Source: a virus. From it: a stretch of DNA of 64,000 nucleotides. The position numbers were made by a program, and so were the translations under genes. The notes beneath the pieces were generated by a model that ran no database searches, was not told where the DNA came from, and saw nothing but the letters and a program-made list of their open reading frames with translations. The DNA is taken from positions 43,081 through 107,080 of the IMG/VR virus record IMGVR_UViG_3300047470_000212. One strand, given 5' to 3'. This document shows, piece after piece, positions 1 through 64,000 of the stretch (positions are counted from its first letter, which is position 1; each line of letters begins with the position of its first letter).

Positions 1-170
1 GGGATCATCTTCTCCACGTCCGAGCACGGGATGATGTCCCAGAGCAGGCGCTTGGTGAGCATCTGCGGAGTGAAGAGGTCGACCTGCGGCTCTTCTTCCT
101 CGAAGTCCTCGTAGTCCTCGTAGTCCTCGTAGTCCCCGAAGTCCCTGTTCTTACGGTTGAAGAATCCCAT
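1..170 (-). CDS. Acidic DYE-repeat protein, N-terminal part (cut by window edge)
   Basis: The ATG overlaps the DNA polymerase stop codon (TAATG), so translation is probably coupled to it. The visible N-terminus begins MGFFNRKNRDFG. It continues into a repeated Asp-Tyr-Glu run and a poly-Glu stretch, then a Val-Asp-Leu-Phe-Thr-Pro segment. The rest lies outside the window. No family is recognised. Its position directly after the polymerase suggests a replication-associated role, which is inference from context only. Confidence 0.6.
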   Translation of the reverse strand, partial: MGFFNRKNRDFGDYEDYEDYEDFEEEEPQVDLFTPQMLTKRLLWDIIPCSDVEKMI

Positions 171-2149
171 TACTTAGCCTCACTCCAGCGGTCAACGATT
201 TTCACGTCCGACGACAGCGGCACCTTGAGCAGTTTCTGGATGTCCTCGCCGAGCATGGCTTCCCGAACAAGGTCGGCGGCCTCTTCGGCGCGGTCCTCCG
301 GAGCGAGGACGACGAGTTCGTCGTGCACCGAAAGGATCAGGCGGATTTCGTTCGGCAGGGAGTTGTTCAGCCGGATCATCGCCAACTTGATCAGGTCGGC
401 TGCGCTTCCCTGGATCAGGCTGTTGACTGCCTGGCGCTCGGCGCCCATTCGCAGGCCGTTGTTCTGCGAGAGCATGAGCGGCAGGCGACGCTTGCGGCCG
501 AGCAGCGTGCGGATGTACGGAGGTCGCCGCGACCGGCAGACCTGGATGACCCTTTCCTTGAAGGCGTAGATCTCCGGGAACAACTTCTGGTGCATCTCCA
601 TGAAGCGCTTGGCTTCCTTGACGGAGATCTTCGCCATGCTGGCGACCTTGTCCGGGCCAGCGCCGTAGACCACGGCAAAGTTGATGCCCTTTGCGACCTG
701 CCGGAAGTCGATACACGTACGGTCGCCGCTCTTTACCCGCGCCATGAATTCCTGCGGGTCCACGCCCATAAGCGCGGCAGCGGTGGCCGAGTGAGGGTCG
801 ACGCCGTTGTGGAATCCCTTGTAGAGATCGCCTCGACCGATGAAGTGCGCGAGCACCACGAGTTCGATCTGCCCGTAGTCCGCGACGACCAGTTTGTATC
901 CGGCCGGTGCGACGAACAGGCCACGGATTCGCTTACCGAGGTCCGTGTCCGGGCGCGGGATGTTCTGGAGGTTGGGTTCCCGGCAGGAGAATCGTCCGGT
1001 CACCGTTCCGTACTGGACGAAGTCGGCGTGGATCCTGCCGTCGAAGATGCGGCACGGCTTCTTCGGGTCGTCCTCGATACCGAGGTAGGACAGCGGGTAG
1101 TCGAGCAGCTTGCTGACTTCCGCGTACTCCAGCAGTTTCTTGACGACCGCGTTGTTCTCGTGCTTCTCCAGGCTGTCGGCGTCGGTGGAGTAGTCCTTCC
1201 ACTCCAGCTCCTGCCCTGCCTCGCGCTTCTTCTTTCCGCCGTCGGTCGGCTTGGTGGGGCGCAGGCCCTGGCCGCCGTCCTTCTTGGGGGCGTACAGGAC
1301 TGCGGCCTTCTGGGCCGGGGCGTTGAGGTTGAACTGCTGTCCGGCAGCGCGGTAGATGTCGGCCTCGATCTCGACCAGGCGGGCGCTCATGTCGCGCACC
1401 AGCTCCTGCATGGCCATCTGGTCGACAGGTGCTCCGGTGATGCCCATGTCGAGCAGCACGCCGAGGACGTCCTCTTCCAGGCGCCGGACGTTGATCAGGC
1501 CCTGGTCGTGGATGCGCTTCTGGAACTTTTTCCAGAGGAGCCAGGTGTACTTGGCGTCCATGTACGCGTAGTGCGCGACCTTGCCGAAGGGGTGGGCCTC
1601 GACGCACTTGCCGACGTTCTCGGTGTCGTAGTCGACCTTGTAGTACTTCTTGACGAGTTCCTTGAGGCCCTTCTGCTTGAGGTTTTCGTCGAGGAGCCAC
1701 TGGAGGACGATCGTGTCGCTGTACTGCGGGGGTGCGATCTCGCCCCAGTACTTCGCCGTGGAGATGAGGTCGAAGGTCGCGTTGTGCGCGATCTTGATCT
1801 TGTCCTCGGCGAAGAACAGCGGCTTGAGGATGGAGAACACCTCGCTCGGGAGCATCTGCTCCGGCGGGGCGTCGTAGACAGCCGGGATGGCGTCGAACTT
1901 CCCGGTGATCTTGTTCTTCTTCTTCGTGGCCTTGCTCAGCAGGACGTCGCCGTTGGGGTGGCCGAACGGGATGGCCACAGCCATGCCGTCGGTGGCAAGG
2001 CTCATCCAGTTGGCGACGTTCTGCGTCGGGACGTTCCGGTTGGGGCCGAAGGTCTCGATGTCGAAGGAGAAGGCCGGGCGCTCCATGAAGCGCTCGACCA
2101 CGGTATGAAGTCGGTCGGGGGTGAGGATGACGCTGTTCCTGATGGTCAC
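170..2149 (-). CDS. polA: DNA polymerase I (family A) with 3'-5' exonuclease domain
   Basis: This is the replicative phage DNA polymerase, 659 residues. The exonuclease motifs are visible: FSFDIETFG (Exo I), AHNATFDL (Exo II) and YAYMDAKYTW (Exo III). Polymerase motif A is VADYGQIEL, motif B is the RQVAKGINFAVVYG helix, and motif C is VHDELV. Motif A has Gly where Ser is usual (DYSQIEL). There is no 5'-3' exonuclease domain, as in most phage enzymes. The GTG start at 2149 is chosen because AGGAGG lies 8 bases upstream; the longer frame has no homology. A CTTCATAC motif lies near the N-terminus. The gene is downstream of an ssDNA-binding protein gene. Confidence 0.95.
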   Translation of the reverse strand: MTIRNSVILTPDRLHTVVERFMERPAFSFDIETFGPNRNVPTQNVANWMSLATDGMAVAIPFGHPNGDVLLSKATKKKNKITGKFDAIPAVYDAPPEQMLPSEVFSILKPLFFAEDKIKIAHNATFDLISTAKYWGEIAPPQYSDTIVLQWLLDENLKQKGLKELVKKYYKVDYDTENVGKCVEAHPFGKVAHYAYMDAKYTWLLWKKFQKRIHDQGLINVRRLEEDVLGVLLDMGITGAPVDQMAMQELVRDMSARLVEIEADIYRAAGQQFNLNAPAQKAAVLYAPKKDGGQGLRPTKPTDGGKKKREAGQELEWKDYSTDADSLEKHENNAVVKKLLEYAEVSKLLDYPLSYLGIEDDPKKPCRIFDGRIHADFVQYGTVTGRFSCREPNLQNIPRPDTDLGKRIRGLFVAPAGYKLVVADYGQIELVVLAHFIGRGDLYKGFHNGVDPHSATAAALMGVDPQEFMARVKSGDRTCIDFRQVAKGINFAVVYGAGPDKVASMAKISVKEAKRFMEMHQKLFPEIYAFKERVIQVCRSRRPPYIRTLLGRKRRLPLMLSQNNGLRMGAERQAVNSLIQGSAADLIKLAMIRLNNSLPNEIRLILSVHDELVVLAPEDRAEEAADLVREAMLGEDIQKLLKVPLSSDVKIVDRWSEAK

Positions 2150-2232
2150 GTGCGGTACCTCCTGGTGGTGTGGTGGGAAGCTGAGGGGGAGGCCCCGGCA
2201 GCTAGGTGCCAGAACCTCCCCCGGGAGGCTGA

Positions 2233-3042
2233 TCAGTCGTTCAGGATCTCGCGGGCGATCTGCTTGAGTTCGTTCCGCGTGTTGACGTGCAGGACGTCCT
2301 CGTCGTAGGCCTTGGAGTCGAACTCCTCCAGGTCCTCCTCGGTCAGCGGGTCGATGTCCCAGTCGTCGAGGAGGTCCCGCTCCTTGACCGGGGTGATGTA
2401 GTACGTGGTCTTGTTGTTCTTGCTCTGCTTGGAGACGCTGAAGTACAGGTCGTCCCGGTTGATCGGGGCGGTCTTCTTGTCCTTGGAGTAGTTCTTGAGG
2501 ATGTCGGCGACCATCGGACCGAACTGCCACACCTTGATGACCGGGTCCTCGGGGTCGGTGAAGTCGACGACGTTGAACGCAATCTGCTGGGACGGCTTGT
2601 CACCCGCGTCATCGCACAGCGGGCAGCGGCTCTCCAGGCACGTCCAGGACCGCTTGCCCTTGCGCTCGATCCAGTGCTGGAGGAAGACCAGGAACGGCTC
2701 CTCGTCCAGGATCTTCACCACCACGGCCTCGTTGGTGACCTTGAAGTTCTCCGGGAAGCCGGACGTGGCGGACTTGGTCTTCTCGTAGGAACCCCAGCCC
2801 TTGCCACCGACCTTCGGCGCAGGCTCGTTGTCCTCCTCGTCGTCCTCCTCGGAGGCGCGGCGCGAGCGGCGGGAGGCGGGGGCCTCCTCGGTATGAAGCG
2901 ACTCGCGGCGCGAGCGGCGAGAGCCCCGGGCCGGGCGCTCGGTCTCCTCCTCGGCGTAGCCGTGCTCCTCCTGCTCGTCGTCGGCGGGGGTGTAGGCCTC
3001 GGTCGCGGCAGCGGTACGGCGGCGGGTCAGAGTGCGGGGCAT
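2233..3042 (-). CDS. ssDNA-binding protein (gp32-like role)
   Basis: The protein has 269 residues. The first ~85 are low complexity, with Glu-rich stretches and RRSRR-type basic patches. A folded core follows with a Cys cluster (CLESRCPLCDD) that looks like a zinc site, and the C-terminus is acidic. This layout, directly upstream of the polymerase, fits the ssDNA-binding proteins of large actinophages. The basic/acidic N-terminal extension is unusual. The CTTCATAC motif falls inside the disordered segment (ESLHTEE). Function is inferred from the core and the neighbours, not from a definitive motif. Confidence 0.65.
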   Translation of the reverse strand: MPRTLTRRRTAAATEAYTPADDEQEEHGYAEEETERPARGSRRSRRESLHTEEAPASRRSRRASEEDDEEDNEPAPKVGGKGWGSYEKTKSATSGFPENFKVTNEAVVVKILDEEPFLVFLQHWIERKGKRSWTCLESRCPLCDDAGDKPSQQIAFNVVDFTDPEDPVIKVWQFGPMVADILKNYSKDKKTAPINRDDLYFSVSKQSKNNKTTYYITPVKERDLLDDWDIDPLTEEDLEEFDSKAYDEDVLHVNTRNELKQIAREILND

Positions 3043-3281
3043 CAGTTGTTCTCCTGCTGGTAGAGATGGATGTACGACTTGTCCTCGGCTGTGTTCAGCC
3101 GGGCCTCTTCGATGTCAGCGGCCAGCGCGTCGTGGATGTAGTCGACGGCGATCTTGTCGAGGTCCATGGGGGTGCGTGCCTTGGGGAAGTTGTCGGAGTC
3201 GATCTCCACGGAGGCGGAGAACTCGACCCACTCGAAGTTGCCCATGGACACGTGGTGGCTGGCGCTGCGGGTGATCTTCAC
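3042..3281 (-). CDS. Conserved small protein, unknown function
   Basis: This 79-residue protein (KITRSASHHVSMGNFEWVEF...) has a beta-rich N-terminus followed by an amphipathic helical tail with many Asp, Glu and Ala. The GTG start overlaps the TGA of the upstream MerR-like gene (GTGA), so the two are coupled. The ssDNA-binding gene follows immediately. No family is recognised, but the operon suggests a replication accessory role. Confidence 0.7.
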   Translation of the reverse strand: MKITRSASHHVSMGNFEWVEFSASVEIDSDNFPKARTPMDLDKIAVDYIHDALAADIEEARLNTAEDKSYIHLYQQENN

Positions 3282-3742
3282 TGCTCGGCCAGCCTCTTGA
3301 AGAGGTCGATGACGCGGGCGGTGAACTGGGTGCCCTTGATGGGCTTCTGGTGCGAGACCAGAACGCCCTCCTCGTGCGCGATGCGGACGATGCCCTCGAC
3401 CTGCTCGCGGGTGTAGAGGCGGCGACGGCCGCGCGGGTCGTCGTCCTTGCCCGGGGACTGGAAGGTGGACTTGGGAATGACTCCCTCCCTCTCCCACTTG
3501 CGGATGGTCACCGGCTGACGGCTCAGTGCCTTGGCGAGTTGACCGAGGGTGAAGAACTCAGTCTCCACACCGCCCACCGTGTACTTCCGGGGCTTGTGGT
3601 CCCAGTCGGCCGCCGACGTGGCGGCCTTGGTATGAAGCCCGTTGCGGTTGTGGTGGCGGACGATCGGCTTGGTGGACCCGGGGTAGAAGGCTTCCCCGAT
3701 CTCCGCGAAGTCCTGCTCGATGCTGGCGAGTGCAGTGCTCAT
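3278..3742 (-). CDS. MerR-like helix-turn-helix DNA-binding protein
   Basis: The protein has 154 residues. Residues ~63-115 form a MerR-type winged helix: FFTLGQLAKALSRQPVTIRKWEREGVIPK, then the wing and the RRRLYTREQVEGI helix. No effector domain is present, so it resembles excisionase-like or phage regulatory MerR proteins. It opens the gene group leading to ssDNA-binding protein and polymerase and could autoregulate it. A CTTCATAC motif lies in the N-terminal part (NGLHTK). Confidence 0.8.
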   Translation of the reverse strand: MSTALASIEQDFAEIGEAFYPGSTKPIVRHHNRNGLHTKAATSAADWDHKPRKYTVGGVETEFFTLGQLAKALSRQPVTIRKWEREGVIPKSTFQSPGKDDDPRGRRRLYTREQVEGIVRIAHEEGVLVSHQKPIKGTQFTARVIDLFKRLAEQ

Positions 3743-3757
3743 GTGGTGGTGCTCCGA

Positions 3758-4234
3758 TCAGCCGGTGAGCGGCTTGAAGGCGTACGAGATCTTCTCGGTG
3801 AACAGGGCGTCCAGTTCCTCGTCGGAGATGACGCCCTCCTGGTTGAGGACGTACAACTCGTCCTGGTCCAGGACGGTCGTGGTGACCTCCTTGAAGACGC
3901 GGTCGCGGATGCCCTTGGCGTTGACCAGGGTGTCGACGGCGTCCTCGTCCAGGCCGATCGAGGTGCGCTTCTCGCGCTTGATCTCGGTGAAGGTCTGGCC
4001 GTTGACCTCCATGGGGGCCGGGAGTTTCCAGAACTTCGAGCCCTTCTCGTCGACCTCGCCGTTCTCGTCCACGTAGGCGCTGATCTCGTCGCGCAGGTGG
4101 TTCTTGCGGGTCACGACCTGGGTTTCCTGGAACTTCAGGACCAGGAACTGGCGGACCTTCTCGACCGGGTTCTCGGGGTTGAGGCTGATGGGCTTCTCAA
4201 CGCGGCGGGTGGTGCGCCGGGGCACGGTAGCCAT
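3758..4234 (-). CDS. Conserved replication-region protein, unknown function
   Basis: A 158-residue charged protein with a basic N-terminus (PRRTTRRVEK) and a mixed alpha/beta body. It has its own promoter at 4282-4310 (TCGACA, 17 bases, TAGAGT). No domain is recognised. It lies between a DUF4258-like gene and the MerR-like gene, so it is probably an early gene. Confidence 0.7.
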   Translation of the reverse strand: MATVPRRTTRRVEKPISLNPENPVEKVRQFLVLKFQETQVVTRKNHLRDEISAYVDENGEVDEKGSKFWKLPAPMEVNGQTFTEIKREKRTSIGLDEDAVDTLVNAKGIRDRVFKEVTTTVLDQDELYVLNQEGVISDEELDALFTEKISYAFKPLTG

Positions 4235-4281
4235 AGAGCGGGGCTCTCTTTCTTCCGGGGTAGTTGGTGGATCGAGTAGTG

Positions 4282-4310
4282 ACTCTACACTACGGATTCG
4301 ATGTTGTCGA
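4282..4310 (-). promoter_or_regulatory. Sigma70-type promoter for the gene starting at 4234
   Basis: On the minus strand the -35 is TCGACA and the -10 is TAGAGT with a 17-base spacer, in an AT-richer intergenic stretch. Several other leftward promoters in the window share the TAGNNT -10. Confidence 0.6.
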
Positions 4311-4317
4311 TTCCTAA

Positions 4318-4671
4318 TTACGGCTTCTTCGGATCCATTCGAACCGTGCGCCGGGCCGCGTAGGCGCGGGCGTCGTCGTCCAACTGATCCATGCGGACTT
4401 CAGTCTCGGCCACGTCCTGGTAGACGGTGACCACGCGGTGGTCGGCCGGGTCGACGATGGCGACGATGTCCCCTCGTACGTGGCGCCACTGTCCGGGGAC
4501 GCGGGCCGAGGGGTAGGTATGAAGCGGCTTGTCGGCCGCGAGGAGAACATCCTCGCTGGTCCAGCCCTTGGCGGCGGCCTGCTTCTGCGCGTGGTAGGTC
4601 AGCCGGTACTCCGGCGACTCGGTGGCGGGAGCGGTCCAGGTGATGCCCAGAGCTTCGGCGATGGTGGCCAT
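4318..4671 (-). CDS. DUF4258-like small protein
   Basis: The protein has 117 residues. The core (YRLTYHAQKQAAAKGWTSEDV ... DIVAIVDPADHRVVTVY) matches the pattern of DUF4258/BrnT-like folds: a His-Ala helix, a [G/A]-W-[T/S]-x-E-D-V turn and a terminal beta hairpin. Members are often toxin-like or RNase-like, but no catalytic site is evident. The ATG at 4671 is preceded by GAGGAGACCGAG. It carries the CTTCATAC motif (KPLHTYP). Confidence 0.6.
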   Translation of the reverse strand: MATIAEALGITWTAPATESPEYRLTYHAQKQAAAKGWTSEDVLLAADKPLHTYPSARVPGQWRHVRGDIVAIVDPADHRVVTVYQDVAETEVRMDQLDDDARAYAARRTVRMDPKKP

Positions 4672-4717
4672 CTCGGTCTCCTCTGTTCGAGCCTCTGTTC
4701 GAGGCCTTGTGAGGACG

Positions 4718-4747
4718 ACTCTAAGATCACGCACCACCTCATGTCAA
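4718..4747 (-). promoter_or_regulatory. Sigma70-type promoter for the DUF4258-like gene
   Basis: Minus-strand -35 TTGACA and -10 TAGAGT with an 18-base spacer, about 45 bases upstream of the ATG at 4671. Confidence 0.7.
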
Positions 4748-4774
4748 CGACTTTCAGCCAATCGTTTGACAAGT

Positions 4775-4909
4775 TCACCAGCGGTCGGCGACAGCACCGC
4801 GCAGAGCCAGGCGGACGGGGGTCAGATCCCAGTCCTCCCGCTCCTCCGGGGGATAGATGACGTCCTCCAGCCCCTCACGGAGCAGGACATCGAGTGGTTC
4901 TTCTCGCAT
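4775..4909 (-). CDS. Small acidic hypothetical protein
   Basis: A 44-residue reading frame starting MREEPLDVLLREGLEDVIYP and rich in Glu, Leu and Arg. It sits between the helicase gene end and the DUF4258 promoter. The start region lies between the two arms of a 12-base inverted repeat (4890-4901 / 4940-4951). No family is recognised; coding is plausible but unproven. Confidence 0.4.
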   Translation of the reverse strand: MREEPLDVLLREGLEDVIYPPEEREDWDLTPVRLALRGAVADRW

Positions 4910-4951
4910 AGCTTGATACTGACATGCGATTACGTCTTTAGAACCACTCGA
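4890..4951. repeat. 12-bp inverted repeat flanking a start codon
   Basis: The arm TCGAGTGGTTCT (4890-4901) is perfectly complementary to AGAACCACTCGA (4940-4951). The spacer of 38 bases contains the ATG of the 44-residue frame. It could be a bipartite operator or an RNA hairpin over the start. Confidence 0.6.
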
Positions 4952-4974
4952 CGTCCTGCGTGAGATCCTGAAAG

Positions 4975-6618
4975 TTATGCCGCTTCCAGGCACTGCGTGA
5001 GGCTCACCAGGTCGTTCTCGATGCGGCCCTTGTCGTCCGCACCACGGCCGTCAGTGATGGCCGCTCCCACCCTGCGCTTGTGCGCGAGCATGGCGTACTT
5101 ACGGGGCTCGGTCGTGGCCTGGGTGATCGCGTTCAGCACGTAGATGTTCTTGAACAGGCTGGACGCCCGGTCGTGCCTCTTGTTGATCTGGTCCTGTTTA
5201 CCGCTGCTCCAGGCCAGGTCGTAGTTGATCAGGTAGTTCGCCATCCACAGGTCCGTGCCGAACGCTCCGGCGTGGCTGGACAGGAACACCCGGCAGCCCT
5301 CCTCCGTCTCGAACCGGGAGGCCGCGTACGCCTTGGCCCCGGCACTCATCCGACCCGTGTAGGTGACGGCCACACCCTCCGGCAGCCGGTCGGCCATCAG
5401 GTCGAGCATGTCGGGGTTGACCGAGAAGACGATGGCCTTGTTGCCAGGCACCGCGAGGATGTCCTCGATCGACTGCACCACGGCATCCAACTTCGGGGTC
5501 GCAGTGACGTCGTCCAGGAGCCCGGACTGCCACACCTCGTAGCAGTACTTCGAGCCCGGCCAGGTCTGCTTCTCCGCCCCGCCCTGCCGCGCCTGCTCGC
5601 TCTCCTCATACCGCTGCCCGGACGCGATGATCAGGTCCGGGTGGTTCAGCAGCATGTCGAGCGCCTGCATGCGAGACATGATCTTGCCCTGCTGGCTGTT
5701 CTCGTTCGGTGTCTCACCGCCGTGGTAGTGGGCGAACAGGTCGAAGTCCGAGGTGTTCGGGCCGAGGGCGTGCAGCTCAGCCAGCAGGTCGGCGGAGATG
5801 TGCTTGTACGCCTTGCGGGTCTTGGCGTCCAGGTTCACCGGGATGGTGCTCTCCTGGACCTTGGGCAGGTACGGCTTGACGTCCTCGTCCATGCGGGTCT
5901 TGCGCACCATGGCGTCGGCCAGTTTGGCGTGCAGGACAGGCAGGTTCTTGTAGTGCTGGACCCCGCCGAACTTGTTCCGCACGATGTAGGTCTTGTCGTA
6001 CAGGTCGAAGCGTCCCAGCACCTCGTCGTCGACCCACTGCATGATGCTGAACAACTCCTCCGGCCGCCCGTTCTCCACCGGGGTGCCGGTCAGTGCGTAG
6101 CGGTACGGCGCCGTCAGTCGCTTGATCTTCCGGGTGCGCTGCGCCTTGAAAGTCTTGATGGCGGTCGCCTCGTCCAGGACGATGCACTCCGGCTTGATCC
6201 TCCTGACGAAGTTCCAGTCGTTGACGACGTTCTCGTAGCCCATGATCACGTAGTCCGGCCGGTACGTCTTCACCTTGACGTACTGACCGGCCCGCTTCTT
6301 GGTGTCGCCGTCGATGAGGATGCAGTACTCCTCCGTCGGCACGGTGATCTCCTGGGTCTGCCCGTCCTCGCGCACCTTGATGACCCGCGTGGGAACGTCG
6401 GTGAGTTTGGCGATCTGTTTGGCCCACTGGTACTTGAGCGAGGCCGGGACCACGATGACGGCGGTCTCGACCTCGCTCTTCTCGATCAACTCCTCAATGG
6501 CGGCCAGGGCGATCGGTGTCTTGCCCAGGCCCATCTCGTAGGCGATGAGGAGGGAACCGCGCTCGACGGCGCGGTCCACTGCGGACTCCTGGTACGTGTG
6601 CAGGTCGATGGTCAGCAC
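4975..6618 (-). CDS. SNF2-like superfamily 2 DNA helicase/translocase
   Basis: The protein has 547 residues. Visible SF2 motifs are: EMGLGKTPIAL (I, Walker A), VVPASLKYQW (Ia), LDEATAIK (II, DEAx box), ALTGTPVENG (III), and C-terminal TYTGRMSA, HAGAFGTDLWMAN (V) and QDQINKRHDRAS (VI). This is the phage SNF2/DEAD-type helicase often found next to primase and DnaB genes. The GTG start at 6618 overlaps the end of the HNH gene, and the longer frame is unsupported. It has no CTTCATAC motif; its own LHT tripeptide uses CTG CAC ACG. Confidence 0.9.
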   Translation of the reverse strand: MLTIDLHTYQESAVDRAVERGSLLIAYEMGLGKTPIALAAIEELIEKSEVETAVIVVPASLKYQWAKQIAKLTDVPTRVIKVREDGQTQEITVPTEEYCILIDGDTKKRAGQYVKVKTYRPDYVIMGYENVVNDWNFVRRIKPECIVLDEATAIKTFKAQRTRKIKRLTAPYRYALTGTPVENGRPEELFSIMQWVDDEVLGRFDLYDKTYIVRNKFGGVQHYKNLPVLHAKLADAMVRKTRMDEDVKPYLPKVQESTIPVNLDAKTRKAYKHISADLLAELHALGPNTSDFDLFAHYHGGETPNENSQQGKIMSRMQALDMLLNHPDLIIASGQRYEESEQARQGGAEKQTWPGSKYCYEVWQSGLLDDVTATPKLDAVVQSIEDILAVPGNKAIVFSVNPDMLDLMADRLPEGVAVTYTGRMSAGAKAYAASRFETEEGCRVFLSSHAGAFGTDLWMANYLINYDLAWSSGKQDQINKRHDRASSLFKNIYVLNAITQATTEPRKYAMLAHKRRVGAAITDGRGADDKGRIENDLVSLTQCLEAA

Positions 6619-6905
6619 TGGGAGTACTGCCGATCGAACTGCCTGCTGGTGCGCGGGCGCCGGGCGAAGGGGACGCCGGGGGTGTAGTGCCCCTCCTGGA
6701 TGTGGTCCGGGTTGGCGCACATCCGTCGCGTGCACGCGCGGTGCTTCTGGCTGCCGCCTCCGGTGATGAAGGACAGCAGGCTCTGGCCCTTGTAGGTGGG
6801 CCGGGTCGCGGTGGACTGGAAGATCAGGCAGTCGGTGTCCGGGTCCGGCTGGACGCGGTCCCAGAAGGCCTGTCCCAGGTGTTCGTAGCCATCAGGCGGA
6901 AGCAT
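6612..6905 (-). CDS. HNH endonuclease-like protein
   Basis: A 97-residue protein whose centre reads HRACTRRMCANPDHIQEG. This is the phage HNH pattern with paired cysteines and the CxNPDHI core in place of a canonical HNH. The upstream His and central Asn-Pro-Asp-His support a beta-beta-alpha metal site. It is short for a homing endonuclease, so it may be a nicking or small DNA-processing enzyme. It overlaps the helicase start and the 19-codon micro-ORF. Confidence 0.65.
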   Translation of the reverse strand: MLPPDGYEHLGQAFWDRVQPDPDTDCLIFQSTATRPTYKGQSLLSFITGGGSQKHRACTRRMCANPDHIQEGHYTPGVPFARRPRTSRQFDRQYSQC

Positions 6906-6951
6906 TGGCGGCCTCCGCCCAGGTATGAAGCCGGTTGTTCATGGGGTGCAT
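6892..6951 (-). CDS. 19-residue micro-ORF carrying the CTTCATAC motif
   Basis: The frame encodes MHPMNNRLHTWAEAANASA. Its ATG overlaps the primase stop (TGATG), and its end overlaps the ATG of the HNH gene, so it exactly bridges two genes. Nearly all of it is the LHT motif and flanks. It resembles the 15- and 28-codon micro-ORFs at 11687 and 26661. It may be a real micropeptide, a translational coupler, or a carrier for the nucleotide motif. Confidence 0.45.
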   Translation of the reverse strand: MHPMNNRLHTWAEAANASA

Positions 6952-7919
6952 CAGAACCTCGCTATGACGGATGAGTAGGCGTTGCGGACGGCGTTCTTGA
7001 GGGCGTCGGCCCCCATGTCGCCGGGGTCCTTGCAGGGGGTGCCGGAGTAGTCCAGGAACTTCAGGGACAGGCCTCGGCCGGTCCACTCCTCGCGCAGCCG
7101 CTTGCACGTCTCGGCTCCTGCGGTGTCGTTGTCGAGCGCGATGATCACGGAGTCGAAGTGGTCCCGGATCAGGGACATCTGGGCGTCGGAGACTCCGGCG
7201 CCGAAGGAGGCGAGACCGGCCTTGAAACCGCAGGCCCGGAGCCGGACGACGTCCAGAGGAGACTCAACCAGGATGGCCGTGTCGTCCTCGTAGGTATGAA
7301 GTCCGAAGAGGGTCTTCGACTTGGCCATGCCCGGCGGCCGGTTGCGGAAATAGCGCTCGTTCTTCTCCTGCCAGCCCCACAGCATTCCCGTGTCGGGGTC
7401 GCGGACCGGGATGATCCACATCTCCCGCTCGGTGTCCCACAGCACGCCGCAGGCTTCCGCGTCCTCCGGCATGAAGAACCGCTCGGCGCAGGGGGTCAGC
7501 GGCGGGGTGACGTACAGGGCCAGGCTGGCCTCGTTGATCTGCTTGGTCGTGTCGACCGTCTTGGGGTCAGCCTTCTTCGCCAGGAACTTCTTGACCCGCT
7601 CGATCCCGCCCCGCTGCCGGACCCAGGCGACCGCGTCCCCGTACGGGAGGTCGAGCATGTCCTTTACGAGGACCACGAAAGGGCCCTGGTAGCGGCAGGA
7701 GAAGCAGTTGAAATACCCAGCGTCGTAGTTTATGGAAAAGGATGGGTGCTTGTCTTTCTTTCCGGTCCGCGCCTCATGCATCGGGCACGGCATGTGAATC
7801 TCGTCGCCGCTGACCTTGTAATCCAGGCCAATCTCATCCAGGCAGGCGGTGACGTTGCCGGGAACCGGAGTTCCTACTGCGTCCCAGCCGCGCGCCTTAG
7901 AACGAACCCTGGTAGCCAT
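6951..7919 (-). CDS. dnaG: DNA primase (zinc-binding and Toprim domains)
   Basis: The protein has 322 residues. The N-terminal zinc ribbon is CPMH...CFSC (residues ~45-80). The Toprim domain is at ~210-290, with LVESPLDVVRL and ALDNDTAGAETCKRL supplying the Glu and Asp-x-Asp metal ligands. It synthesises RNA primers for the adjacent DnaB-like helicase. Length is typical of short phage DnaG-like primases lacking a C-terminal helicase-binding domain. A CTTCATAC motif lies at FGLHTYED. Confidence 0.88.
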   Translation of the reverse strand: MATRVRSKARGWDAVGTPVPGNVTACLDEIGLDYKVSGDEIHMPCPMHEARTGKKDKHPSFSINYDAGYFNCFSCRYQGPFVVLVKDMLDLPYGDAVAWVRQRGGIERVKKFLAKKADPKTVDTTKQINEASLALYVTPPLTPCAERFFMPEDAEACGVLWDTEREMWIIPVRDPDTGMLWGWQEKNERYFRNRPPGMAKSKTLFGLHTYEDDTAILVESPLDVVRLRACGFKAGLASFGAGVSDAQMSLIRDHFDSVIIALDNDTAGAETCKRLREEWTGRGLSLKFLDYSGTPCKDPGDMGADALKNAVRNAYSSVIARF

Positions 7920-9162
7920 CAGTGTTCTCCTCCTCCATGGCGAAAGGATCCTCGTTCAGTTCCTCGAACTTTCCCGTCTCCCAATCCCACTGGCAGTAGG
8001 TCTCCAGAGGCGGGCAGTTACGGGCCAGGACGACCTTGATCTTGTTGATGTTCGAGTCATCCGTGGACTCGACACCGAGAATGACGTCGGAGTCCTGGGC
8101 GAAGGAGGACGAATATCCGATGGAGTCGGAGGTAATGCCCTTCTTCTTGTTCATCTTCCATTCCAGGACCTGCGTGGAAATGACGATCGGGAGTTGCAGG
8201 TTCTTCGCCATGCGCTTGAATCCTCGGGTGAGGTTGGTAAGCGCCTGGCTGGATCCCTGAGCCTCGCCGAGTTCGTCCTGCATCATGTAGATGCCGTCCA
8301 CGAATACGATCGTCGGCCGAATGGCATCGATCTTCGACTGCACACCGGTAAGCGTGGTCGCATTCATGGAGTCCGAGGAAAGGAAGAACGAGGGCATAGC
8401 CTCAAGTTCCCGAAGGGCCCTTTCGAGTTTGTCCCACTCGGTCTTCTTGAGCGTTCCGTTCCGCAGCCGGGCATGGGAAATCCCCGCGCGGATTGCGTCG
8501 AAGCGTTCCTCCTGCTCCTCGTTGCTCATCTCGAAGCCGATGAACAGCGGGCGCTCACCGTGCAGGTGGGCAGCCATGGCGGCCAGCAGAAGCAGCGTCG
8601 ACTTACCAGCCTTCGGAGGGCCGACGAAGGTGACCAACTGCTCCTTCTGGAGGCCCTGGGTGGCCCTGTCGATCGTGTTGAAGCCGGTGGGGATACCCCG
8701 GAGCCCGTCGGGCAGGTCCTTGAGCGTGAGGTACCGCGCAAGGCGTTCCTGGCCCGTCTCCGTCAGGTCGGTGTCGCGGGCGTTGGGTACCGCCGAGGCG
8801 ATGTTGGCCAGCGTGCGGGCCAACGCCTCCATCGCGGCGGTGGCGTTGCCCTCTTCGTGTGCGTCGACCGAGTCGGCCAGGCCCTGCTCCAGCAGGGCCA
8901 AAGTATGAAGTTCTCGCAGCCGGTCGGTCAGCACTTCCATGCTGTCCTCGACCTTGACGAACCGGTACGTGGGGAAGTCGGTCTTGATCGTGGTGAGGCT
9001 CGGGACCTCGCCGTAGTTCCCCTTGTGCCGCAGGATCGCCTTGAAGACGGACTTGTTGTCCGGGTCTCCGAAGAAGTCGGGGGTGATGCCCGCGTCCGCG
9101 ACGACAGCCAGGTCCTTGTCCTGGATGACGCGGGACACGAGCAAGCGCTCGAAGTCCGCCAC
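7897..9162 (-). CDS. dnaB: DnaB-like replicative helicase
   Basis: The protein has 421 residues. A RecA-type core carries VGPPKAGKSTLLLL (Walker A) and TIVFVDGIYMMQ (Walker B). It also has GFEMSNEEQEER, the helicase H1a Glu region, and a VISTQVLEWK sensor-type strand. The N-terminal ~120 residues are helical, like the DnaB N-domain. The GTG start at 9162 overlaps the upstream TAG. The 3' end overlaps the primase start by 23 bases. It carries one CTTCATAC (RELHTLAL). Confidence 0.88.
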   Translation of the reverse strand: MADFERLLVSRVIQDKDLAVVADAGITPDFFGDPDNKSVFKAILRHKGNYGEVPSLTTIKTDFPTYRFVKVEDSMEVLTDRLRELHTLALLEQGLADSVDAHEEGNATAAMEALARTLANIASAVPNARDTDLTETGQERLARYLTLKDLPDGLRGIPTGFNTIDRATQGLQKEQLVTFVGPPKAGKSTLLLLAAMAAHLHGERPLFIGFEMSNEEQEERFDAIRAGISHARLRNGTLKKTEWDKLERALRELEAMPSFFLSSDSMNATTLTGVQSKIDAIRPTIVFVDGIYMMQDELGEAQGSSQALTNLTRGFKRMAKNLQLPIVISTQVLEWKMNKKKGITSDSIGYSSSFAQDSDVILGVESTDDSNINKIKVVLARNCPPLETYCQWDWETGKFEELNEDPFAMEEENTDGYQGSF

Positions 9163-9605
9163 TACATTGCTCCGATCAGGGTGGTGGGTACGGCCGGGAG
9201 CATGCGTCCCTTGCTGCCGTAGATCAGGTGGTTCTCGTTGTCGAAGACGGCCGCTACGTCAGGCATGTGGGCCAGGCGGCGGGCCAGCTTCTTGGGGTCC
9301 TCGCACCACACGCGGCCGATGGGCAGGCCCTCGATGTCCAGGCGCCATTCCAGGGCCTCGGCGAACTCGTCACCCAGGTACGTGATGACGTCGACCGAGT
9401 AGCGGTAGCGCCAGACCGTGTCCCAGATGACGTGGGCCAGCGGCTCGTTGATCTCGTAGGCCTTCACAGCGCGCTTCCACTGGTGCGCCCGGCGGGCCAC
9501 TGCTTCACCAGCTCGGGCTCGCGCGGTGGGCAGGTTGCCCAGCAGTCCTTCGAAGACCAGGACCATGCGCGGGGAGACCTCGTTGCTTATGTCCCCGCCC
9601 TGCAT
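9162..9605 (-). CDS. Replication-module protein, unknown function
   Basis: A 147-residue mixed alpha/beta protein (MQGGDISNEVSPRMVLVFEG...) with a helical middle and a beta-rich C-terminus. The TGATG and TAG/GTG overlaps at both ends place it tightly between a small protein gene and DnaB. No family is recognised. Confidence 0.7.
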   Translation of the reverse strand: MQGGDISNEVSPRMVLVFEGLLGNLPTARARAGEAVARRAHQWKRAVKAYEINEPLAHVIWDTVWRYRYSVDVITYLGDEFAEALEWRLDIEGLPIGRVWCEDPKKLARRLAHMPDVAAVFDNENHLIYGSKGRMLPAVPTTLIGAM

Positions 9606-9850
9606 CAGGCTCGCTCCGCTTCGGCGCGGAGCCAGATATGAAGTCGTCCGTGCCGGAGTTCTGTGATCACACGGTGCTCGCGCACGCGGAATCCGAGGGC
9701 GGCAGCCTTGTAGACCGCGAGGAAGAGCAGCCGCTTGGCGGTCGCACGCTGCTCGGGGAACCGTCCGGTGATCGTCGCCGGGATCTCGTCCTTGTAGAGA
9801 ACCGACAAGACCTCGTCCTCGAAGGGGAGGACCATCTGCTCATGCGGCAC
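9605..9850 (-). CDS. Small protein of the replication operon
   Basis: An 81-residue protein. The GTG start at 9850 is preceded by GGAGGAGATCGCC and overlaps the end of the DnaC-like gene. The N-terminus MPHEQMVLPFEDEVLSVLY contains a QxxLxF-type segment (QMVLPF) reminiscent of sliding-clamp or SSB-tail binding peptides; that is inference. The C-terminus RLHIWLRAEAERA carries CTTCATAT. Confidence 0.6.
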   Translation of the reverse strand: MPHEQMVLPFEDEVLSVLYKDEIPATITGRFPEQRATAKRLLFLAVYKAAALGFRVREHRVITELRHGRLHIWLRAEAERA

Positions 9851-10499
9851 GGCGATCTCCTCCGACGACGGTGATGTGGGTGAAGGCGCCCTGGATGAAG
9901 GAGCCCATCGAGGGGTTGTATGTGTCCCCCCACTTGCTCGGCGGGACGTTGGAGGTGACGAGGGTCGGCCGGGCCTCGCGGTGTCGAAGGCGCAGCAGGT
10001 CGTCCAGCAGGCCTTCGGCGTAGCCGGACTTGGTCTTGTGCTCCTTGCCGACGTCGTCGAGGAGGAGGACGGGCGCCTTCTCGGCCGCGACGATCTTGTC
10101 CGTGATCTCCCACCAGCGGGCAACGGCCTCGGGCTCGTGCCGGTCCTGGAGACCCATCCGCTCGATGGACAACTTCACGTAGTCCGAGTAGGCCAGCCAC
10201 GCCACGGGCAGGCGGCGGCCGAAGTAGACCTCCAGCAGCGTGGACGTGGCGAGCGTGGTCTTGCCTGTGCCGGGCGGCCCTACGACCAGCAGCCCCTTGC
10301 CGATGGTGCTCCAGTCGGCCGGGTACTCGTTCAGGGGGCGCTTGTCCGTGACGTAGTGGTCCCGGAGGTTGTCCACGAACTCCTGGCAGACGGCCTTGTG
10401 CGGCGAGTCCGCCAACGTATGAAGACGCAGGTGCTTGTAGTGCGCCGGGATGCCGTACTCCTTGAGCCGCAAGGCGTGGACCCGGGGGTCAGTCGCCAT
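9840..10499 (-). CDS. DnaC-like AAA+ helicase loader
   Basis: The protein has 219 residues. The ATPase core shows VVGPPGTGKTTLAT (Walker A), VLLLDDVGKEHK (Walker B) and LVTSNVPPS (sensor 1). The length and N-terminal helical domain match DnaC/IstB-type loaders that place DnaB on DNA. The ATG at 10499 follows AGGAGGTATCCAC. Its promoter (10538-10566) carries a GGAAGCGATAAC box next to the -35. CTTCATAC encodes RLHTLADS near the N-terminus. Confidence 0.88.
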   Translation of the reverse strand: MATDPRVHALRLKEYGIPAHYKHLRLHTLADSPHKAVCQEFVDNLRDHYVTDKRPLNEYPADWSTIGKGLLVVGPPGTGKTTLATSTLLEVYFGRRLPVAWLAYSDYVKLSIERMGLQDRHEPEAVARWWEITDKIVAAEKAPVLLLDDVGKEHKTKSGYAEGLLDDLLRLRHREARPTLVTSNVPPSKWGDTYNPSMGSFIQGAFTHITVVGGDRRAA

Positions 10500-10537
10500 G
10501 TGGATACCTCCTGGTGGTGGTGGGTTCAACGTTCAGG

Positions 10538-10566
10538 AGGCTACCACAGTTATCGCTTCCTGGATA
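10538..10566 (-). promoter_or_regulatory. Promoter with GGAAGCGATAAC operator-like box
   Basis: Minus-strand -35-like TATCCA and -10 TAGCCT with a 17-base spacer. The first 12 spacer bases are GGAAGCGATAAC (10549-10560). The same arrangement recurs at 57780-57808. The position suggests an operator covering the promoter. Confidence 0.55.
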
Positions 10567-10583
10567 CGTCTTCGGAACGCGTA

Positions 10584-10613
10584 AGGGGCGGGCTGCCGAA
10601 GCAACCCGCCCCT
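10584..10613 (-). terminator. Terminator after the initiator gene
   Basis: GC-rich hairpin: AGGGGCGGG pairs with CCCGCCCCT around a short loop, 10 bases beyond the initiator stop and before the loader promoter. Confidence 0.7.
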
Positions 10614-10622
10614 GTGGGTCGG

Positions 10623-11690
10623 TCAGGACCAGTAGTCCTCGTTGAACCTGTTGTTCTCCACCTCGTCGACCTTGTCAGCCTTGCCCAGTCGCTGGGTCAG
10701 CAGCCCACGGGCGGCAAGGAAGTCCTTCCAGGCGACCACGTTGTCCGAGCGCTGCCAGGAGGTGGACCAGTAGGTGATGATCATCTGGCGTACCTCTTCG
10801 CGCCCAAGGCCCTGGGCCATCCACCGGCCGAAGGTCCCAGTCAGGGCTCCGAGGTTGGTGGAGCCGGGGACCGGGTGACCTACTTCCCCGGCCCGGTGGT
10901 CGAAGAATTCCGCCAGTTCCTCCGAAGGCCTCTTGGAGCGCTTCTTAGGAGTTCGCCGGGCCGGAGGGGCCAGGTCGCCATCCGAAGCCGGGAGACGGGC
11001 GGCCAGGGACTCTCCTGGATCACCGTCACCGATGGCCTGGGATACCACGTAGGCCGGATCGAGTTCCCGCTCGGCCTGCTCCTGCTCCAAGGCCTCCTGC
11101 TTCCGGGACTTCCTCTTGCCGCCAGGACCCCGGAGGGGGCGTACCGCATTCCAGCCCTTGGCTCCCGGCCTGGGAGTCTCCTCGGCATCGTAGAGATCCG
11201 ACCGCGCCGACTGGCGCGGTGGAAGAGACGTAGTCTCTTCTATTTCTCTAGTAGTACTAGTTAGGTAGTTAGGGGTTGGGTGCACTCCAGTGCAGGGTGC
11301 AATATTTGCAGGGTCCTCTGGAGTTGTTATGTCACAACTACCTTCGTCGACCCCTGCATTATTTGCAGGTGTAGTTCTTGCACCCTTCTCGGGCTCCGGA
11401 ATCCACTCTTCGATGGGGAGAATCCGGCGCACAGCGGACTTGTACCGCAGGGACTCCAGAGGCCTCTCCTCGTCGGAAACGGACTCGATGATGCGACGCT
11501 CCTCCAGGTCCCGCAGGACGTTGTAGGTCTGCCGCTCCTTGATGTTGGCCTTGCTGGCGATGGTTGGTACTGAAAGCCAGCACATCCGGAAGTCGTCATC
11601 CGCTGCGTCGGCCATGGCCAGCAGGACCAGTCGGGATGCAAGTCGGGTGTGCTTGCTCCGCATCACCTCGCCCATGATGATTACGCTCAC
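10623..11690 (-). CDS. Replication initiator-like winged-helix protein
   Basis: The protein has 355 residues. A winged helix lies at the N-terminus (residues ~5-75: SVPTIASKANIKERQTYNVLRDLEERRII), followed by a long disordered basic/acidic linker. A C-terminal helical domain (GTFGRWMAQGLGREEVRQMI...) resembles DnaD/initiator C-domains. It sits directly upstream of the helicase loader. The linker-coding DNA (11230-11390) is AT-rich with iteron-like repeats, as in lambda O. The GTG start at 11690 overlaps the TGA of a 15-codon micro-ORF. Confidence 0.7.
   Translation of the reverse strand: MSVIIMGEVMRSKHTRLASRLVLLAMADAADDDFRMCWLSVPTIASKANIKERQTYNVLRDLEERRIIESVSDEERPLESLRYKSAVRRILPIEEWIPEPEKGARTTPANNAGVDEGSCDITTPEDPANIAPCTGVHPTPNYLTSTTREIEETTSLPPRQSARSDLYDAEETPRPGAKGWNAVRPLRGPGGKRKSRKQEALEQEQAERELDPAYVVSQAIGDGDPGESLAARLPASDGDLAPPARRTPKKRSKRPSEELAEFFDHRAGEVGHPVPGSTNLGALTGTFGRWMAQGLGREEVRQMIITYWSTSWQRSDNVVAWKDFLAARGLLTQRLGKADKVDEVENNRFNEDYWS
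11230..11390. other. Candidate replication origin: AT-rich iteron region inside the initiator gene
   Basis: TGCAATATTTGCAGGG (11298-11313) and TGCATTATTTGCAGGT (11355-11370) are near-identical direct repeats. GGGTGCA recurs at 11278 and 11295, and inverted at 11378-11385. An AT-rich tract with CTAGTAGTACTAG precedes them. Such composition is exceptional for this genome and matches an intragenic origin in an initiator gene. No functional proof is available. Confidence 0.5.
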
Positions 11691-11734
11691 TCGGCGACTC
11701 CGAGGAAGCGATAAGTATGAAGCGATAGCGTCAT
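11687..11734 (-). CDS. 15-residue micro-ORF carrying the CTTCATAC motif
   Basis: The frame encodes MTLSLHTYRFLGVAE. Its stop overlaps the initiator GTG (GTGA), a classic coupling arrangement. The same DNA contains two direct copies of TATCGCTTC flanking the octamer. A leader peptide regulating the initiator gene is possible. Confidence 0.45.
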   Translation of the reverse strand: MTLSLHTYRFLGVAE

Positions 11735-11785
11735 GGTAATGTGCTCTCTATCTCGGGGTTTGTGGTGGGCCTCGGGGTGTGGTGG

Positions 11786-11845
11786 GCAAAGGCCCCCGGC
11801 AGTGGCTTGAAGGTCTTGAACCTCGCCAGCGCCGGGGGCCTTTGC
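11786..11845. terminator. Strong terminator after the AT-hook protein gene
   Basis: Perfect 15-bp arms (GCAAAGGCCCCCGGC at 11786-11800 and its complement at 11831-11845), starting 6 bases beyond the stop of the leftward gene. Confidence 0.8.
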
Positions 11846-11850
11846 GTTAC

Positions 11851-13080
11851 TCACTCCGAGTCGAGTTCGAGGCCCTTCTCCTCGATCTCCGCCCGGGTCA
11901 ACTGCACGACGGTCTGTCCGGCCGGGATGCGGCCACGGCCGCGACGGGTGTAGTTGCCCTCGTCGTCGACCAGGTAGGCGAACGTCTTGTTCTCGTCACG
12001 CGGGCGACCACGACGCCGACGGGGAGAGGACTGCTCCTCCTGGTCACCCTCCGGCTCCTGGTCACCCTCCGGCTCCTCGGCCGCCTCCGGCGCCTTCTGC
12101 TTCTGCTCGCCGGTCTCCGGCAGCGTATGAAGCGCCTTGCGCAGCAGTTCGGTCAGCGGTCGCTCGCGCACGTCGGCCTGGTTGATGATCGCGTTGCGCT
12201 CGTCCTCCAGACGGAAGGAGTTGTAGGCACCCTCCAAAGCGGCGCGTATCAGGAGCAGGTCGATCTCGGCGTCCGGGACCGGCTTGTCGGTCTCCTTCTG
12301 CTGCGCCTTGTGCTGCGCGCGGGCGATCGTCTCCTGCAAGGACTCCTTCTCCTCCTCGACAGGCGCCTCTTCCTCGACCGGCTCGGCGGCCTTGCGACCA
12401 CGACGGCGGGGCTCCGGCTTCGGCTCCTCCTCCGGCTTGTCCTCGGTCAGCGGCTCCTCTTCCGGCTCGGCCGTCTCCGGCTCGGCGCGACGGCCACGGC
12501 GACCGCGACGGCGGGGCTCCTCCGGCTCGGGCTCCGGCTCGGGCTCCGGCTCGGGCTCCGGCTCCGCCTCGGGCTCGGCGTGGGTCTCGGCAGCGAAGGA
12601 GATGTCGTCGAGTCCGGCCGTCAGGTCCTTGGCCGTGATCCCAGCGGCCTCGGCCGCGTCCAGGAGGAGTTCGGCCTCCTCGCTGCCCTCGGAACCCCAC
12701 AGCAGGATCACGTGGGCGTCGCCCTGACTGTCGGCGTTCTTGAGGAGTTCGACGATCCCGGCGGTGACGTTGGCAGTCTTCACGACCTCCTCGGCGTCCT
12801 TGAGGATCTTGTCGACGGCCCGGCTCTTCTCGCCGTCGGTGACCGCGACGAACGGGATGTCGGCCCACTCGGACCACTCCAGGACGGTCTCCAGTCCGTC
12901 GGACAGGTGCTTCTTGGTGATCGGGAGGATGAGCGTGATCTCGCGCTCGGAGGGCTCGGGGTAGCCGTCCTTGTCTTCCTCGCCGAGGCCCACGAAGTCG
13001 TTCAGGAGGGCCTTGACGTTGTCCAGGTCGGTGGCGGCGTCGCCAGCGAAGGCGAGTGCGATGGGCTGAGTGCTGCTCAA
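11851..13080 (-). CDS. AT-hook, Pro-Glu-rich DNA-binding protein
   Basis: The protein has 409 residues. The N-terminal ~165 residues look folded (alpha/beta, ...ITLILPITKKHLSDGLE...HVILLWGSEGS). A Pro-Glu repeat tract follows, then basic AT-hook-like motifs (RRRGRRGRR, RRRGRKA, RRRRGRPRD) and a C-terminal domain with GRGRIPAG, reminiscent of the Lsr2 RGR-I-P signature. It may bind AT-rich DNA and act as a phage nucleoid-type protein. The TTG start at 13080 is chosen for its GGGAGCA site. It carries CTTCATAC (KALHTLPE). Confidence 0.6.
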   Translation of the reverse strand: MSSTQPIALAFAGDAATDLDNVKALLNDFVGLGEEDKDGYPEPSEREITLILPITKKHLSDGLETVLEWSEWADIPFVAVTDGEKSRAVDKILKDAEEVVKTANVTAGIVELLKNADSQGDAHVILLWGSEGSEEAELLLDAAEAAGITAKDLTAGLDDISFAAETHAEPEAEPEPEPEPEPEPEPEEPRRRGRRGRRAEPETAEPEEEPLTEDKPEEEPKPEPRRRGRKAAEPVEEEAPVEEEKESLQETIARAQHKAQQKETDKPVPDAEIDLLLIRAALEGAYNSFRLEDERNAIINQADVRERPLTELLRKALHTLPETGEQKQKAPEAAEEPEGDQEPEGDQEEQSSPRRRRGRPRDENKTFAYLVDDEGNYTRRGRGRIPAGQTVVQLTRAEIEEKGLELDSE

Positions 13081-13158
13081 GTCTGCTCCCGATGTGGTGT
13101 GTTTGCCGCCCTTCCGGCGACAGGAGAAGACGTTACCGGTTACGGCTTCTAAAAGCAA

Positions 13159-13187
13159 GAAACCCCCGCTTCGCAAGCGAGGGTTTC
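13159..13187 (-). terminator. Terminator after the holin-like genes
   Basis: A stem of about 13 bp with one mismatch (GAAACCCCCGCTT / AAGCGAGGGTTTC). On the minus strand it is followed by the T-rich tail TTGCTTTTAG. It separates the late block from the replication block. Confidence 0.75.
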
Positions 13188-13201
13188 AAAGCGTTTGACA
13201 A

Positions 13202-13486
13202 CTAGGGCAGGTCAGGAACCCTGCGACCGGTGGCCGGATGCCTACGAGGAAGCCGCAGCGCCGGGGCCACCGAACCACCCCGGACAGGGATGTGCAGCAG
13301 GGCCACCACTCCGGCCGCAGCCGCAGCAGTCAGCCAGGGGACGGGAACACGCTGCGCCTCGTAGGCCAGGCCGACAACCACGAGGGGCTGGAGCCAGGCC
13401 GGGAGGGTGAACGGGAGCACGACGACCAGCCACTCCCACGCGGTGAACGTGGCGAATGCGATCAGCAGGAGCCGGAACCAGTCCAT
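13202..13486 (-). CDS. Small membrane protein (holin/lysis accessory candidate)
   Basis: A 94-residue protein with hydrophobic segments at ~5-25, ~28-42 and ~52-66, and a basic proline-rich C-terminus. It lies directly downstream of another membrane protein at the end of the tail genes, a usual site for lysis functions. The fold is not diagnostic. Confidence 0.55.
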   Translation of the reverse strand: MDWFRLLLIAFATFTAWEWLVVVLPFTLPAWLQPLVVVGLAYEAQRVPVPWLTAAAAAGVVALLHIPVRGGSVAPALRLPRRHPATGRRVPDLP

Positions 13487-13489
13487 AGG

Positions 13490-14020
13490 TCAGACCGACC
13501 TCGGGCCGAGGGGAGACTGCGGGAGCGCCTGGGTGGTGATGGTCTCCTGGGCGACCAGGGCTGGCTTGACCGCACGCTGGAGCGCAGCGTGCAGGGCGAC
13601 GGCGATCTGCTCGATGGCCTCGGGACTCAGGGTGGCGCCGCTGACCTGCGCCGGGGGCTCGACTGCCTCCGTCTCCTCGACGTACTTGGCCAAGGTGGCG
13701 GGCGATATATGAAGCCGGTTCTCGGTCTCGGTGATCAGGGCGTTCTGGAGCCAGCCGAACCACGCGTACTTCTTGAGCAGCGAGTGGTAGAAGGCGGTGC
13801 CGGTCACCCAGGCGAGGAAGGACGCGACGACGGCCGGGGCCCAGTAGAAGTGCTGGGGGTGGGCCTGGTAGACGGCCCAGAAGCCCGTGGCGACCGCGAG
13901 GACGGCATGCGCGGCACCCTTGACCGTGGCGTTGGTCGACGGCCGGGTGAACAGCGCGACGATGGCTGGCAGGGCCAGGCCGACGACGAGGGAAGCCGCG
14001 TCGGCGTAGTTGGTGAGCAT
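13490..14020 (-). CDS. Holin-like multi-spanning membrane protein
   Basis: A 176-residue protein with hydrophobic segments at ~8-27, ~33-52 and ~60-80, and a soluble C-terminal half. The size, the topology and the position after the last tail fibre gene suggest a holin. CTTCATAT encodes NRLHISPA just after the membrane domain. Confidence 0.55.
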   Translation of the reverse strand: MLTNYADAASLVVGLALPAIVALFTRPSTNATVKGAAHAVLAVATGFWAVYQAHPQHFYWAPAVVASFLAWVTGTAFYHSLLKKYAWFGWLQNALITETENRLHISPATLAKYVEETEAVEPPAQVSGATLSPEAIEQIAVALHAALQRAVKPALVAQETITTQALPQSPLGPRSV

Positions 14021-14043
14021 GCGTGTCCTTTACGGGTTCGTGG

Positions 14044-15258
14044 TTACTGGGTCGGGAGTACGGCATATTGGGGAACCGCTGAAGTGATTCCCAAAGGAGT
14101 ATTCTCGTCGAGCAACGTGCGGATGAGGTAACTCCGCTCGGTGTAGTTCTCGTAGTAGTAGGAGCGGGTCAGGTTCGCGGTGCCGCTGGCTTCCCAGAGG
14201 TAGTCGGCGCCCATTGAGCCGTCGAAGTACGGGCGTACCGCTGCGCCTTCTTCGACCAGGACTCCGTCGAACCAGAAGATGCTCGACTGCCCGGCGGCCA
14301 TGGTGGTCCGATCAACGAACAGCCCCAAGGTCGTCGTTGATGCGCTCACGTCGAAGGTGACCCACACTGTGCGCCAGCGCTTGTTGCTCGGGTCCGGCTT
14401 GGCGCTGCGGAAGGAGACGCGGTTGACCAGGGTTGCGTTGTTCGACGCGTACGGAATGACATCCCCGCAGCCCTGCGCGACGGCGACACGTACGCTCGCC
14501 GTGTAGCGGCGCCCCGGGATGAGCCCGTTCAGCGTCCAGTGGCTTCCGCCGTTGAGGGTTCCGGCAGATGGCACTGTGACCACGCACGAGGAGGTGCCTC
14601 GCCAACACAGGGAGTCCTGCGCCACGGTGGCGCTATTGAATCCGGTGACCCCTGTAATCCCACTCTCGAAGTTTGGGTTGGCGGCGTAGTTCAACCGTGT
14701 TGGCTTGATGACGACGCGCAGTTCCCTTGCGTTCTGGTAGGCGCTCGGTCCGGCCGAGCCCAGGGACAGCGGCTCGAACTGCACGGCGTCCAGGATCTGG
14801 TGTTTGTTCGCTGACATGCTGGCGAACTTGAAGCCGACGGAGGCGTACGTTGCCCGCTTCCAGGCGTACCCACCGCCGGATACGGGGTAGTCGACCGGGC
14901 CGGTGAACGCGGCGTACGGGCGGCTGTAGGAGCCTGCTACTCCTGACTTGAGCGTGCCGGAGGTGATGCCCATCCATGCCTGCGCCGGGTCGACACCTTG
15001 GTAGGGGTAGTGGGAGAAGTCCTTGAAGGCAGCCGCCGGGGCCTTCACTCCGGCCGAGAGCGCACCGTCCACGGAGAACTGTCCCGCCAGCGGCGCCAGT
15101 GGCTTGCCGCGTGGCACCTTGATGGCCAGGCCACCGTTGATGGTGACCAGGCCGAACAGGTCCGGGGAGTACGTGGTGAACTTCCGCGCGACGATGGTGC
15201 CGCTGACGGAGAACTGGTTGAAGTACTCCGTGGTGTTGCTGAAGGTCAGGTTCGGCAT
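14044..15258 (-). CDS. Minor tail/receptor-binding protein with carbohydrate-binding module
   Basis: The protein has 404 residues. Residues ~185-340 form a jelly-roll of the CBM4/9 type (NPNFESGITG... WRTVWVTFDVSASTTTLGLFVD ... FWFDGVLVEEGAAVRPYFDG). The SIFWFDGVLVEEG...RPYFDG ending is common in actinophage tail fibres. The TGATG overlap couples it to the upstream tail gene. It probably contacts the cell-wall glycan. Confidence 0.75.
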   Translation of the reverse strand: MPNLTFSNTTEYFNQFSVSGTIVARKFTTYSPDLFGLVTINGGLAIKVPRGKPLAPLAGQFSVDGALSAGVKAPAAAFKDFSHYPYQGVDPAQAWMGITSGTLKSGVAGSYSRPYAAFTGPVDYPVSGGGYAWKRATYASVGFKFASMSANKHQILDAVQFEPLSLGSAGPSAYQNARELRVVIKPTRLNYAANPNFESGITGVTGFNSATVAQDSLCWRGTSSCVVTVPSAGTLNGGSHWTLNGLIPGRRYTASVRVAVAQGCGDVIPYASNNATLVNRVSFRSAKPDPSNKRWRTVWVTFDVSASTTTLGLFVDRTTMAAGQSSIFWFDGVLVEEGAAVRPYFDGSMGADYLWEASGTANLTRSYYYENYTERSYLIRTLLDENTPLGITSAVPQYAVLPTQ

Positions 15259-17240
15259 CAGGTGACCGCCATTCCCACGCGGGTGGCAGTGCTGAGCGTC
15301 GAGTTGGTAGTCGTGAGCACCTGAGATCCGTTCCGGTAGACCGTGATGTTGCTCCCGGAGTAGGCCACCGTGATGCGGTCGCCGTCCGAGAACGCCGTGG
15401 AGTAGTTGAGGGTCGTGGTCGCCACGCCCGCCTGGATGAGGTGGAGTGCCGTCCTCCCGGCCCGCCAGTAGTTGCTGGAGTCCTGGAGCCGGAAGACCAC
15501 ACCCTGCTTGAGGGTGTTGCCGGGGTTGGTCAGGAGGGTCCCCGCCACCGTGCCGTCAGCGTGGCCCGGGATCGTGGCGATCGACGCCGTTGCACCAACT
15601 GGGTACGCGCAGCCGCCCCCGTAGCCGCCGGAGGTCCACTGCCCAAGGGTCTCGGCCCAGGACGCGGCCCCGATGTCCGAGGTGCGGGTCGTCCAGTTCA
15701 CCCATCCCTGGGTGAAGGAGTCGAGCACGTTGTACGCGGGCAGGGCGTCGCTGTACAGCGAGGTGATCAGAGTTCCGTGGTTGTCGTAGTACTCGACGAA
15801 CGGGTACACGTTCACCTGCTCGCCGGAGTACGCCTGCGCGTAGCCGGACAGGCACATCTGCACGCGCTCGTCGTATCCCAGCGGCGTCCACTGTGCGTTC
15901 GCGGTAGGTGTGTCCGGCGGGGCGACGTTGATGCTCGCGGTGAGCGCCTGGTAGACGCGGCCGTGGAAGATGACGGAGTCGCCGGGCTGGTAGTAGGTGT
16001 CGTCGTCCCAGGACTGCCAGGTGTACGGCAGCGGGACGCCGAACAGGACCGGCTGCTGCGGGTCCATCGTCGCCTGCCCGGAGACGCGGCCGACGGAGCG
16101 CACGCCCATGGTGGCGACCGACCCACCGGAGTTGGTGTTACGCACCCACAGCGCGTTGCCCGCCTTGTCATCAGGGTTGGTTGGGTTCTGCACGCCGATG
16201 CCCACCAGGACGCCGTTGGTGCCCGGGGTGACGCCTGCGGTGAAGGAGATCTCTTCCCATCCGGCGACGTGTCCGTTGGCGTCGACCAGCGTGGAGTCTG
16301 TGCCGTACTGAACCACCGTCCAGTAGGCATTGGAGGAGTTGGTACCCGTAGGGATCTGGGAGGCACCGTAGGCGCCGCTGCTGCCCGCCTGGTAGAGGTA
16401 GGAGCCGAACTCAGCCTTGTCTCCGGCCGCATAGTTCACGCTCGCGTCCCACTGCGGGAAGGACGGGTGGTCGAAGTCCGCCTGGTCGTCGGAGAGCATG
16501 AGGTTGTAGCCGATGGACAGGTCGGCGTCGTAGCCGGTCGTCTCGGAGATGATGGACCTGATCTGCTCCAGGGTGCCCTTCTGGCGGCCGAGGGTCGCAG
16601 CGTCACGCACCCGCTGCCGGAAGAGGTAGGCCGGAGTGGACGCCTCGTACTCGATACCGAACTGCGTAGCCAACTGGGAGATGTTGTCGAAGCGGGTGCG
16701 CATCGCATCGTTGGTGTACCGGTTGGAGTCGTAGTACGACCTCACCATGTCGAAGCCGAACCCGAAGATCGACAGGAACGGATGCAGGAACGGGTTCAAG
16801 GTGTTGGAGTCGTCGGTGACGTTGTTGCCCGGCGCGATGTCGACCTTGTAGTGCTCGGGAACGAGCCCGTACAGGAGGTCGGTGTACCCGTTGTCCTTCG
16901 GCATGAGGCAGGACACTGTGCCCGCGCGGGACCACTGGCCGGACGCCTTGATGAAGATCGTGTAGTACAGCCAGTGCCCCCCGACCACGCCCCTGTCGAC
17001 GAACGACGTCGACTTGGATGTCTGGTCGAGCAGGACCTCTCCGTCGTTCTCGTTGACGGCCCAGCCGAACCTGTTGCGCAGTAGGCGCAGGTTGGTCCAC
17101 GAACCGGCTGGGGACGCCCAGTCGAGCAGCACGGTGGAGTAGTCGGCGGGCGTGGCTGTGAACGGGCTGACGTCGAACTCGGCCCGGATGTCCGTGCCGT
17201 ACTTCGAGAGCCCGTATTTGGAGACGCCGTATGTACCCAA
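15258..17240 (-). CDS. Tail tip/baseplate-fibre protein (P2 gpI-like middle domain)
   Basis: The protein has 660 residues. The N-terminal ~120 residues look FN3-like. The region ~135-250 (PEHYKVDIAPG ... LRQRVRDAATLGRQKGTLEQIRSIISETTGYDADL in outline) resembles phage tail protein I, which joins wedge and fibre. The C-terminal ~350 residues are beta-rich with a lectin-like ending. The TTG start (17240) lies 6 bases beyond the upstream stop. Confidence 0.7.
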   Translation of the reverse strand: MGTYGVSKYGLSKYGTDIRAEFDVSPFTATPADYSTVLLDWASPAGSWTNLRLLRNRFGWAVNENDGEVLLDQTSKSTSFVDRGVVGGHWLYYTIFIKASGQWSRAGTVSCLMPKDNGYTDLLYGLVPEHYKVDIAPGNNVTDDSNTLNPFLHPFLSIFGFGFDMVRSYYDSNRYTNDAMRTRFDNISQLATQFGIEYEASTPAYLFRQRVRDAATLGRQKGTLEQIRSIISETTGYDADLSIGYNLMLSDDQADFDHPSFPQWDASVNYAAGDKAEFGSYLYQAGSSGAYGASQIPTGTNSSNAYWTVVQYGTDSTLVDANGHVAGWEEISFTAGVTPGTNGVLVGIGVQNPTNPDDKAGNALWVRNTNSGGSVATMGVRSVGRVSGQATMDPQQPVLFGVPLPYTWQSWDDDTYYQPGDSVIFHGRVYQALTASINVAPPDTPTANAQWTPLGYDERVQMCLSGYAQAYSGEQVNVYPFVEYYDNHGTLITSLYSDALPAYNVLDSFTQGWVNWTTRTSDIGAASWAETLGQWTSGGYGGGCAYPVGATASIATIPGHADGTVAGTLLTNPGNTLKQGVVFRLQDSSNYWRAGRTALHLIQAGVATTTLNYSTAFSDGDRITVAYSGSNITVYRNGSQVLTTTNSTLSTATRVGMAVT

Positions 17241-17246
17241 GGCGGA

Positions 17247-17894
17247 TCACATCTCCCGGAGCATGGAGACGGAGAAATTGATCTCGTCCAGGGTGTAGGT
17301 CTTGCCACCGAAGGGGTTGCGCTCGATCATCTCGATCTTCTTGCCCGCGCTCACGGGGCCCTGCCAGAACGCCGTCGTGTGGCTGTAGCCGTTGAAGTTG
17401 TGCGTGACGGTGTGGCAGACGACGCGGCTACCGCCGACGGCGATGCCCAGCCAGCGCTCGGGGTCTTCGAGCAGGATCGTGCCTCGGCAGTACGCGGAGG
17501 CTAGCCACCAGCCGGTGCGGTTGGCGGTGACCGAGGAGCCGTTGAAGATGCCCTCGGGGTCGTTGGTCGCCGACGGCCTGGGGAACGGGATCGGCACGCG
17601 CTCGGCAGCGGCGGAGATGTGCGTCTTCACAGGCTTGAAGGTGTGCGAGGTCTTGGTCATGTAGCAGACGGGTATGCCCTTGCCGCGCTGGATGGAGTCG
17701 AGACGATCGGCGACCGAGGCCCACTTGTTCGTCTTCATCTTCAGCGTGGTGTCCTGGTGCGGGTTGATGCCCAGGGTCTGCTGCATGGCCAGCACTTCGT
17801 CTTGCAGGTTGTTCACGTGGGAGGCGTCGATATCCTCGACGAGGTTCTTGTGCGTCGTGAACGTCTTGTACTGGTGTGGGTAGACAGCGGCCAT
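17247..17894 (-). CDS. Minor tail protein, unknown fold
   Basis: A 215-residue protein. The N-terminal coiled segment (DIDASHVNNLQDEVLAMQQTLG) is typical of a fibre attachment helix, followed by a beta-rich domain. It is coupled by TAATG to the baseplate J gene. It is probably a fibre or fibre connector. Confidence 0.65.
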   Translation of the reverse strand: MAAVYPHQYKTFTTHKNLVEDIDASHVNNLQDEVLAMQQTLGINPHQDTTLKMKTNKWASVADRLDSIQRGKGIPVCYMTKTSHTFKPVKTHISAAAERVPIPFPRPSATNDPEGIFNGSSVTANRTGWWLASAYCRGTILLEDPERWLGIAVGGSRVVCHTVTHNFNGYSHTTAFWQGPVSAGKKIEMIERNPFGGKTYTLDEINFSVSMLREM

Positions 17895-19366
17895 TAGCCG
17901 ATCCCTCCGGTCATGGTGATGTTGGAGATGTTTCCGACCTTCGGGATCTCCCAGGCGCGGAAGACAACGTCGGCTGTGCCGGTCTGCGCGGCGTCCGCGC
18001 GGGCGATCATGGGGATGTCGACGTAGCGCACGCCGTCCACCGCGAGCAGGGCCTTGTAGAAGTCGCTGAGGGTCATCCGCATACCGAAGTCGACGTTGGC
18101 GAATCCGAGCATGTTCTTCAGGGCCTGCTGCACGTCGTAGAGGACCGAGGCCCTGGAGTAGCGGGGCCAGCACTCGACGGTGATGGGCTTGGTGGACGAG
18201 CCGACGTTCACGCTGACCACGGATGGGCCTGCCACGGTGACTGTGGAGCCCGCCAGGGCCTTGGCCTGGAGGGTGGCCTGCACGTTGTTCAGGGTCGTTG
18301 TGTTGGGCTGTCCGCCGTCCGCTCCGATGACGTACACGGAGACGCTGGTGTAGGTCGAGGCGACGGCGTTGGCCCGGACGATGCCGGGAAGGGTCAGTGC
18401 CAGGTCGGAGAAGTCCCGGAGGGTGACGCAGCGGTCCTGACTGCGGAAGATTCGCGGCGCGTTGGCCCTGATCTGATCGTTGGTCTCGGGGTCTGCACCG
18501 CCGGACATGGCCGAGGAGATCGCCGTGCCGCTGGAGTTCTGGGCGATGGTGACGCCGGGCAGGTTCGAGGAGGCGAGGGCGTTGACCACGCCCGCGTTGA
18601 CGTTTCCGATCGTGCCGCCACCGACGCGGTAGGTCGCGTAGATGGTCAACTGACTGTTGGGGATGGCGCCGTTGATGTTGTCGCCGAAGCGGATCCACGC
18701 TGCGCCGGAGTCGTCCAGGAACGTCGTGAACACCTTGTCTTCGGGGTCGGCGTCCACCAGGTAGTTGATGTAGGTCCACTCGGTCGCGGCGTTGACGTCG
18801 TCCACGAAGACCTGCACGGTGCCGTTGATGACGGGCACGTCCGGCAGCCGGAACTCCTGCACGGGCAGGCCCGAGCTGGTGCCAACGTTGACCTGGCTGC
18901 GGGTGACTCCCTGGGTGACCGGGACTGTGGCCTTGCCACCGTTGACCGGCACCAGGATGTCGGAGTCGGTCTCGTAGGTGACCGGGCTGTCGATGGTGTC
19001 GATGTAGTCGGTGACGACCTGAGTGCCCGCAGGCACCAGGACAGCCGGTCCGGGGTTGGACGTCTGGAAGGTGACCGTGCCAGTGGCCGGGACACCGTTG
19101 CTCGGGGTGTAGCCGAGCAGGTCCGCAATCTGGAGCAGGGACAGGCGCTGGGTCGCGGTCGGCAGGAAGGCCTCCTGCTGGAGCCGGTCACCGTAGTAGG
19201 AGAGGCTGTCCCCGAGGTAGGAGAACAGCTCGACCATGAGCACGCCGAAGTCGCCCTCCGAGCCAGGTACCCACTGCGGGAAGGCTCGGGCGGCGTAGTC
19301 CAGCAGGGAGGCCTTGAAGCCCTCGTAATCCCGACTGGTGTAGTCGATAGCCGGTACGTCAGCCAC
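17894..19366 (-). CDS. Baseplate J-like protein (gp47/gpJ family)
   Basis: The protein has 490 residues. The N-terminus (IDYTSRDYEGFKASLLDYA...GSEGDFGVLMVELFSYLGDSLSYYGDRLQQEAFLPTA in outline) and the later GGADPETNDQIRANAPR region are hallmarks of baseplate wedge proteins of the gpJ/gp47 family. It forms the wedge ring with the gp25-like protein encoded just upstream. Confidence 0.92.
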   Translation of the reverse strand: MADVPAIDYTSRDYEGFKASLLDYAARAFPQWVPGSEGDFGVLMVELFSYLGDSLSYYGDRLQQEAFLPTATQRLSLLQIADLLGYTPSNGVPATGTVTFQTSNPGPAVLVPAGTQVVTDYIDTIDSPVTYETDSDILVPVNGGKATVPVTQGVTRSQVNVGTSSGLPVQEFRLPDVPVINGTVQVFVDDVNAATEWTYINYLVDADPEDKVFTTFLDDSGAAWIRFGDNINGAIPNSQLTIYATYRVGGGTIGNVNAGVVNALASSNLPGVTIAQNSSGTAISSAMSGGADPETNDQIRANAPRIFRSQDRCVTLRDFSDLALTLPGIVRANAVASTYTSVSVYVIGADGGQPNTTTLNNVQATLQAKALAGSTVTVAGPSVVSVNVGSSTKPITVECWPRYSRASVLYDVQQALKNMLGFANVDFGMRMTLSDFYKALLAVDGVRYVDIPMIARADAAQTGTADVVFRAWEIPKVGNISNITMTGGIG

Positions 19367-19778
19367 TGATGACCTCGCTTACGGTGCCGCCCACACGCAC
19401 CACAGCGGTGTTGGTCTGGAGCGACAGGCTGGATGGGGACGCCCCGGCCTCGCGGCGCATGTAGTCGACCTCGATACGGGCGAGCGACATCTGGGAGGCA
19501 TCAGGGATAGGGGTGGCCCTCTGGAGGAGCACACCGGGCTCGTACCGGTCGAATGCAGAGGTCACGGCACGGCTGATTTCCTGCGCGACAAAGGTCGCGT
19601 CAGGGTCGAAAAGCAGATCGGCCACCGGGACTCCATAGTCCGGGAGCATGACCCGCTCCCCCGGCTGCGTGCCGACGAGCGCATTGACATGCTGGGCGAT
19701 CTGCCTGTCGGGATTCGTCTCGACGGCGATTTTCCCGTCGGACGCAAGTCGAAATGGAACTGCAATCTCGGTAGGCAT
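19359..19778 (-). CDS. Baseplate wedge protein, GPW/gp25 family
   Basis: A 139-residue protein of normal family size. It has the family core: IAQHVNALVGTQPGERVMLPDYG followed by a helix and IEVDY strand. It is the sheath-nucleating wedge component, partner of the J-like protein. Its start codon lies in one arm of a perfect 23-bp inverted repeat, with the likely ribosome site GGGAG in the loop. This is highly unusual and may control translation. Confidence 0.88.
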   Translation of the reverse strand: MPTEIAVPFRLASDGKIAVETNPDRQIAQHVNALVGTQPGERVMLPDYGVPVADLLFDPDATFVAQEISRAVTSAFDRYEPGVLLQRATPIPDASQMSLARIEVDYMRREAGASPSSLSLQTNTAVVRVGGTVSEVISG

Positions 19779-19819
19779 GCTTGCATTCTCCCAGGAATGC
19801 CTACCGAGATTGCAGTTCC
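19756..19819. repeat. Perfect 23-bp inverted repeat over the gp25-like start
   Basis: Arms at 19756-19778 and 19797-19819 are perfect complements with an 18-base loop. The left arm is the first codons of the gp25-like gene, and the right arm is an inverted copy of them. In the minus-strand RNA the loop presents TCCTGGGAGAATGCAAGC, containing the Shine-Dalgarno, while the ATG is at the stem. It looks like an inverted duplication. Confidence 0.9.
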
Positions 19820-19828
19820 GTTCTCAGA

Positions 19829-20128
19829 TCAGAAGCCGGGGAACGCTACCTGCCCGTCGGCCAGCACCTGGTCGTTCTGTGCGGCGACGTCTACGTCTAT
19901 CTGGTGCCTGGCGGCGTTGTAGTCCTGGGCGGCCTGGTTGTAGAGCGGCGAGGCAGCGTTCTGGTTCACGTTCTGCTCCCACGACAGCCAGTTGTCCCTG
20001 ACGTAGGACTTGAACGCGTACTCCAGGAGTTCCTGGTCGCCCAACTGAGAGTCGACGTAGATGCCGTGGAAGGACGCTGCTACTCGGGGCCAGAATTCGT
20101 CGGGAATAGAGATCGTGATGTCGGTCAT
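19829..20128 (-). CDS. Small baseplate-region protein
   Basis: A 99-residue helical protein (MTDITISIPDEFWPRVAASFHG...). The opening resembles small phage proteins with an IPDE(F/Y) amphipathic start. Gln-, Asn- and Ala-rich helices follow. It lies between the fibre fusion and gp25. Function unknown. Confidence 0.65.
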   Translation of the reverse strand: MTDITISIPDEFWPRVAASFHGIYVDSQLGDQELLEYAFKSYVRDNWLSWEQNVNQNAASPLYNQAAQDYNAARHQIDVDVAAQNDQVLADGQVAFPGF

Positions 20129-20144
20129 TAAAGGGACGTCCTCA

Positions 20145-23100
20145 CTACTTTGTGTACGTGATTTTGAGTTGCGGCGGGTGGCTGTCTCCGACACCGCTGA
20201 AGATGCCGTAGTAAGTCTTGTCGGTGCTGGAGCCGAGATCTCCACCGAGCGTGATTCCACGATACGGGGTAGCGGAGTTCCAACCTGAATTCCAGGACGA
20301 CGGCAAAGTAACCCACTTGCCTGCACCAACCGGCCACGATGAAACGGTCAGGTTGTTGCTGGAGGCCATTCCGGACGCAACGCCAGTCTGGGTGTGCACA
20401 CCGATATGCGCGGTACCGCCACCGTTGTAATACCAGTGGCTGGCGTAGAGGTAGATCTCGACCTTGGAGACCTTCGCCGTGGAGCCCATGTCTGTGAACG
20501 GCTGGGTACCGAATCCGACCATCGACTTCTGGGTGCCCCAGGTTCCGGAGTAGTAGCCCTGGTACATCGTGCCGTCGGTGTTACCTGCGTTACCGAATCG
20601 CCGGGACCACACCGCGTTGTAGGTCTTGGTGTACGTCTTCGTCGCGGTGACCGCAGCGCCGCCCGTGTTGTAGACGCCGCCCTCGGGTACGGCCGGGCCG
20701 ATGTCCTCGACGTAGAAGTCCGAGGACTGCGCGGGGCTGTAGTTGCGCAGACCCCAGCCGGTGGCATTGCCCGAGTGGATGGCCCCTACCCACAGGATCC
20801 GGTGATCGCCTGGAGCCAGGGCCGTGTTCGACGCGTAGAGACCGCCTGCGTCGGACGAGCACACGATGATGCCCTCGACCACGCACGTGCCATCCGAGCC
20901 CGCGCCGTCGTAGAACATGCCCATGTTTCGAGCAATGGTCGTGTCAGTGACCTTCGGGCTTACCCCGTTTGGGTTGATGGTCGTGCATCCGTTAAGAACC
21001 GTCGTCGTGCCGGAGGCGTTCACGTACGTCTCCAACTCCTGCACACCGGTCCCGCCGTTGAGGTCGAACTGCGACCGGGCGACGATGCGGTACATCCGTC
21101 CCTCGACGGCCGTGAAGGCCAGCTCGATGATGCCCGTGTCGGTGGTGTAGTAGGTCGTGGCTGTGGGTCTTCCCGTCCACCCTCGCTCGTAGGTGACCAT
21201 TCCCCATGGCAGGTTCCACAGCAGGTCGGAGAGTTCCTTGCCCTGGTACCAAATCTGACCGATGGGGTCGTCGCTGGCCGTGCCGACAGGTCGCTGCGGG
21301 GTCCATAGGGAGTTGAAGGTGCCGACACCGTTGGAGTCGATGGCCGCCGCACCGCCTGCGAATGTCGCGTGGGCGTTGTCCGTGGTCATCTCGGTGGCCA
21401 GCGTGCCGTCCGGCCCGTACAGGCGCAGGCCGCCAGCGGAGATGTCGGTGGCGCCGTAGCCCTCGCGCATGACGATGACGTCGTCCACGCAGATGTACGA
21501 GAACGCGGTGGTCGAGAGACCGTAGGAGCCTGGGTTCAACTGCTGGAAGGAGACGCGGCCCCACACCGCACCGGTCGGGATGGTGACCTCGAAGATGTCC
21601 TCGGTGTACGAGGCGGCGTTGTACGTGATGTCGTTGACGCCCGCCATCTGGTCGGTCCAGGTGACGTTGTCCGGGCTGGTCTCAAAGGTGACGTGTAGGT
21701 GGCCGATGCCGTAGTACCAGTACCGGAGCATGTAGGTCTCGGCCGCGACGACCGGGAAGGCGTTGCTGGTGACGGTCGCGGTGCCGGTGTTCTTCACTCC
21801 CAGGGCCGCCTTGCCCTGGCCGGAGCGCGCGGGGTAACCGCCCTGGGCAATCTCAATCTTGGCCGCTGTGGTGGCCAGAGTGCTGTCGCTCTGGGTGAGG
21901 GTCCAGCCGGTGCGGGAGGTGTCCTCGAAGCCGCCGTTGGTCACCAGGTTGCCGGAGACCGCACCGAGGGAGATGTGCTGGGCGTTGACGTTGCCCAGGT
22001 TGATGTTGCTGGAGCCCACCTGCCCCGTCTCGACGACCTCGATGGTGAAGATGTCGAGTTCGGCGGTGCCTGTGCCACCCGAGTAGTTGAGGTACAGGCA
22101 GGGGCTGATGTACTTCACGTTCTGGTGAAGCCTCATGGGCGAGGTCGGGTTGGGGTTGGGACCAGCGTCTCCGGTCGCGGCCGTGCCCTTGATATATCCG
22201 GTGTACGTAATCCACCCGGAGCCTGTGGTCAGGGGTGTGGCCCTCACGGCTGCGTAGGCCTGGCTGCCGGTGCTGTTGGCGCCGGAGATGTTGACGAGGG
22301 TCACACCGTCGGCTGCGATGCCTGTGACACCTGCGTAGACGGTCTGGTTGGTGCCTGGGGTGGAGTTGTCGACGGTCTGCCGCACCCGGGCGGTAACGCG
22401 GTAGGTCACCCCCGGGTCGAAGGGTATGAGCAGGTCCGGCCGACGGGCGCCCTGGATGTATCCGACGCAACGCATGACAGTCCCGCCGGAGGCTGCGTCG
22501 CTGACGCTGACGGTGGTCATGGTGCCGGTACCGGATGGGCCGTTGACCCACTTGCTCGCCGAGTTGCCGAAGTCGTAGAACTTCTGGCCGACGGTGCCCT
22601 GGAGTCCGGCACTGAGTTTATCGACGGTCAGCGTCCCGGCCTTGATGCTTGCGGCGTCCAGGTTGGTCACGCTGACCAGGCTGGCGTCGATGGTGCCGGT
22701 CTTGATCGAGCCGCCGCTGATCGTGGTCGTGGTCGGGATGGTTCCGTTGCTCAACTGCCCGGCGGGTACGCTGACCCCCGCGCCAATGGAGCCGGTGACT
22801 GTGCCCGCGTTCGTGGCGGTGGTCGCGGAGGTAGCCGAGGTGGCGGCCGGTACGGTGCCGGTGACCTGGGTGCCTGGGACGGCGACTCCGGCGCCGAGAG
22901 ATCCCGTGACGGTCCCTGCGCTGGTTGCCGAGGTAGCCGTGCCTGCCGTGGTCGCACTGGCGACCGGGCCGCTTACGTTCCCACCACCGATGACGAGGTT
23001 GGTCGCGTCGATCTGGGTAGCCGTCAACTTACCGACGGTGATCTTGCTGGCGTCGATGCTGGCGATGACACCGCTCTGGGCCGTGATCGTTCCGGCCGCC

Positions 23101-24503
23101 ATCTGGTTGGCCGTGATCGTGTTCGCCGCGATCTGGTTGGCCGTGATGGTGTTGGCTGCCAGCCGGTCGCCCGTGATGGACCCGGCCAGGATCTGCGTGG
23201 CGGTGAGCGTCCCCGAGGTGATCTTCGAGGCGTCCAGCGATCCGGTCGCGATGCGTGCAGCGTTGAGCGTGCCAGCGTTGATCTTGCCTGCGTCAAGGTT
23301 GGCGATCTTGGCGTTGTTGATGGCGGCGTCGGCGATCTGAGCGGTGCCGACTGCGAGGTTGGCGATCTTCGCCGTGCCGATCGTGGCGTCGGCGATCTGC
23401 GCGCCGGTTACGGCGTTGTTGGCGATGTTGATCGTGCCGACGGCCAGGGCGGCCAGCTTCCCGGCTTCGATCGCACCGTTGGCAACGGCCTGCGCTGTCA
23501 CCGCGTTGGCGGCCAGCTTGGTGTCGTCGATGGCGCCGACCGCGATCTTCGCTGCGGTCAGTTGGCCGTCGAGGATGTCCTGTGCGACGGCCTGCTTGGG
23601 GGTGTCCGAGGCGTATCCGGACGGTGCCGAGGCGACGCCCACCTTGGAGTAGGCGACCAGCCGGTAGTAGTAGGCGTTGCCGTAGTTCTGTATGGAGTCG
23701 TAGGTGAAGTCAGCGCCGCGCAGTGTGGCGACGGTGACCGGGTTGGAAAACGCCGTGACGGTGTCCCGCTGCACCTGGACGCGGTCGAAGATGGCGGGCA
23801 TGGCTGTACCGGTGGTGTCCAGGCCGTTCCACGTGACGCGCAGGCCTCCGAGCACGCCGACGACAGTCGGAGTGGACGGGACCGGAGGAGGCGTCGTCGA
23901 GGATGCGGTGACGATGTTCGCGGTCGCCCAGAGAGAGGCGTTACCGCTGGTGTCGATGGCCTGGGCGCGGACGTAAAGAGTCCGCCCGGTATGAAGTCCG
24001 TCGTAGACGATGAGGGTGTCTTCGGTGGCTGACCCGCCAGCCCAGTTCGTGCCGTCGTAGGAGGTCTGCACGAGGTAGTGCGACATGTCGGTGAGGGTGG
24101 TGCCGTCCTGGTTCTCCGTCGGTGCGGTCCACATCGCCGTCACGCTGGCCGAGGTGTCGCCCTCGGCGGTGACGTGCTGAACGGTGGTCAGGGAGAGGGC
24201 GGTCGGTTCCTTGGGAGGGAGGACGTCGGTGCCGTCGGTCGGCAGTTCGTCGACCTGGTCCTGGACCTCCTTGATGCCCAGCGGTGCATAGACCGGCCTG
24301 GTGATGTCACCGCCGGAGAACTGCACCCACACCGACTGGCCGACGGGCGGCACGGTATTGGTGGGCGAGGACGGAACCGACCAGGCGCTCTCCGCATTGC
24401 CCAGAACCTGCGGGATCAGCAGAGTGACCCGGGCCTCGTTCAGAGGGTCCTGGTTATTGGCGACGCTCGCCCGGTACATGCCCAAAATGGGCTCAGCCGA
24501 CAT
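20145..24503 (-). CDS. Spike-fibre fusion: OB-fold baseplate spike, FN3, repeat shaft, glycan-binding domains
   Basis: The protein has 1452 residues. Residues ~5-90 (GMYRASVANNQDP...VTLLIPQVLG ... GQSVWVQFSGGD) look like the gpV/gp5 OB-fold of a central spike. Residues ~105-310 contain two FN3-like domains. Residues ~315-620 are a long imperfect repeat (GTINIANNAVTGAQIADATI, GSLDASKITSGTLTATQILA) expected to form a beta-helical or trimeric shaft. Carbohydrate-binding jelly-rolls follow (~850-1010), then a beta-rich C-terminal domain. It fuses functions usually split between spike and fibre. One CTTCATAC lies in FN3 (DGLHTGRT). Confidence 0.75.
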   Translation of the reverse strand: MSAEPILGMYRASVANNQDPLNEARVTLLIPQVLGNAESAWSVPSSPTNTVPPVGQSVWVQFSGGDITRPVYAPLGIKEVQDQVDELPTDGTDVLPPKEPTALSLTTVQHVTAEGDTSASVTAMWTAPTENQDGTTLTDMSHYLVQTSYDGTNWAGGSATEDTLIVYDGLHTGRTLYVRAQAIDTSGNASLWATANIVTASSTTPPPVPSTPTVVGVLGGLRVTWNGLDTTGTAMPAIFDRVQVQRDTVTAFSNPVTVATLRGADFTYDSIQNYGNAYYYRLVAYSKVGVASAPSGYASDTPKQAVAQDILDGQLTAAKIAVGAIDDTKLAANAVTAQAVANGAIEAGKLAALAVGTINIANNAVTGAQIADATIGTAKIANLAVGTAQIADAAINNAKIANLDAGKINAGTLNAARIATGSLDASKITSGTLTATQILAGSITGDRLAANTITANQIAANTITANQMAAGTITAQSGVIASIDASKITVGKLTATQIDATNLVIGGGNVSGPVASATTAGTATSATSAGTVTGSLGAGVAVPGTQVTGTVPAATSATSATTATNAGTVTGSIGAGVSVPAGQLSNGTIPTTTTISGGSIKTGTIDASLVSVTNLDAASIKAGTLTVDKLSAGLQGTVGQKFYDFGNSASKWVNGPSGTGTMTTVSVSDAASGGTVMRCVGYIQGARRPDLLIPFDPGVTYRVTARVRQTVDNSTPGTNQTVYAGVTGIAADGVTLVNISGANSTGSQAYAAVRATPLTTGSGWITYTGYIKGTAATGDAGPNPNPTSPMRLHQNVKYISPCLYLNYSGGTGTAELDIFTIEVVETGQVGSSNINLGNVNAQHISLGAVSGNLVTNGGFEDTSRTGWTLTQSDSTLATTAAKIEIAQGGYPARSGQGKAALGVKNTGTATVTSNAFPVVAAETYMLRYWYYGIGHLHVTFETSPDNVTWTDQMAGVNDITYNAASYTEDIFEVTIPTGAVWGRVSFQQLNPGSYGLSTTAFSYICVDDVIVMREGYGATDISAGGLRLYGPDGTLATEMTTDNAHATFAGGAAAIDSNGVGTFNSLWTPQRPVGTASDDPIGQIWYQGKELSDLLWNLPWGMVTYERGWTGRPTATTYYTTDTGIIELAFTAVEGRMYRIVARSQFDLNGGTGVQELETYVNASGTTTVLNGCTTINPNGVSPKVTDTTIARNMGMFYDGAGSDGTCVVEGIIVCSSDAGGLYASNTALAPGDHRILWVGAIHSGNATGWGLRNYSPAQSSDFYVEDIGPAVPEGGVYNTGGAAVTATKTYTKTYNAVWSRRFGNAGNTDGTMYQGYYSGTWGTQKSMVGFGTQPFTDMGSTAKVSKVEIYLYASHWYYNGGGTAHIGVHTQTGVASGMASSNNLTVSSWPVGAGKWVTLPSSWNSGWNSATPYRGITLGGDLGSSTDKTYYGIFSGVGDSHPPQLKITYTK

Positions 24504-25641
24504 TGATATCCTCCAGAAGACTCGACTCCCAGAACTGCCGATTTCTCAGGACAGCCGGGACGGTGTCGAATTTGAAACGCTTGTTCGCGTCGCTTCGAAA
24601 TGTTACCGAGTAAGGTTGGTCTCTTTCTGCATCGACGGTTGTGGTGAACACCCATCCCGAGTTGCTCTTGTCCCGGTTGATGATGTGTTTGGTGCCGGTA
24701 ACCATCCATCGACCCGTGCGATCTGAGGAAATGGAGTTCCCTGTGACAGCGACCAGAGATCCCGGGACGATCTTTGCCGTCCCATACAGCGTGGCCTGCA
24801 TGGTGATCCAGCCACGGGAAGCCAGCGTGCGGGCCTCCATAAGGGCCTGCGCGTCCGCGTAGTTGTCGACGGCCCTGGCGGTCGATATGGAATTGAGGAA
24901 TGCAGACGCCCCGGTATTCGACGAAGACGAAGCCTTGATCACCCGCCCGGTCTTCGCGTCCAGTCCGGAAATGCTGCTGGTGCCCGTCGTCCCGTTCTCG
25001 CGGGGAACCATGGTGCCCGTCAGGATCGACATCTCCCGCAAGGTGTCCATAACCCCGGGCTGCTGATTCTTGGAGAACACAGGGATGTTCTGCGCGTTCT
25101 GCCCCACAAGGAGAATGCGCGGGTCGAGGAAGTAGAGCGTCGTCCCCTCCACCCAGAAACGGAATCCGACTTCGTGCGCCAGGTCCTGGAGGAGTTTGAA
25201 ATCGCTCTGCCCGCTCTGCGCCCAGTAGGTAAGGCGCCGAGAGGACGGGGAGATGACTGTGCGCAGCCCGTTCTGTCGGCCCACCTGGCGGGCGATGGAG
25301 GTGGGGCTGACGTTCTTCCAGGACCGGGTCCGCTGGATGTTCAGCGGGAGGGTGGTGCCGATACACACGTACCGCGTGGTGACCGTCTGGGCACCGCCGC
25401 TGGCCAGGACGCTGGAGTGGTGCACGTAGCCGTACCAGCGGACCATGTCGTTGGGGCTGCGGCCGTAGTCGAGAACCACCGGAGCCAGCTCGGGGTAGGC
25501 CGAGCTGTTGGCGCTGGTCGTGACGTCCACGAGCGCCATGGAGTGCACGCCGTATCCCTCGCGGACTTCGACGCGCTTGATGAGGTTGTTGATGCGGTTG
25601 CCGGAGATGGTCAGGTTGGTTACTGGCGTCGACTCAGGCAT
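24493..25641 (-). CDS. Baseplate hub protein, gpD/gp27-like
   Basis: The protein has 382 residues. The pattern DFKLLQDLAHEVGFRFWVEGTTLYFLDPR is the signature of late-control gpD/VgrG hub proteins. NVSPTSIARQVGRQNGLRT precedes it. The ATG at 25641 overlaps the LysM-like gene stop by 8 bases; the longer frame is not favoured. It holds the spike encoded just downstream. Confidence 0.82.
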   Translation of the reverse strand: MPESTPVTNLTISGNRINNLIKRVEVREGYGVHSMALVDVTTSANSSAYPELAPVVLDYGRSPNDMVRWYGYVHHSSVLASGGAQTVTTRYVCIGTTLPLNIQRTRSWKNVSPTSIARQVGRQNGLRTVISPSSRRLTYWAQSGQSDFKLLQDLAHEVGFRFWVEGTTLYFLDPRILLVGQNAQNIPVFSKNQQPGVMDTLREMSILTGTMVPRENGTTGTSSISGLDAKTGRVIKASSSSNTGASAFLNSISTARAVDNYADAQALMEARTLASRGWITMQATLYGTAKIVPGSLVAVTGNSISSDRTGRWMVTGTKHIINRDKSNSGWVFTTTVDAERDQPYSVTFRSDANKRFKFDTVPAVLRNRQFWESSLLEDINVG

Positions 25642-25906
25642 TCGGGATCCTGACAATCTGGCCCGGCGTAAGGACCGTCCAGTCCAAGATCTCGGGATTG
25701 GCGTCGGCGATGTGCCACCACATCCGGGCGTCGCCGAAGTACTGCACGGCGAGCAGGTCGATACGGTCGGAGCCGTTCAACTGGTGGTAGGTGAAGTTGA
25801 ATGCCCACTCCCGCTGCTGGGATGGCACGAGGGTGAGGTTCGTCCCGCGTCCGGAGGCGACCAGCGTGAGCGTGGATTCTGCATACCGGGAAGTAGCGGA
25901 GATCAT
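25634..25906 (-). CDS. LysM-like tail protein X (baseplate/tube linker)
   Basis: A 90-residue protein. The ending (FGDARMWWHIADANPEILDWTVLTPGQIVRIPNA in outline) is the LysM-like fold of gpX/gp53 proteins that clamp tube and hub. It sits directly between the CIS-tube-like gene and the hub gene. Confidence 0.8.
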   Translation of the reverse strand: MISATSRYAESTLTLVASGRGTNLTLVPSQQREWAFNFTYHQLNGSDRIDLLAVQYFGDARMWWHIADANPEILDWTVLTPGQIVRIPNA

Positions 25907-26661
25907 CGTCCGGCCTTTCCGTTCGCGCCCTTGGCGAATTCGTCCGGCGTCAGTCCGGCCGGGAGCCTGCCGAAGGACACGAACTCCCCGCCGCCCTTTG
26001 GCTTCGGAAGCAACTGCATGGTGATGCCGACTTGGCAGCGGGACGGGATCATCTGCTGGGTCCAGTGGGTGTACTGGATTTCCAGGTCCTGGATGACCCC
26101 GTAGTAGTTCAGGGTGTCGCCGACGATGAGGTAGACCGGGACGTAGAGCATGGGTCCGGCCGCATCGAAACTGAACTGACCCTTTCGGAAGGACTTCGTG
26201 GAGTCGCCCTTGGCGTCCTCCCCCTCACCGGTTACCGCTACCGACGCGGAAATACCGGTGATCTTGTAGAGCAGGGAGATGTCCCAGCCCACGCCGAGAG
26301 CAGGCACGAATACGTTCTCGGCGCCGGACACCCGGGAGGAGTCCCACATCTCGTAGGTGCGGTCGAACAGCAGGTTGAACTGGACCGTCTGCTGCAACGG
26401 CATCAGGAAGTCCTTTGCCGTCACGTCGTTCGGGTTCAGTGCGTTGTCGTCTGCCTGGACCGCCGAGTTCACGGAGTGGGAAACGTTCAGGACGCTTGGG
26501 TTGTAGAGGAAGTTGCACCGGTAGCGCACTCCGTCGACCGGCTTTTCCTGGATGATGAAGCCACGGCTCAACTTCTTCCCGCCGCCCACAAGGGACTGGA
26601 GGCCGGGGAGTTTCGTTATCCGTGGGTCGAAGGAGCCGTTGTCCTGGATCCGCGTAGCCAT
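25903..26661 (-). CDS. Tube-end/baseplate protein resembling contractile injection system tube proteins
   Basis: The protein has 252 residues. The start (FIIQEKPVDGVRYRCNFLYNPSVLNVSHSV in outline) matches the N-terminal pattern of CIS tube-initiator proteins of the Afp7/Pvc7 type (x-F-x-F/Y-N-P-S-x-L). A beta-rich core and a disordered tail follow. Its ATG overlaps the 28-codon micro-ORF stop. The assignment is from pattern and neighbours. Confidence 0.6.
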   Translation of the reverse strand: MATRIQDNGSFDPRITKLPGLQSLVGGGKKLSRGFIIQEKPVDGVRYRCNFLYNPSVLNVSHSVNSAVQADDNALNPNDVTAKDFLMPLQQTVQFNLLFDRTYEMWDSSRVSGAENVFVPALGVGWDISLLYKITGISASVAVTGEGEDAKGDSTKSFRKGQFSFDAAGPMLYVPVYLIVGDTLNYYGVIQDLEIQYTHWTQQMIPSRCQVGITMQLLPKPKGGGEFVSFGRLPAGLTPDEFAKGANGKAGR

Positions 26662-26747
26662 CAGACACCCACCGCAAAGTCGAAGCGGCGAGTGTTCCGG
26701 AGGCGGGGCCCAGGGCCCCAGGTATGAAGTCGGTCAGTGAAAGCCAT
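26661..26747 (-). CDS. 28-residue micro-ORF carrying the CTTCATAC motif
   Basis: The frame starts MAFTDRLHTWGPGPRLRNTR and is basic. Its ATG overlaps the tape-measure stop (TAATG), and its TGA overlaps the ATG of the next baseplate gene (TGATG). It therefore fills the gap exactly, as at 6892 and 11687. It may be a coupler or a micropeptide. Confidence 0.5.
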   Translation of the reverse strand: MAFTDRLHTWGPGPRLRNTRRFDFAVGV

Positions 26748-29740
26748 TAGTTACCTGCCGCGATGAGATTGATCCGGTTGTCCTCGGCGATGGCCTGCAT
26801 GAACTGCTGGGCTGCATCCCGGGCCGAGCGCTGGTCCATGACGCCCTGTACCTGCACGGTGATCGCACCGGTGTGGAAGTTCAGGGTGGGCGAGGCGCCC
26901 TTGGTATGAAGCCCGCCGACGCTGGCCATGGCGTTGTTCCCGGCCAGGACGTTACGGATGGCCTCGGCCTGGTAGGCGGGGATGATCATCTCGCCCTTGT
27001 GGATGCGTGCCGTCTGGTCGACGTCCACGTTGGTCGAGCCGACCGCGTATCCCTTGTAGCCACCGCCGTTGTTCATGCTCTTGATGCCGGGGGTATTTCC
27101 CAGCGAGCCGTAGCGGGAGTCCGCGTAACGCACACCAGCGATGATGTTGTCGACCGGGTTCCAAATGTCTTTATGGCCCTTGATCGAGTAGTGATTGAAC
27201 GTCGAATCGATGGTCTGCATAATGCCCTTGGACGGGTGACCGGCCTTGGCATTGCTGTCCGTCAGGTTGATGGCTCGGGGGTTACCACCGGACTCGTGCA
27301 TGATCATCGTGTTGACGATCCGCTCGTTGGCCTTCGAGTCCTGCTTGATGATTCCGAGCGCAGACTTGATCCACTTCGCGACGTTCCCCTTCGGCATAGG
27401 GCCGGTAGGAACGCCGTTGTCGCTCTTCTCCTTCTTGTCCCCGGCACCTCCGCTGGAGCCGACGCTCGCCGAACCGATGGCGGAGATACCGGCCGCGATG
27501 GCGTCGGCCTCCTCGGTGGACCCGTAACTGCCGACGTCCCCGCCGAAGCCCATGGTGGACAGGCGGTTGTCGGAGGAACCGGCGGTGTCGGTGCTGTCGT
27601 CGGACGGGTCGCCCATGTTGCCGACCGAGCCCAGGATCCGGCGTGCGTTGGTGAACTCGCTTGGCCGGTAGGAGCGGACGCGGACCACGGCGCCCGTGTG
27701 CGGCGCCTCGATGATCTTGCCGTTGCCTATGCACATCACGACGTGATGGGCGGGGTTCCCGTTGAAGAGAAGGTCGCCTGCACGGACCTCGGAGAGTTTC
27801 ACTGCCGAGCCGGTCTTCTGCTGCTGCGCAGCCGTGCGGGGAATCGACACACCGATCTGCCGGAACGAGTACTGAAGCAGGCCGGAGCAGTCGAAGCCCT
27901 TGGGAGTACTGCCACCCCACACGTACTTCACGCCGAGGTACTTCATGGCGACCTTGATGACCGCAGCGGCCGTCTTGCCTGCGCCCTGCGTACCGGTGGC
28001 CTTCGACCCGGACTTACCCGAGCCTCCCGTGGCGGCCGAGGCGTTGCTCTCCCCGGCGCCACCGAAGATGCCGATACCGGCGCCGATCGCACCACCGACC
28101 ACAGCACCGACACCGGTACCGATGACCGGGACGATGGAACCGATCGCAGCACCGGTCAGTGCACCCGTGGCGGTGTCCACGCCGACATGGCCCCACTTGT
28201 TGCCAGTCGAGCCCTTCTTGCTGACCTTGTCGACCAACTGACCACCGAAGTGGTGCGTGCCCAACGCGGCCAGACCGAAGCCACCTGCCGCGCCCAGGGC
28301 GGCACCGGACAGGTCCAGCGCTCCGGCCGCAGTGGCGGAACCTATTGCGCCTCGGGCGGCACCCAGGATGCCTCCCCCACTACTTCCGCCCATGCCAGCG
28401 AGACGGCCCACGCTGGCCAGGCCACGCGCAGCGCCGTAGGCGCCGATACCGCTGCCGATGCTGGAGCCCAGCAGGGAGCCAGCGCCACCACCCCAGCCCA
28501 GGAGTGTGTCCGCGCCAGACGACTTGAGAACGCTCTGGAGCGCGGTGGAGAACTTGTCCAGGTAGTCCGTAGCGGTCTTGAGACCTTCGGTGAACGCGTC
28601 GTTGGTGTTCACGTCTTGGTTTCGCAGGGTGCCCGCACGAGTCATCAGGGTGTTGGCCGACGAACCGCCGATACCCATCTTCCCGAGCGCGCTCTGAGCG
28701 GCGTTCTTCTTCTCCTGCGTGGAGCCGCTGTCGCGCTGGTTGGCGAGGCTGGTGTACGTCTGCGCGGAGCCTCCGTGGATCTGCGCGAGCATCATGCCCT
28801 TGAGTTCACCCTTGACCAGTTGCAGGGTGTTCGCGTCCAGGCCCCAGGAGTTCAACGACTGGTTCAGACCCGAGCCCGGGTCGTCGAGGGTCGCCGACAA
28901 CTGTGCGTTCGACTTGACCCGCTTGAGTTCCGGGAACCGCTGGAAGATCTGCTGGGCGATCTGGCGAGGGCTCTGCTTCTGGCCGCTCTTGATCGTCTGA
29001 ATGCCCATGCCGCGCAGCGTGTTGTACGTCGGCGCACTCCACGCGGCGACTGTGCCCTGGGCTCGCTGCGCCTCGGTCATGCCCGGGTTCATGTACCCCG
29101 AGGTGCCCTTGACGTAGTTCCAGTTCGTGTTGAAGTTCGCAGAGCCGGGCGACATGCCCACCTGCGAAATCGTGCCGTAGGCCTGCCCGGCATCCTGGGT
29201 GGACGCGGCGGTGAAGTTGTTCTTGAAGGCCTGGTCCCGCAGGGTGTGCCAGGACTGAGACGAGTACTGCGCCGCCTGGTAGGCGGTCGTCTGCATCAGG
29301 ACCTGGTCGGGCAACTGCTTCTGGCCCCAGGCGACAGCAGCGGTGAGACCACCCTTGAGGGTGTGCGGGCTCCTCCGGCCACCGTTGTTGGCTGCGCCAC
29401 CGCCCTGACGGGTAGTGCCCGAGCCACCGGATCCGCCGGAACTACCGGAGCCGCCGTTGTTGGCCGCACCGCCGCCCTGCGAGCCGTTGTTGGAGAAGCG
29501 GACGCCGCCACCGTTGCCGGTGCCACCGTTCCGCGACATGTGGTAGTTGCTGGTGCCGTTCCATACGTCACCGAGCGCCATACCGAGGCCTCGGCTGCGG
29601 GACATCTGCCCGACACCGGAACTCACACCCTGGAGACCCCTGTTGAGGTCCGTCACGGTACGCGCGAGGGCAGAGATCGCGTCCTGGGCCTTGTTCCATC
29701 CCAAGAGCGGTCCCTGCCCCGCCACAGTACTCTCAGCCAT
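26747..29740 (-). CDS. Tape measure protein with NlpC/P60 and lytic transglycosylase domains
   Basis: The protein has 997 residues. The N-terminal part is Gly/Ser/Asn-rich. Residues ~100-400 are helical, and ~420-580 are a Gly/Ala-rich membrane-like stretch. Residues ~585-710 are NlpC/P60: YVWGGSTPKGFDCSGLLQYS (Cys), HHVVMCIG (His). Residues ~790-905 are an SLT-like domain: MIMHESGGNPRAIN (catalytic Glu) and SKGIMQTIDSTFNHYS. The C-terminus has the KGEMIIPAYQAEAIRN ending common in actinophage tape measures. It sets tail length and cuts peptidoglycan on entry. CTTCATAC lies near the end (GGLHTKGA). Confidence 0.9.
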   Translation of the reverse strand: MAESTVAGQGPLLGWNKAQDAISALARTVTDLNRGLQGVSSGVGQMSRSRGLGMALGDVWNGTSNYHMSRNGGTGNGGGVRFSNNGSQGGGAANNGGSGSSGGSGGSGTTRQGGGAANNGGRRSPHTLKGGLTAAVAWGQKQLPDQVLMQTTAYQAAQYSSQSWHTLRDQAFKNNFTAASTQDAGQAYGTISQVGMSPGSANFNTNWNYVKGTSGYMNPGMTEAQRAQGTVAAWSAPTYNTLRGMGIQTIKSGQKQSPRQIAQQIFQRFPELKRVKSNAQLSATLDDPGSGLNQSLNSWGLDANTLQLVKGELKGMMLAQIHGGSAQTYTSLANQRDSGSTQEKKNAAQSALGKMGIGGSSANTLMTRAGTLRNQDVNTNDAFTEGLKTATDYLDKFSTALQSVLKSSGADTLLGWGGGAGSLLGSSIGSGIGAYGAARGLASVGRLAGMGGSSGGGILGAARGAIGSATAAGALDLSGAALGAAGGFGLAALGTHHFGGQLVDKVSKKGSTGNKWGHVGVDTATGALTGAAIGSIVPVIGTGVGAVVGGAIGAGIGIFGGAGESNASAATGGSGKSGSKATGTQGAGKTAAAVIKVAMKYLGVKYVWGGSTPKGFDCSGLLQYSFRQIGVSIPRTAAQQQKTGSAVKLSEVRAGDLLFNGNPAHHVVMCIGNGKIIEAPHTGAVVRVRSYRPSEFTNARRILGSVGNMGDPSDDSTDTAGSSDNRLSTMGFGGDVGSYGSTEEADAIAAGISAIGSASVGSSGGAGDKKEKSDNGVPTGPMPKGNVAKWIKSALGIIKQDSKANERIVNTMIMHESGGNPRAINLTDSNAKAGHPSKGIMQTIDSTFNHYSIKGHKDIWNPVDNIIAGVRYADSRYGSLGNTPGIKSMNNGGGYKGYAVGSTNVDVDQTARIHKGEMIIPAYQAEAIRNVLAGNNAMASVGGLHTKGASPTLNFHTGAITVQVQGVMDQRSARDAAQQFMQAIAEDNRINLIAAGN

Positions 29741-29917
29741 TTTCTGCCTCAGCCATTCGCCTATGTCGCTGCGCCTTGAACCACTTCACCCAGTGAAGAC
29801 GCTCGCGCACGGTCAACCGGCGAATCTCGCTGAGGCTCCATGCCGGACTTAGTTCAACTAGTTGCTCGTATTCAAAGTACGTGTCGTGGTAATTACAGGC
29901 CCTGAAACAGATCCCCC
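29733..29917 (-). CDS. Frameshift extension of the tail assembly chaperone (gpT-like part)
   Basis: The second reading frame encodes about 59 residues (CNYHDTYFEYEQLVELSPAW...LTVRERLHWVKWFKAQRHRR in outline) but has no well-placed start. It overlaps the end of the upstream gene in the +1 frame. A run of five G (29913-29917) lets a Gly tRNA on GGG slip forward one base to GGG and then read ATC. This would give a fusion of about 340 residues, as in the G/GT chaperones of other tailed phages. It ends just inside the tape measure start. Confidence 0.6.
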
Positions 29918-30756
29918 GCACTGATAAAGAGGGGGACCTCCTTTCCACACACATCGTGTGTGAACTTGACATCATTGTACTGAGGGCCAGGTTGCTTTTC
30001 CTCAATCGCGTCGAGGATGCGCTTCCGGTCGATGATGCCCATGGAACGCGCGAACTCGGGATTACCGGTGACGGCATTCTCGGAGCCGTCTGCCTCCACC
30101 ACGGAAATGAGGCAGCGCGAAAGCAGGAGGGTGTTCTGCTCGGACTCGGTGGTGCGCTCGACAACGGCGAGGATCGCGTCCTGGTCGGAGCCGACGGGCA
30201 GCCGGACGAAAGCCTTCCGGCCCCGGCGGAGTTCGACTTCGAAGATGCGCTGGGACGGGTCGTCCAGGCGCCGGACGGGGATCTCGTCGAGGGTGACGGA
30301 GAGACGGAACTCCTCGCCGCAGTGCGGGCAGGAGAAGCGCTCCCACACGATCTCGTCGCCGTAGGTAGCGCGCCGGATCTCCATCAGCAGCGCGTCGCGG
30401 TCGCCGAGCAGGAGGTTGCCCAGGAGAGCGGGGCCTGCCTTCTCGTCGCCCACCGAGATGGTGCCGGAGGTGAGCAGGGTGGAGATGAACTTGGCGATGC
30501 CGCCCTGGCGGGCCTTGGTGATGGCCTCTTCGTCCGCGCCGGTCAGTTCTCGTACCTCGGCGTCGTAACGAGTGCTGGCGAAGTCGTTGCCCAGAACATA
30601 GCCGCCCGGCAGGCTGAAATTGCCACCTGCCGGGAAGGCTATGTCGGGCTTCTTGACCTCGGTACCCTCGGAGAGCAAAGCCGCAATGGCAGAGTTTGCT
30701 GCACCAGGGTTCGCAAGGGGGTTGGAGTACCCCTCGGTATGAAGGTCGTTAGCCAC
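29893..30756 (-). CDS. Tail assembly chaperone (gpG-like), zinc-finger bearing
   Basis: The protein has 287 residues. It includes a CPHCGEEF zinc-knuckle-like pair (residues ~143-147) and a later Cys, resembling the T4-baseplate/tail-chaperone family found before tape measure genes in myophages. The GTG start at 30756 follows TAGGAGCACAACCA. The N-terminus reads MANDLHTEGY, with the CTTCATAC motif at codons 5-7. A +1 shift near codon 281 would append the downstream frame. Confidence 0.7.
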   Translation of the reverse strand: MANDLHTEGYSNPLANPGAANSAIAALLSEGTEVKKPDIAFPAGGNFSLPGGYVLGNDFASTRYDAEVRELTGADEEAITKARQGGIAKFISTLLTSGTISVGDEKAGPALLGNLLLGDRDALLMEIRRATYGDEIVWERFSCPHCGEEFRLSVTLDEIPVRRLDDPSQRIFEVELRRGRKAFVRLPVGSDQDAILAVVERTTESEQNTLLLSRCLISVVEADGSENAVTGNPEFARSMGIIDRKRILDAIEEKQPGPQYNDVKFTHDVCGKEVPLFISAGDLFQGL

Positions 30757-30792
30757 TGGTTGTGCTCCTAGTCGAGTTTCGGGAATCCGCTA

Positions 30793-31344
30793 TTAGAAAC
30801 TAACGGAAGAGGAGCCAGTACTGTTAGCCAACTTGAACTCGAAACCCTCATGGGCGAGGGTCATCTGCTGGACGATGATCGCGTTGGCACCCGCGTCCAG
30901 GTCGGAGAAGGCCACTGCCGTCGGCCACGCGTTGTAGACGCGGAATGCCGCCTTGGCGGGAGTGGAGCCGGAAGTCACCGGGTGGTCGAGCACCTTGATG
31001 TCGACCATGTGCCGGAATTCCGCACCGGCCTTTCCGTTGCCGGTGCCCTGGAGGACAGTGAACAACTGCCGCATCCAGTCCATCATCTGGCTGTCGCCGA
31101 CCGCGAGGCCCTTGGACAGCGTGATGGGGGCGAAGTCGCTCTGCCCTGGCATTTTCTGGGTCGTAGTGTTCATTCCGCCCTCACGGTACGGAATCACCTC
31201 AGTCGTTACGTTCAGCCCCGAAACGGACATGAAGCCCATGCGGGCGAAGCCCTTGATGCCGGGGTGCTGGATCTGCACCTGGAACTTGAAGTTCCTCAAG
31301 GGATCGGTGGCGATGTGCCCGATGGTGGGCGAAGTCGTAGCCAT
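30793..31344 (-). CDS. Tail tube protein (T4 gp19-like)
   Basis: A 183-residue protein. PLRNFKFQVQIQ...GFMSVSGLNVTTEVIPYREGG and the C-terminal VQQMTLAHEGFEF strand are characteristic of gp19-type tube proteins. It is encoded immediately after the sheath gene, as in most myoviruses. It polymerises as the inner tube. Confidence 0.93.
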   Translation of the reverse strand: MATTSPTIGHIATDPLRNFKFQVQIQHPGIKGFARMGFMSVSGLNVTTEVIPYREGGMNTTTQKMPGQSDFAPITLSKGLAVGDSQMMDWMRQLFTVLQGTGNGKAGAEFRHMVDIKVLDHPVTSGSTPAKAAFRVYNAWPTAVAFSDLDAGANAIIVQQMTLAHEGFEFKLANSTGSSSVSF

Positions 31345-31358
31345 CAGTGGGTTACCTC

Positions 31359-32903
31359 TCAGGAAGTGGTCGTGCTGTCGTTGACGGTGGCCCCGCCGCT
31401 GGACTGACCGATCTCGATGACGATGAACTCGGCAGGGGTCTGAAGAGCGACACCGACGGAGATGTTCACCGCACCGTTCGCCACCGACGCGGGGGTGTTG
31501 TTGGTCGAGTCGCAGACGACGAAGAACGACTGGTCCGGAGTGGATCCGGCCAGCACGCCGGTCTGCATCAGCGTCAGCAGGTACTGCGAGATGACGGCGT
31601 TGACCTGGTCCCACAGGATCTGGTCGTTGGGCTCGAACACCGCGAAGCGGGTGGCGTCGAGGATGCCCTTCTTGATCAGCATCAGCGACCGGCGAACGGA
31701 GACGTAACGGTCCGGCATGCCGAGGCTCAGCGTGCGAGCCCCGTAGATGACGAAGCCGGTGCCCGGCATGGACTTGAGCACGTTGACGCCCGCCACGTTC
31801 AGCGTGTCCTGGTCGGCGTTGGAGAACCGGAACTGCACATCGAGCACGCCCTTGAGGACCGTGTCGATACCGGCCGGGGGCTTCTGCACACCGCGCGAGG
31901 CGTCGGTGCGGCTGTACTGACCGAGGACCGCGCCGCCAGGAGGCAGCAGACGGGCCGAGCCGGACGACGAGGTGGCCGGGTCGTTGACGATCAGCCACGG
32001 CCCGTAGATCGCCGCGTACGAGGACGCACGGATCGCCGAGCCGCCCGAGGACATGCCCTGGAGGCTCAGTGCGTACGAGTGCGCGTTGTCGGCGCTGGTG
32101 GCCTTCTGGCCGTCCACGACGACGAAGACCGTGCCCTGCCCTTCGGCCCACGTGATGATGGGGTTCAGGACGGTGGAGGAGGTGACACCGGGAACGTTCA
32201 GGACCAGGTTCTCCTCGACGACCTCCAGCCGCTGGGCAGCGGTGGCCAAGTCAGCCGCAGCCACGCCGTCCGAACCGCCCGCCAGTGGGACGCCCGCCTG
32301 GAGCACCGGGGCGTGGTTGGCCGCCCACGCGGTCTGAAGCAGGCTCTCGACCTGAATGAACGCGGAGCCCGTGACCGGGGAGTTGATCAGGGCCGTCGCG
32401 TTGCGGGAGTCGGCAGGGTCCAGGGAGACGTCGGTGAAGCGCTCCTTGAGGAACGCAGCCGTGGCGCCGCCCACGTAGACGTACAGGTCGAACCGACCGG
32501 CGCCGGAGGAGGCCGCCGTGACGTCGAGGTAAACGCCGTTGCCCCACCCGCCCGGGGATATCGCCTTGACCTTGAGGGTGTCCTTCGCGGTCGTCTCGGT
32601 GTCCTGAAGGGTGACGGACGCCGTGACCGCGTCGGAGGCGGCAGCGCGCACGATGTAGGCGCTGTTGCCACCGTTGTTGAAGAACTGGTAGACGGCGAAC
32701 GGGAGCATGTCCGAGGTGTCGCCGAAGCCGCCGTAGGTGGCGACGTACTGCGAGAAGGACGAGACCAGCGTCGGGGCGAGCGGGCCGCCCTGCTTGGACG
32801 TGCCGACGAAGGCCGCGACGGACTCGCCGGGAGTCGTTGCGGTCTGCGCGAGCGGGGTCAGCGTCTCGTTGATGTAGACACCAGGCCGCTTGTAGACAGT
32901 CAT
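31359..32903 (-). CDS. Contractile tail sheath protein
   Basis: The protein has 514 residues. The start MTVYKRPGVYINETLTPLAQ, the VAAFVGTSKQGGPL strand and the C-terminal QVNAVISQYLLTLMQTGVLAG ... INISVGVALQTPAEFIVIEIGQ strands (in outline) are typical of phage sheath subunits. It defines the phage as a myovirus. The length is normal. Confidence 0.95.
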   Translation of the reverse strand: MTVYKRPGVYINETLTPLAQTATTPGESVAAFVGTSKQGGPLAPTLVSSFSQYVATYGGFGDTSDMLPFAVYQFFNNGGNSAYIVRAAASDAVTASVTLQDTETTAKDTLKVKAISPGGWGNGVYLDVTAASSGAGRFDLYVYVGGATAAFLKERFTDVSLDPADSRNATALINSPVTGSAFIQVESLLQTAWAANHAPVLQAGVPLAGGSDGVAAADLATAAQRLEVVEENLVLNVPGVTSSTVLNPIITWAEGQGTVFVVVDGQKATSADNAHSYALSLQGMSSGGSAIRASSYAAIYGPWLIVNDPATSSSGSARLLPPGGAVLGQYSRTDASRGVQKPPAGIDTVLKGVLDVQFRFSNADQDTLNVAGVNVLKSMPGTGFVIYGARTLSLGMPDRYVSVRRSLMLIKKGILDATRFAVFEPNDQILWDQVNAVISQYLLTLMQTGVLAGSTPDQSFFVVCDSTNNTPASVANGAVNISVGVALQTPAEFIVIEIGQSSGGATVNDSTTTS

Positions 32904-32943
32904 CTGTTATCTCCTGTTAGGGGTTATTTCCTGGGGCTCCGAA

Positions 32944-33594
32944 TTACTGATCCGGTGTCTGTGGTGCGGTTACGTCTTCCAGGTAGTACTCGAAGTCCAG
33001 TGCCACGGTCTGTGCCTTCACGTACTGCAAGGCCGTTGCCGGAAGCATTTCGCTGGAAACAGAGATCAGGTATTCGCGGCGGAACAGCCGCTTTCCGTCC
33101 TCGTCTCGGGTGTCGACCAGCTCGGGCCCCCCAAGCAGATCCAGTCGGCGCACCGTTCCGTCTTCGGGAATCGCGAGGAATCCGAAGCGGGAAGGAATCC
33201 GGTCGTGCTGGGCAAGGGCCGCAGCAAGCGCCATGTCGTGCCAGTAGGTGCGGGAGAAGACGACAATCCGGTACCGCAGGTCGTACGGGATGGGGTACTC
33301 GACGATGTACGGGGACTTGGTGACGTCGTACGACGGGGAGTCCGGGTTCCACCACGGCTCGGAGCCCTCGGGTGCGTACGGGAGCCGTACCTGACCTCGG
33401 TGCTCGCGCTCGTCGGCCTTGTCGATCCCCGCGTGCTCGATGACGATCAGGGGGAACGTCTGCTTGGCCATCTCGCTTTCCGGCACGCGATAGCGCACCG
33501 GGACATCACGGCCATCCGGTGCGTTCACGTCAGTGACGGTGAGGCCCTGGAGTTTCGCCTTTACGGCGCGGTCCTCATTAATGAGCCATGGCAA
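32944..33594 (-). CDS. Neck/tail terminator-like protein
   Basis: A 216-residue protein with an N-terminal domain rich in Asp, Arg and Pro, then alternating strands (YRIVVFSRTYWHDMALAAALAQHD). Its position between the neck genes and the sheath fits a tail terminator/completion role, but no diagnostic motif is seen. The TTG start at 33594 is chosen because AGAGG lies 6 bases upstream, partly in a hairpin (33603-33650). Confidence 0.5.
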   Translation of the reverse strand: MPWLINEDRAVKAKLQGLTVTDVNAPDGRDVPVRYRVPESEMAKQTFPLIVIEHAGIDKADEREHRGQVRLPYAPEGSEPWWNPDSPSYDVTKSPYIVEYPIPYDLRYRIVVFSRTYWHDMALAAALAQHDRIPSRFGFLAIPEDGTVRRLDLLGGPELVDTRDEDGKRLFRREYLISVSSEMLPATALQYVKAQTVALDFEYYLEDVTAPQTPDQ

Positions 33595-33602
33595 AGCGGG
33601 CC

Positions 33603-33650
33603 TCTTGAGATCTCGGAAAGCGGAAGTCCTCCGGCATTCAGGATCTCAAG
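33603..33650 (-). promoter_or_regulatory. Hairpin just upstream of a TTG start
   Basis: CTTGAGATC and GATCTCAAG are complementary and flank ~28 bases in the gap between two neck genes. In the minus-strand RNA the stem ends at the AGAGG ribosome site of the gene starting at 33594. It may tune its translation. Confidence 0.45.
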
Positions 33651-33670
33651 AAGCCCGTCGAAGTTTGTAG

Positions 33671-34189
33671 TCAGGCCTTCTGGGACCAGCGCGCGAACTG
33701 CGCGTCGTTCACCAGCTCGTCCGGTTTCATCTGGACACATTCCATGCCGACGATGATGTCTCGGTTCTGGATCTGTCCCAGAACGGAAATCGACGAGACC
33801 CGAAATACCGTGTCGTCGTAGACGATCCGGTCGGTCAGGTACTTCTCGTGGTCGATGTCCTGGTCGGTGAAGCCCATTTTCCGCAGCGCGTCGAACGAGG
33901 CGGTGATGTGCAGGTTGTCCACCGTGTAGAGACCCTGGGTCGTGTCCTGCGCAGGGCCCTGGTTGTGGACGATGTGCAGCGCAGGGATCCGGTACGGGCC
34001 GACGAAGATCTTCCCCTGGCCCGTGCCCTCGTCGTACAGGTCGTCTCCGGCCGAGTCGGCGTGGGAGAAGCGGTAGTACTCCGCCCGTTCGCCGACCTCT
34101 GTCTGGCGCCCTCGAAGGACCCCCATGATGTCGGTGGTCTCGTAGGTGGCGTTGAATCTTCCGTGGGTCTTCCAGTCGAGTCGGCCCAT
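33671..34189 (-). CDS. Head-tail joining protein
   Basis: A 172-residue alpha/beta protein (MGRLDWKTHGRFNATYETTD...). Its position between a connector-like gene and a terminator-like gene suggests a neck or head-completion component. No motif is recognised. Its LHI tripeptides use CTG CAC, not the rare octamer. Confidence 0.5.
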   Translation of the reverse strand: MGRLDWKTHGRFNATYETTDIMGVLRGRQTEVGERAEYYRFSHADSAGDDLYDEGTGQGKIFVGPYRIPALHIVHNQGPAQDTTQGLYTVDNLHITASFDALRKMGFTDQDIDHEKYLTDRIVYDDTVFRVSSISVLGQIQNRDIIVGMECVQMKPDELVNDAQFARWSQKA

Positions 34190-35004
34190 CAGTAGCCCCA
34201 GGATCCGAAGACGCTGGAAGGCACGCCGGACTCGTCGTCGTTCTGGTGGCCCGGCCCGATTGGCGGGAGGATCCGCTGCGGCAGGGAGTGGTCGTCGTAC
34301 TCGCGCTCACGGAAGATGGGCACCAGGCGGCCGGTCGTACGGGAGACCCGGCGCAGGTTGGTGACCTCGATCGAGTACAGGCCGACGCCCATCTTTTCGC
34401 AGAGCGTCTTGTACCTATCGGTGAGCATGCCGATCTGCGTCTGGATCTGGGCGAACCTCTGGCCACGGTCCACCGAAGTGCCGTCCGAGGTCTGCACGTT
34501 GATGTCAGTCGCCGCGTCCGTGGACAGCGCCCACATGGCCTCAATGGCGGCCAGCATGACCACCATGACGTCCTCCTCCGGCGGGAGGGTGGAGACATCG
34601 ACAGCGACCTCGTCGTACTTGATGAAGCCGTGGCTGTCCTTGTAGCGGGTCGTGATGGTGCGTCCCCGGTTGTGCTGGGCCAGCGCGTCGTTCAGGTAGT
34701 TGTCCAACTCGTCGTCGGCGAACAGTCCGTACGAGGACCCGGACACCAGCAGCAGGGCATCGAGCGCCAGCGGCTGGGTCAGGTCGAGGATGCCGTTGAG
34801 TGCGTCGAGGACGTAGTCGGCGGGGGTGCTCAGCGTGGTCTGCGAGCCCCCCGAGATATGAAGCACTTCCAGGCCGGTGACGTTGTTCGCACTCAGTTCG
34901 TACTGAGCGACGTCACCTGTGCCCCGGATGGTGTCGCGGAACGGCTGGAGCCGGTCGCCCAGCTCGGAGCGCACCCGGATACGCAGTTCATCGAGAGTTG
35001 CCAT
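34189..35004 (-). CDS. Head-tail connector/adaptor-like protein
   Basis: A 271-residue protein. Helices such as MATLDELRIRVRSELGD and LFADDELDNYLNDALAQHN resemble phage connector (gp6/gp15-like) proteins binding under the portal. ATG 35004 follows AGGAGGAGTCGCGGA. CTTCATAT encodes EVLHISGG in the N-terminal third. Confidence 0.6.
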   Translation of the reverse strand: MATLDELRIRVRSELGDRLQPFRDTIRGTGDVAQYELSANNVTGLEVLHISGGSQTTLSTPADYVLDALNGILDLTQPLALDALLLVSGSSYGLFADDELDNYLNDALAQHNRGRTITTRYKDSHGFIKYDEVAVDVSTLPPEEDVMVVMLAAIEAMWALSTDAATDINVQTSDGTSVDRGQRFAQIQTQIGMLTDRYKTLCEKMGVGLYSIEVTNLRRVSRTTGRLVPIFREREYDDHSLPQRILPPIGPGHQNDDESGVPSSVFGSWGY

Positions 35005-35020
35005 TCCGCGACTCCTCCTG

Positions 35021-35443
35021 TCAGGCGTTCAGCGTCAGAGCGCCAGCGGCGATCTGGAGCGATTCGTTGGTGACGGCCAGCAGCGGGTCGTCGATGGGCC
35101 ACACGTAGATGCACGTGCCGCCCGTACCCGAGACCGTGGTGACCAGGGCCGCGAAGGAGGCCGCGTCGACCATGTCGGCAGTGAACGGGCCGTAGAACAG
35201 CAGCGCGTTGTTGGCTGTGGTCATCGGGGCTCCGGACGGCGCCGTCCACGCCACCTGCTGCCGCGCGTAGCCGGGGGTCGTGATCTCCGCCAGCGTGGTC
35301 ATGTCGACGGGGGTGCCGTCATCGTTGCTCGGGTCGGCGGTGAGCAGAGCCAGGTAGGTGTTGCGGGGAGCGGTGTAGGCCACCGCCCGGCCGGTGAGGA
35401 AGTCCAGGGCGTTGCCCGCCCAGGTGGGGACAGTACCGGCCAT
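35021..35443 (-). CDS. Small virion protein (head/neck decoration candidate)
   Basis: A 140-residue protein with pattern NALDFLTGRAVAYTAPRNTYLALLT...PGYARQQVAW...NNALLFYGPF seen in a family of actinophage structural proteins. The fold is beta-rich. The exact position in the virion is not known from sequence. Confidence 0.6.
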   Translation of the reverse strand: MAGTVPTWAGNALDFLTGRAVAYTAPRNTYLALLTADPSNDDGTPVDMTTLAEITTPGYARQQVAWTAPSGAPMTTANNALLFYGPFTADMVDAASFAALVTTVSGTGGTCIYVWPIDDPLLAVTNESLQIAAGALTLNA

Positions 35444-35742
35444 CAGGCATCACTCTTCTTGAACAGGCGCAGGAAGTCGGACAGGTGCAGGGAGAAGTGC
35501 CGTACGGCCGTGCCCGGCGCGTGAGCGCCTGCATCGGTGATCACGTGGGTGTCGTGCTCGTAGGCGAGGAGGACTGAGTCCTCACCCGCGTGGCCAACGC
35601 CAGCGGTGCCTGCCGGGTGGACGTCGACCACGGACACCACGGAGCCGGAGGGAACGTGTCCCAGCCCGGCCCCGAAGCCCTCGGCGTTCTCCAGCACGAA
35701 CGTCTCCCCAGCAGTGGGGGTGACAGGAGCGGGAGTCTTCAT
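35443..35742 (-). CDS. Small virion-region protein
   Basis: A 99-residue, Val/Gly/His-rich beta protein (VSVVDVHPAGTAGVGHAGEDSVLLAYEHD in outline). It is coupled to the downstream decoration-like gene by adjacent stop and start. It could be a capsid accessory protein. No family is recognised. Confidence 0.6.
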   Translation of the reverse strand: MKTPAPVTPTAGETFVLENAEGFGAGLGHVPSGSVVSVVDVHPAGTAGVGHAGEDSVLLAYEHDTHVITDAGAHAPGTAVRHFSLHLSDFLRLFKKSDA

Positions 35743-35763
35743 GGGATAGGTCTCCTTGGACCG

Positions 35764-36144
35764 TCAGTGCCAGATGTAGCCGAGGCCGTCAAGGTGGTCG
35801 TAGAGCGCCTTGGGCGCCTTGTACCGGACACCCTCTTCGAAATCGAAGTGGTTGCCGTGGCCGAAGGTCATGTTCTCCAGCGAGGTGTTCACACGGAACT
35901 CACGCATGGGGGTCTCGACCTCGACAGCCTCCGACACCTCGATCGGCGCCGGGGCCGGAGGGGCACTCATGTCCCTCGGTACGACCTCATGGACGGTGTC
36001 GTCGCGCTCGGCAGCGGCCTGGGCGTTGATGAGCGAGATCTCGTGCTCGCGAGCCTTCAACTCCTCGGCGTGCTCCTTGGCGAGAGCGGCCTTGTTGCGG
36101 CCGGTCAGATCACCGGGGCGAGCGACGTTGCGTGCAGTAGGCAT
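35764..36144 (-). CDS. Coiled-coil virion-region protein
   Basis: A 126-residue protein. The N-terminal helix (KAALAKEHAEELKAREHEIS) is a probable coiled coil, followed by a Pro/Ala linker and a small C-terminal domain ending YDHLDGLGYIWH. It follows the capsid gene after a terminator. Function unknown. Confidence 0.6.
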   Translation of the reverse strand: MPTARNVARPGDLTGRNKAALAKEHAEELKAREHEISLINAQAAAERDDTVHEVVPRDMSAPPAPAPIEVSEAVEVETPMREFRVNTSLENMTFGHGNHFDFEEGVRYKAPKALYDHLDGLGYIWH

Positions 36145-36201
36145 TTCAATTCTCCGGGTTCGGGACTCGTTTATCGTGAAGCGGTACTACTCTAACGAGG
36201 A

Positions 36202-36238
36202 AGGGGAGCGGTCCTGGTAATCCAGAACCCGCTCCCCT
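36202..36238 (-). terminator. Terminator after the major capsid gene
   Basis: AGGGGAGCGG (36202-36211) pairs with CCGCTCCCCT (36229-36238). It lies ~65 bases beyond the capsid stop, a usual arrangement to boost capsid transcripts. Confidence 0.75.
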
Positions 36239-36303
36239 AACTTGTGGACTAGCCGGTTACCGCGAATACCAACTCAACTAGGATTCCTTGCGGAATCGCT
36301 GGC

Positions 36304-37296
36304 TCAGTTGGTCTCCGCGATGAGGACCGCCTGGTCGGTGATGAGGCCAAGACCCCAAATCGCGTACCAGGCCAGGGCGTGCTCTCGTCCGAAGTCGAGA
36401 ATGCCGCCGTCACGCAGTTCGACCGGCAGCGAGATCGCGTGGCCGAACGCGTTGTCGCCCAGGAAGATCGACTGGTAGACGGTCTTGCCACCAGCGAAGT
36501 TGTTGGTGAACTGCTTGACCTGAGTCGTCTCAATGAAAACGACATCGTTCAGGCGGCCAATCTCACCGAGCATGAAGTTGCCCGGCGCGGCATACTTCGT
36601 GACCTCGATGAATTCCGGGTCATCACGCAGACGGCGGCTCTGGTGCGGGTGGATGAAGCAGACGTAGGTCTCGCCCAAGCGGGGGACGTTCTTCGTCGCC
36701 AAGGTCTCCACGGCGTCCTTGACGAGCGCGGCGGTGAAGTTGTGGGTGCCGTCCAGAAGGTCGGTCCCAGCAGCGGCGGTACCCGGGGCGTAGACACCCA
36801 TGCCGGTCTGGGCCGACGCGGTCGCGTACTTGTTGTAACCCCAGATCTTCGAGGACGCCTGGAGCAGGGTGTCTCGGGCAGACTGGTCGAGGTAGAGAGC
36901 CATGTTGCGGCCCAGGAGACGCGAGGCCGAGGCCATGACGTCGTCGAACGAGGCGTTCAGCAGCAGTTCGGAGACCGCGACCGCGTAGCCGTGCTCCGCG
37001 ACGGTGATGGAGAACTGGCTGGCGGACAGGGCGTTGGTCTGCATGCGCACACCTTCGACCAACTGCCCGGCGGAGCCGAGGTTGTTGTACCTCATGAAGT
37101 TGATCGTGAGGCCGGGCTGAACGCCCAATTCGGTCTTCTTCACCGCGAACTGCTCGAAGCGGAGAATCGGCATGGACTGGAACAAAATCTCCTTGCTCCA
37201 GATGGTCTGAATGGCCGCACCGAGAGTGCTGTTGGCGCCCGAGTAGTTCGTCGGAGAAGCCGACAGGTTCGGGGTACCAGTGATCGCGCTTGGCAT
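36304..37296 (-). CDS. Major capsid protein, N4 gp56-like
   Basis: The protein has 330 residues. The sequence KKTELGVQPGLTINFMRYNNL...QLVEGVRMQTNALSASQFSITVAEHGYAVAVSELLLNAS (in outline) and HPHQSRRLRDDPEFIEVTKYAAPGNFMLGEIGRLNDVVFIET match the N4-gp56 family of HK97-fold capsid proteins. The neighbours scaffold and portal agree. It has no CTTCATAC motif. Confidence 0.93.
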   Translation of the reverse strand: MPSAITGTPNLSASPTNYSGANSTLGAAIQTIWSKEILFQSMPILRFEQFAVKKTELGVQPGLTINFMRYNNLGSAGQLVEGVRMQTNALSASQFSITVAEHGYAVAVSELLLNASFDDVMASASRLLGRNMALYLDQSARDTLLQASSKIWGYNKYATASAQTGMGVYAPGTAAAGTDLLDGTHNFTAALVKDAVETLATKNVPRLGETYVCFIHPHQSRRLRDDPEFIEVTKYAAPGNFMLGEIGRLNDVVFIETTQVKQFTNNFAGGKTVYQSIFLGDNAFGHAISLPVELRDGGILDFGREHALAWYAIWGLGLITDQAVLIAETN

Positions 37297-37331
37297 ACTG
37301 TGAATTCCTTAGTTACGGGTACTCGACCGAA

Positions 37332-38192
37332 TTACGAGTACAGTCCACGCTGGTTCTGGGCGGCATTACCGACGCCCAACTGGCCCCGAATCTTGGCGTA
37401 CTCGGACATAGGCATGGCCTGGAGGTCCTGGAGGGAGTACGACTTGTGCCCCGGATCAGTGTCCATAGGTCCGGTGGTGGAATAGCCCGTGGGGCTCACA
37501 CCACGCATGGTGGCTCGCTGCTGAATAGCGGCCTGCTGGACCGACTCCAGGATAGCCTGGGTCTTTGCCTTGACTGTATTGATGCTTGCCTCTACCTCGT
37601 CCGGCGAATTACCACCGACGAAGTCGAGAAGTTCCGGAGCGATGTTCTCGGACTCCTCGCCCACACGCTTCTGAATGTAGGTCTGGAGGTTGTTGAACTC
37701 CTGCTCCTTGGCGAACAGGGTGCGCTCCTGCTCACGCTCGCGCTCGAACTGCTCGAAGCGGGAAGTCCACTCCTGCTCCTTCTGCGCCAGCAAGTCCTTC
37801 GCGGACATGTCCTGCTCCGCCAGCGACTTGGCCTGAGTCTCGGCGTCCTTGCGACGCTTCTCCTCGTCGGCCTGCGCGGCCTCACGGGCCTTGCGCTGGT
37901 CCTCGATCTCCTTGAGGAACTTGTTGTTCTGCTCCTCGATCTTGGAGATCCGGCCGTACAACTTGTCCTTCTCCTCCTGCCGCGCCTTGGCGATGTCCTC
38001 GGCGGTGAAGCGAGGTTCGGCAGGCGTGGCGGCGGGCGGCTCGACGACAGCGGCCGGTACGACGATGACAGGGTCGCCACCTTCACCGGGCTGCGGAGCC
38101 CCACCCGCGATGGGGTGGATCGGACGGCCATCCTTGCGGTAGCCAAGTACGGTCTGAGCGGGCACGGAAATGCCCTGGGTATGAAGCGACAT
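37332..38192 (-). CDS. Capsid scaffolding protein
   Basis: A 286-residue protein. After ~60 residues of Pro-rich sequence it is almost entirely charged coiled coil (~65-190: QEEKDKLYGRISKIEEQNNK...). A short C-terminal capsid-binding-like end follows. It lies directly upstream of the capsid gene. The CTTCATAC motif sits at codons 3-5 (MSLHTQG). Confidence 0.88.
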   Translation of the reverse strand: MSLHTQGISVPAQTVLGYRKDGRPIHPIAGGAPQPGEGGDPVIVVPAAVVEPPAATPAEPRFTAEDIAKARQEEKDKLYGRISKIEEQNNKFLKEIEDQRKAREAAQADEEKRRKDAETQAKSLAEQDMSAKDLLAQKEQEWTSRFEQFEREREQERTLFAKEQEFNNLQTYIQKRVGEESENIAPELLDFVGGNSPDEVEASINTVKAKTQAILESVQQAAIQQRATMRGVSPTGYSTTGPMDTDPGHKSYSLQDLQAMPMSEYAKIRGQLGVGNAAQNQRGLYS

Positions 38193-38205
38193 GCGCTCTC
38201 GACTC

Positions 38206-39924
38206 CTAGTCGGTCTGGGTGTCCGGGTCTCGGCGAAGTCCGGCCCGTGGGCCGTACGCCTGTGTCACGATTTCAGTAGTCATTTTCTGAATCTCGGGAG
38301 CCGTGATGTTGCCGAGTTCGACACCACCGGGAAGCGTCACCGGATTCGGACCCGCAGGCTGATTGATGGGGTTGCCATCCGCATCAGTTTGCGGTGCAGG
38401 CGCATCCACCCCATCAGGTGGCAATCCCGTCAGTTGCAGAATAGTCGAATCGATCTGTGCCTTTAGCATTCGCAGAGCGCCCTGTTGCTTGGCGTCCTCG
38501 ATCTGCTCCTCGAAGATCTCGCGGACCTTCTCGTCCGGGAACTCCTCGCCCAAGTCGTGGAGGGCTCCGCGCATGGACTCAAGGCCCATGGACATCTTCG
38601 CCTGGATCTCGTTCAACTTGATGAGGGTGTCGACCGGCAGAGGGGCAGGCCATTCGCACTCGGTGAAGTAGGCCATAGGGTCGAGCACATCGACCATAGG
38701 CGGCTGATCGTCCTTCATGATGCCCTCGGTTGCAGGGTCATACAGCCGGGATTCCGGCTCGAAGGTGAACAGCGTCTTGAGGATGAGTTCGTTGACCTTC
38801 TGGAGGCCGACGGAGTACTGCATCTTCTTCTGGTCGTAGCGGGACATCATGGGTCGATACATGATGGCCAATGCCACACCCGATGTATTGCTCGCGGGTT
38901 GCATCTGCCCGAGCGCCGTTTCCGGAACGCCCGTTATCTCGTGCATGGAACGCTTGATCATCTCCAGGTACTGGAGCGGTCCCGCGATGTCGACGCCATT
39001 CTCCAAGTTGAACACGTTCGCGTCTTTGGGGAGTCCGCCCCACACCTTGCGAGGACCCTTCTCAAGGTTGCTCGCTTTCGCGCCCGTGATGATCGTTACG
39101 GGGGCGGCGTGGTAATTGATGATGTCGCTGATGTCGGTGGCCTTCTCGTTGTACTCACGATTCAGGCTGATGATGTCGGCGATATCGGAGAGACCCCAGG
39201 GTGAGCCGCTGACCTGCGAGTTGGCGATGTGGACCACGGGTATGAGGCCCAGCGGGTTCGGCCGGGAGTCTATGAGTTCGTCATTCAGATACTCTTCGAT
39301 CGTCGAGTCCGTGAGCACTTCGACGTAGGTGTAGACGGATCGCGTCCCATCTTCGCCGGTAGCCCAAAAACGGTACTTGAGTTTGAAGCGGATCAGGCGG
39401 TCCCTGTCATGGGGGTGCCACTCTGGAAAGCAGAAAGCAGAGTTGAGCGGGAGGATCCTTACGCGGCCGGGCTGTTCTTGTCCCAGATCATCTACGTATG
39501 CCGGTGCGTAGGCCACCTTCACAAAGCAGTCGCCACCGACGCCGCCTTGCTGGCCCATCTCCCAGAGCAACTGCTCCTTGCGGTTGTCCACCTCCCAGGC
39601 CCTCTTGAGGAGGGAGGGGACGATGTGTTCGTACTGCTTGACGGACTTGAAGTGAACTCCGCGCCCGAAGGTGAAATTGTTGATGTAGTCGGCGAAGGCT
39701 TTCACGTAGTTGAACGTGATCTGGCTCTCTCCAGCCTCACGGCGGTACCCCCAGTGGTGTCCCAAGTAGTATGCAAAGTTCTGGGAATAACGGTTGAGGC
39801 GCGGGCCATGCACTTCGAACTCCTCGTCGGCCAATTCGACTAGGCCGAGAGGAGAGATCGACACAGTAAGGTCTGATCCCGAGGCCCGCATAGACGGGCT
39901 GGCGAATGAGATGGCACCGCTCAT
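38206..39924 (-). CDS. Portal protein
   Basis: The protein has 572 residues. Portal features include GYRREAGESQITFNYVKAFADYINNFTFG, the NREYNEKATDISDIINYHAAPVTIITGAKA helix region (in outline) and ITGVPETALGQMQPASNTSGVALAIMYRPM. It is followed by a scaffold-interacting helical tail. It forms the DNA-packaging ring in the capsid vertex. Confidence 0.92.
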   Translation of the reverse strand: MSGAISFASPSMRASGSDLTVSISPLGLVELADEEFEVHGPRLNRYSQNFAYYLGHHWGYRREAGESQITFNYVKAFADYINNFTFGRGVHFKSVKQYEHIVPSLLKRAWEVDNRKEQLLWEMGQQGGVGGDCFVKVAYAPAYVDDLGQEQPGRVRILPLNSAFCFPEWHPHDRDRLIRFKLKYRFWATGEDGTRSVYTYVEVLTDSTIEEYLNDELIDSRPNPLGLIPVVHIANSQVSGSPWGLSDIADIISLNREYNEKATDISDIINYHAAPVTIITGAKASNLEKGPRKVWGGLPKDANVFNLENGVDIAGPLQYLEMIKRSMHEITGVPETALGQMQPASNTSGVALAIMYRPMMSRYDQKKMQYSVGLQKVNELILKTLFTFEPESRLYDPATEGIMKDDQPPMVDVLDPMAYFTECEWPAPLPVDTLIKLNEIQAKMSMGLESMRGALHDLGEEFPDEKVREIFEEQIEDAKQQGALRMLKAQIDSTILQLTGLPPDGVDAPAPQTDADGNPINQPAGPNPVTLPGGVELGNITAPEIQKMTTEIVTQAYGPRAGLRRDPDTQTD

Positions 39925-39940
39925 GGAAAGGTTCTCCGAC

Positions 39941-40231
39941 TCAGATTTCGATGACGCGAGTGGGCTTCATCTGCCGCGTCTCGCGCTTGGCCTTGGCACG
40001 GCTCTCGAAAGGCTCTCCGCGCTCGATAACGTCACCGCTGGGAAGCACCTCATGCAGGACGTACTGTCGCGTCTTGGCGCCTTCCTCGTCCTCTACGGGA
40101 ACTCCGCGAACGAGGTAGCGTCCCCCGATGAGGCTCTTCCCGACCGTCTCGCCCTTTTGGAGCGGGAGGCGCGGAAGAACCTCATCGAAGGAGGCTCGTG
40201 GGGACCTGCGACGGTCGTTGAAGGCGACCAC
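39941..40231 (-). CDS. Small basic virion-region protein
   Basis: A 96-residue basic beta protein with GTG start (VAFNDRRRSPRASFDEVLPRLP). It lies between terminase and portal genes. No family is recognised. Confidence 0.6.
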   Translation of the reverse strand: MVAFNDRRRSPRASFDEVLPRLPLQKGETVGKSLIGGRYLVRGVPVEDEEGAKTRQYVLHEVLPSGDVIERGEPFESRAKAKRETRQMKPTRVIEI

Positions 40232-40236
40232 GTGAA

Positions 40237-40635
40237 TCAGTCCTCGACGACAGCCGGGGACTGGCGCTCGTACCGGCTGCCGTTACGAACGACCTCCTCG
40301 TAGCGCACCGCCGCGTAGTCGGAGAAGGAGCCCTGGGCGAACTCACCGAGGTAGGTGGGAGCCTCGACCCAGGAGGCGGAACCGACGTGGACACGCTCGG
40401 CCATGGTCTCCTGCGGCGACTTCTCGTAGACGTTGGCGTTGTGGTTCGGGCGGCCCGGGGCCGTTATGTAGCCCTGGAGAGCGCCCTTGGTGAACTCGTT
40501 CGGCACGTCTGTGTCTGTGGCGACACCCTCCTCGAACCGAAGAGGACCGCGCCGTACAGCGTTGTCAGCGAGCTTGCGCTCATAGACCGTGCCGACGCGC
40601 TCCTGAAACTGCGGGTCGGGTGCGAGATTAGTCAT
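40237..40635 (-). CDS. Virion-region protein, unknown
   Basis: A 132-residue protein with low-complexity polar sequence (MTNLAPDPQFQERVGTVYER...). It is probably virion-associated given its position before the portal. No family is recognised. Confidence 0.6.
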   Translation of the reverse strand: MTNLAPDPQFQERVGTVYERKLADNAVRRGPLRFEEGVATDTDVPNEFTKGALQGYITAPGRPNHNANVYEKSPQETMAERVHVGSASWVEAPTYLGEFAQGSFSDYAAVRYEEVVRNGSRYERQSPAVVED

Positions 40636-40698
40636 TCCGTAATCCTCTTCTGATAGCGAGGTAGCGATACCAGGGTATGAGGAATCAGAAAGGCGTTG

Positions 40699-41109
40699 TT
40701 AACTAGCGATAGTCCGAAGCGAGAAAAGGCTCACCGGGGAAGTCGTAGCGGCGGGAACCGTGATGTCGTACTCCTCGCCCCCGGGGAAGCACTCCTTCAC
40801 GCGCCAGGTGAATGCAGGCGTCACTCCGGCGACGTCGGTGGCCAGCAGGCTGATGGTGAGCAGGCCCCTTTCGACCCGCTCGTGCACCTCGTGCAGCCAC
40901 ACCACGGTGTCCCCGTCGGTCACCCGGCGCACCGACGGCGTGAACCTGACCATGGAGCCGTTGAGCGCGTTGCCCTGGTCGTCCACGTATTTGGCCGTGA
41001 CGGTGACGGCCGTGAAGTTGGGCGGAAGAGTAAGGGGCGGAGTATCAGGGCCTGCCACGGTGGAGGGCTTCTGAGCCGTCCACCCGGGGGCATTCCATTC
41101 GTCGGCCAT
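40699..41109 (-). CDS. Beta-rich Ig-like virion-region protein
   Basis: A 136-residue protein. FTAVTVTAKYVDDQGNALNGSMVRFTPSV and the following strands look like a bacterial Ig/carboxypeptidase-regulatory-like fold, which is frequent in capsid decoration proteins. ATG 41109 is preceded by AAGGACC. It is immediately downstream of the terminase. Confidence 0.6.
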   Translation of the reverse strand: MADEWNAPGWTAQKPSTVAGPDTPPLTLPPNFTAVTVTAKYVDDQGNALNGSMVRFTPSVRRVTDGDTVVWLHEVHERVERGLLTISLLATDVAGVTPAFTWRVKECFPGGEEYDITVPAATTSPVSLFSLRTIAS

Positions 41110-41118
41110 CAAAGGTCC

Positions 41119-42693
41119 TTAGCGCTGGAAGGGAGAATTGGAAACTTCGACCTCGGGCATCGTGTAGTCCTTGGTCAGAACGCAGGCGAGCGCCAGGGAA
41201 TCCGCGTAGTCGTCGTGGGCGTCGGCCGCGCGAGGGGCCTCAGCCAATACGTACGGGCCCTCGAATTTCTTCTCCAGGTCTTCCATCTGCTGACGGAAAC
41301 GCTTGTAACTCTTGAGACGCCGGGTGTAAGCGTGGGCGGGCCAGGAGATGAGTCCCCGGTTCATCAATTCCATGAGGTGCTTCCACCGCTTGGACTGCTC
41401 GGGGCGCTGGGATCCCAGGGCCACGATGTCGATATCCGGCATGAGGACGCGCAGCCGGGATATGACGACGTCACCGACACCGCCCTCGTCGACCGCGATA
41501 GCCATCACGTTATAGTTCCGTGCGAATTCGACGATGCGGAAGTACTGGTTCTCCCAGTCCATTCCGCCGAGGTCCATCCAGTTGAGGATGCGGTGCTCGA
41601 AGTTGCCGAACTCGTCGGGTGCGTCCCAGCGGACCCACACGGCCGTGACGATCGTGGAGTCCTGCTTGCGAGCAGGGTCGATGCCGATGACGACGGGGCT
41701 CTTGTGGTAGGCCGGGACGACCTGCATGGAGACGTCGCCGAGTTCGTCCAGCCGCTCGGTCGTGGTGAACATACCCTTGTCGAGCAGCCACATGAGGCGG
41801 TACGACAATTTGAATTCGTCGGAGTCCTCGCCGATGCGCAGGAGTTCCTTCTTGACGAATTTCGCATAGTTCTCGTTCCACTTCGAGACTTCTTTCCAGT
41901 CCGCATCGAAATGGTTCTGCCGGGCGCCACGCTTTGTCGCGGTACGCCGGTTGATCTGGATCTGGTTGTAGAAGACGCCCTTCTCGTACGTGGGCGTTCC
42001 TGTGAAAACCATCGTTGCATTGGTCGAGGCACCCATCGGGCCGATCGACTTGTTGACCATTTTCTCGTCGGCGCCCTGGCACTCGTCGATAAGGATCAGG
42101 TGATAGGTGCGGCCTTCAATGGTGGCGCGAGGGTGACAGGTCTGCTTTCGCACGAGGCTGCCGGACCGCTTCAGGGATATCGAGCGTCCCTTGCCCGCCA
42201 CGGTGTCGTCGATTTCCGGGTCGGCCATGATTTCCAGGGCGTGGTCACTGGTAAGGCGGGCCACGATTCGGCCGTACAAGTTGTCGGCCTGCTCCTCGAC
42301 GGGAGCAAATGCGCCGACCCAAAGGCCTTCCTTGAATTTGCCCATCAGGTCGGGGAAGATTTTCGCCAGCCTGGGGAACATGATCATGCAGGCGGCGACG
42401 CAGTTGGCCACGGTCTCAGACTTGCCGGACTGCCGGGAGAAGAGCGCGGTAAGGGTGGCGCCATCATTGATGATCAGCGACTCGATCAGACGAGCCGCGA
42501 AAGGGCGCTGGTACCCGTACAGGGGGTGTCCGGAGACCTCATCGACGATGAGGAGCATCTTGGCGACGATCTGGTCGACGAATGCCTGCGAGGTCTGGTC
42601 CAGGACCACCTCGGTGTCGATCCTTGCCTGACGCTCTTCGTCAGTTTCGTCGCTGATGAACTCGTCGTACTCGACGTCCTCCGTTACAGACAC
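41119..42693 (-). CDS. terL: Terminase large subunit
   Basis: The protein has 524 residues. ATPase motifs: LFSRQSGKSETVANC (Walker A) and YHLILIDECQGADE (Walker B). Nuclease motifs: VIGIDPARKQDSTIV, AIAVDEGGVGDVVI and DAHDDYADSLALA supply the metal-binding acidic residues. It packages DNA through the portal. GTG at 42693 is favoured for its GGGG site; a TTG 12 bases upstream is possible. Confidence 0.93.
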   Translation of the reverse strand: MSVTEDVEYDEFISDETDEERQARIDTEVVLDQTSQAFVDQIVAKMLLIVDEVSGHPLYGYQRPFAARLIESLIINDGATLTALFSRQSGKSETVANCVAACMIMFPRLAKIFPDLMGKFKEGLWVGAFAPVEEQADNLYGRIVARLTSDHALEIMADPEIDDTVAGKGRSISLKRSGSLVRKQTCHPRATIEGRTYHLILIDECQGADEKMVNKSIGPMGASTNATMVFTGTPTYEKGVFYNQIQINRRTATKRGARQNHFDADWKEVSKWNENYAKFVKKELLRIGEDSDEFKLSYRLMWLLDKGMFTTTERLDELGDVSMQVVPAYHKSPVVIGIDPARKQDSTIVTAVWVRWDAPDEFGNFEHRILNWMDLGGMDWENQYFRIVEFARNYNVMAIAVDEGGVGDVVISRLRVLMPDIDIVALGSQRPEQSKRWKHLMELMNRGLISWPAHAYTRRLKSYKRFRQQMEDLEKKFEGPYVLAEAPRAADAHDDYADSLALACVLTKDYTMPEVEVSNSPFQR

Positions 42694-42777
42694 AACTAAC
42701 CCCAATCCCGTTTCTTGCTACGGAATTGAGGTTAGGCGTTTTCTGCTATCGGTTTGTAATTACGGCTTCCGAAGGGT

Positions 42778-43038
42778 TCAGGCGTCCCTTCGGATGTCCC
42801 TGTTCGCGATGATCTGCTGGGCGCGCTGCCGCGTGAAGCCGAACATCCTGCCCAGGTTCTCGTAGGTGTAGCGGCCCTTTGCGTAGACCGCCTCCACCAG
42901 AGCGTCCCGGGCCTCGGTCGACACGGCCGGGTAGTCCTCGAAGCACATCTGGTCGCAGAAGATGGGGGCGTCCTTCTTGGCCACACCCAGCAGCCTGCGG
43001 CAGCCTCGGCACCGAAGATCAACCAGCATGTCAGGCAT
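42778..43038 (-). CDS. Zinc-ribbon plus HTH protein (small terminase or regulator candidate)
   Basis: An 86-residue protein. Cys pairs CRGC and CDQMC form a probable zinc site. The C-terminal YENLGRMFGFTRQRAQQIIANRD is a sigma-region-4-type HTH. Its place directly upstream of the terminase suggests either a small terminase DNA-binding subunit or a transcription factor for the late genes. Confidence 0.55.
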   Translation of the reverse strand: MPDMLVDLRCRGCRRLLGVAKKDAPIFCDQMCFEDYPAVSTEARDALVEAVYAKGRYTYENLGRMFGFTRQRAQQIIANRDIRRDA

Positions 43039-43315
43039 CGATCTTCGCCTCCCCCGTCATGCGGTCATCGGTCTCGTCGTCCACAGACCCGCCACCGTTC
43101 TCGTGCCAGGCACTCTCCACACCCTGGAGCAACTGGTCGAGCAGCCCCAGTGGAAGGGTCAGGCCGCGCCCGTAGGTCTCCAGGGACGGGATGTACTCGC
43201 GCAGGTCGACGAACAGCCCGTCGTGGGGGCTCTGAACTGTGGAGACGTGAATCTCCTTGTCGTGCACGTACGCGACCCGGGCGTGGATCGTCCGTCCCTC
43301 AGCAAGTTCGTCCAT
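43031..43315 (-). CDS. PC4/p15-like transcriptional coactivator candidate
   Basis: A 94-residue protein. The segment VDLREYIPSLETYGRGLTLPLGLLDQLLQGV fits the PC4-type pattern: a DxREY strand, then a [K/R]G-[I/L]-[S/T]-L turn and a helix. Such proteins bind ssDNA. It is first in the late operon, behind promoter 43342-43370, so a regulatory role is reasonable. Confidence 0.5.
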   Translation of the reverse strand: MDELAEGRTIHARVAYVHDKEIHVSTVQSPHDGLFVDLREYIPSLETYGRGLTLPLGLLDQLLQGVESAWHENGGGSVDDETDDRMTGEAKIDA

Positions 43316-43341
43316 GACTCCTCCATCGCTCTATGTGTCCG

Positions 43342-43370
43342 AGACTACACCGCGCAAGCGGTCTCGACAA
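43342..43370 (-). promoter_or_regulatory. Promoter for the leftward packaging/structural operon
   Basis: Minus-strand -35 TTGTCG and -10 TAGTCT with a 17-base spacer, ~25 bases upstream of the first gene of the late block. Confidence 0.65.
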
Positions 43371-43425
43371 CCCGCTTGACGAGCGAGTACAGTGAGTCTG
43401 TTGACAAGAGATAGAGGAGCACACG

Positions 43426-43644
43426 ATGGGCATGTACCCGATGAACGACCCGGAGAAGTGCCCGAAGTGCGGGCGGGTCCTCTCCGAGGCACCTGCACCT
43501 GAGCGGGTAAAGGTCGAAAACTTCCCCGCCGGGGTAACCTACGGACTTGATCCGGTCTGTGGGGGGCGCTGGCACGTGTGGGATCGCACCTCTCCGCTGC
43601 GGAAGAAGGCACAACCCTTCGTGGACGGAGAGAACGATGGATGA
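43426..43644 (+). CDS. Small zinc-ribbon protein
   Basis: A 72-residue rightward protein with CPKCGRVL and a later Cys (DPVCGGRWHVWDR). The ribosome site AGAGGAGCACACG precedes it. The upstream sequence TTGACAAGAGATAGAGG resembles that before the rightward gene at 45108. It is translationally overlapped by the next gene. Confidence 0.65.
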   Translation: MGMYPMNDPEKCPKCGRVLSEAPAPERVKVENFPAGVTYGLDPVCGGRWHVWDRTSPLRKKAQPFVDGENDG

Positions 43645-43867
43645 CTTCAACCTCCAGAACGGCATACAGCGCGCCACAGGCTCCGAGGAGCTGGACGCCC
43701 TCCAGCAGCGCGAGCTGCGGTCCGAGCAGATGCAGTACTACAAGAACGCCAACACCGAGCCCTTCGAGGGCTTCGGCGGGTTGCAGGGACTCAAGGAGGC
43801 TGCGATCGGTGTGGCGATCTTCCTGGGCGTGGCCCTGTTCATCAAGTACGTCCTCGGCATTGGCTAG
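43637..43867 (+). CDS. Small C-terminally membrane-anchored protein
   Basis: A 76-residue protein with a polar Gln/Glu-rich N-terminus and a C-terminal hydrophobic helix (KEAAIGVAIFLGVALFIKYVLGIG in outline). It overlaps the zinc-ribbon gene. It may be a superinfection-exclusion or membrane-targeted factor; this is speculation based on the integrase neighbourhood. Confidence 0.6.
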   Translation: MDDFNLQNGIQRATGSEELDALQQRELRSEQMQYYKNANTEPFEGFGGLQGLKEAAIGVAIFLGVALFIKYVLGIG

Positions 43868-43877
43868 CCCGCACAGC

Positions 43878-43915
43878 AGAAGGCCCCCGCTCCGGTCTGG
43901 AGTCGGGGGCCTTCT
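43878..43915. terminator. Bidirectional terminator between convergent genes
   Basis: AGAAGGCCCCC pairs with GGGGGCCTTCT, with an inner CTCC/GGAG stem. T-rich tails lie on both sides, between the rightward small genes and the leftward integrase. Confidence 0.88.
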
Positions 43916-43921
43916 TCTTGC

Positions 43922-44998
43922 CTACTGCGCCCGCCGCAGTGGTACGACGTTCTCCTGGCTGACCATGGCGGTCAGGAACGGCTTGCCCTTCATGGTCTCG
44001 TCACGGCGCCTGCGCTCCGAGGACAGGCCCAGGTACCGCTCGGTGGTTGCCATGTTCGAGTGGTGCAGCAGGGCCGAGACCGTACGGAGCGCAGCGTCGT
44101 ATCCGACCTCCGTGGACAGCGCGTCGAAGTAGGCACGGGCCACCGCCCGGCGGATGGTGTGGGTGCCCTCGTAGCGGGTCGGCAGGCCCACGGCGGCCAG
44201 CGCGTGCTTGACGATCTTCTCCGTGCGCTGCACCGGCCGGTCCGGGTGCCACATGAACGGCGTGCGGACGTAGACCCGCTGGCCGGTCTCCTTGTCCAGG
44301 TAGTGCGTGGCGATGGTGTTGCCGGTACGGGCCGGGAAGAGGTAGTCGTCCGCGCGTAGGGGTCGGCCCAGCAGCTCGGCGTACTCGACCAGCCATACGC
44401 GCAGCTCGCGCTCCAGGTCGGCGGTCAGGGGCATCTCGTCCTCCTCCCTGGTCTTGATCACGGTCACGAAGACCTCGGACCGCGCGAAGTCGATGTCGCC
44501 GACGCGCATGTTCGTGATCTCCGAGGCACGGCACGCGGTGTTCACGGCCGTGGCCAAGTAGGCCCGGTGCATGGCGCACTCAGCCTGGTCCAGGAGCTGG
44601 AGCAGGATGGACGGGGCGGGCTGCTGGCGGCGCCTCTTCGGTTCCGGCAGGGGGTCGACGCCGGTCAGGTAGTTGTCCAGCGGGGTGAAGCCGCTGTTCT
44701 TGCAGAAGGAGAAGAACACCTTCAGCCGGGCGCGGTAGTTGTTGTGGGTGCCGGGGCCGACGGCCTCCCGAACCGGCTGTCCCTTGATGCGGGTGGAGTG
44801 GGTGTCCATGATCCCGCCGGGCCCGTAGAAGAAGTCCCGGACCTCCACGGCGCTCAGCTTGTCGAACTCCAGGTTGCCCAGGTGCTCGACGAACCGGGGC
44901 AGCAGAGTCTCGTCGACCCTCATCGTGTTGTCGGCCTTGCCGGAGCGCTTACGGATGTCCAGGTACTCCTCGACGGCGCTGCGCAGTGCGATGGTCAC
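43922..44998 (-). CDS. int: Tyrosine-family integrase
   Basis: The protein has 358 residues. An N-terminal SAM-like/core-binding domain (~1-165) is followed by the catalytic domain. The active site is visible: TACRASEITNM (Arg I), HTIRRAVARAY (His-x-x-Arg), LLHHSNMATTERYLG (His and nucleophile Tyr). It catalyses site-specific integration/excision. The GTG start at 44998 follows GGAGGAAGC. The promoter is at 45033-45061. Confidence 0.93.
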   Translation of the reverse strand: MTIALRSAVEEYLDIRKRSGKADNTMRVDETLLPRFVEHLGNLEFDKLSAVEVRDFFYGPGGIMDTHSTRIKGQPVREAVGPGTHNNYRARLKVFFSFCKNSGFTPLDNYLTGVDPLPEPKRRRQQPAPSILLQLLDQAECAMHRAYLATAVNTACRASEITNMRVGDIDFARSEVFVTVIKTREEDEMPLTADLERELRVWLVEYAELLGRPLRADDYLFPARTGNTIATHYLDKETGQRVYVRTPFMWHPDRPVQRTEKIVKHALAAVGLPTRYEGTHTIRRAVARAYFDALSTEVGYDAALRTVSALLHHSNMATTERYLGLSSERRRRDETMKGKPFLTAMVSQENVVPLRRAQ

Positions 44999-45032
44999 GC
45001 TTCCTCCTGGTGCGGGGTTGGCTGCGTGTCCG

Positions 45033-45061
45033 ACTCTACAGACGTCAAGCACATTCATCAA
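45033..45061 (-). promoter_or_regulatory. Promoter of the tyrosine integrase
   Basis: Minus-strand -35 TTGATG and -10 TAGAGT, 17-base spacer. The region up to the divergent gene at 45108 holds short palindromes (CTTCTTGAGAAG, CATCAAGATG) that could be operators. Confidence 0.6.
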
Positions 45062-45107
45062 GATGATTGCGTAGCACTTCTTGAGAAGCGATAGTAGGGT
45101 GTGCGTC

Positions 45108-45266
45108 ATGGAAACCAACGCGCTTCATACCTCGGGGCTCACCGAGCCCCAGAGCAACATGACCGTCAGCCTGACGAACAACCGCATGGAGGACAGCCGC
45201 TGGAACCGACTCCTCACCATCCTCTTCACCCCGCAGGACGAGGACGCCCAGGCAGCCACCGCCTAG
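45108..45266 (+). CDS. 52-residue protein with the only rightward CTTCATAC motif
   Basis: It starts METNALHTSGLTEPQSNMTV; the rest is charged and ends in Asp/Glu/Ala. It is preceded by TTGAGAAGCGATAGTAGGG. It carries the octamer on the plus strand, still on its own coding strand and in the same frame as all others, which shows the motif follows the gene and not genome polarity. Function unknown. Confidence 0.6.
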   Translation: METNALHTSGLTEPQSNMTVSLTNNRMEDSRWNRLLTILFTPQDEDAQAATA

Positions 45267-45307
45267 AACAACTACCCTTCCCAACAGGGACGTTCCCCAT
45301 ATACTGC

Positions 45308-45369
45308 ACTGATCAACACAACGGGCCTGTCACCGCGAGTCTAGGCGCGGCGACAGGCCCTTGATCAGT
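45308..45369. repeat. Large bulged hairpin between the two integrase genes
   Basis: Three arms pair in register: ACTGATCAA (45308-45316)/TTGATCAGT (45361-45369), GGGCCTGTC/GACAGGCCC, and CCGCG/CGCGG. There is a 6-base bulge on one side. It lies between a short gene and the serine recombinase. It may be a terminator, part of an attachment site, or a leader structure. Confidence 0.8.
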
Positions 45370-45388
45370 CTGTAAAGGAGACTGAACC

Positions 45389-47473
45389 ATGGCCAGCATA
45401 GCGGCCGAGCGGGCCCGTGTACGCGCGCAGAAGGTCAACGGCACCCGCCCCGGAACCCCCGGAACCTTCCAGTCCAGCACCGCCCTCGCACGCATCGTCA
45501 AGCGTGTCGGCGCCTACCTCCGTGTGTCCACCAAGGACCAGATCGTCGGCTACGGCCTCGACGTCCAGCTCAAGGGCATCCAGGACAACATCGACCTCAA
45601 GAACGCGACGGAAGAGCGCAACGGCACCAACATCGTCTGGGAACTCTCCGACGTCTACGAAGACGCGGGCGAGTCCGGCGCCAAGCAGGACCGGCCCGAG
45701 ATGATGCGCCTGGAGCGCGACGTCCTCGCCAAGAAGATCGACGTCGTCGCCGTCCACAAGTTCGACCGCATCGGCCGCACCGGCCGCGCCTTCTGGCACT
45801 GGGTCTGGGCCCTCGAAGATGCCGGAACCTCGATCATCTCCGTCACCCAGGAGATCGACACCACCACCACCCACGGCGTCACCGCGCTCCAGCAGCTCGC
45901 ATCCTTCTCCGAGATGGAATGGCGCACCATCCTGGAGCGCACCCAGAACGGCCTCAACATGAAGGCCGCCTCCGGAGGCTGGACCGGTGGCCCCCCGCCC
46001 TTCGGCTACTACATCGAGAACCAGGGCAAGCGCGACTCCAAGCTGGGCCTCGATACCGAAGAGTGCCGCACCCTCGAACTCGCCGCCCAGTTCATCGTCG
46101 AAGGCGGCTACACCGTCGACCGCGCCGCCCACATGCTCAACCTCATCGGCCGACTCACCCGCAAGGGCGTGGAGTGGACCGGATCCAACCTCCGGCACAA
46201 ATTCTTCAACACCGCCCTGGACGGATTCGTCGTCTACCGAAACACCGACGAAGTCGTCAACAAGCGCCGTAAGCGCGCCACCCGGATGAACCCTGACGGC
46301 ACCCCCAAGCACGGCCCCATGGTGATCATCGACACCCCGATGGTCTTCGAACTCGACCGGCTCATCTCCATCCGCCACGCCCTCAAGCGAAACGGCTGGA
46401 ACCTCACCGGCCCGTACAAGTACCACCCCCTCAGCACCCGCGTGATCGGTGAATGCGGCGCCCACTACACCGGAGTCTGGGTAAAGGCCGAGAACCGCCG
46501 CACCTACCGCTGCACCGGAAACAAGTGCGGCGACTCCGTGATCGACGCCGTGGCGCTCGAAGAAGTCGTCTGGGACAGCCTGAAGAACTTCCTCGGCGAC
46601 AAGGAGAAGCTGCGCGAGATCGCCAAGGACTGGGTGACCACCGCACCGGATCACCGCAAGATGTACGAGGCTCGTATTGAAGAACTCACGCGGGAAATCG
46701 CAGGTCTGCGTGAGCTGACCACCACCACGCTGGTCAACCTCGCGAAGGCGGGCGTCGATGCGCTGGCCATCAATTCAGCAGTGGCGAAGCTGAACGAGGA
46801 GATCAACAACAAGCAGGCGATGCTGGACGACGCCGTGTCGATGCTGGCGGAGGCGGAAGAGTCCGCTACTCGCGCCGAGGATTTCCAGCGCCTGGTCGAG
46901 ATCGCCACCTTCAACCTGGAGTTCATCACCGACCGGCAGAAGGCCGAAGTGATGGACCTGCTGGAGATTCAGGTGACGCTCATCGGGCCGGTTCCGCTGG
47001 ACGGCCGCTTCGGGCCGGACTCCGACATCGAGCAGTGGTTCGGAAAGCGCAGTGTTCAGCCGGTCGAGATGACCGATGCGCTGTGGGAGGAGATCCGTCC
47101 TCGGATCAGCTTCCGGGCCTCGAAGAAGAGCCACGATCTGCGGGGGCTGGTGGAGGGTCTGCTCTACAAGGCCCGCACGGGTTGCCCGTGGTCTGAGATG
47201 CCGGAGCACTTCCCGCCGAAGGAGGCTCTGAGGGCCCGCTGGAGGGCCTGGAAGGACGGGGCGTGGGAGAACATCGTCGAGCCTCTTCTGGAGCCCGCTC
47301 CGCCGCGTAAGCCGCCGCTGCCGCCCATGAAGGTGACGGGGAACATCGACCCCCGTCTGGTCGAGTTCACCAACGGTCAGGCGACGAGCCAGGTTCCGCA
47401 CTCTGCTGGACGAACTTCCAGGGGATTGTTCACGTACGTCATCAACCTGGAAAAATGGCGATTGGCCGCCTGA
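45389..47473 (+). CDS. Large serine recombinase with C-terminal IS5-type (DUF4096-like) domain
   Basis: The protein has 694 residues. The resolvase domain (~35-185) begins RVGAYLRVSTKDQ with the nucleophile Ser. A recombinase domain follows (~205-320). The zinc ribbon is GECGAHYTG...RCTGNKCGD, then a coiled coil (~425-500). Residues ~555-640 (MTDALWEEIRPRIS ... LVEGLLYKARTGCPWSEMPEHF ... WKDGAWENIVEPLL) match the N-terminal HTH region of IS5-family transposases. That extension is unusual in serine integrases. It opposes the tyrosine integrase in the same locus. Confidence 0.9.
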   Translation: MASIAAERARVRAQKVNGTRPGTPGTFQSSTALARIVKRVGAYLRVSTKDQIVGYGLDVQLKGIQDNIDLKNATEERNGTNIVWELSDVYEDAGESGAKQDRPEMMRLERDVLAKKIDVVAVHKFDRIGRTGRAFWHWVWALEDAGTSIISVTQEIDTTTTHGVTALQQLASFSEMEWRTILERTQNGLNMKAASGGWTGGPPPFGYYIENQGKRDSKLGLDTEECRTLELAAQFIVEGGYTVDRAAHMLNLIGRLTRKGVEWTGSNLRHKFFNTALDGFVVYRNTDEVVNKRRKRATRMNPDGTPKHGPMVIIDTPMVFELDRLISIRHALKRNGWNLTGPYKYHPLSTRVIGECGAHYTGVWVKAENRRTYRCTGNKCGDSVIDAVALEEVVWDSLKNFLGDKEKLREIAKDWVTTAPDHRKMYEARIEELTREIAGLRELTTTTLVNLAKAGVDALAINSAVAKLNEEINNKQAMLDDAVSMLAEAEESATRAEDFQRLVEIATFNLEFITDRQKAEVMDLLEIQVTLIGPVPLDGRFGPDSDIEQWFGKRSVQPVEMTDALWEEIRPRISFRASKKSHDLRGLVEGLLYKARTGCPWSEMPEHFPPKEALRARWRAWKDGAWENIVEPLLEPAPPRKPPLPPMKVTGNIDPRLVEFTNGQATSQVPHSAGRTSRGLFTYVINLEKWRLAA

Positions 47474-47488
47474 CCTGGGAAAACACCG

Positions 47489-47520
47489 AAGGCCCCTACC
47501 CGATCGGGGGTGGGGGCCTT
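47489..47520. terminator. Terminator after the serine recombinase
   Basis: AAGGCCCC...GGGGCCTT stem with a CCGATCGG core followed by TCTC, between convergent genes. Confidence 0.82.
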
Positions 47521-47522
47521 TC

Positions 47523-47765
47523 TCATGCCTCGCGCTTGGAGAGCACATCCAGGACTCCGAGGAGACTCTGCGCCCCCTGGTGGGCCTCCAGCAGACTCTC
47601 CGGCGTCGACTGCTTGCGGTAGTCGTCCAGGGCCTTGGCCAGCCCACTGCCGACCGCATCCGCCCAGTCGAGCACGTCCCCCGTGGCGAGCCGGTCCAGC
47701 CTCTTGGCCGCCTTCGCGCGGATGGGGTCGATCGTTCCTTCGCCGCCCCGAAGGGCTCGCTTCAC
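47523..47765 (-). CDS. Small helical protein, unknown
   Basis: An 80-residue helical, charged protein (KRALRGGEGTIDPIRAKAAK...). The GTG start overlaps the upstream TGA. It is the last gene of a three-gene coupled group converging on the recombinase. No family is recognised. Confidence 0.6.
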   Translation of the reverse strand: MKRALRGGEGTIDPIRAKAAKRLDRLATGDVLDWADAVGSGLAKALDDYRKQSTPESLLEAHQGAQSLLGVLDVLSKREA

Positions 47766-47881
47766 ATCAGCCCAAGAGCGCACAGGACCTCGTGCTCCAT
47801 TTCCATGTCGTCGTTCTTCTTGGCTACGAGTCGGCGGGCCGCCGCCTTCTCTTCCTCGGTGTTCTCAGACGACGAGTTCAT
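47762..47881 (-). CDS. 39-residue acidic helical protein
   Basis: The frame starts MNSSSENTEEEKAAARRLVA. It overlaps genes on both sides (17 bases upstream, GTGA-type downstream). A GAGGTG site is placed before the ATG. The tight overlaps support it as a real small gene. Confidence 0.55.
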   Translation of the reverse strand: MNSSSENTEEEKAAARRLVAKKNDDMEMEHEVLCALGLM

Positions 47882-48164
47882 CAGGCACCTCGTCGAATCT
47901 GTGGGCGTTGTCGCGGATCGAGTCCGTGGTGAGCGCGTCCTCTGTTCCCCGGACGGCTTCCAGCAGGGCTTCTCTTTCACTGCGCCCGGTATGCCGCCAG
48001 CGGCCGAACACGAGGCCCTTTCGCCATATCCGGATAATCCAGGAGTGGGACCGGCGGTACGGCGGGTCCAGTTCATCGGTAGGCGCGGTATGAAGCAACG
48101 GTGTCTTTGGGGCCAGGTCGATGAACTGAACGAAGAAAGGCCCCACGTCATGGGTTCTAGGCAT
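47865..48164 (-). CDS. Hypothetical protein with CTTCATAC motif
   Basis: A 99-residue protein. The middle (YRRSHSWIIRIWRKGLVFGRW) is aromatic and basic. CTTCATAC encodes PLLHTAPT. The ribosome site before ATG 48164 is weak. The divergent HTH gene starts within a few bases on the other strand, so the two may share control. Confidence 0.55.
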   Translation of the reverse strand: MPRTHDVGPFFVQFIDLAPKTPLLHTAPTDELDPPYRRSHSWIIRIWRKGLVFGRWRHTGRSEREALLEAVRGTEDALTTDSIRDNAHRFDEVPDELVV

Positions 48165-48167
48165 GAC

Positions 48168-48413
48168 ATGGAGCCTATTCTTCGGACGCTCAGGACTGGT
48201 AACTTGGCGGCTATGACTGCCGATGAAGGACTGAACCTCTCCCCCGCCGAGGCTGCTGTACTCGCGTGGTTCGTTATCGACGAGCCCAGGATGACCTATG
48301 TCGACGCGGCTAAGAAACTTGGAGTCGCAGAAGACTTCGTCCGAATTATCGAGTCGCGAGCAAAGAGCAAGCTGCGCCGGTTCACCGGCGAGCGTTGGCC
48401 TTTGGACCAATGA
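48168..48413 (+). CDS. Small HTH (sigma-region-4-like) protein
   Basis: 81 residues if the ATG at 48168 is used, or 66 from the ATG at 48213. The body (LSPAEAAVLAWFVIDEPRMTYVDAAKKLGVAEDFVRIIESRAKSKLRRF in outline) is a sigma70 region 4/LuxR-type HTH. It is divergent from a leftward gene and could regulate this accessory/lysogeny region. Confidence 0.55.
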   Translation: MEPILRTLRTGNLAAMTADEGLNLSPAEAAVLAWFVIDEPRMTYVDAAKKLGVAEDFVRIIESRAKSKLRRFTGERWPLDQ

Positions 48414-48414
48414 T

Positions 48415-48873
48415 TCAGTTCACTCCGGTCGGCTCGTCGAGATCGTGCTCCGGCGCATAGGCGAAGTTGTTCAGCGTTCGGTTGATAGCACGGCCCGGAG
48501 ACTTCACTCGCTTGAAGTTCCGCCACACATTCGGCGGGACGTTGTAGTAGCCGTAGACCTGACCGTTCCGGAATCGAACCCGTAGCGTCTGAGAATCCCT
48601 GTCGTAACCAGCGGCAAGAGTTCTCGGGCGCGGCGGATTGATAGAGGGGGTCGGCTGATACGGGAGAAGGTCGAAGTCGTCGCCGTCCTTGGCCAACTGG
48701 ATTGCGTCGGCCAGCTCCTGGGACATGACCCTGCGGGATCCCGCTCGGGCGGCTGGGTTGGGTATCGAGATCGGGGGCTCGGGCTTGTTCAGGTCACCGA
48801 AGTCGAAGGACAACTGCTCGTAGGCGTTCGCGCGGTTGTTCCTCCCCCCGCGCTTGGGGTTGCGTGGTGCCAC
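48415..48873 (-). CDS. KTSC-domain protein
   Basis: A 152-residue protein. The C-terminal half (AAGYDRDSQTLRVRFRNGQVYGYYNVPPNVWRNFKRVKSPGRAIN in outline) matches the KTSC domain (short beta sheet with a YxYxxVP turn). The N-terminal half is disordered and basic. The KTSC role is unknown; it may bind nucleic acid. Confidence 0.75.
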   Translation of the reverse strand: MAPRNPKRGGRNNRANAYEQLSFDFGDLNKPEPPISIPNPAARAGSRRVMSQELADAIQLAKDGDDFDLLPYQPTPSINPPRPRTLAAGYDRDSQTLRVRFRNGQVYGYYNVPPNVWRNFKRVKSPGRAINRTLNNFAYAPEHDLDEPTGVN

Positions 48874-48890
48874 TGTGTCTCCTTACAAAA

Positions 48891-48920
48891 ACAGCCCCGA
48901 CCCGGGTGGGACGAGGCTGT
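48891..48920 (-). terminator. Terminator between two leftward genes
   Basis: ACAGCC...GGCTGT stem with a GC-rich interior, followed on the minus strand by TTTTTG, just upstream of the KTSC gene ribosome site. Confidence 0.75.
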
Positions 48921-48947
48921 CAGTCCAGGCGATCAACCCCGGATGGA

Positions 48948-49376
48948 TCAGGCGGGAACGTTGTCGACCGTGGAGGCGGTGGCCGGGCCCTCCGTGGCGC
49001 CTGGAGCGGTGCTGGCGCCTGCGTTGGTCGTGCCCGCGTAGACGGCGGTGCCCGCGAGCAGGTCGTGCGGCTCCGGGCCGCCCGGGTGGGCCTTGGCCTC
49101 GTCGTGAGTCAGGACGACCAGACCGGCGTTCGAGGTGGCCGGGTGGATGCCCGCAGCGGCCTGCGCCTTGGGGTCCGGCAACTGCTTGGCGACGAAGACC
49201 TGGCCGGGGATCGGGTCGGTGTTCTCGTACTTCGTGCCGTGCTGGACGGTCCAGCCCAGGTTCGGGTGGTCCCAGTCGGACGCGCGGCCGGGGACGATCT
49301 CCTGGACGGCAGCAGGGGTCTCGCCGACGGGAGCAGGTGTCTCGGCGACGGGAGCGCTCTTGGATGCAGCAGCCAC
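48948..49376 (-). CDS. Ala/Pro-rich protein with GWTVQ motif
   Basis: A 142-residue protein. Disordered Ala/Pro/Thr-rich ends flank a core WDHPNLGWTVQHGTKYEN...GQVFVAKQLPDP. The GWTVQ pentapeptide also occurs in the 43-residue protein just upstream, suggesting a shared fold or duplication. Function unknown. Confidence 0.6.
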   Translation of the reverse strand: MAAASKSAPVAETPAPVGETPAAVQEIVPGRASDWDHPNLGWTVQHGTKYENTDPIPGQVFVAKQLPDPKAQAAAGIHPATSNAGLVVLTHDEAKAHPGGPEPHDLLAGTAVYAGTTNAGASTAPGATEGPATASTVDNVPA

Positions 49377-49397
49377 TGGCTTCTTCTTTCGTAAGGG

Positions 49398-49529
49398 TTA
49401 CCGGTTTTGCTGGACGGTCCAGCCTGGTTCTTTGACCGGGCCCTCTTCGTCCTCTGTTTGATTATGAGGGCAATCGGGGCCGGAATAGACATGCTGGCCC
49501 TCTTGGAAGATGCAACTCGTTACGTACAT
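49398..49529 (-). CDS. 43-residue Cys/His protein with GWTVQ ending
   Basis: It starts MYVTSCIFQEGQHVYSGPDC, continues CPHNQTEDEEG and ends GWTVQQNR. Two Cys and nearby His could bind zinc. GTAGGAGCACACCT supplies a good ribosome site. It lies between two leftward small genes. A real small gene is likely. Confidence 0.6.
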   Translation of the reverse strand: MYVTSCIFQEGQHVYSGPDCPHNQTEDEEGPVKEPGWTVQQNR

Positions 49530-49539
49530 AGGTGTGCTC

Positions 49540-49728
49540 CTACAGGGAACTGCCTGCCTCGGCATTCGAGCCTACCGGCATTCCCCCGTCGGTTTCCCAT
49601 GGCTGGGATCCGGCGAATTGGTCTGCGGAAAGGAGAGCGCCGCGCAGGGGTGCCCCGTTGACGGTGAATGCGTAGCCGCCTGCGTAGGCGTCGCCGGTCG
49701 CGGGGATCGGTTCAGGTGTCTTCGGCAT
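49540..49728 (-). CDS. 62-residue hypothetical protein
   Basis: MPKTPEPIPATGDAYAGGYA...: short, Gly/Ala/Pro-rich, possibly a beta-hairpin (YAFTVNGAPLRGALL). It overlaps the coiled-coil gene upstream. No family is recognised. Confidence 0.5.
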   Translation of the reverse strand: MPKTPEPIPATGDAYAGGYAFTVNGAPLRGALLSADQFAGSQPWETDGGMPVGSNAEAGSSL

Positions 49729-49918
49729 GGGAGCCCTCCCGGGCGGCCTCGAAGCCGGAGCGGAGCCGGGTCATCTTGACCTTGTAGGTGCGGAGCCGGG
49801 ACATGTGCTCGCAGGCTGACTCGACTATGGCGCCTACCTCTTCGAGGCAGCGGTCGAGCAGGTCTTCGATGTCGGCGATGTCGTCGCGCGTCTCGCGCGT
49901 CTGGGGCAGCAGTGGCAT
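49712..49918 (-). CDS. Small coiled-coil protein
   Basis: A 68-residue protein, mostly helix (DDIADIEDLLDRCLEEVGAIVESACEHMSRL in outline). It starts 1 base beyond the stop of the membrane-coiled-coil gene. The two may be partners. Confidence 0.55.
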   Translation of the reverse strand: MPLLPQTRETRDDIADIEDLLDRCLEEVGAIVESACEHMSRLRTYKVKMTRLRSGFEAAREGSHAEDT

Positions 49919-49919
49919 C

Positions 49920-50225
49920 TCAGGAACTCCTCCGTCGGCGCGGCCGGGGAGTCTGGTCGCTCTGGAACAGGTCCAGCACGTCTTCGAGGACGTCGGTGAC
50001 GGTGGCCTGCGCGGCGACGCTGTCCTGGGTGGCCTGCACCAGGTCTCGGGCGGCGGTGACCATCTGCTCGGCGAGGGGGACCACTTTCTCCGTAAGCGCG
50101 CGGAGCCTCTTGTTCTCTTCCACCTCGCGGCGGTAGGCCTTGCCAGAGACGACGACTTCAGTGACGAAGACCGCGAAGATGAAAGCCGCGATCGGGCCGA
50201 GGACGAGGGGGTTGTCAACGGACAA
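49920..50225 (-). CDS. Membrane-anchored coiled-coil protein
   Basis: A 101-residue protein. One transmembrane helix (PLVLGPIAAFIFAVFVTEVVV) is followed by a long charged helix and a basic end. The TTG start at 50225 follows GGGGGCGGAGGC; the ATG at 50264 lies in a terminator stem and is not favoured. Topology resembles holin/spanin-like or tail-associated small phage proteins. Confidence 0.55.
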   Translation of the reverse strand: MSVDNPLVLGPIAAFIFAVFVTEVVVSGKAYRREVEENKRLRALTEKVVPLAEQMVTAARDLVQATQDSVAAQATVTDVLEDVLDLFQSDQTPRPRRRRSS

Positions 50226-50261
50226 GCCTCCGCCCCCTGAGTCCGAAGCGAGAAAAACAAA

Positions 50262-50319
50262 CATCCCGGGTACCGCCCGTCGCTTAATTGTGCTTGCGAC
50301 TTAAGGATACCCGGGATGC
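50262..50319 (-). terminator. Long-arm hairpin with T-tract after the HicA-like gene
   Basis: CATCCCGGGTA and TACCCGGGATG (11 bp, perfect) flank ~36 bases. On the minus strand TTTGTTTTTCTCGC follows at once. It is best read as a factor-independent terminator with an unusually long loop. Confidence 0.7.
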
Positions 50320-50330
50320 CGTAATTGCTT

Positions 50331-50573
50331 TTAGATATGAAGACCGGCCTTCTTAAGCTGATTCTTGGCCTTGATCCAGCCAGGGGTCGCTCCGGTTAGC
50401 CCGCTGATGCAGACCGTGTTCCCCTTTGGGTCGACCCACCGGATGTGGTTTCCTCCGGTGACTGTCACCGTCCATTTGTCCTTTCGCGCCTTCTTTACGA
50501 CCTTCTCGATCTCCTTGTCGGCTCCGAGTCGGCCAGAGCTGCTGCTGGCCACTGGTGCACCCTTGCGGGCCAT
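50331..50573 (-). CDS. HicA-like (dsRBD-fold) toxin-type protein
   Basis: An 80-residue protein. KKARKDKWTVTVTGGNHIRWVDPKGNTVCISG...WIKAKNQLKKAGL follows the HicA mRNA-interferase layout: GGNHIRW replaces the usual G-S-H catalytic strand, with the His kept. The predicted partner HicB is not seen next to it. ATG 50573 follows GGAGGCGGACCC. The last sense codons are the motif CTT CAT ATC, ending ...GLHI. Confidence 0.6.
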   Translation of the reverse strand: MARKGAPVASSSSGRLGADKEIEKVVKKARKDKWTVTVTGGNHIRWVDPKGNTVCISGLTGATPGWIKAKNQLKKAGLHI

Positions 50574-50621
50574 GGGTCCGCCTCCTTGTTCAATTTGGCT
50601 GTGCTGTTGTTTGTTAGCTAC

Positions 50622-50651
50622 AGACTAGGGTGACGGATTATCAGTTAGCAA
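50622..50651 (-). promoter_or_regulatory. Promoter of the HicA-like gene
   Basis: Minus-strand -35 TTGCTA and -10 TAGTCT with an 18-base spacer, ~50 bases upstream of the ATG. The rest of the 50574-50813 gap holds only this promoter, a GGCATATGCC palindrome and the terminator at 50769. Confidence 0.6.
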
Positions 50652-50768
50652 GCGGTTAGGGGGATTTACTTGACGTGACCCGGACCACAAACCACTGGTA
50701 ACCCCTTGACCTGCGGAAACTTGCCTCCCTGGCATATGCCAACCTCTGAGCGGTCCTGCACAGCACGA

Positions 50769-50799
50769 AGCCCCGACTGCCAGTGTGGCAGCCGGGGCT
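50769..50799 (-). terminator. Terminator after the 172-residue hypothetical gene
   Basis: AGCCCCG...CGGGGCT with inner CTGCCA/TGGCAG, 15 bases beyond the stop. Confidence 0.8.
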
Positions 50800-50813
50800 C
50801 GGCAGGGCGCGGA

Positions 50814-51332
50814 TCAGGCCTTGGTCCGGAGGGCTTCCAGGGTCTTGGCCAGCAGCGCGGAGTACTCCTCCTGGTGGGCGGCGATCAGGGCGGCCACGGC
50901 CATCTCTGTGGCCTTTTCGAACCGCTCCCTGTCCCGCTTCTCGTCTCCGCGAGCCGTGATGGCCGCGTTGCTCTCGGCGCAGGCGTAGTACAGGCCGTTA
51001 GCCGCCAGGCCTGCGGATGGCAGCCCGATCGCGTACCACTCGGGGCCGTTGTGGGCGAACACCTGGCCGTCCTTGAACATCTTCTCCAGCAGCCGCTCGG
51101 CGGCCGGGACGTCGATGACACGACGAGCCCAGGTGATCTCCGGGACGTTCCAGTCCCGGTCGGCGGTCACCGCTTGAGCGCACGCTACGAAGATGTCCTT
51201 CTTGCTCATGACGGCGTTGCCGAGGCGTTGCGGATCCCACTTGCCGAGGACGGCGAGGATGTCCTCCTTGGTGACCTCGACCTTCTCGACCACGGGGTCT
51301 CCGCCTACGGGGTAGCGACGGGGTCGGCTCAT
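50814..51332 (-). CDS. Hypothetical protein, 172 residues
   Basis: Mostly helical, with an N-terminal segment VTKEDILAVLGKWDPQRLGNAVMSKKDIFVACAQAV (in outline) and a C-terminal long helix. It is coupled to the larger upstream gene. No family is recognised. Confidence 0.65.
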   Translation of the reverse strand: MSRPRRYPVGGDPVVEKVEVTKEDILAVLGKWDPQRLGNAVMSKKDIFVACAQAVTADRDWNVPEITWARRVIDVPAAERLLEKMFKDGQVFAHNGPEWYAIGLPSAGLAANGLYYACAESNAAITARGDEKRDRERFEKATEMAVAALIAAHQEEYSALLAKTLEALRTKA

Positions 51333-51345
51333 AACGCTCTCCTGC

Positions 51346-52488
51346 CTACTTTCCTATCGTCTTCCTGCGGCGCAGCGGATCCTTGCGCTGGGGGTCCACG
51401 GGGACAATCTGCGTGGGCGCGTCCGTCCCTTCCGGCAGGTCCTCCAGCTTGGTCCAGTAGGGCTCGATCCAGGTGGTGGTGGACTGCGTGCGCTGGCCGG
51501 ACTTCCCGGGCCCGATCCAGACCGTCTTGAAGTGGCCCGCTCTGTGCTGCGGCCCGTACTCGACGCCCGACGGGATGGAGATGCCGGAGCGGTTCAGTGC
51601 GGCAGCCCGCTGACGGGCGGTGTGCAGTTGAGGACCGACGTACCAACCGACACGGACCCAGAACGGGTCACGTTCCTTGGGCCTTCGCCCCTTGCCGGTC
51701 TTCTTCCTGCCCTGCGCCGTCGTCCACTCCGGGGGTTCCTTGACGTCCCGGTTGTCGGTGCACAGGTAGGTGAGGACCGCGAAGGCCTTCTGGAGGATGG
51801 GCCGGAAGGTCTTGACCGCGTCGCTGCGGTCCTTCCCGTCGGCGCTTCCGCCCTGCCACTCCTCGGCGAACCGGATGGCCTCTGCGGCCGTGAATGTCTT
51901 CCGGTCCATCGGGAGGGGGATGAGGTCTCGGTGACCTCCGGGAAGGATCTCCCCGGTGTCCTCGTCGACCACGTCGTAGCAGAAGAGGAGCGCCAGTCCG
52001 TCGCGGTCCGGGTCGTTGGAGTTGCACAGGCCCATTCCGGAGAAGCCGGTGATGAAGAAGCACCGCACGTAACCCTCTGCCAGGCCGCCACGGCCCTTGC
52101 CAGCAGGCCAAGGGTCGGGGATGACGACCATGGGGTTGATGTGCGGCAGCTTGTTGAACAGCTCGCCGGGAACCTTGTCCATCTTGGAGCGGTACAGGGC
52201 GTCGGCCAGCTCCTGGTGGAGGTCGTAGACGACCCGACCGTTGCGCTTCCACAGCTCGCTGGCGGCGATCTCCCCCATGAGGTCCCCGGTCCGCTCCAGA
52301 GTCGCCTGGTCGAACTGGACACGGTCCTGGGCGTCCCAGCCGGGAGCGATCCCGCGCATCATCGAGTCGATCCGTCGCGCGATCTTCGGGATGCTGCGTA
52401 GCTCCCGAGAAGCCTCGGTCAGCATGTCCACATGAGCCATGGCGGCCTTGTGCGCCTCGGCGGCCCTGCGGGTTCGGTCTTGTGCCAT
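51346..52488 (-). CDS. Hypothetical protein, 380 residues
   Basis: The N-terminal third is helical (RTRRAAEAHKAAMAHVDMLTEASREL). The middle carries strands with FFITGFSGMGLCNSND and LLFCYDVVDEDTGEIL. The C-terminal part is basic and Trp-rich. It has a strong promoter (52524-52552). An orphan accessory gene; no function is assigned. Its LHT tripeptide uses CTG CAC ACC. Confidence 0.65.
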   Translation of the reverse strand: MAQDRTRRAAEAHKAAMAHVDMLTEASRELRSIPKIARRIDSMMRGIAPGWDAQDRVQFDQATLERTGDLMGEIAASELWKRNGRVVYDLHQELADALYRSKMDKVPGELFNKLPHINPMVVIPDPWPAGKGRGGLAEGYVRCFFITGFSGMGLCNSNDPDRDGLALLFCYDVVDEDTGEILPGGHRDLIPLPMDRKTFTAAEAIRFAEEWQGGSADGKDRSDAVKTFRPILQKAFAVLTYLCTDNRDVKEPPEWTTAQGRKKTGKGRRPKERDPFWVRVGWYVGPQLHTARQRAAALNRSGISIPSGVEYGPQHRAGHFKTVWIGPGKSGQRTQSTTTWIEPYWTKLEDLPEGTDAPTQIVPVDPQRKDPLRRRKTIGK

Positions 52489-52523
52489 CGATCCCTCCCT
52501 GACGTGCAAATCCTACGGGCAGA

Positions 52524-52552
52524 AATCTACCCAGCACGCTACGCACTGTCAA
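52524..52552 (-). promoter_or_regulatory. Strong sigma70-type promoter
   Basis: Minus-strand -35 TTGACA (consensus) and -10 TAGATT with a 17-base spacer, 36 bases upstream of the 380-residue gene. Confidence 0.8.
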
Positions 52553-52593
52553 GCGGTCTCATTAATCAGCTTGACTAAAGATTCCGGGAAGCA

Positions 52594-52642
52594 CGAAACC
52601 CCGGCCACTGCCACGGGGGGAGCAGTACAGACCGGGGTTTCG
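52594..52642 (-). terminator. Terminator after the small Cys/His gene
   Basis: CGAAACCCCGG (52594-52604) pairs perfectly with CCGGGGTTTCG (52632-52642), downstream of the leftward gene ending at 52701. Confidence 0.75.
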
Positions 52643-52700
52643 CTGATCCTCCTCCAGCCGCTCGACCTGTCCAAGGGTGGGGCCGACCGAAGGAGGACTC

Positions 52701-52943
52701 TTATGGGTTGGGCAGTGGCTCTTCGTGCCGCGTCACGCGGTAGTAGTTGGTGGTCTGGAGCCGGAAGCCGGTGTGCTTGGTTCGGCCGGTGTGCTTCATG
52801 GCCCAGTCGCGGGCGTCATCGAGAGAAACGCACCCGGACTGCTCGGGGCAGCTCGTGCAGAACATCTCCTCCATGTCCCGCTCGGCCGCCGGGTCCAGGT
52901 CGATCGAGTGCATCACGTACTTCCAAACAGACTTGAGGCTCAC
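52701..52943 (-). CDS. Streptomyces-type small Cys/His protein
   Basis: An 80-residue protein. FCTSCPEQSGCVSLDDARDWAMKHTGRTKHTGFRL (in outline) has Cys-x2-Cys and His ligands for zinc. It matches a type of small protein common in Streptomyces chromosomes (DUF7848-like), often near Scr1/DUF397 genes. Probably acquired from a host. Confidence 0.6.
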   Translation of the reverse strand: MSLKSVWKYVMHSIDLDPAAERDMEEMFCTSCPEQSGCVSLDDARDWAMKHTGRTKHTGFRLQTTNYYRVTRHEEPLPNP

Positions 52944-53167
52944 AGCTCGCCCCTACTCCTGGCGTTGGCCGCAGCCACGCCGGGGCTCAACTCCTCGGAC
53001 ACCGTCGGCTTCCGCAGGACCTCCCGGTCCGCCCACCACTCCGTACCACCACCGACCGGCCGGAGCGCGATGTTCTTGGGCCAGATCTCCATGACCAGCC
53101 CCAGACGCTGCCTTTGGGTGTCGAAGGCCAGCTTGCCTTCCTCGGGCGAGAACGCCTCCTCAGCCAC
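52940..53167 (-). CDS. Streptomyces-type small protein
   Basis: A 75-residue protein (AEEAFSPEEGKLAFDTQRQRLG...WWADREVLRKPT). It overlaps neighbours on both sides. The WWADR...LR pattern is seen in small Streptomyces proteins adjacent to regulator pairs. No biochemical role is known to me. Confidence 0.55.
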   Translation of the reverse strand: MAEEAFSPEEGKLAFDTQRQRLGLVMEIWPKNIALRPVGGGTEWWADREVLRKPTVSEELSPGVAAANARSRGEL

Positions 53168-53420
53168 GGGACAGCACCCCTCTCCTGATGATCTCCGCCA
53201 GGTCCTCGATGACGTCCGGCCGGGCCCGCCCGAGGTCGACCAGCGGGCTGGTGAACCCCGGACCCCCCTGGCCGCGTGCGATCTCCACGCTCGGCAGGGT
53301 GATCTCCGCTGCCCGCAGAGCCTCCTGTAACGCCCCCATTGCCTTCCGGGCCTCCCCCTCCGTCCAATTCACCGGAGGGGCGGGACTGCTGGCCTTCGTG
53401 GAGTTCTGGTCTTCCTGCAT
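53160..53420 (-). CDS. Small host-type hypothetical protein
   Basis: An 86-residue helical protein (WTEGEARKAMGALQEALRAAEITLPSVE). First gene of a three-gene leftward group divergent from the Scr1-family regulator. The 230-base gap between them probably holds the divergent promoters. Confidence 0.55.
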   Translation of the reverse strand: MQEDQNSTKASSPAPPVNWTEGEARKAMGALQEALRAAEITLPSVEIARGQGGPGFTSPLVDLGRARPDVIEDLAEIIRRGVLSRG

Positions 53421-53649
53421 CCGCCCACTCCTCGCATCCACCGTGCGGCCCTAACCCAACGGCCGCCTTGGGTCACGCAGTTGTCAAGCCGAGTGACCGC
53501 TTCGCCACCCTGCGCTAGTAGCATGCTCCCCAATTCGCCATGGTGCAAGTGCATGAGCCGGGCAAGTGCACGAAGGGGTGAAGGCTGTTGCGTGATAAGA
53601 GGGGGTGGCAGACTGTGGGGCGATACCCGCAACCAGGGAGGGAGCGCAG

Positions 53650-54504
53650 GTGGACAGTCCAACCGTGCTGAGACGACGACTCGGCACCGAGCTGCGCAAC
53701 ATGCGCGTGGCCAAGGGACTGACCGGGGCGGCAGTTGCGCAGCAGTTTGGTTGGTCCGAATCCAAGGTCAGCCGGATCGAGTCCGGGAAGTCTCCGCTAT
53801 CCGACAAGGATGCCAAAGACCTGCTGGGCTTGTACGGCGTAGCTGAGCAACGGGAGGTCCAGCAGTTCGTCGGGCTGGTCCGGAGGAGTCGTCAGCCTGG
53901 CTGGTGGCACTCCTACGGTGACGCGCTTCCCGAGTGGTTCAAGGCCTACGTGGGCTTCGAGTCGGACGCCTCGGTGATCCGCACTTACCAGACCGAGCTG
54001 ATCCCTGGACTTCTCCAGTCGGAGGAGTACGCGCGGGCTGTCATCAGGGCGATGAACACTGATGACTCCGTCGAGGAGGTTGAGCGCAGGGCGTCACTGC
54101 GCATCCAGCGGCAGGAGATTTTCGATCGTCCTTCGCCGCCGAAGTTCTGGACCGTCCTCAACGAGGCGGTGCTACGACGTGTGGTGGGCTCGCCGAAGGT
54201 CATGGCTGAACAACTCGACCACCTGGCGGCCCTCGTGGACGCTCACCCGAGCGTCACTGTCCAGATCCTGCCTTTTGATGCCGGGGCCCACGCCAGCATG
54301 GGGTACAGCTTCTCGCTCATGTCCTTCGAGGACGTGCCCGGGAGCATCGCTTACTCCGAGGCGCTGACCAGTGCCACGTACATGGAGAAGCCAGCGGATG
54401 TGGACCAGCATGACGAGATCTTCCAGCGACTCCTGGCGGCATCCACTCGGCCAAACCGTTCCATCGACTGGCTAAGAGAAACAGCAAGGGAGTACAAGGC
54501 GTGA
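53650..54504 (+). CDS. XRE-family regulator, Scr1/DUF5753 type
   Basis: The protein has 284 residues. The N-terminal HTH (LRNMRVAKGLTGAAVAQQFGWSESKVSRIESGKSPLS in outline) is followed by a DUF5753 ligand-binding-like domain (WFKAYVGFESDASVIRTYQTELIPGLLQ... MGYSFSLMSFEDVPGSIAYSE). This is the WhiJ-like family abundant in Streptomyces, encoded with DUF397 proteins. GTG 53650 follows GGGAGGGAGCGCAG. Cargo from a host is likely. Confidence 0.9.
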   Translation: MDSPTVLRRRLGTELRNMRVAKGLTGAAVAQQFGWSESKVSRIESGKSPLSDKDAKDLLGLYGVAEQREVQQFVGLVRRSRQPGWWHSYGDALPEWFKAYVGFESDASVIRTYQTELIPGLLQSEEYARAVIRAMNTDDSVEEVERRASLRIQRQEIFDRPSPPKFWTVLNEAVLRRVVGSPKVMAEQLDHLAALVDAHPSVTVQILPFDAGAHASMGYSFSLMSFEDVPGSIAYSEALTSATYMEKPADVDQHDEIFQRLLAASTRPNRSIDWLRETAREYKA

Positions 54505-54698
54505 ACACCGACGAGCTGGTCTTCCGCAAGAGCAGCTACAGCAACGGTCAGGGAGACTGCGTGGAGGTGGCGGTCACGCGTGACGGCGGCCGGGCTGTGC
54601 GTGACTCCAAGAACCCCGCCGGGGGCCTCCACTTCTTCAATCCGTCGGAGTGGGCTGCCTTCGTGGCGGGAGTGAAGGATGGCGAGTTCGACAACTGA
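54501..54698 (+). CDS. DUF397 protein, partner of the Scr1-type regulator
   Basis: A 65-residue protein. FRKSSYSNGQGDCVEVAV...VRDSKNPAGGLHFFNPSEWAAFVAGVKDGEF (in outline) is the complete DUF397 fold. The GTG overlaps the regulator stop. In Streptomyces such pairs act in developmental control and have been proposed as toxin-antitoxin-like systems; here they may influence lysogeny or the host. Confidence 0.93.
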   Translation: MNTDELVFRKSSYSNGQGDCVEVAVTRDGGRAVRDSKNPAGGLHFFNPSEWAAFVAGVKDGEFDN

Positions 54699-54709
54699 GT
54701 TACGACACA

Positions 54710-54749
54710 GAGAAGCCCCCGACCTCGTACTGAGGTTCGGGGGCTTCTC
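54710..54749. terminator. Bidirectional terminator
   Basis: GAGAAGCCCCCGA...TCGGGGGCTTCTC with an inner CCTC/GAGG stem, between convergent DUF397 and MazG-like genes. Confidence 0.9.
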
Positions 54750-54756
54750 GTTGGAA

Positions 54757-55263
54757 CTACAGCCACTCTCCGGTCAGGGCGCCGTGGACGTCGGCTTCCC
54801 GGTAGGTATCCGGCTTGAGGATCTTGCCGTCCTCGCGGCGGATGACCTGGCCGTCGACCACCTTGCTCATGTTCGAGCGGTGGACCTCTCTGAAGACGGC
54901 CTCCAGGGGGATCTCCAGGAGGTCGGCGGTGCCGTAGACGACGTACAGGACGTCGGCCAGTTCCTTGGCCAGGGCCGCGTACCGGTACGGCGCCTCAACG
55001 GTGTGCAGGCCGGTGATGGTGGCGGCCGGGTTGGCCTCGAAGTAGTCGTCCATGATCTGCGTCTTGCGGTAGTTCAGAAGGGCCTCCAGGGCCTCCTGGA
55101 CCTCCTCGGCGATGAGGGTGGACCGCAGGGAAATCAGGTCGTCCCGGGCGGCCTCGTCACGCTCGATGAAGGGCTTCTCCCCCACCGCCTGGTGCCACTG
55201 TCTGACGGCTTCCATGGGGCGGTGGGGCTGGGTATGAAGCAGGGTGCGCGGGGTGTTCGTCAC
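54757..55263 (-). CDS. MazG-like nucleotide pyrophosphohydrolase
   Basis: A 168-residue protein. LIAEEVQEALEAL...ALAKELADVLYVVYGTADLLEIPLEAVFREVHRSNMSKV (in outline) shows the ExxE...ExxD metal-binding helices of all-alpha NTP pyrophosphatases, with the HRSNMSK end typical of phage MazG-like/PRA-PH-type enzymes. It may alter nucleotide or (p)ppGpp pools. GTG 55263 follows GGAGAACCT. CTTCATAC is at codons 9-11 (LLHTQP). Confidence 0.85.
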   Translation of the reverse strand: MTNTPRTLLHTQPHRPMEAVRQWHQAVGEKPFIERDEAARDDLISLRSTLIAEEVQEALEALLNYRKTQIMDDYFEANPAATITGLHTVEAPYRYAALAKELADVLYVVYGTADLLEIPLEAVFREVHRSNMSKVVDGQVIRREDGKILKPDTYREADVHGALTGEWL

Positions 55264-55274
55264 AGGTTCTCCAG

Positions 55275-55751
55275 TCACGCGGGGAGGATGAGGTCCAGGT
55301 CCACCGGCCGGACGTTCTGCGGCAGGCGGTTGTCGTCGAAGAGGTGGACTCCGGCGCGCTCGTAGGCCAGGTCGACCAACTGCGAGCAGATGAGCCGGTC
55401 CTGCCGCTGGATGCGACGGTCCACCCACCCGATGGAGATGTGGAACCGCTTGAGGGCCAGCGCCAGGATGTCCAGCCAGCCGTACGGAGTACCTACCAGG
55501 GAAACCGCGTTCGCCCAGATCTGCTCCCGGGTGGCTTCCGGGAGCGAGGTATGAAGGTTGAAGCGGGCGTTGGGGTACTGCCTGATGTCGCCGAAGGCCG
55601 CGCCCGAGGGGTTGGCCTCGACGATGAGCCCGCCGGGGCCGACGATGAAGGCGTGGTTCACGCGACCGCCGGTGAACTTGCGTATGACCCAGCCCGCGAA
55701 GCCGCCGGTCGCGGTGACGCCGAAGGAGCCGATCGGAGGAGTGTCAGGCAT
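55275..55751 (-). CDS. Permuted papain-like (YiiX/NlpC-type) cysteine hydrolase
   Basis: A 158-residue protein. VNHAFIVGPGGLIVEA holds the conserved His, and YGWLDILAL...RLICSQLVDLAYERAG holds the Cys; this His-before-Cys order marks the permuted NlpC/P60-like group. No signal peptide is seen. Targets may be peptidoglycan or acylated substrates. CTTCATAC encodes NLHTSLPE. Confidence 0.75.
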   Translation of the reverse strand: MPDTPPIGSFGVTATGGFAGWVIRKFTGGRVNHAFIVGPGGLIVEANPSGAAFGDIRQYPNARFNLHTSLPEATREQIWANAVSLVGTPYGWLDILALALKRFHISIGWVDRRIQRQDRLICSQLVDLAYERAGVHLFDDNRLPQNVRPVDLDLILPA

Positions 55752-56010
55752 TCTGGCCGTCCTCCTTGTCCTTCTTGTCCTTCTTGGCCGACCAGGCGCT
55801 CAGTTCGTCGTACCAGGCGAGGTAGTCGCCGTAGCCGCCCTTGCGTCCGCCGAAGGAGAACGGGTTCAGGCCGTAGCGGATCGGGCCGTAGGGCCAGCCC
55901 TCGTCGTCCCGCTCGACCACGGTGGTGACGGTCTTGGAGAACTCGCTCCAGTTGCCGTCCTTGTCCTTCTCGCTGTGGACCACGGTGGTCGTTGTCGTCC
56001 TACGCGACAC
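55744..56010 (-). CDS. Hypothetical protein, 88 residues
   Basis: A Thr-rich beta N-terminus (RRTTTTTVVHSEKD), a Tyr/Gly-rich middle and a Lys/Asp-rich tail (KKDKKDKEDG). GTG start; it overlaps the genes on both sides. No family is recognised. Confidence 0.55.
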   Translation of the reverse strand: MSRRTTTTTVVHSEKDKDGNWSEFSKTVTTVVERDDEGWPYGPIRYGLNPFSFGGRKGGYGDYLAWYDELSAWSAKKDKKDKEDGQNA

Positions 56011-56194
56011 TGTCTTCCTCCAGGTTGTACTTGCCGTAGAAGTCGATGTGCAGGGAGTCGTTGTTCTCCGCGCGGTCCAGCCAGCGTTTGGCGAAGACCT
56101 CGCGGGAGTAGAAGAGAGTCCTGGCGGCCCAGGTGCCGTCCTTGTTGATCAGCACCCGGACCTTCCAGAGGTGGTTGTCCCTAGCCGTCCGCAC
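56000..56194 (-). CDS. Hypothetical protein, 64 residues
   Basis: A compact alpha/beta protein with many Arg, Trp and Phe (WKVRVLINKDGTWAARTLFYSREVF). GTG start, overlapping neighbours. No family is recognised. Confidence 0.55.
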   Translation of the reverse strand: MRTARDNHLWKVRVLINKDGTWAARTLFYSREVFAKRWLDRAENNDSLHIDFYGKYNLEEDSVA

Positions 56195-56501
56195 GCGCAG
56201 CCCCTCCGGGCAAGATATGAAGCGCGCCGGGCTGGCCGAGGTCCATGAACGGCTCGGCGATCTGGACGGCGACCTGCGTGAAGGCTTCGCCGATCTGCTC
56301 CTGCAAGCCGCCCAGTCCCTGCAACTGGTCGGCCAACTCCAGCAGGGTGCCGACGATGTCCTTGATCGCGACGTAGTACTCGCCGCTGTCGTCGTCCCGC
56401 ATGAAGCGGTAGGTGGCCTCGTGCTCGGACGTGGTCTCGGTGAGGATGCTCAAGGGGTTCTCCAGGGTGGTGGTGCCATCAGAGCCAGATGCGGTGCTCA
56501 C
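56181..56501 (-). CDS. Hypothetical protein, 106 residues
   Basis: An N-terminal beta segment (EATYRFMRDDDSGEYYVAI), then helices (LLELADQLQGLGGLQEQIGEAFTQVAVQIAEPF). CTTCATAT encodes GALHILPG near the C-terminus. It overlaps the phosphoesterase end. Confidence 0.55.
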   Translation of the reverse strand: MSTASGSDGTTTLENPLSILTETTSEHEATYRFMRDDDSGEYYVAIKDIVGTLLELADQLQGLGGLQEQIGEAFTQVAVQIAEPFMDLGQPGALHILPGGAARADG

Positions 56502-57720
56502 TGGTAACGCGTCCCTTCTCGGGGTGGATGAAGTGCAGGCGCTGGGAGGGGTCTCCCGTGGCCGCGACGAACTCGTGGGCGTAGATGTTGTCCGACTCCG
56601 GCGAGCCGGTCATGAAGACCGAGCCGCCGTTGGCCATCTGCAACTGCATGGCCTGGTGGTAGTGGCCGATGTACAGGTCGCGGAAGGAAGGCAGGACGCC
56701 GGAGGCCCACTGGTTGGCCTTGCGGAGGATGCCGTAGGCCGGGATGTTGCCGCCGAAACTCTTGATCTCGTCGCCGTGGATCGCCATCGCGGAGTAGTTG
56801 CCGATGGTGAAATGCTGGTACCAGTCCCCCGACGTCTGGAACTTCGTCAGCCGGGGCTCGTGGGCCAGGCGCTGCTTCACGATGTTGTAGACCATGCGGT
56901 CCACGTTGTCCGAGGCCTTGATGCCGTCGCCCTTGCGGCCGAGCCTGCCATGGTTGCCGTACTCGGCGACAACCTCGACCGTCTCGTAGGTATGAAGCGC
57001 CTGCGTGATCGTCCAGATCATCAGGTCGGCGACGTCAAACATCTGCTCGTACAACGTGCCATCCAACTCCCAGACCTGGCCGGGGAAGATGGAGACGCCT
57101 TCGACCATGTCTCCGGTGAACAGCAGCACGCCGTGCTTGACCGGGTGGTCGGCCCGCTGGATGTCGGTGATCTCGGCGGCCTTCTCGACGTACTTCTCGA
57201 TCCGCCTGTGCATGATCTCGCGGTCGTACGTCTCGGTCCGCTTGCCGCCCTGCCAGTCGGTGAGGTGCCACAGGGCTACCTCGGTCGGCTTCATGCGGGT
57301 GTCAGCGATGGGCGGAGTGACGTCGCGCTGGCCGACGTACTGGGCGGCATCCGTGGCCGCGCGGTAGACGGCTTCGATGTACTCGTCGCCGCGCGCCTTG
57401 GCCTTCTTGTAGGCCGCGAACAGACGGCGGTTGTCAGCCTCCAGGGAAGCGATGCGCTCCTCCTGGCCGACCTCCTCCGTGTCCTCGGCCACTGCCTCCG
57501 GATCGCCCTGCTCGGGCTCGGTATGAAGCGTCTTGCGGCCGGGCTCGACCAGGATGGCCCGCTTGTACTCGTTGGCCTTGCGCCAGCGCCGGACGGCGGT
57601 CTCGGACGTCTCGACGCCGTTGAAGACGAGGTCGTCGGCAGCGGCCTGGTGGCCGACGTTCGGGTCCATGAGGATCTGCTGGACCCACTCGACGTCGATC
57701 ATGTCCTGAAGCGTGCTCAA
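56479..57720 (-). CDS. Metallophosphoesterase with N-terminal HTH
   Basis: The protein has 413 residues. The N-terminal ~60 residues look like a DNA-binding HTH (HQAAADDLVFNGVETSETAVRRW). The calcineurin-like core shows LTDWQGG, FTGDMVEG, AEYGNHGR, AIHGDE and GHYHQ, supplying the two-metal ligands. Such proteins occur in actinophages near MazG or nuclease genes and may process DNA. It is unique in the window in having two CTTCATAC motifs (TLHTEP, ALHTYE). The TTG start follows AGAGGAACACCC. Confidence 0.85.
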   Translation of the reverse strand: MSTLQDMIDVEWVQQILMDPNVGHQAAADDLVFNGVETSETAVRRWRKANEYKRAILVEPGRKTLHTEPEQGDPEAVAEDTEEVGQEERIASLEADNRRLFAAYKKAKARGDEYIEAVYRAATDAAQYVGQRDVTPPIADTRMKPTEVALWHLTDWQGGKRTETYDREIMHRRIEKYVEKAAEITDIQRADHPVKHGVLLFTGDMVEGVSIFPGQVWELDGTLYEQMFDVADLMIWTITQALHTYETVEVVAEYGNHGRLGRKGDGIKASDNVDRMVYNIVKQRLAHEPRLTKFQTSGDWYQHFTIGNYSAMAIHGDEIKSFGGNIPAYGILRKANQWASGVLPSFRDLYIGHYHQAMQLQMANGGSVFMTGSPESDNIYAHEFVAATGDPSQRLHFIHPEKGRVTSEHRIWL

Positions 57721-57779
57721 GGGTGTTCCTCTCACAGGGGATGAGGTGGTGTCAGCCCGTCTCCGGGCCAACGACGGTT

Positions 57780-57808
57780 ACGCTATCAGGGTTATTGCTT
57801 CCTAGCAA
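57780..57808 (-). promoter_or_regulatory. Promoter with GGAAGCAATAAC box
   Basis: Minus-strand -35 TTGCTA and -10 TAGCGT, 17-base spacer. GGAAGCAATAAC (57791-57802) directly follows the -35, exactly as at 10538-10566. It drives the phosphoesterase group. Confidence 0.7.
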
Positions 57809-57922
57809 CACTTCACTTCGGGAGTGAGCCGGTTTCACCACAAGGGTGAGCAGCGACTACAACCGTCTGACCTGCACATCCTAGACTTGTTATCGGATCC
57901 AAAGCGATAACTAGGAGTCTCC

Positions 57923-58297
57923 ATGAGTGAAATCGGTGGCAATCTCTTCGTCGTAACCGCGACGGACGCTGCCCAGCCTGTCCTCCCGCTGCCGTTCGCG
58001 GCCGACCTGACCAAGGTCTACGTCAACCTGGCTACGGCTGGCTCGACCAACACCGTGGTCAACGTCAAGAAGAACGGCACCAACGTCACGGGCGCGGCCG
58101 TCACCCTCGCCAACACCGTGACGAAGGCCAACGTGGGCATCGTCAACCCATACATCGGCCAGAACATCGTGACCCCGGCCGTCAACAACGTCGCCCCGCT
58201 GGCGTCCTTCGCGGCCGGTGACACCGTCCAGGTCTCGACTGCCCTGGGTACGTCGGCTGTCGGCGCGGGCGTCGTGCTGGTCTTCGAGCAGCGCTGA
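57923..58297 (+). CDS. Rightward beta-rich protein (virion decoration candidate)
   Basis: A 124-residue, Thr/Val/Ala/Asn-rich protein with alternating strands (LTKVYVNLATAGSTNTVVNVKKNGTNVTG in outline). It looks like a secreted or virion beta sandwich. It has its own promoter region with TTATCG...CGATAA inverted repeat, a strong GGAG site and a terminator, so it is a monocistronic, possibly highly expressed gene. Confidence 0.65.
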   Translation: MSEIGGNLFVVTATDAAQPVLPLPFAADLTKVYVNLATAGSTNTVVNVKKNGTNVTGAAVTLANTVTKANVGIVNPYIGQNIVTPAVNNVAPLASFAAGDTVQVSTALGTSAVGAGVVLVFEQR

Positions 58298-58306
58298 CCC
58301 AACCAC

Positions 58307-58348
58307 AAAGCCCCTGGACTGCCACTGTTTCGGCGGTCCGGGGGCTTT
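58307..58348 (+). terminator. Terminator after the beta-rich gene
   Basis: AAAGCCCC...GGGGCTTT with inner TGGACTGCC/GGCGGTCC pairing and a TCTGCT tail. Confidence 0.85.
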
Positions 58349-58368
58349 CTGCTACCCAAGGAGGGACC

Positions 58369-58662
58369 ATGTTCTGGTCCTGCGAGATCTGCAACGACTG
58401 GGGGGTCGCCGACAACGAGGTCGACCTCGTGGTGGACCGCCAACGGCACAAGGACACCCACGAGTTCCCGGGCACGACAGAGCCCCAGCAGGAGTCCGTG
58501 GAGGAGGATGAGGACACTGTCCTCGGCGCCAATTACCTGGCGTGGGGTATCACGGCCCTGCTGGGGCTACTGTCTGCTCACTGGCACGCGCTGGTGGGGG
58601 TAGTCCCCCTGGCGGGCCTGCTCGCCTTCGTCCTGACCTTCCGGCCGAACGACAAAGGGTGA
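58369..58662 (+). CDS. Zinc-finger membrane protein
   Basis: A 97-residue protein. WSCEICNDW plus RQRHKDTHEF give a Cys2-His2-like N-terminal site, then an acidic linker and two hydrophobic helices. AAGGAGGGACC precedes the ATG. The 3' end overlaps the tRNA-His gene on the other strand by a few bases. Function unknown. Confidence 0.65.
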   Translation: MFWSCEICNDWGVADNEVDLVVDRQRHKDTHEFPGTTEPQQESVEEDEDTVLGANYLAWGITALLGLLSAHWHALVGVVPLAGLLAFVLTFRPNDKG

Positions 58663-58743
58663 ACGAAGGGGGTCGAACCCTCACGCCCCTCTCGGGACAC
58701 CGGGGTCACAGCCCGGCGCGGCTACCTTTTCGCCACGTTCACC
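58658..58743 (-). tRNA. tRNA-His (GTG) with long variable arm
   Basis: Acceptor GTGAACG/CGTTCAC with an added G(-1) opposite C73, the His identity pair. The anticodon loop is CTGTGAC (GTG) on a CCGGG/CCCGG stem. The T-arm is GAGGG-TTCGACC-CCCTT. The variable region is 17 bases with a GTCCC/GGGGC stem, which is class II-like and not expected for His. No CCA is encoded. Confidence 0.88.
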
Positions 58744-58782
58744 ATGCCCGGCCTTCAAGCGGTACCGGGAAACGCAGTTGAA

Positions 58783-59100
58783 CTAGGCGATCTTGCGCAC
58801 CGAAGCCCTGAAGATTGCGTTGACGGTACCGCCCGAGACGTGCAGCCGGATGTACCGGGCAGCCGGGTTGACCACAGCGTTGTTCTGGAGGCTGTTCATC
58901 GGAGTGATGGGACCGCTGGGGTACATCGGGGCGGCGCCGTCGAGCGACTCCTCGAAGCCGACCGAGCCACCGCCGAAGATGAAGTACGAGAGACGGGCGG
59001 ACAGCATGCTGCTGGTATCCACCCACTCCCCGATGTAGGTACCCGTGCTGTCGAGCGTGGTGTCGACCTCGATGGGGAGGTCAGGACGCTTGAATGACAT
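58783..59100 (-). CDS. Small beta-rich virion-type protein
   Basis: A 105-residue protein: LPIEVDTTLDSTGTYIGEWVDTSSMLSARLSYFIFGGGSVGFEES and RYIRLHVSGGTVNAIFRASV (in outline) suggest a jelly-roll or Ig-type fold of a decoration or tail accessory protein. It stands alone among tRNA genes. Confidence 0.6.
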   Translation of the reverse strand: MSFKRPDLPIEVDTTLDSTGTYIGEWVDTSSMLSARLSYFIFGGGSVGFEESLDGAAPMYPSGPITPMNSLQNNAVVNPAARYIRLHVSGGTVNAIFRASVRKIA

Positions 59101-59204
59101 TCTGTGCCCTTCTTGCTGAACGTTAACCCGGCTGGTTATCGCGGAGCCGGAAGCGCGGGCGGATGAGTTTATACGGATGGACTAAGTACGCCATTCAGTC
59201 CGCG

Positions 59205-59277
59205 CTCCCCGACCTGGACTCGAACCAGGAACCAACGGATTAACAGTCCGTTGCTCTGCCAATTGAGCTATCGGGGA
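59205..59277 (-). tRNA. tRNA-Asn (GTT)
   Basis: Cloverleaf with acceptor TCCCCGA/TCGGGGA, D-arm GCTC...GAGC with TTGGC, anticodon loop CTGTTAA, and T-loop TTCGAGT. All canonical features are present. Confidence 0.95.
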
Positions 59278-59282
59278 TTGCG

Positions 59283-59363
59283 TACCCAAGGTGGGACTTG
59301 AACCCACACGCCTTTCGGCGCCGCTTTTGAGGCGGCTGACTGTGCCAATTCGTCTACTCGGGC
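59283..59363 (-). tRNA. tRNA-Leu (CAA)
   Basis: Class II tRNA: acceptor GCCCGAG/CTTGGGT, anticodon stem GCCGC/GCGGC with loop CTCAAAA (CAA, reads TTG), variable arm GCCGAAAGGC, T-loop TTCAAGT. It supports reading of TTG codons, which are rare in a GC-rich host. Confidence 0.92.
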
Positions 59364-59367
59364 TGGC

Positions 59368-59406
59368 GCCGGACGGCTCCCGGTCTGCCCCAGGTCACCG
59401 TCCGGC
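59368..59406 (-). terminator. Hairpin between the lysin gene and tRNA-Leu
   Basis: GCCGGACGG (59368-59376) pairs with CCGTCCGGC (59398-59406). It ends 5 bases before the tRNA 5' end, so it could be a terminator or a processing signal. Confidence 0.6.
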
Positions 59407-59422
59407 CTTTCCTACGTGAATC

Positions 59423-59914
59423 CTACTTCACGGTGTAGCGACCGTAGTAAACGGACTTCGTCCAGGGCTTGTAGTAGTTGACTCCCTTACCGGGCCGCTC
59501 GGTTTCCAGCCAGGTGTGGGAATTGACGTAGATACCGACGTGGTAGACGTAGCCGTGGGAGTCGTGCGCGAAGACGAGGTCCCCGGTCTTGGGGGTCTTG
59601 ACGTGCACGCTCTTGCGGTACTGGTCGTTGGCGACCCGGGGGATGCTCTTCCCGAGGCGCTTGAATGTGTACTGGGTGAATCCAGAGCAGTCGAAACCTC
59701 TGGACGGTGAGGAACCTCCCCACACGTACCGGACGCCTATGTATTTGGCGCCCTGCTTCACGATTTTCGTTCCGGACGACGTCGTGGTGGTGGCGTGGGC
59801 CGGGGCCGAGACGTTCGTGGAGGCGGCCGGGGTATTTGCCTGCGCGCTTGATGTAGCGAGCGGGGAAATAGCCAGGGCGCCAGCGAGCAGAAGTCCAGCG
59901 ATGCTCTTATTCAT
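59423..59914 (-). CDS. Secreted NlpC/P60 endopeptidase (endolysin candidate)
   Basis: A 163-residue protein. Signal peptide MNKSIAGLLLAGALAISPLA with likely cleavage after the following TSSAQA, a Thr/Ala linker, then NlpC/P60: YVWGGSSPSRGFDCSGFTQYT (Cys), YVYHVGIYV (His). It closely resembles the NlpC domain of the tape measure. A Sec-exported lysin or a host-wall modifying enzyme. ATG 59914 follows GGAGTGCTGTC. Confidence 0.88.
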   Translation of the reverse strand: MNKSIAGLLLAGALAISPLATSSAQANTPAASTNVSAPAHATTTTSSGTKIVKQGAKYIGVRYVWGGSSPSRGFDCSGFTQYTFKRLGKSIPRVANDQYRKSVHVKTPKTGDLVFAHDSHGYVYHVGIYVNSHTWLETERPGKGVNYYKPWTKSVYYGRYTVK

Positions 59915-60079
59915 GACAGCACTCCGCACGCCTGCGAGATTAGGTGACGGGCTCGGGATAAGTGCCTTTCCCTACCACAAATGACTCTGCGGATTCGCCC
60001 CAAAAGATTCGGTCTCCCGCCCCTGTTCAGGGTTGAGTTCAGGATTTGTCCAGGAACAGGGCTAAGCGTCTGGACAAAG

Positions 60080-60152
60080 TGGCCCCCCTTGGAATCGCAC
60101 CAAGATCTCCCGCTTTTCAGGCGGGCGCATTAACTGTCTCTGCCAAAGGGCC
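60080..60152 (-). tRNA. tRNA-Phe (GAA), degenerate elbow
   Basis: Acceptor GGCCCTT/GGGGGCC, anticodon stem CCCGC/GCGGG with loop CTGAAAA (GAA), T-stem CTTGG/CCAAG. The T-loop reads TGCGATT, with G in place of T55, and the D-loop lacks the usual GG. The normal G18-Psi55 contact is thus lost. It may be decaying or specialised. Confidence 0.8.
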
Positions 60153-60157
60153 GGGAG

Positions 60158-60231
60158 TCTGGACGGCAGGATTCGAACCTGCGACCCCTCGCATCCAAAG
60201 CGAGCGCGCTACCGGGCTGCGCTACGTCCAG
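60158..60231 (-). tRNA. tRNA-Pro (TGG)
   Basis: Acceptor CTGGACG/CGTCCAG, D-arm GCGCAGCCCGGTAGCGC, anticodon stem CTCGC/GCGAG with loop TTTGGAT (TGG), T-loop TTCGAAT. Canonical. Confidence 0.94.
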
Positions 60232-60246
60232 AAGTTGATGTCTTCG

Positions 60247-60277
60247 ACACTACTGTATCAGGGGTACGGCATGTCAA
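60247..60277 (-). promoter_or_regulatory. Possible promoter of the tRNA-Pro/Phe pair
   Basis: Minus-strand TTGACA and TAGTGT with a long 19-base spacer, ~15 bases upstream of tRNA-Pro. Confidence 0.4.
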
Positions 60278-60366
60278 CCCTTAACCGCAAACTGCTTGCG
60301 CCACGAGGGAGAAGGGTTCCCCGCCGGGTCTTACGCGGTCGCGCTCAGATGGCGACGGCAGCCCGG

Positions 60367-60486
60367 TTAGGCGGGGAACGGGAAGCGGCCGAGGCGGAAC
60401 GCCTGCGAGGCCGTGACGAACGCGGGCATGCCAGCCAGCGGGAGGTGGTTCCCCCGGCTCGGCAGTCGCTCGCTCGTCGTGTTCAT
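60367..60486 (-). CDS. 39-residue small ORF
   Basis: The frame starts MNTTSERLPSRGNHLPLAGM and is basic and Phe/Pro-rich at the end. AAGGATCT is placed before the ATG. Upstream lies GGAAGCGATTAC (60520-60531), the same box as in two other leftward promoters. Real coding is plausible but unproven. I see nothing else in 60287-60366. Confidence 0.4.
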   Translation of the reverse strand: MNTTSERLPSRGNHLPLAGMPAFVTASQAFRLGRFPFPA

Positions 60487-60589
60487 AGATCCTTTGTACC
60501 GGATCCCGACTACGGCTTTGTAATCGCTTCCGGCCACTGCCTGGAAGCCTCGTGCGGGGGTGGGGGGTAGGACACTGTCCGGGAACGCC

Positions 60590-60625
60590 GAAGGGGCCGG
60601 GGGGATGTTATCCCTCGGCCCCTTC
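60590..60625 (-). terminator. Terminator after the Lsr2-like gene
   Basis: GAAGGGGCCGGGGGGA pairs with TCCCTCGGCCCCTTC around a short loop, ~30 bases beyond the stop. Confidence 0.8.
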
Positions 60626-60651
60626 TCGGGTGCAGGTCAGCTCACGTCAGC

Positions 60652-61017
60652 TCACTTGTGCGCGTCCTCAAACTCGCGGAGCAGGTCCTCCGGCAGTCGG
60701 CCGGTGTGGGACACGTCGCGCCCCTGCTCCTGCAACCACTTGCGGACGTCCGCCGTGGTGAAGGCGCCCCTCTTGCCCTTGATCGCCCTGCGCACCTGCG
60801 TACCCGTGCGCTTCTGCGTGTCGCTTGCGATCGAGGTGAAGGGCTCCAGCACCTCATGCATGTGGTCGATGTGCTCCTGGCACAGGTCCATCAGGTAGCG
60901 GGTGGTCCCGACGGTGATCGGGGTGGCCTCGTTGTTCGGCACATCCTGCCCGCAAGCTACCTTTTCGCGCTTCCGAGTGACCTTGAAGTCGCACTTCTTC
61001 ATCACTACGTCTGCCAT
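60652..61017 (-). CDS. Lsr2-like DNA-binding protein
   Basis: A 121-residue protein. The C-terminal ADVRKWLQEQGRDVSHTGRLPEDLLREFEDAHK (in outline) matches the Lsr2 AT-rich-DNA-binding domain (VRxWAxxxGxxVSxRGRIP), with TGR in place of RGR. The N-terminal half has Cys residues (KKCDF, VACGQD, DLCQEH) and may bind zinc instead of the usual dimerisation fold. It may counter host Lsr2 silencing or regulate phage AT-rich sites. AAGGAG precedes ATG 61017. Confidence 0.8.
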   Translation of the reverse strand: MADVVMKKCDFKVTRKREKVACGQDVPNNEATPITVGTTRYLMDLCQEHIDHMHEVLEPFTSIASDTQKRTGTQVRRAIKGKRGAFTTADVRKWLQEQGRDVSHTGRLPEDLLREFEDAHK

Positions 61018-61138
61018 CGATAACTCCTTAACAACGCGACCCCCGTAGTGCGCCGCACAGCTTTCATTTGACGTCAACCATACTGCTAGTGCAGTACGGC
61101 ATCTGTCAAGCGATTCCAGTGTGGCGCTCGACAAGCCG

Positions 61139-62062
61139 TTACCTGAAGGTCCTACCCAGAAGAGACTCAACCGGCTGGAAAACCCCACCCAAGAGGCTCT
61201 CCGTGTCGCGTCGGCCCGCGTTCACCGGAGGACGGGTCGTAGCAGTAGGACTGGGCGTCACCATAGGGCGAGTCAGCGTCGTAACCGGGGCGGTAGAGGG
61301 GGTGGGAGGGGTGTCTTCCCTGCGGTGCCTTCCCCTGTAGTGGTGCCCCTTGTGCTCCTCCGCGAGGTGGTGGCGCTTGTGCCGGGGGTGGTCAGGCTTC
61401 TTGTGGTTCTGGGCGTCCGGAATACCGCCCCGGGCGCTGTTGGGGTTCACAGTGGGGAGCTGAGCGGGCGCTTGGACGACCGTCGGCGTGGTGACTGGGG
61501 CCGGAGTCTGAGACGGCGACTCCTCGGCGGCGAGGTCCGTCTGCTCCACCGTGGGCTTGCGATGTTCCCTGGCCTCATCGACGGCGTACGCCGCGACGCC
61601 GATGGCGAACGGAGTCGCCACAGCAGCCACCACGGTGACCATGGCCCGAGACATCACGCGCTGCCGGGCCGTGGGTGCACGACGGTGGGAGACCCTCTTC
61701 CTCTCAGGTTCCGGCGCAGGTTCCGGCGTGGGGCAGCAGGACTGCGCGTCGTCGCAGCGCCAGAAGCCCATCTCCTGCCGTTCCTCGATCCAGCCGAAGC
61801 ACAGCTCGCCTTCGTCGACCATCTTGAGGAGTACGGCTTCTATCTGTCCTTCCGCAGTGTCTTCGAAGGGATCTGCCAGGCCGTAGAAGTCGGGGATGGA
61901 CCCCTCGTGAGGCACGTCCTCCTTGTCTCGAAGGTGCGGTGCCCCCGCTTCTTCTTTGGGCTTCTCCTGGGAGGCGCCGTTGCCCCCCAGGAACTGACGA
62001 CGCAGTCCTCGGACGTCCTGATTCCCTGTGTCGTCCGCACCGTCGCGCCTGATCGTGTTCAT
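61139..62062 (-). CDS. Single-pass membrane protein with Pro/Thr-rich exterior
   Basis: The protein has 307 residues. The N-terminal ~110 residues are cytoplasmic, with a Cys-containing segment (FWRCDDAQSCCP). A transmembrane helix follows (~138-160, MVTVVAAVATPFAIGVAAYAV), then a disordered Pro/Thr/His-rich tail. Possibly a host-surface or exclusion protein. Its leader (62063-62230) is highly structured. Confidence 0.65.
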   Translation of the reverse strand: MNTIRRDGADDTGNQDVRGLRRQFLGGNGASQEKPKEEAGAPHLRDKEDVPHEGSIPDFYGLADPFEDTAEGQIEAVLLKMVDEGELCFGWIEERQEMGFWRCDDAQSCCPTPEPAPEPERKRVSHRRAPTARQRVMSRAMVTVVAAVATPFAIGVAAYAVDEAREHRKPTVEQTDLAAEESPSQTPAPVTTPTVVQAPAQLPTVNPNSARGGIPDAQNHKKPDHPRHKRHHLAEEHKGHHYRGRHRREDTPPTPSTAPVTTLTRPMVTPSPTATTRPPVNAGRRDTESLLGGVFQPVESLLGRTFR

Positions 62063-62088
62063 TGTCGTTACGTAACCCCTCCTACCGG

Positions 62089-62130
62089 ACGCACGCAGGC
62101 CGATGTAGCTGGGGACGCGCCTGCGTGCGT
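62089..62130. repeat. 11-bp inverted repeat in the leader of the membrane protein gene
   Basis: ACGCACGCAGG (62089-62099) and CCTGCGTGCGT (62120-62130) are perfect complements with a 20-base loop. Confidence 0.75.
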
Positions 62131-62159
62131 GATCTTCACGTGAGGCTGGTGTTTCAGCG

Positions 62160-62222
62160 GATCACACAGGCGCAGATAGGCCGAAACCCGTACGAGCAGC
62201 AGGGCTGCACGGGTGTGTGATC
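62160..62222. ncRNA. Candidate structured RNA/leader element
   Basis: Three stems stack on one side without gaps: GATCACAC/GTGTGATC, ACCCGT/ACGGGT and GCAGC/GCTGC with an AGG loop. Bulges of 18 and 4 bases lie only on the other side. It lies ~100 bases upstream of the membrane protein start. No known riboswitch is recognised. The rest of the 62063-62556 gap has no convincing gene. Confidence 0.45.
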
Positions 62223-62490
62223 TGTGGGGAACCAGTGAACGGAACGTATCACCGAGGGGTCGTTTCGACTACGGCTGTCCAGGCTTCCGCAACGCGGTTG
62301 CTTTACTTTTCAAGGGCCCACATGGGCATCTCTTTGCCTTACGGAGCACAACTCATGACCATTACCGCTGGTTACCGCCGGGTGGCCAGAGTGTGAAGGT
62401 TTCGTCAAGGTGGCGTAAGTCACAGCCACGTTTCTGTCGCTTGACCGAAATCTGGACGCCAGTTGTCAAGCTATCACCGTGCAGAACTTG

Positions 62491-62520
62491 ACCCCGCCAC
62501 GGGATGCCGTAACGGGGTCG
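62491..62520 (-). terminator. Terminator after the polynucleotide kinase gene
   Basis: GACCCCG...CGGGGTC with partial inner pairing, ~40 bases beyond the stop. There is no clear T-tract. Confidence 0.55.
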
Positions 62521-62556
62521 TATGTCAATTACTTTGCCTATGAGGCAAGTATGAGG

Positions 62557-63429
62557 TTAGAAGTCGCCCGGGGCAACCTGAAGGCAGGTCAGGCCGAGGT
62601 TGTTCCGCCACATATCGACGACCTGGTTGCGGTCGTCGAGCACGAAGCGGACGTTGTAGAACGGCTCGACCTTCCCTCGGTAGATCTCTTCCTTCACGAT
62701 GGCGTCCCTGCGGTTGTCACCGGCCGCCCGCATGTACAGGAACGCCTCCCGGGTCCACTTCCCCACGTGACGCTCCAGCCAGGCGCGCGTCTGCTCGTAG
62801 CAGGAGCCATCCCGGCCGGACAGGAACACGATCTCCACGCCCGAGTCGTCGAGGGTGTTTACCAGGTTCACGACATCCCTGATCGGCTCGTCCTCGCCGA
62901 CCTTGTCCCAGTCGAAGGGACCGCGCGAGACCATCTTGGCCAGCGTGCCGTCGATGTCGACCAGGACCGCGTCCTTAAGGGACGGGTCGTACTCAGGAGG
63001 CGCCACACGAGGCCGCAGGTACGTGTCGTACATCCGCTGGATGACCTTCTCTCCCACGCTCCGCTCGCGCAGCAGGTCGCGCTTGATGCAGGTCCGCAGC
63101 GGCACGTCAGTGAAGTCCTTGACGACGAACTGCACCCCGTAGTGCTCCGCGATGTCCCGCAGGTTCTTCTCGTGGACCGGGTTGAAGTTGGTGTCGTCCA
63201 CGATCACGCTGATGCCACGCACCAGCCAGGTATGAAGCAGCGCGTCCCGAGTCCGTACGACCTGCCGCTCGTTCTTTCCGTGCCAGCGCTCCGCGTGCAG
63301 CATCGCCCGCAGGTCGTCCTTGTTGATGCGGATCAGGGTGCCGGGGGCGGCCTTGAGGACCTGCTCCTTGGCCCAGGTGCTCTTGCCCGAGCCGGGCAGG
63401 CCCTTGGTCATGGTCAGGGTGGTGGTCAC
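62557..63429 (-). CDS. Polynucleotide kinase-phosphatase
   Basis: The protein has 290 residues. The kinase domain shows KGLPGSGKSTWAKE (P-loop), RINKDDLRAML and VDDTNFNP. The C-terminal HAD phosphatase shows LVDIDGTLAKM, FLSGRDG and FVLDDRNQVVDMWR. This is the T4 Pnkp arrangement, which repairs broken RNA or DNA ends. No RNA ligase is seen in the window. GTG 63429 has a strong AAGGAG site; an in-frame ATG at 63474, coupled to the previous gene, would add 15 residues with a Cys pair. CTTCATAC encodes LLHTWLVR. Confidence 0.9.
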   Translation of the reverse strand: MTTTLTMTKGLPGSGKSTWAKEQVLKAAPGTLIRINKDDLRAMLHAERWHGKNERQVVRTRDALLHTWLVRGISVIVDDTNFNPVHEKNLRDIAEHYGVQFVVKDFTDVPLRTCIKRDLLRERSVGEKVIQRMYDTYLRPRVAPPEYDPSLKDAVLVDIDGTLAKMVSRGPFDWDKVGEDEPIRDVVNLVNTLDDSGVEIVFLSGRDGSCYEQTRAWLERHVGKWTREAFLYMRAAGDNRRDAIVKEEIYRGKVEPFYNVRFVLDDRNQVVDMWRNNLGLTCLQVAPGDF

Positions 63430-63470
63430 AGGCTTCTCCTTGGGTCCGCAGCGGTTGCACTTGAGGTAGG

Positions 63471-63770
63471 TCATCGACAGCACCCGTCGCAGCCGTGGAC
63501 GCTCTCCCAGGCCGCCGCCTCGTCGCCGAGGAACAGCCGCTTGTATTCGAGGTCGTCCGGGTCGGGGTGGCCGATGCCGTGGGGGCAGGTCCGCTCCATC
63601 AGCGCCCGGTCGAACCGGAAGTGCTGGGGGAAGTCCTGCATGGTGTGGGAGGAGGGGTTGTGCACGGCGCAGTGGCGGCCGATGCAGTCCTTGCGAGGGT
63701 GGGCGAGGATCTCCTCCCCGCCCACCAGCTCGGCCCGCTCGAACCACCCTCCGAAGTCGAAGGGCACCAT
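63471..63770 (-). CDS. Cys/His-rich hypothetical protein
   Basis: A 99-residue protein. DCIGRHCAVHNPSSHTM, RTCPHGIGHPDPDD and GCDGCC suggest two zinc sites. The TGATG start overlap and ATGA end couple it to its neighbours. It resembles small Streptomyces and actinophage proteins of unknown role. Confidence 0.65.
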   Translation of the reverse strand: MVPFDFGGWFERAELVGGEEILAHPRKDCIGRHCAVHNPSSHTMQDFPQHFRFDRALMERTCPHGIGHPDPDDLEYKRLFLGDEAAAWESVHGCDGCCR

Positions 63771-63982
63771 CAGGCCACGTCCTCCGAGACCGCGTAGAAC
63801 GGCTTCTCGAACTCCGGCCGGACCCGCTTCCACAGCCGCGTCGAGACGTCCTTGCCGTCGTACAGACCGAACAGGACGTCCTTGTACGGGCTCGTCTGGG
63901 CCAGCAGGGCGAACTCCTTGCGGGCGTCCTTGTCCCACTCCGGCCGCCGCACGCGCTTCTTGATCCACTCGAACTCGTCCAC
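63770..63982 (-). CDS. Small charged protein at the window edge
   Basis: 70 residues from a GTG at 63982 (DEFEWIKKRVRRPEWDKDARK). The frame stays open to the window end, so the real start may lie outside. No family is recognised. Confidence 0.5.
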   Translation of the reverse strand: MDEFEWIKKRVRRPEWDKDARKEFALLAQTSPYKDVLFGLYDGKDVSTRLWKRVRPEFEKPFYAVSEDVA

Positions 63983-64000
63983 GGCGTCGGCCTTGACCCG

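Follow-up and report, generated by a model that had tools for sequence, protein, structure and literature searches.

A histidine tRNA gene with the long, stem-forming variable arm of a class II tRNA is present in a Streptomyces-type phage. The gene is real, intact, and structurally sound, and class II tRNA-His recurs in many phages, though in bacteria it is very rare. The stretch of DNA that we analyzed (the window) is 64,000 nucleotides long and corresponds to bases 43081 to 107080 of a 107,080-base viral record. Its terminase is 59 to 63% identical to those of the Streptomyces phages pSt2308, GiJojo, Alone3, LuckySocke, and BRock, and tail sheath, tail tube, portal, and major head genes are present, which together identify it as a contractile-tailed, Streptomyces-type phage. 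By ARAGORN the window holds five tRNA genes, each of them on the minus strand; Rfam likewise finds five in the whole record. These are tRNA-Pro (TGG; 60157 to 60231), tRNA-Phe (GAA; 60079 to 60152), the phage's own tRNA-Leu (CAA; 59282 to 59363), a class I tRNA-Asn (GTT; 59204 to 59277; 71.0 bits with RF00005) in the same cluster, and tRNA-His (GTG); CCA is encoded by none of them. Also within the cluster, at 59915 to 60049 on the minus strand, is a c-di-AMP riboswitch (RF00379, 71.9 bits) lying directly upstream of a gene for a secreted NlpC/P60-like cell-wall hydrolase (ORF 59423 to 59929, minus strand). The riboswitch is kept in all six relatives scanned (58 to 69 bits), and a literature search for phage c-di-AMP riboswitches gave no paper evidently on such a case.

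The tRNA-His gene occupies positions 58658 to 58743 of the minus strand, G-1 (58743) and the discriminator C73 (58658) included. ARAGORN calls tRNA-His (gtg) on this strand at 58657 to 58742, and the RF00005 match (58658 to 58742) scores 48.0 bits against a gathering score of 29, close to the 48.2 bits of this phage's class II tRNA-Leu, and places a 14-nt insertion within the variable region. The end point of 58743 given in the first-pass annotation is right when G-1 is counted; that annotation gave no strand. Read from 58743 to 58658, the gene consists of G-1; the 5' acceptor strand GTGAACG (58736 to 58742); TG; a Leu-like D arm (58718 to 58733) with a 3-bp stem and an A13/C22 mismatch, marked in the cmscan alignment; G26; the anticodon arm CCGGG-CTGTGAC-CCCGG (58700 to 58716), with the anticodon GTG at 58709 to 58707; the variable region (58683 to 58699); the T arm GAGGG-TTCGACC-CCCTT (58666 to 58682), recovered by both RF00005 and the fold; the 3' acceptor strand CGTTCAC (58659 to 58665), which pairs with the 5' strand at all seven positions; and C73. 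A convergent 97-aa ORF (58369 to 58662, plus strand) has its stop codon overlapping the 3' acceptor strand. The variable region, TGTCCCGAGAGGGGCGT, is 17 nt long and forms a 5-bp stem (58698 to 58694 with 58689 to 58685; GTCCC/GGGGC, including one G-U pair) closed by a GAGA loop. Folded without constraint, the RNA adopts a class II cloverleaf (-42.6 kcal/mol; z = -2.22 versus shuffles) in which the variable-stem pairs have probabilities of 0.96 to 0.97. Holding the variable region single stranded changes the energy from -41.8 to -30.4, a cost of 11.4 kcal/mol, which rules out a better fold with a short variable loop. The first-pass annotation had described a tRNA-His with a GTG anticodon, a G-1:C73 pair, and a 17-base variable region able to form a 5-bp stem, and had named a better-scoring short-loop fold as what would overturn it. 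Structure-based scoring, the free fold, and covariation in relatives (see below) all uphold that description, and the short-loop fold fails.

With a GUG anticodon in a normal anticodon arm and an encoded G-1 opposite C73, the gene belongs with tRNA-His. It does not have the class I-type short variable loop (4 to 6 nt); its 17-nt variable region with a 5-bp stem places it in class II (a variable region of at least 10 nt with a stem), and we therefore name it a class II variant rather than a standard tRNA-His. C73 and GTG separate it from tRNA-Leu, marked by a Leu anticodon and by A73, the discriminator of leucine tRNAs, and from tRNA-Ser, with G73 and a Ser anticodon. Nor is it an allo-tRNA, a group with 8/4 or 9/3 acceptor/T branches, as it has a 7-bp acceptor stem (plus G-1:C73) and a 5-bp T stem.

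A search of viral contigs with the pattern TGTGAN{20,34}GGTTCRANNCCNNNNNNNCACC returned 101 stretches, 77 with an ARAGORN-verified class II tRNA-His and 24 without, at least one of the latter (L087) resembling a class II tRNA-His by eye. A G37 version of the pattern returned 67 stretches from viral contigs, 32 verified and 35 not. Some of the pattern-matched stretches share contigs with relatives of the phosphatase encoded next to the window gene. Altogether, viral contigs hold 89 distinct class II tRNA-His sequences (64 representatives at 85% identity). C73 was required by the search patterns, so that its constancy across the set is no evidence; position -1 is G in 71 sequences, T in 17, and A in 1. 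When variable regions of both lengths were scanned for, at least 120 viral stretches matched, and the 80 matches listed comprised 68 with class I only, 4 with class II, and 8 without a called tRNA-His. Class II thus accounts for 4 of 72 viral tRNA-His genes, or about 5% with this pattern, in a small sample of the matches listed, taken in database order. The first-pass statement that no standard tRNA-His is known to have such an arm is too narrow, as genes of this kind are scattered through phages, including one in GenBank: Brevibacillus phage Jenst (KT151955), reached via viral locus L347, has the same tRNA-His sequence as L347 at 8485 to 8575, annotated simply as tRNA-His. A similarity search of named phages with 19 of 36 assembled representative tRNAs as queries gave no match at an E value of 1e-6, and nothing in the phage collection closely matched L153.

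In bacteria and archaea (84,980 species), a narrower pattern (CTGTGA), which by loop counts would fit 37 of the 89 viral sequences, found 33 stretches, three of them verified as class II tRNA-His (L376, L385, and L392). Each of the three adjoins 6 to 12 other tRNA genes, and the L385 sequence is identical to that of viral L112. The tRNA arrays in question lie on bacterial-genome contigs (L392:1668-5398, L376:251-2568, and L385:5738-7539), and the tRNA-His of L392 is surrounded by chromosome-like genes. Pattern matches occurred in 137 of 148 actinobacterial genomes; four long-gap matches were among those listed, none verified as a tRNA. At 29 of the 30 actinobacterial loci kept, ARAGORN called a tRNA-His, all 74 to 77 nt long. 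Class I and class II tRNA-His occur together at 22 loci, the class I copy having C73 at 16 of them. Other class I isoacceptors (Asn, Lys, Ile, Trp, Cys, Met, and others) also have class II versions, which make up 67 of 636 distinct tRNAs on contigs with class II tRNA-His versus 9 of 577 on contigs with class I tRNA-His, in a comparison of 109 and 97 viral loci, respectively, in which, on visual inspection, some of the ARAGORN calls are doubtful.

The best reading of the window gene is that a tRNA with a Leu-type body was converted to histidine identity. The nearest viral tRNAs to its family are leucine tRNAs, and a BLAST search of the 148 actinobacterial genomes with the window tRNA gave five matches, of which four fall on tRNA-Leu genes and the fifth outside any called tRNA. 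Bacterial tRNA-Leu shares its D region, variable arm layout, and T arm and differs from the window gene in the anticodon (GTG in the latter), G-1, and C73 in place of A73. Class I tRNA-His, including that of BRock and pSt2308, has the GTG anticodon in common with the window gene, and that of actinobacteria and pSt2308 also the GTG..CAC acceptor end with C73, but it has a variable loop of 4 to 6 nt, a canonical TAGCTCA D arm, and a TTGTGGT anticodon loop. In an illustrative segment comparison, in which the actinobacterial tRNA-Leu was chosen as the BLAST match and the tRNA-His was one of 29, region 8 to 26 of the window gene matches Leu at 15 of 19 positions and its acceptor matches His at 10 of 15. 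For the relative L026, region 8 to 26 matches tRNA-Leu at 17 of 19 positions and tRNA-His at 13, and the acceptor matches that same tRNA-His at 13 of 15 positions and that tRNA-Leu at 9.

The alternative that survives best is that an ordinary tRNA-His gained a variable arm by insertion, its identity unchanged. The histidine-like acceptor stem and G-1:C73 are as this would predict, and class I tRNA-His is the nearest core for 9 of the 64 viral representatives, so that some lineages may have arisen in this way. For the window gene such an origin is nevertheless unlikely, its closest cellular relatives being leucine tRNAs and its D arm and anticodon loop both departing from those of the class I tRNA-His of BRock, pSt2308, and actinobacteria. 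All 29 called actinobacterial tRNA-His genes have G-1, and 28 have the TTGTGGT loop, from which the window loop, CTGTGAC, differs at positions 32, 37, and 38. BRock and pSt2308, which are more distant named phages, encode some 28 tRNAs apiece, and in both phages these include a class I tRNA-His of canonical body. BRock also has an 84-nt tRNA-Ile(GAT) with a long variable region, annotated simply as tRNA-Ile (L444:13880-13963). As for a specific parent, neither the phage's own tRNA-Leu(CAA), with a tRNA-His/tRNA-Leu identity of 59 to 71% among the window and its relatives, nor the class I tRNA-His of BRock-like relatives, with its different body, is supported. Conversion of a Leu body is not a general account of class II tRNA-His, as only 30 of the 64 representatives have class II Leu as their nearest core. 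The others are nearest to class I His (9), class II Ser (6), or other or mixed cores (19), which makes several origins likely. The same nearest-core assignment, applied as a control to known tRNAs, returned 28 of 28 Leu, 39 of 45 Ser, and 11 of 17 Tyr correctly.

Among close relatives, defined as 20 loci encoding relatives of the neighboring phosphatase (75 to 99% best-segment identity), eight carry the class II tRNA-His (L007 to L010, L018, L023, L025, and L026), in each case between tRNA-Asn and the phosphatase gene. It is missing from the other 12, and the gene is therefore dispensable. A BLAST search of these 12 found no remnant, the only matches being short ones and those on their tRNA-Leu, and a repeat search of complete records covered 14 of the 20 relatives, seven with and seven without the gene. 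On the phosphatase tree (21 rows, 15 of them different), two changes are needed to account for the carriers. The window and its relatives have three tRNA-His sequence types, the window's included, and the middle pair of the variable stem is C-G in the window and T-A in L008 and L026, a compensatory change. Comparison with related phages, as the first-pass annotation had suggested, thus shows both that the arm is kept in the carriers and that most of the relatives do without the gene. The absence from 12 relatives might suggest a decayed or nonexpressed gene kept by chance, but this is very unlikely, given perfect acceptor, anticodon, and T stems and the compensatory change in the variable stem.

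The arm is also conserved in the wider set. In an alignment (A1) of 18 Leu-like class II tRNA-His sequences, hand-picked from the 89 distinct ones, pairing reaches 98.0% of cells, compared with 75.7% after shuffling. For the helix of the variable arm (helix 4), 91.3% of cells are paired, and all five stem pairs show two-sided changes. When variable-arm halves were set against re-dealt partners, their own partner was better at lengths of 15, 16, and 17 nt (equaled in 0 of 300 trials each) and 13 nt (3 of 300). Lengths of 14, 18, 19, and 20 nt, represented by three to five sequences each, gave no support (98 to 214 of 300), and length 12, with one sequence, was uninformative. Shuffling the whole variable region gave a mean of 3.96 stem pairs versus 3.31 in shuffled sequences, a modest excess, since chance pairing comes easily to short variable regions. 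The re-dealt control and the column counts are the better tests. The variable arm is real across the set for the common lengths.

We think it probable that the gene makes a histidine tRNA with a Leu-type class II body and a converted identity, charged by HisRS and reading CAC and CAU. The integrity of the gene, its identity elements, folding, covariation, recurrence in phages, and Leu-like core are observed directly. From these we infer the route of conversion, charging, expression, and use in translation. A class II, leucine-type body would have acquired a GUG anticodon and a histidine acceptor end (G-1:C73), and host histidyl-tRNA synthetase, reading mainly G-1:C73 and the anticodon, would for that reason tolerate the extra arm. 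Host enzymes would process the 5' end and add CCA, and the tRNA would decode CAC and CAU in phage translation. G-1:C73 is described as the major HisRS determinant, along with the anticodon (PMC9976931), and an engineered long-armed tRNA given G-1:C73 is reported to insert His in E. coli once its arm had been adjusted (PMC7590224), so that His charging and reading of CAC and CAU are to be expected. In the same account the first construct with G-1:C73 was uncharged until the stem and loop of the variable arm were changed, and tolerance of a long arm is therefore not automatic (PMC7590224). A counterpoint to this reading is the base at -1, which is not G in 18 of the 89 distinct sequences (17 T, 1 A). 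That the tRNA has instead retained a leucine or serine identity, so that His codons would be misread as Leu or Ser in a recoding device, is highly improbable, for although the core is Leu-type and the long arm is of a kind described as bound by SerRS (PMC7609411), the acceptor is of histidine type and carries C73 with G-1 instead of A73 (Leu) or G73 (Ser).

The first-pass annotation had also noted that CAT is the fixed second codon of an octamer (here CTTCATAC) and called a link to the tRNA possible but speculative. The octamer is real, with 21 minus-strand copies in the window, from 63237 to 2110, and one plus-strand copy, and the best frame is CTT-CAT-AC in all 21 minus-strand copies. The link itself is not demonstrated. 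All nine loci with the tRNA-His carry CTTCATAC, but so do four without it (L016, L017, L019, and L021), and the distribution could be accounted for by a single shared loss on the tree. In eight loci (L011 to L015, L020, L022, and L024), CTTAATAC is found instead and the tRNA-His is absent, L015 and L024 retaining one copy of CTTCATAC each; neither octamer is enriched in the pSt2308 and BRock parts (L443 and L444). The replacement of CTTCATAC by CTTAATAC is seen in one clade of relatives, and some sites have similar flanking bases (for example, L026:10199 and L013:10211), as if a trans-acting recognizer had changed.

In bacteria, a single GUG tRNA reads both His codons. The phage copy would therefore add no decoding capacity, which leaves extra supply of tRNA-His, or a copy that evades host defenses, among the likeliest benefits. 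Codon compensation was rejected on the same ground, although across 22 large ORFs of the minus strand CAT accounts for 67 of the 267 His codons, a T-ending share higher than for Tyr, Asn, and Phe. That the copy is poorly recognized by host tRNA-damaging defenses is a guess, to which we give less than even odds. Phage tRNAs have been proposed to be altered to resist anticodon nucleases (PMC10264068), and rescue by phage tRNAs has been described (PMC11555353); the differences of the window loop at positions 32, 37, and 38 would fit such resistance. A broader and more doubtful proposal is that phages have repeatedly used class II bodies to rebuild tRNAs for His and for other amino acids normally served by class I, because host cutting or modifying enzymes fail to recognize the changed body and loop. 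If this is true, exchanging the body would disguise the tRNA structurally, going further than the alterations of the anticodon loop that have been put forward to date.

Ordinarily, tRNA class follows the amino acid, and in bacteria the selenocysteine tRNA is of class II. The other bacterial class II tRNAs are given as those for Ser, Leu, and Tyr (PMC7609411). Several known systems resemble the window gene in part. The allo-tRNAs and selC-like tRNAs of Mukai and coworkers combine a long arm with unusual anticodons, in one described case a His anticodon (PMC7609411), but have 8/4 or 9/3 acceptor/T branches, unlike the 7/5 branch with G-1:C73 found here. The engineered His tRNA built on an allo-tRNA chassis likewise joins a long variable arm to a transplanted G-1:C73 and works as a His tRNA in E. 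coli; as described, it is a synthetic amber suppressor with a 9/3 branch, whereas the phage gene is natural, 7/5, and has a GTG anticodon (PMC7590224). The tRNase-evading phage tRNAs are, as here, phage copies of a tRNA, and the window loop, CTGTGAC, also departs from the actinobacterial TTGTGGT. As reported, however, those cases involve loop changes or dosage (PMC10264068, PMC11555353) and no exchange of the tRNA body. We found no evident published report of a natural class II tRNA-His in phages in the open-licence PMC literature searched. The function proposed for the window gene is derived from established HisRS rules.

Plain annotation as tRNA-His, as in Jenst, hides such cases. A class II tRNA-His that is recurrent in phages and very rare in bacteria means that phages remodel tRNA identity, and these genes are natural test material for the rules by which HisRS recognizes its substrates. 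The 22 loci with class I and class II copies side by side offer a direct test of whether surviving host attack is what phage tRNAs are for, and class II tRNA-His provides a concrete handle on why phages carry tRNAs.
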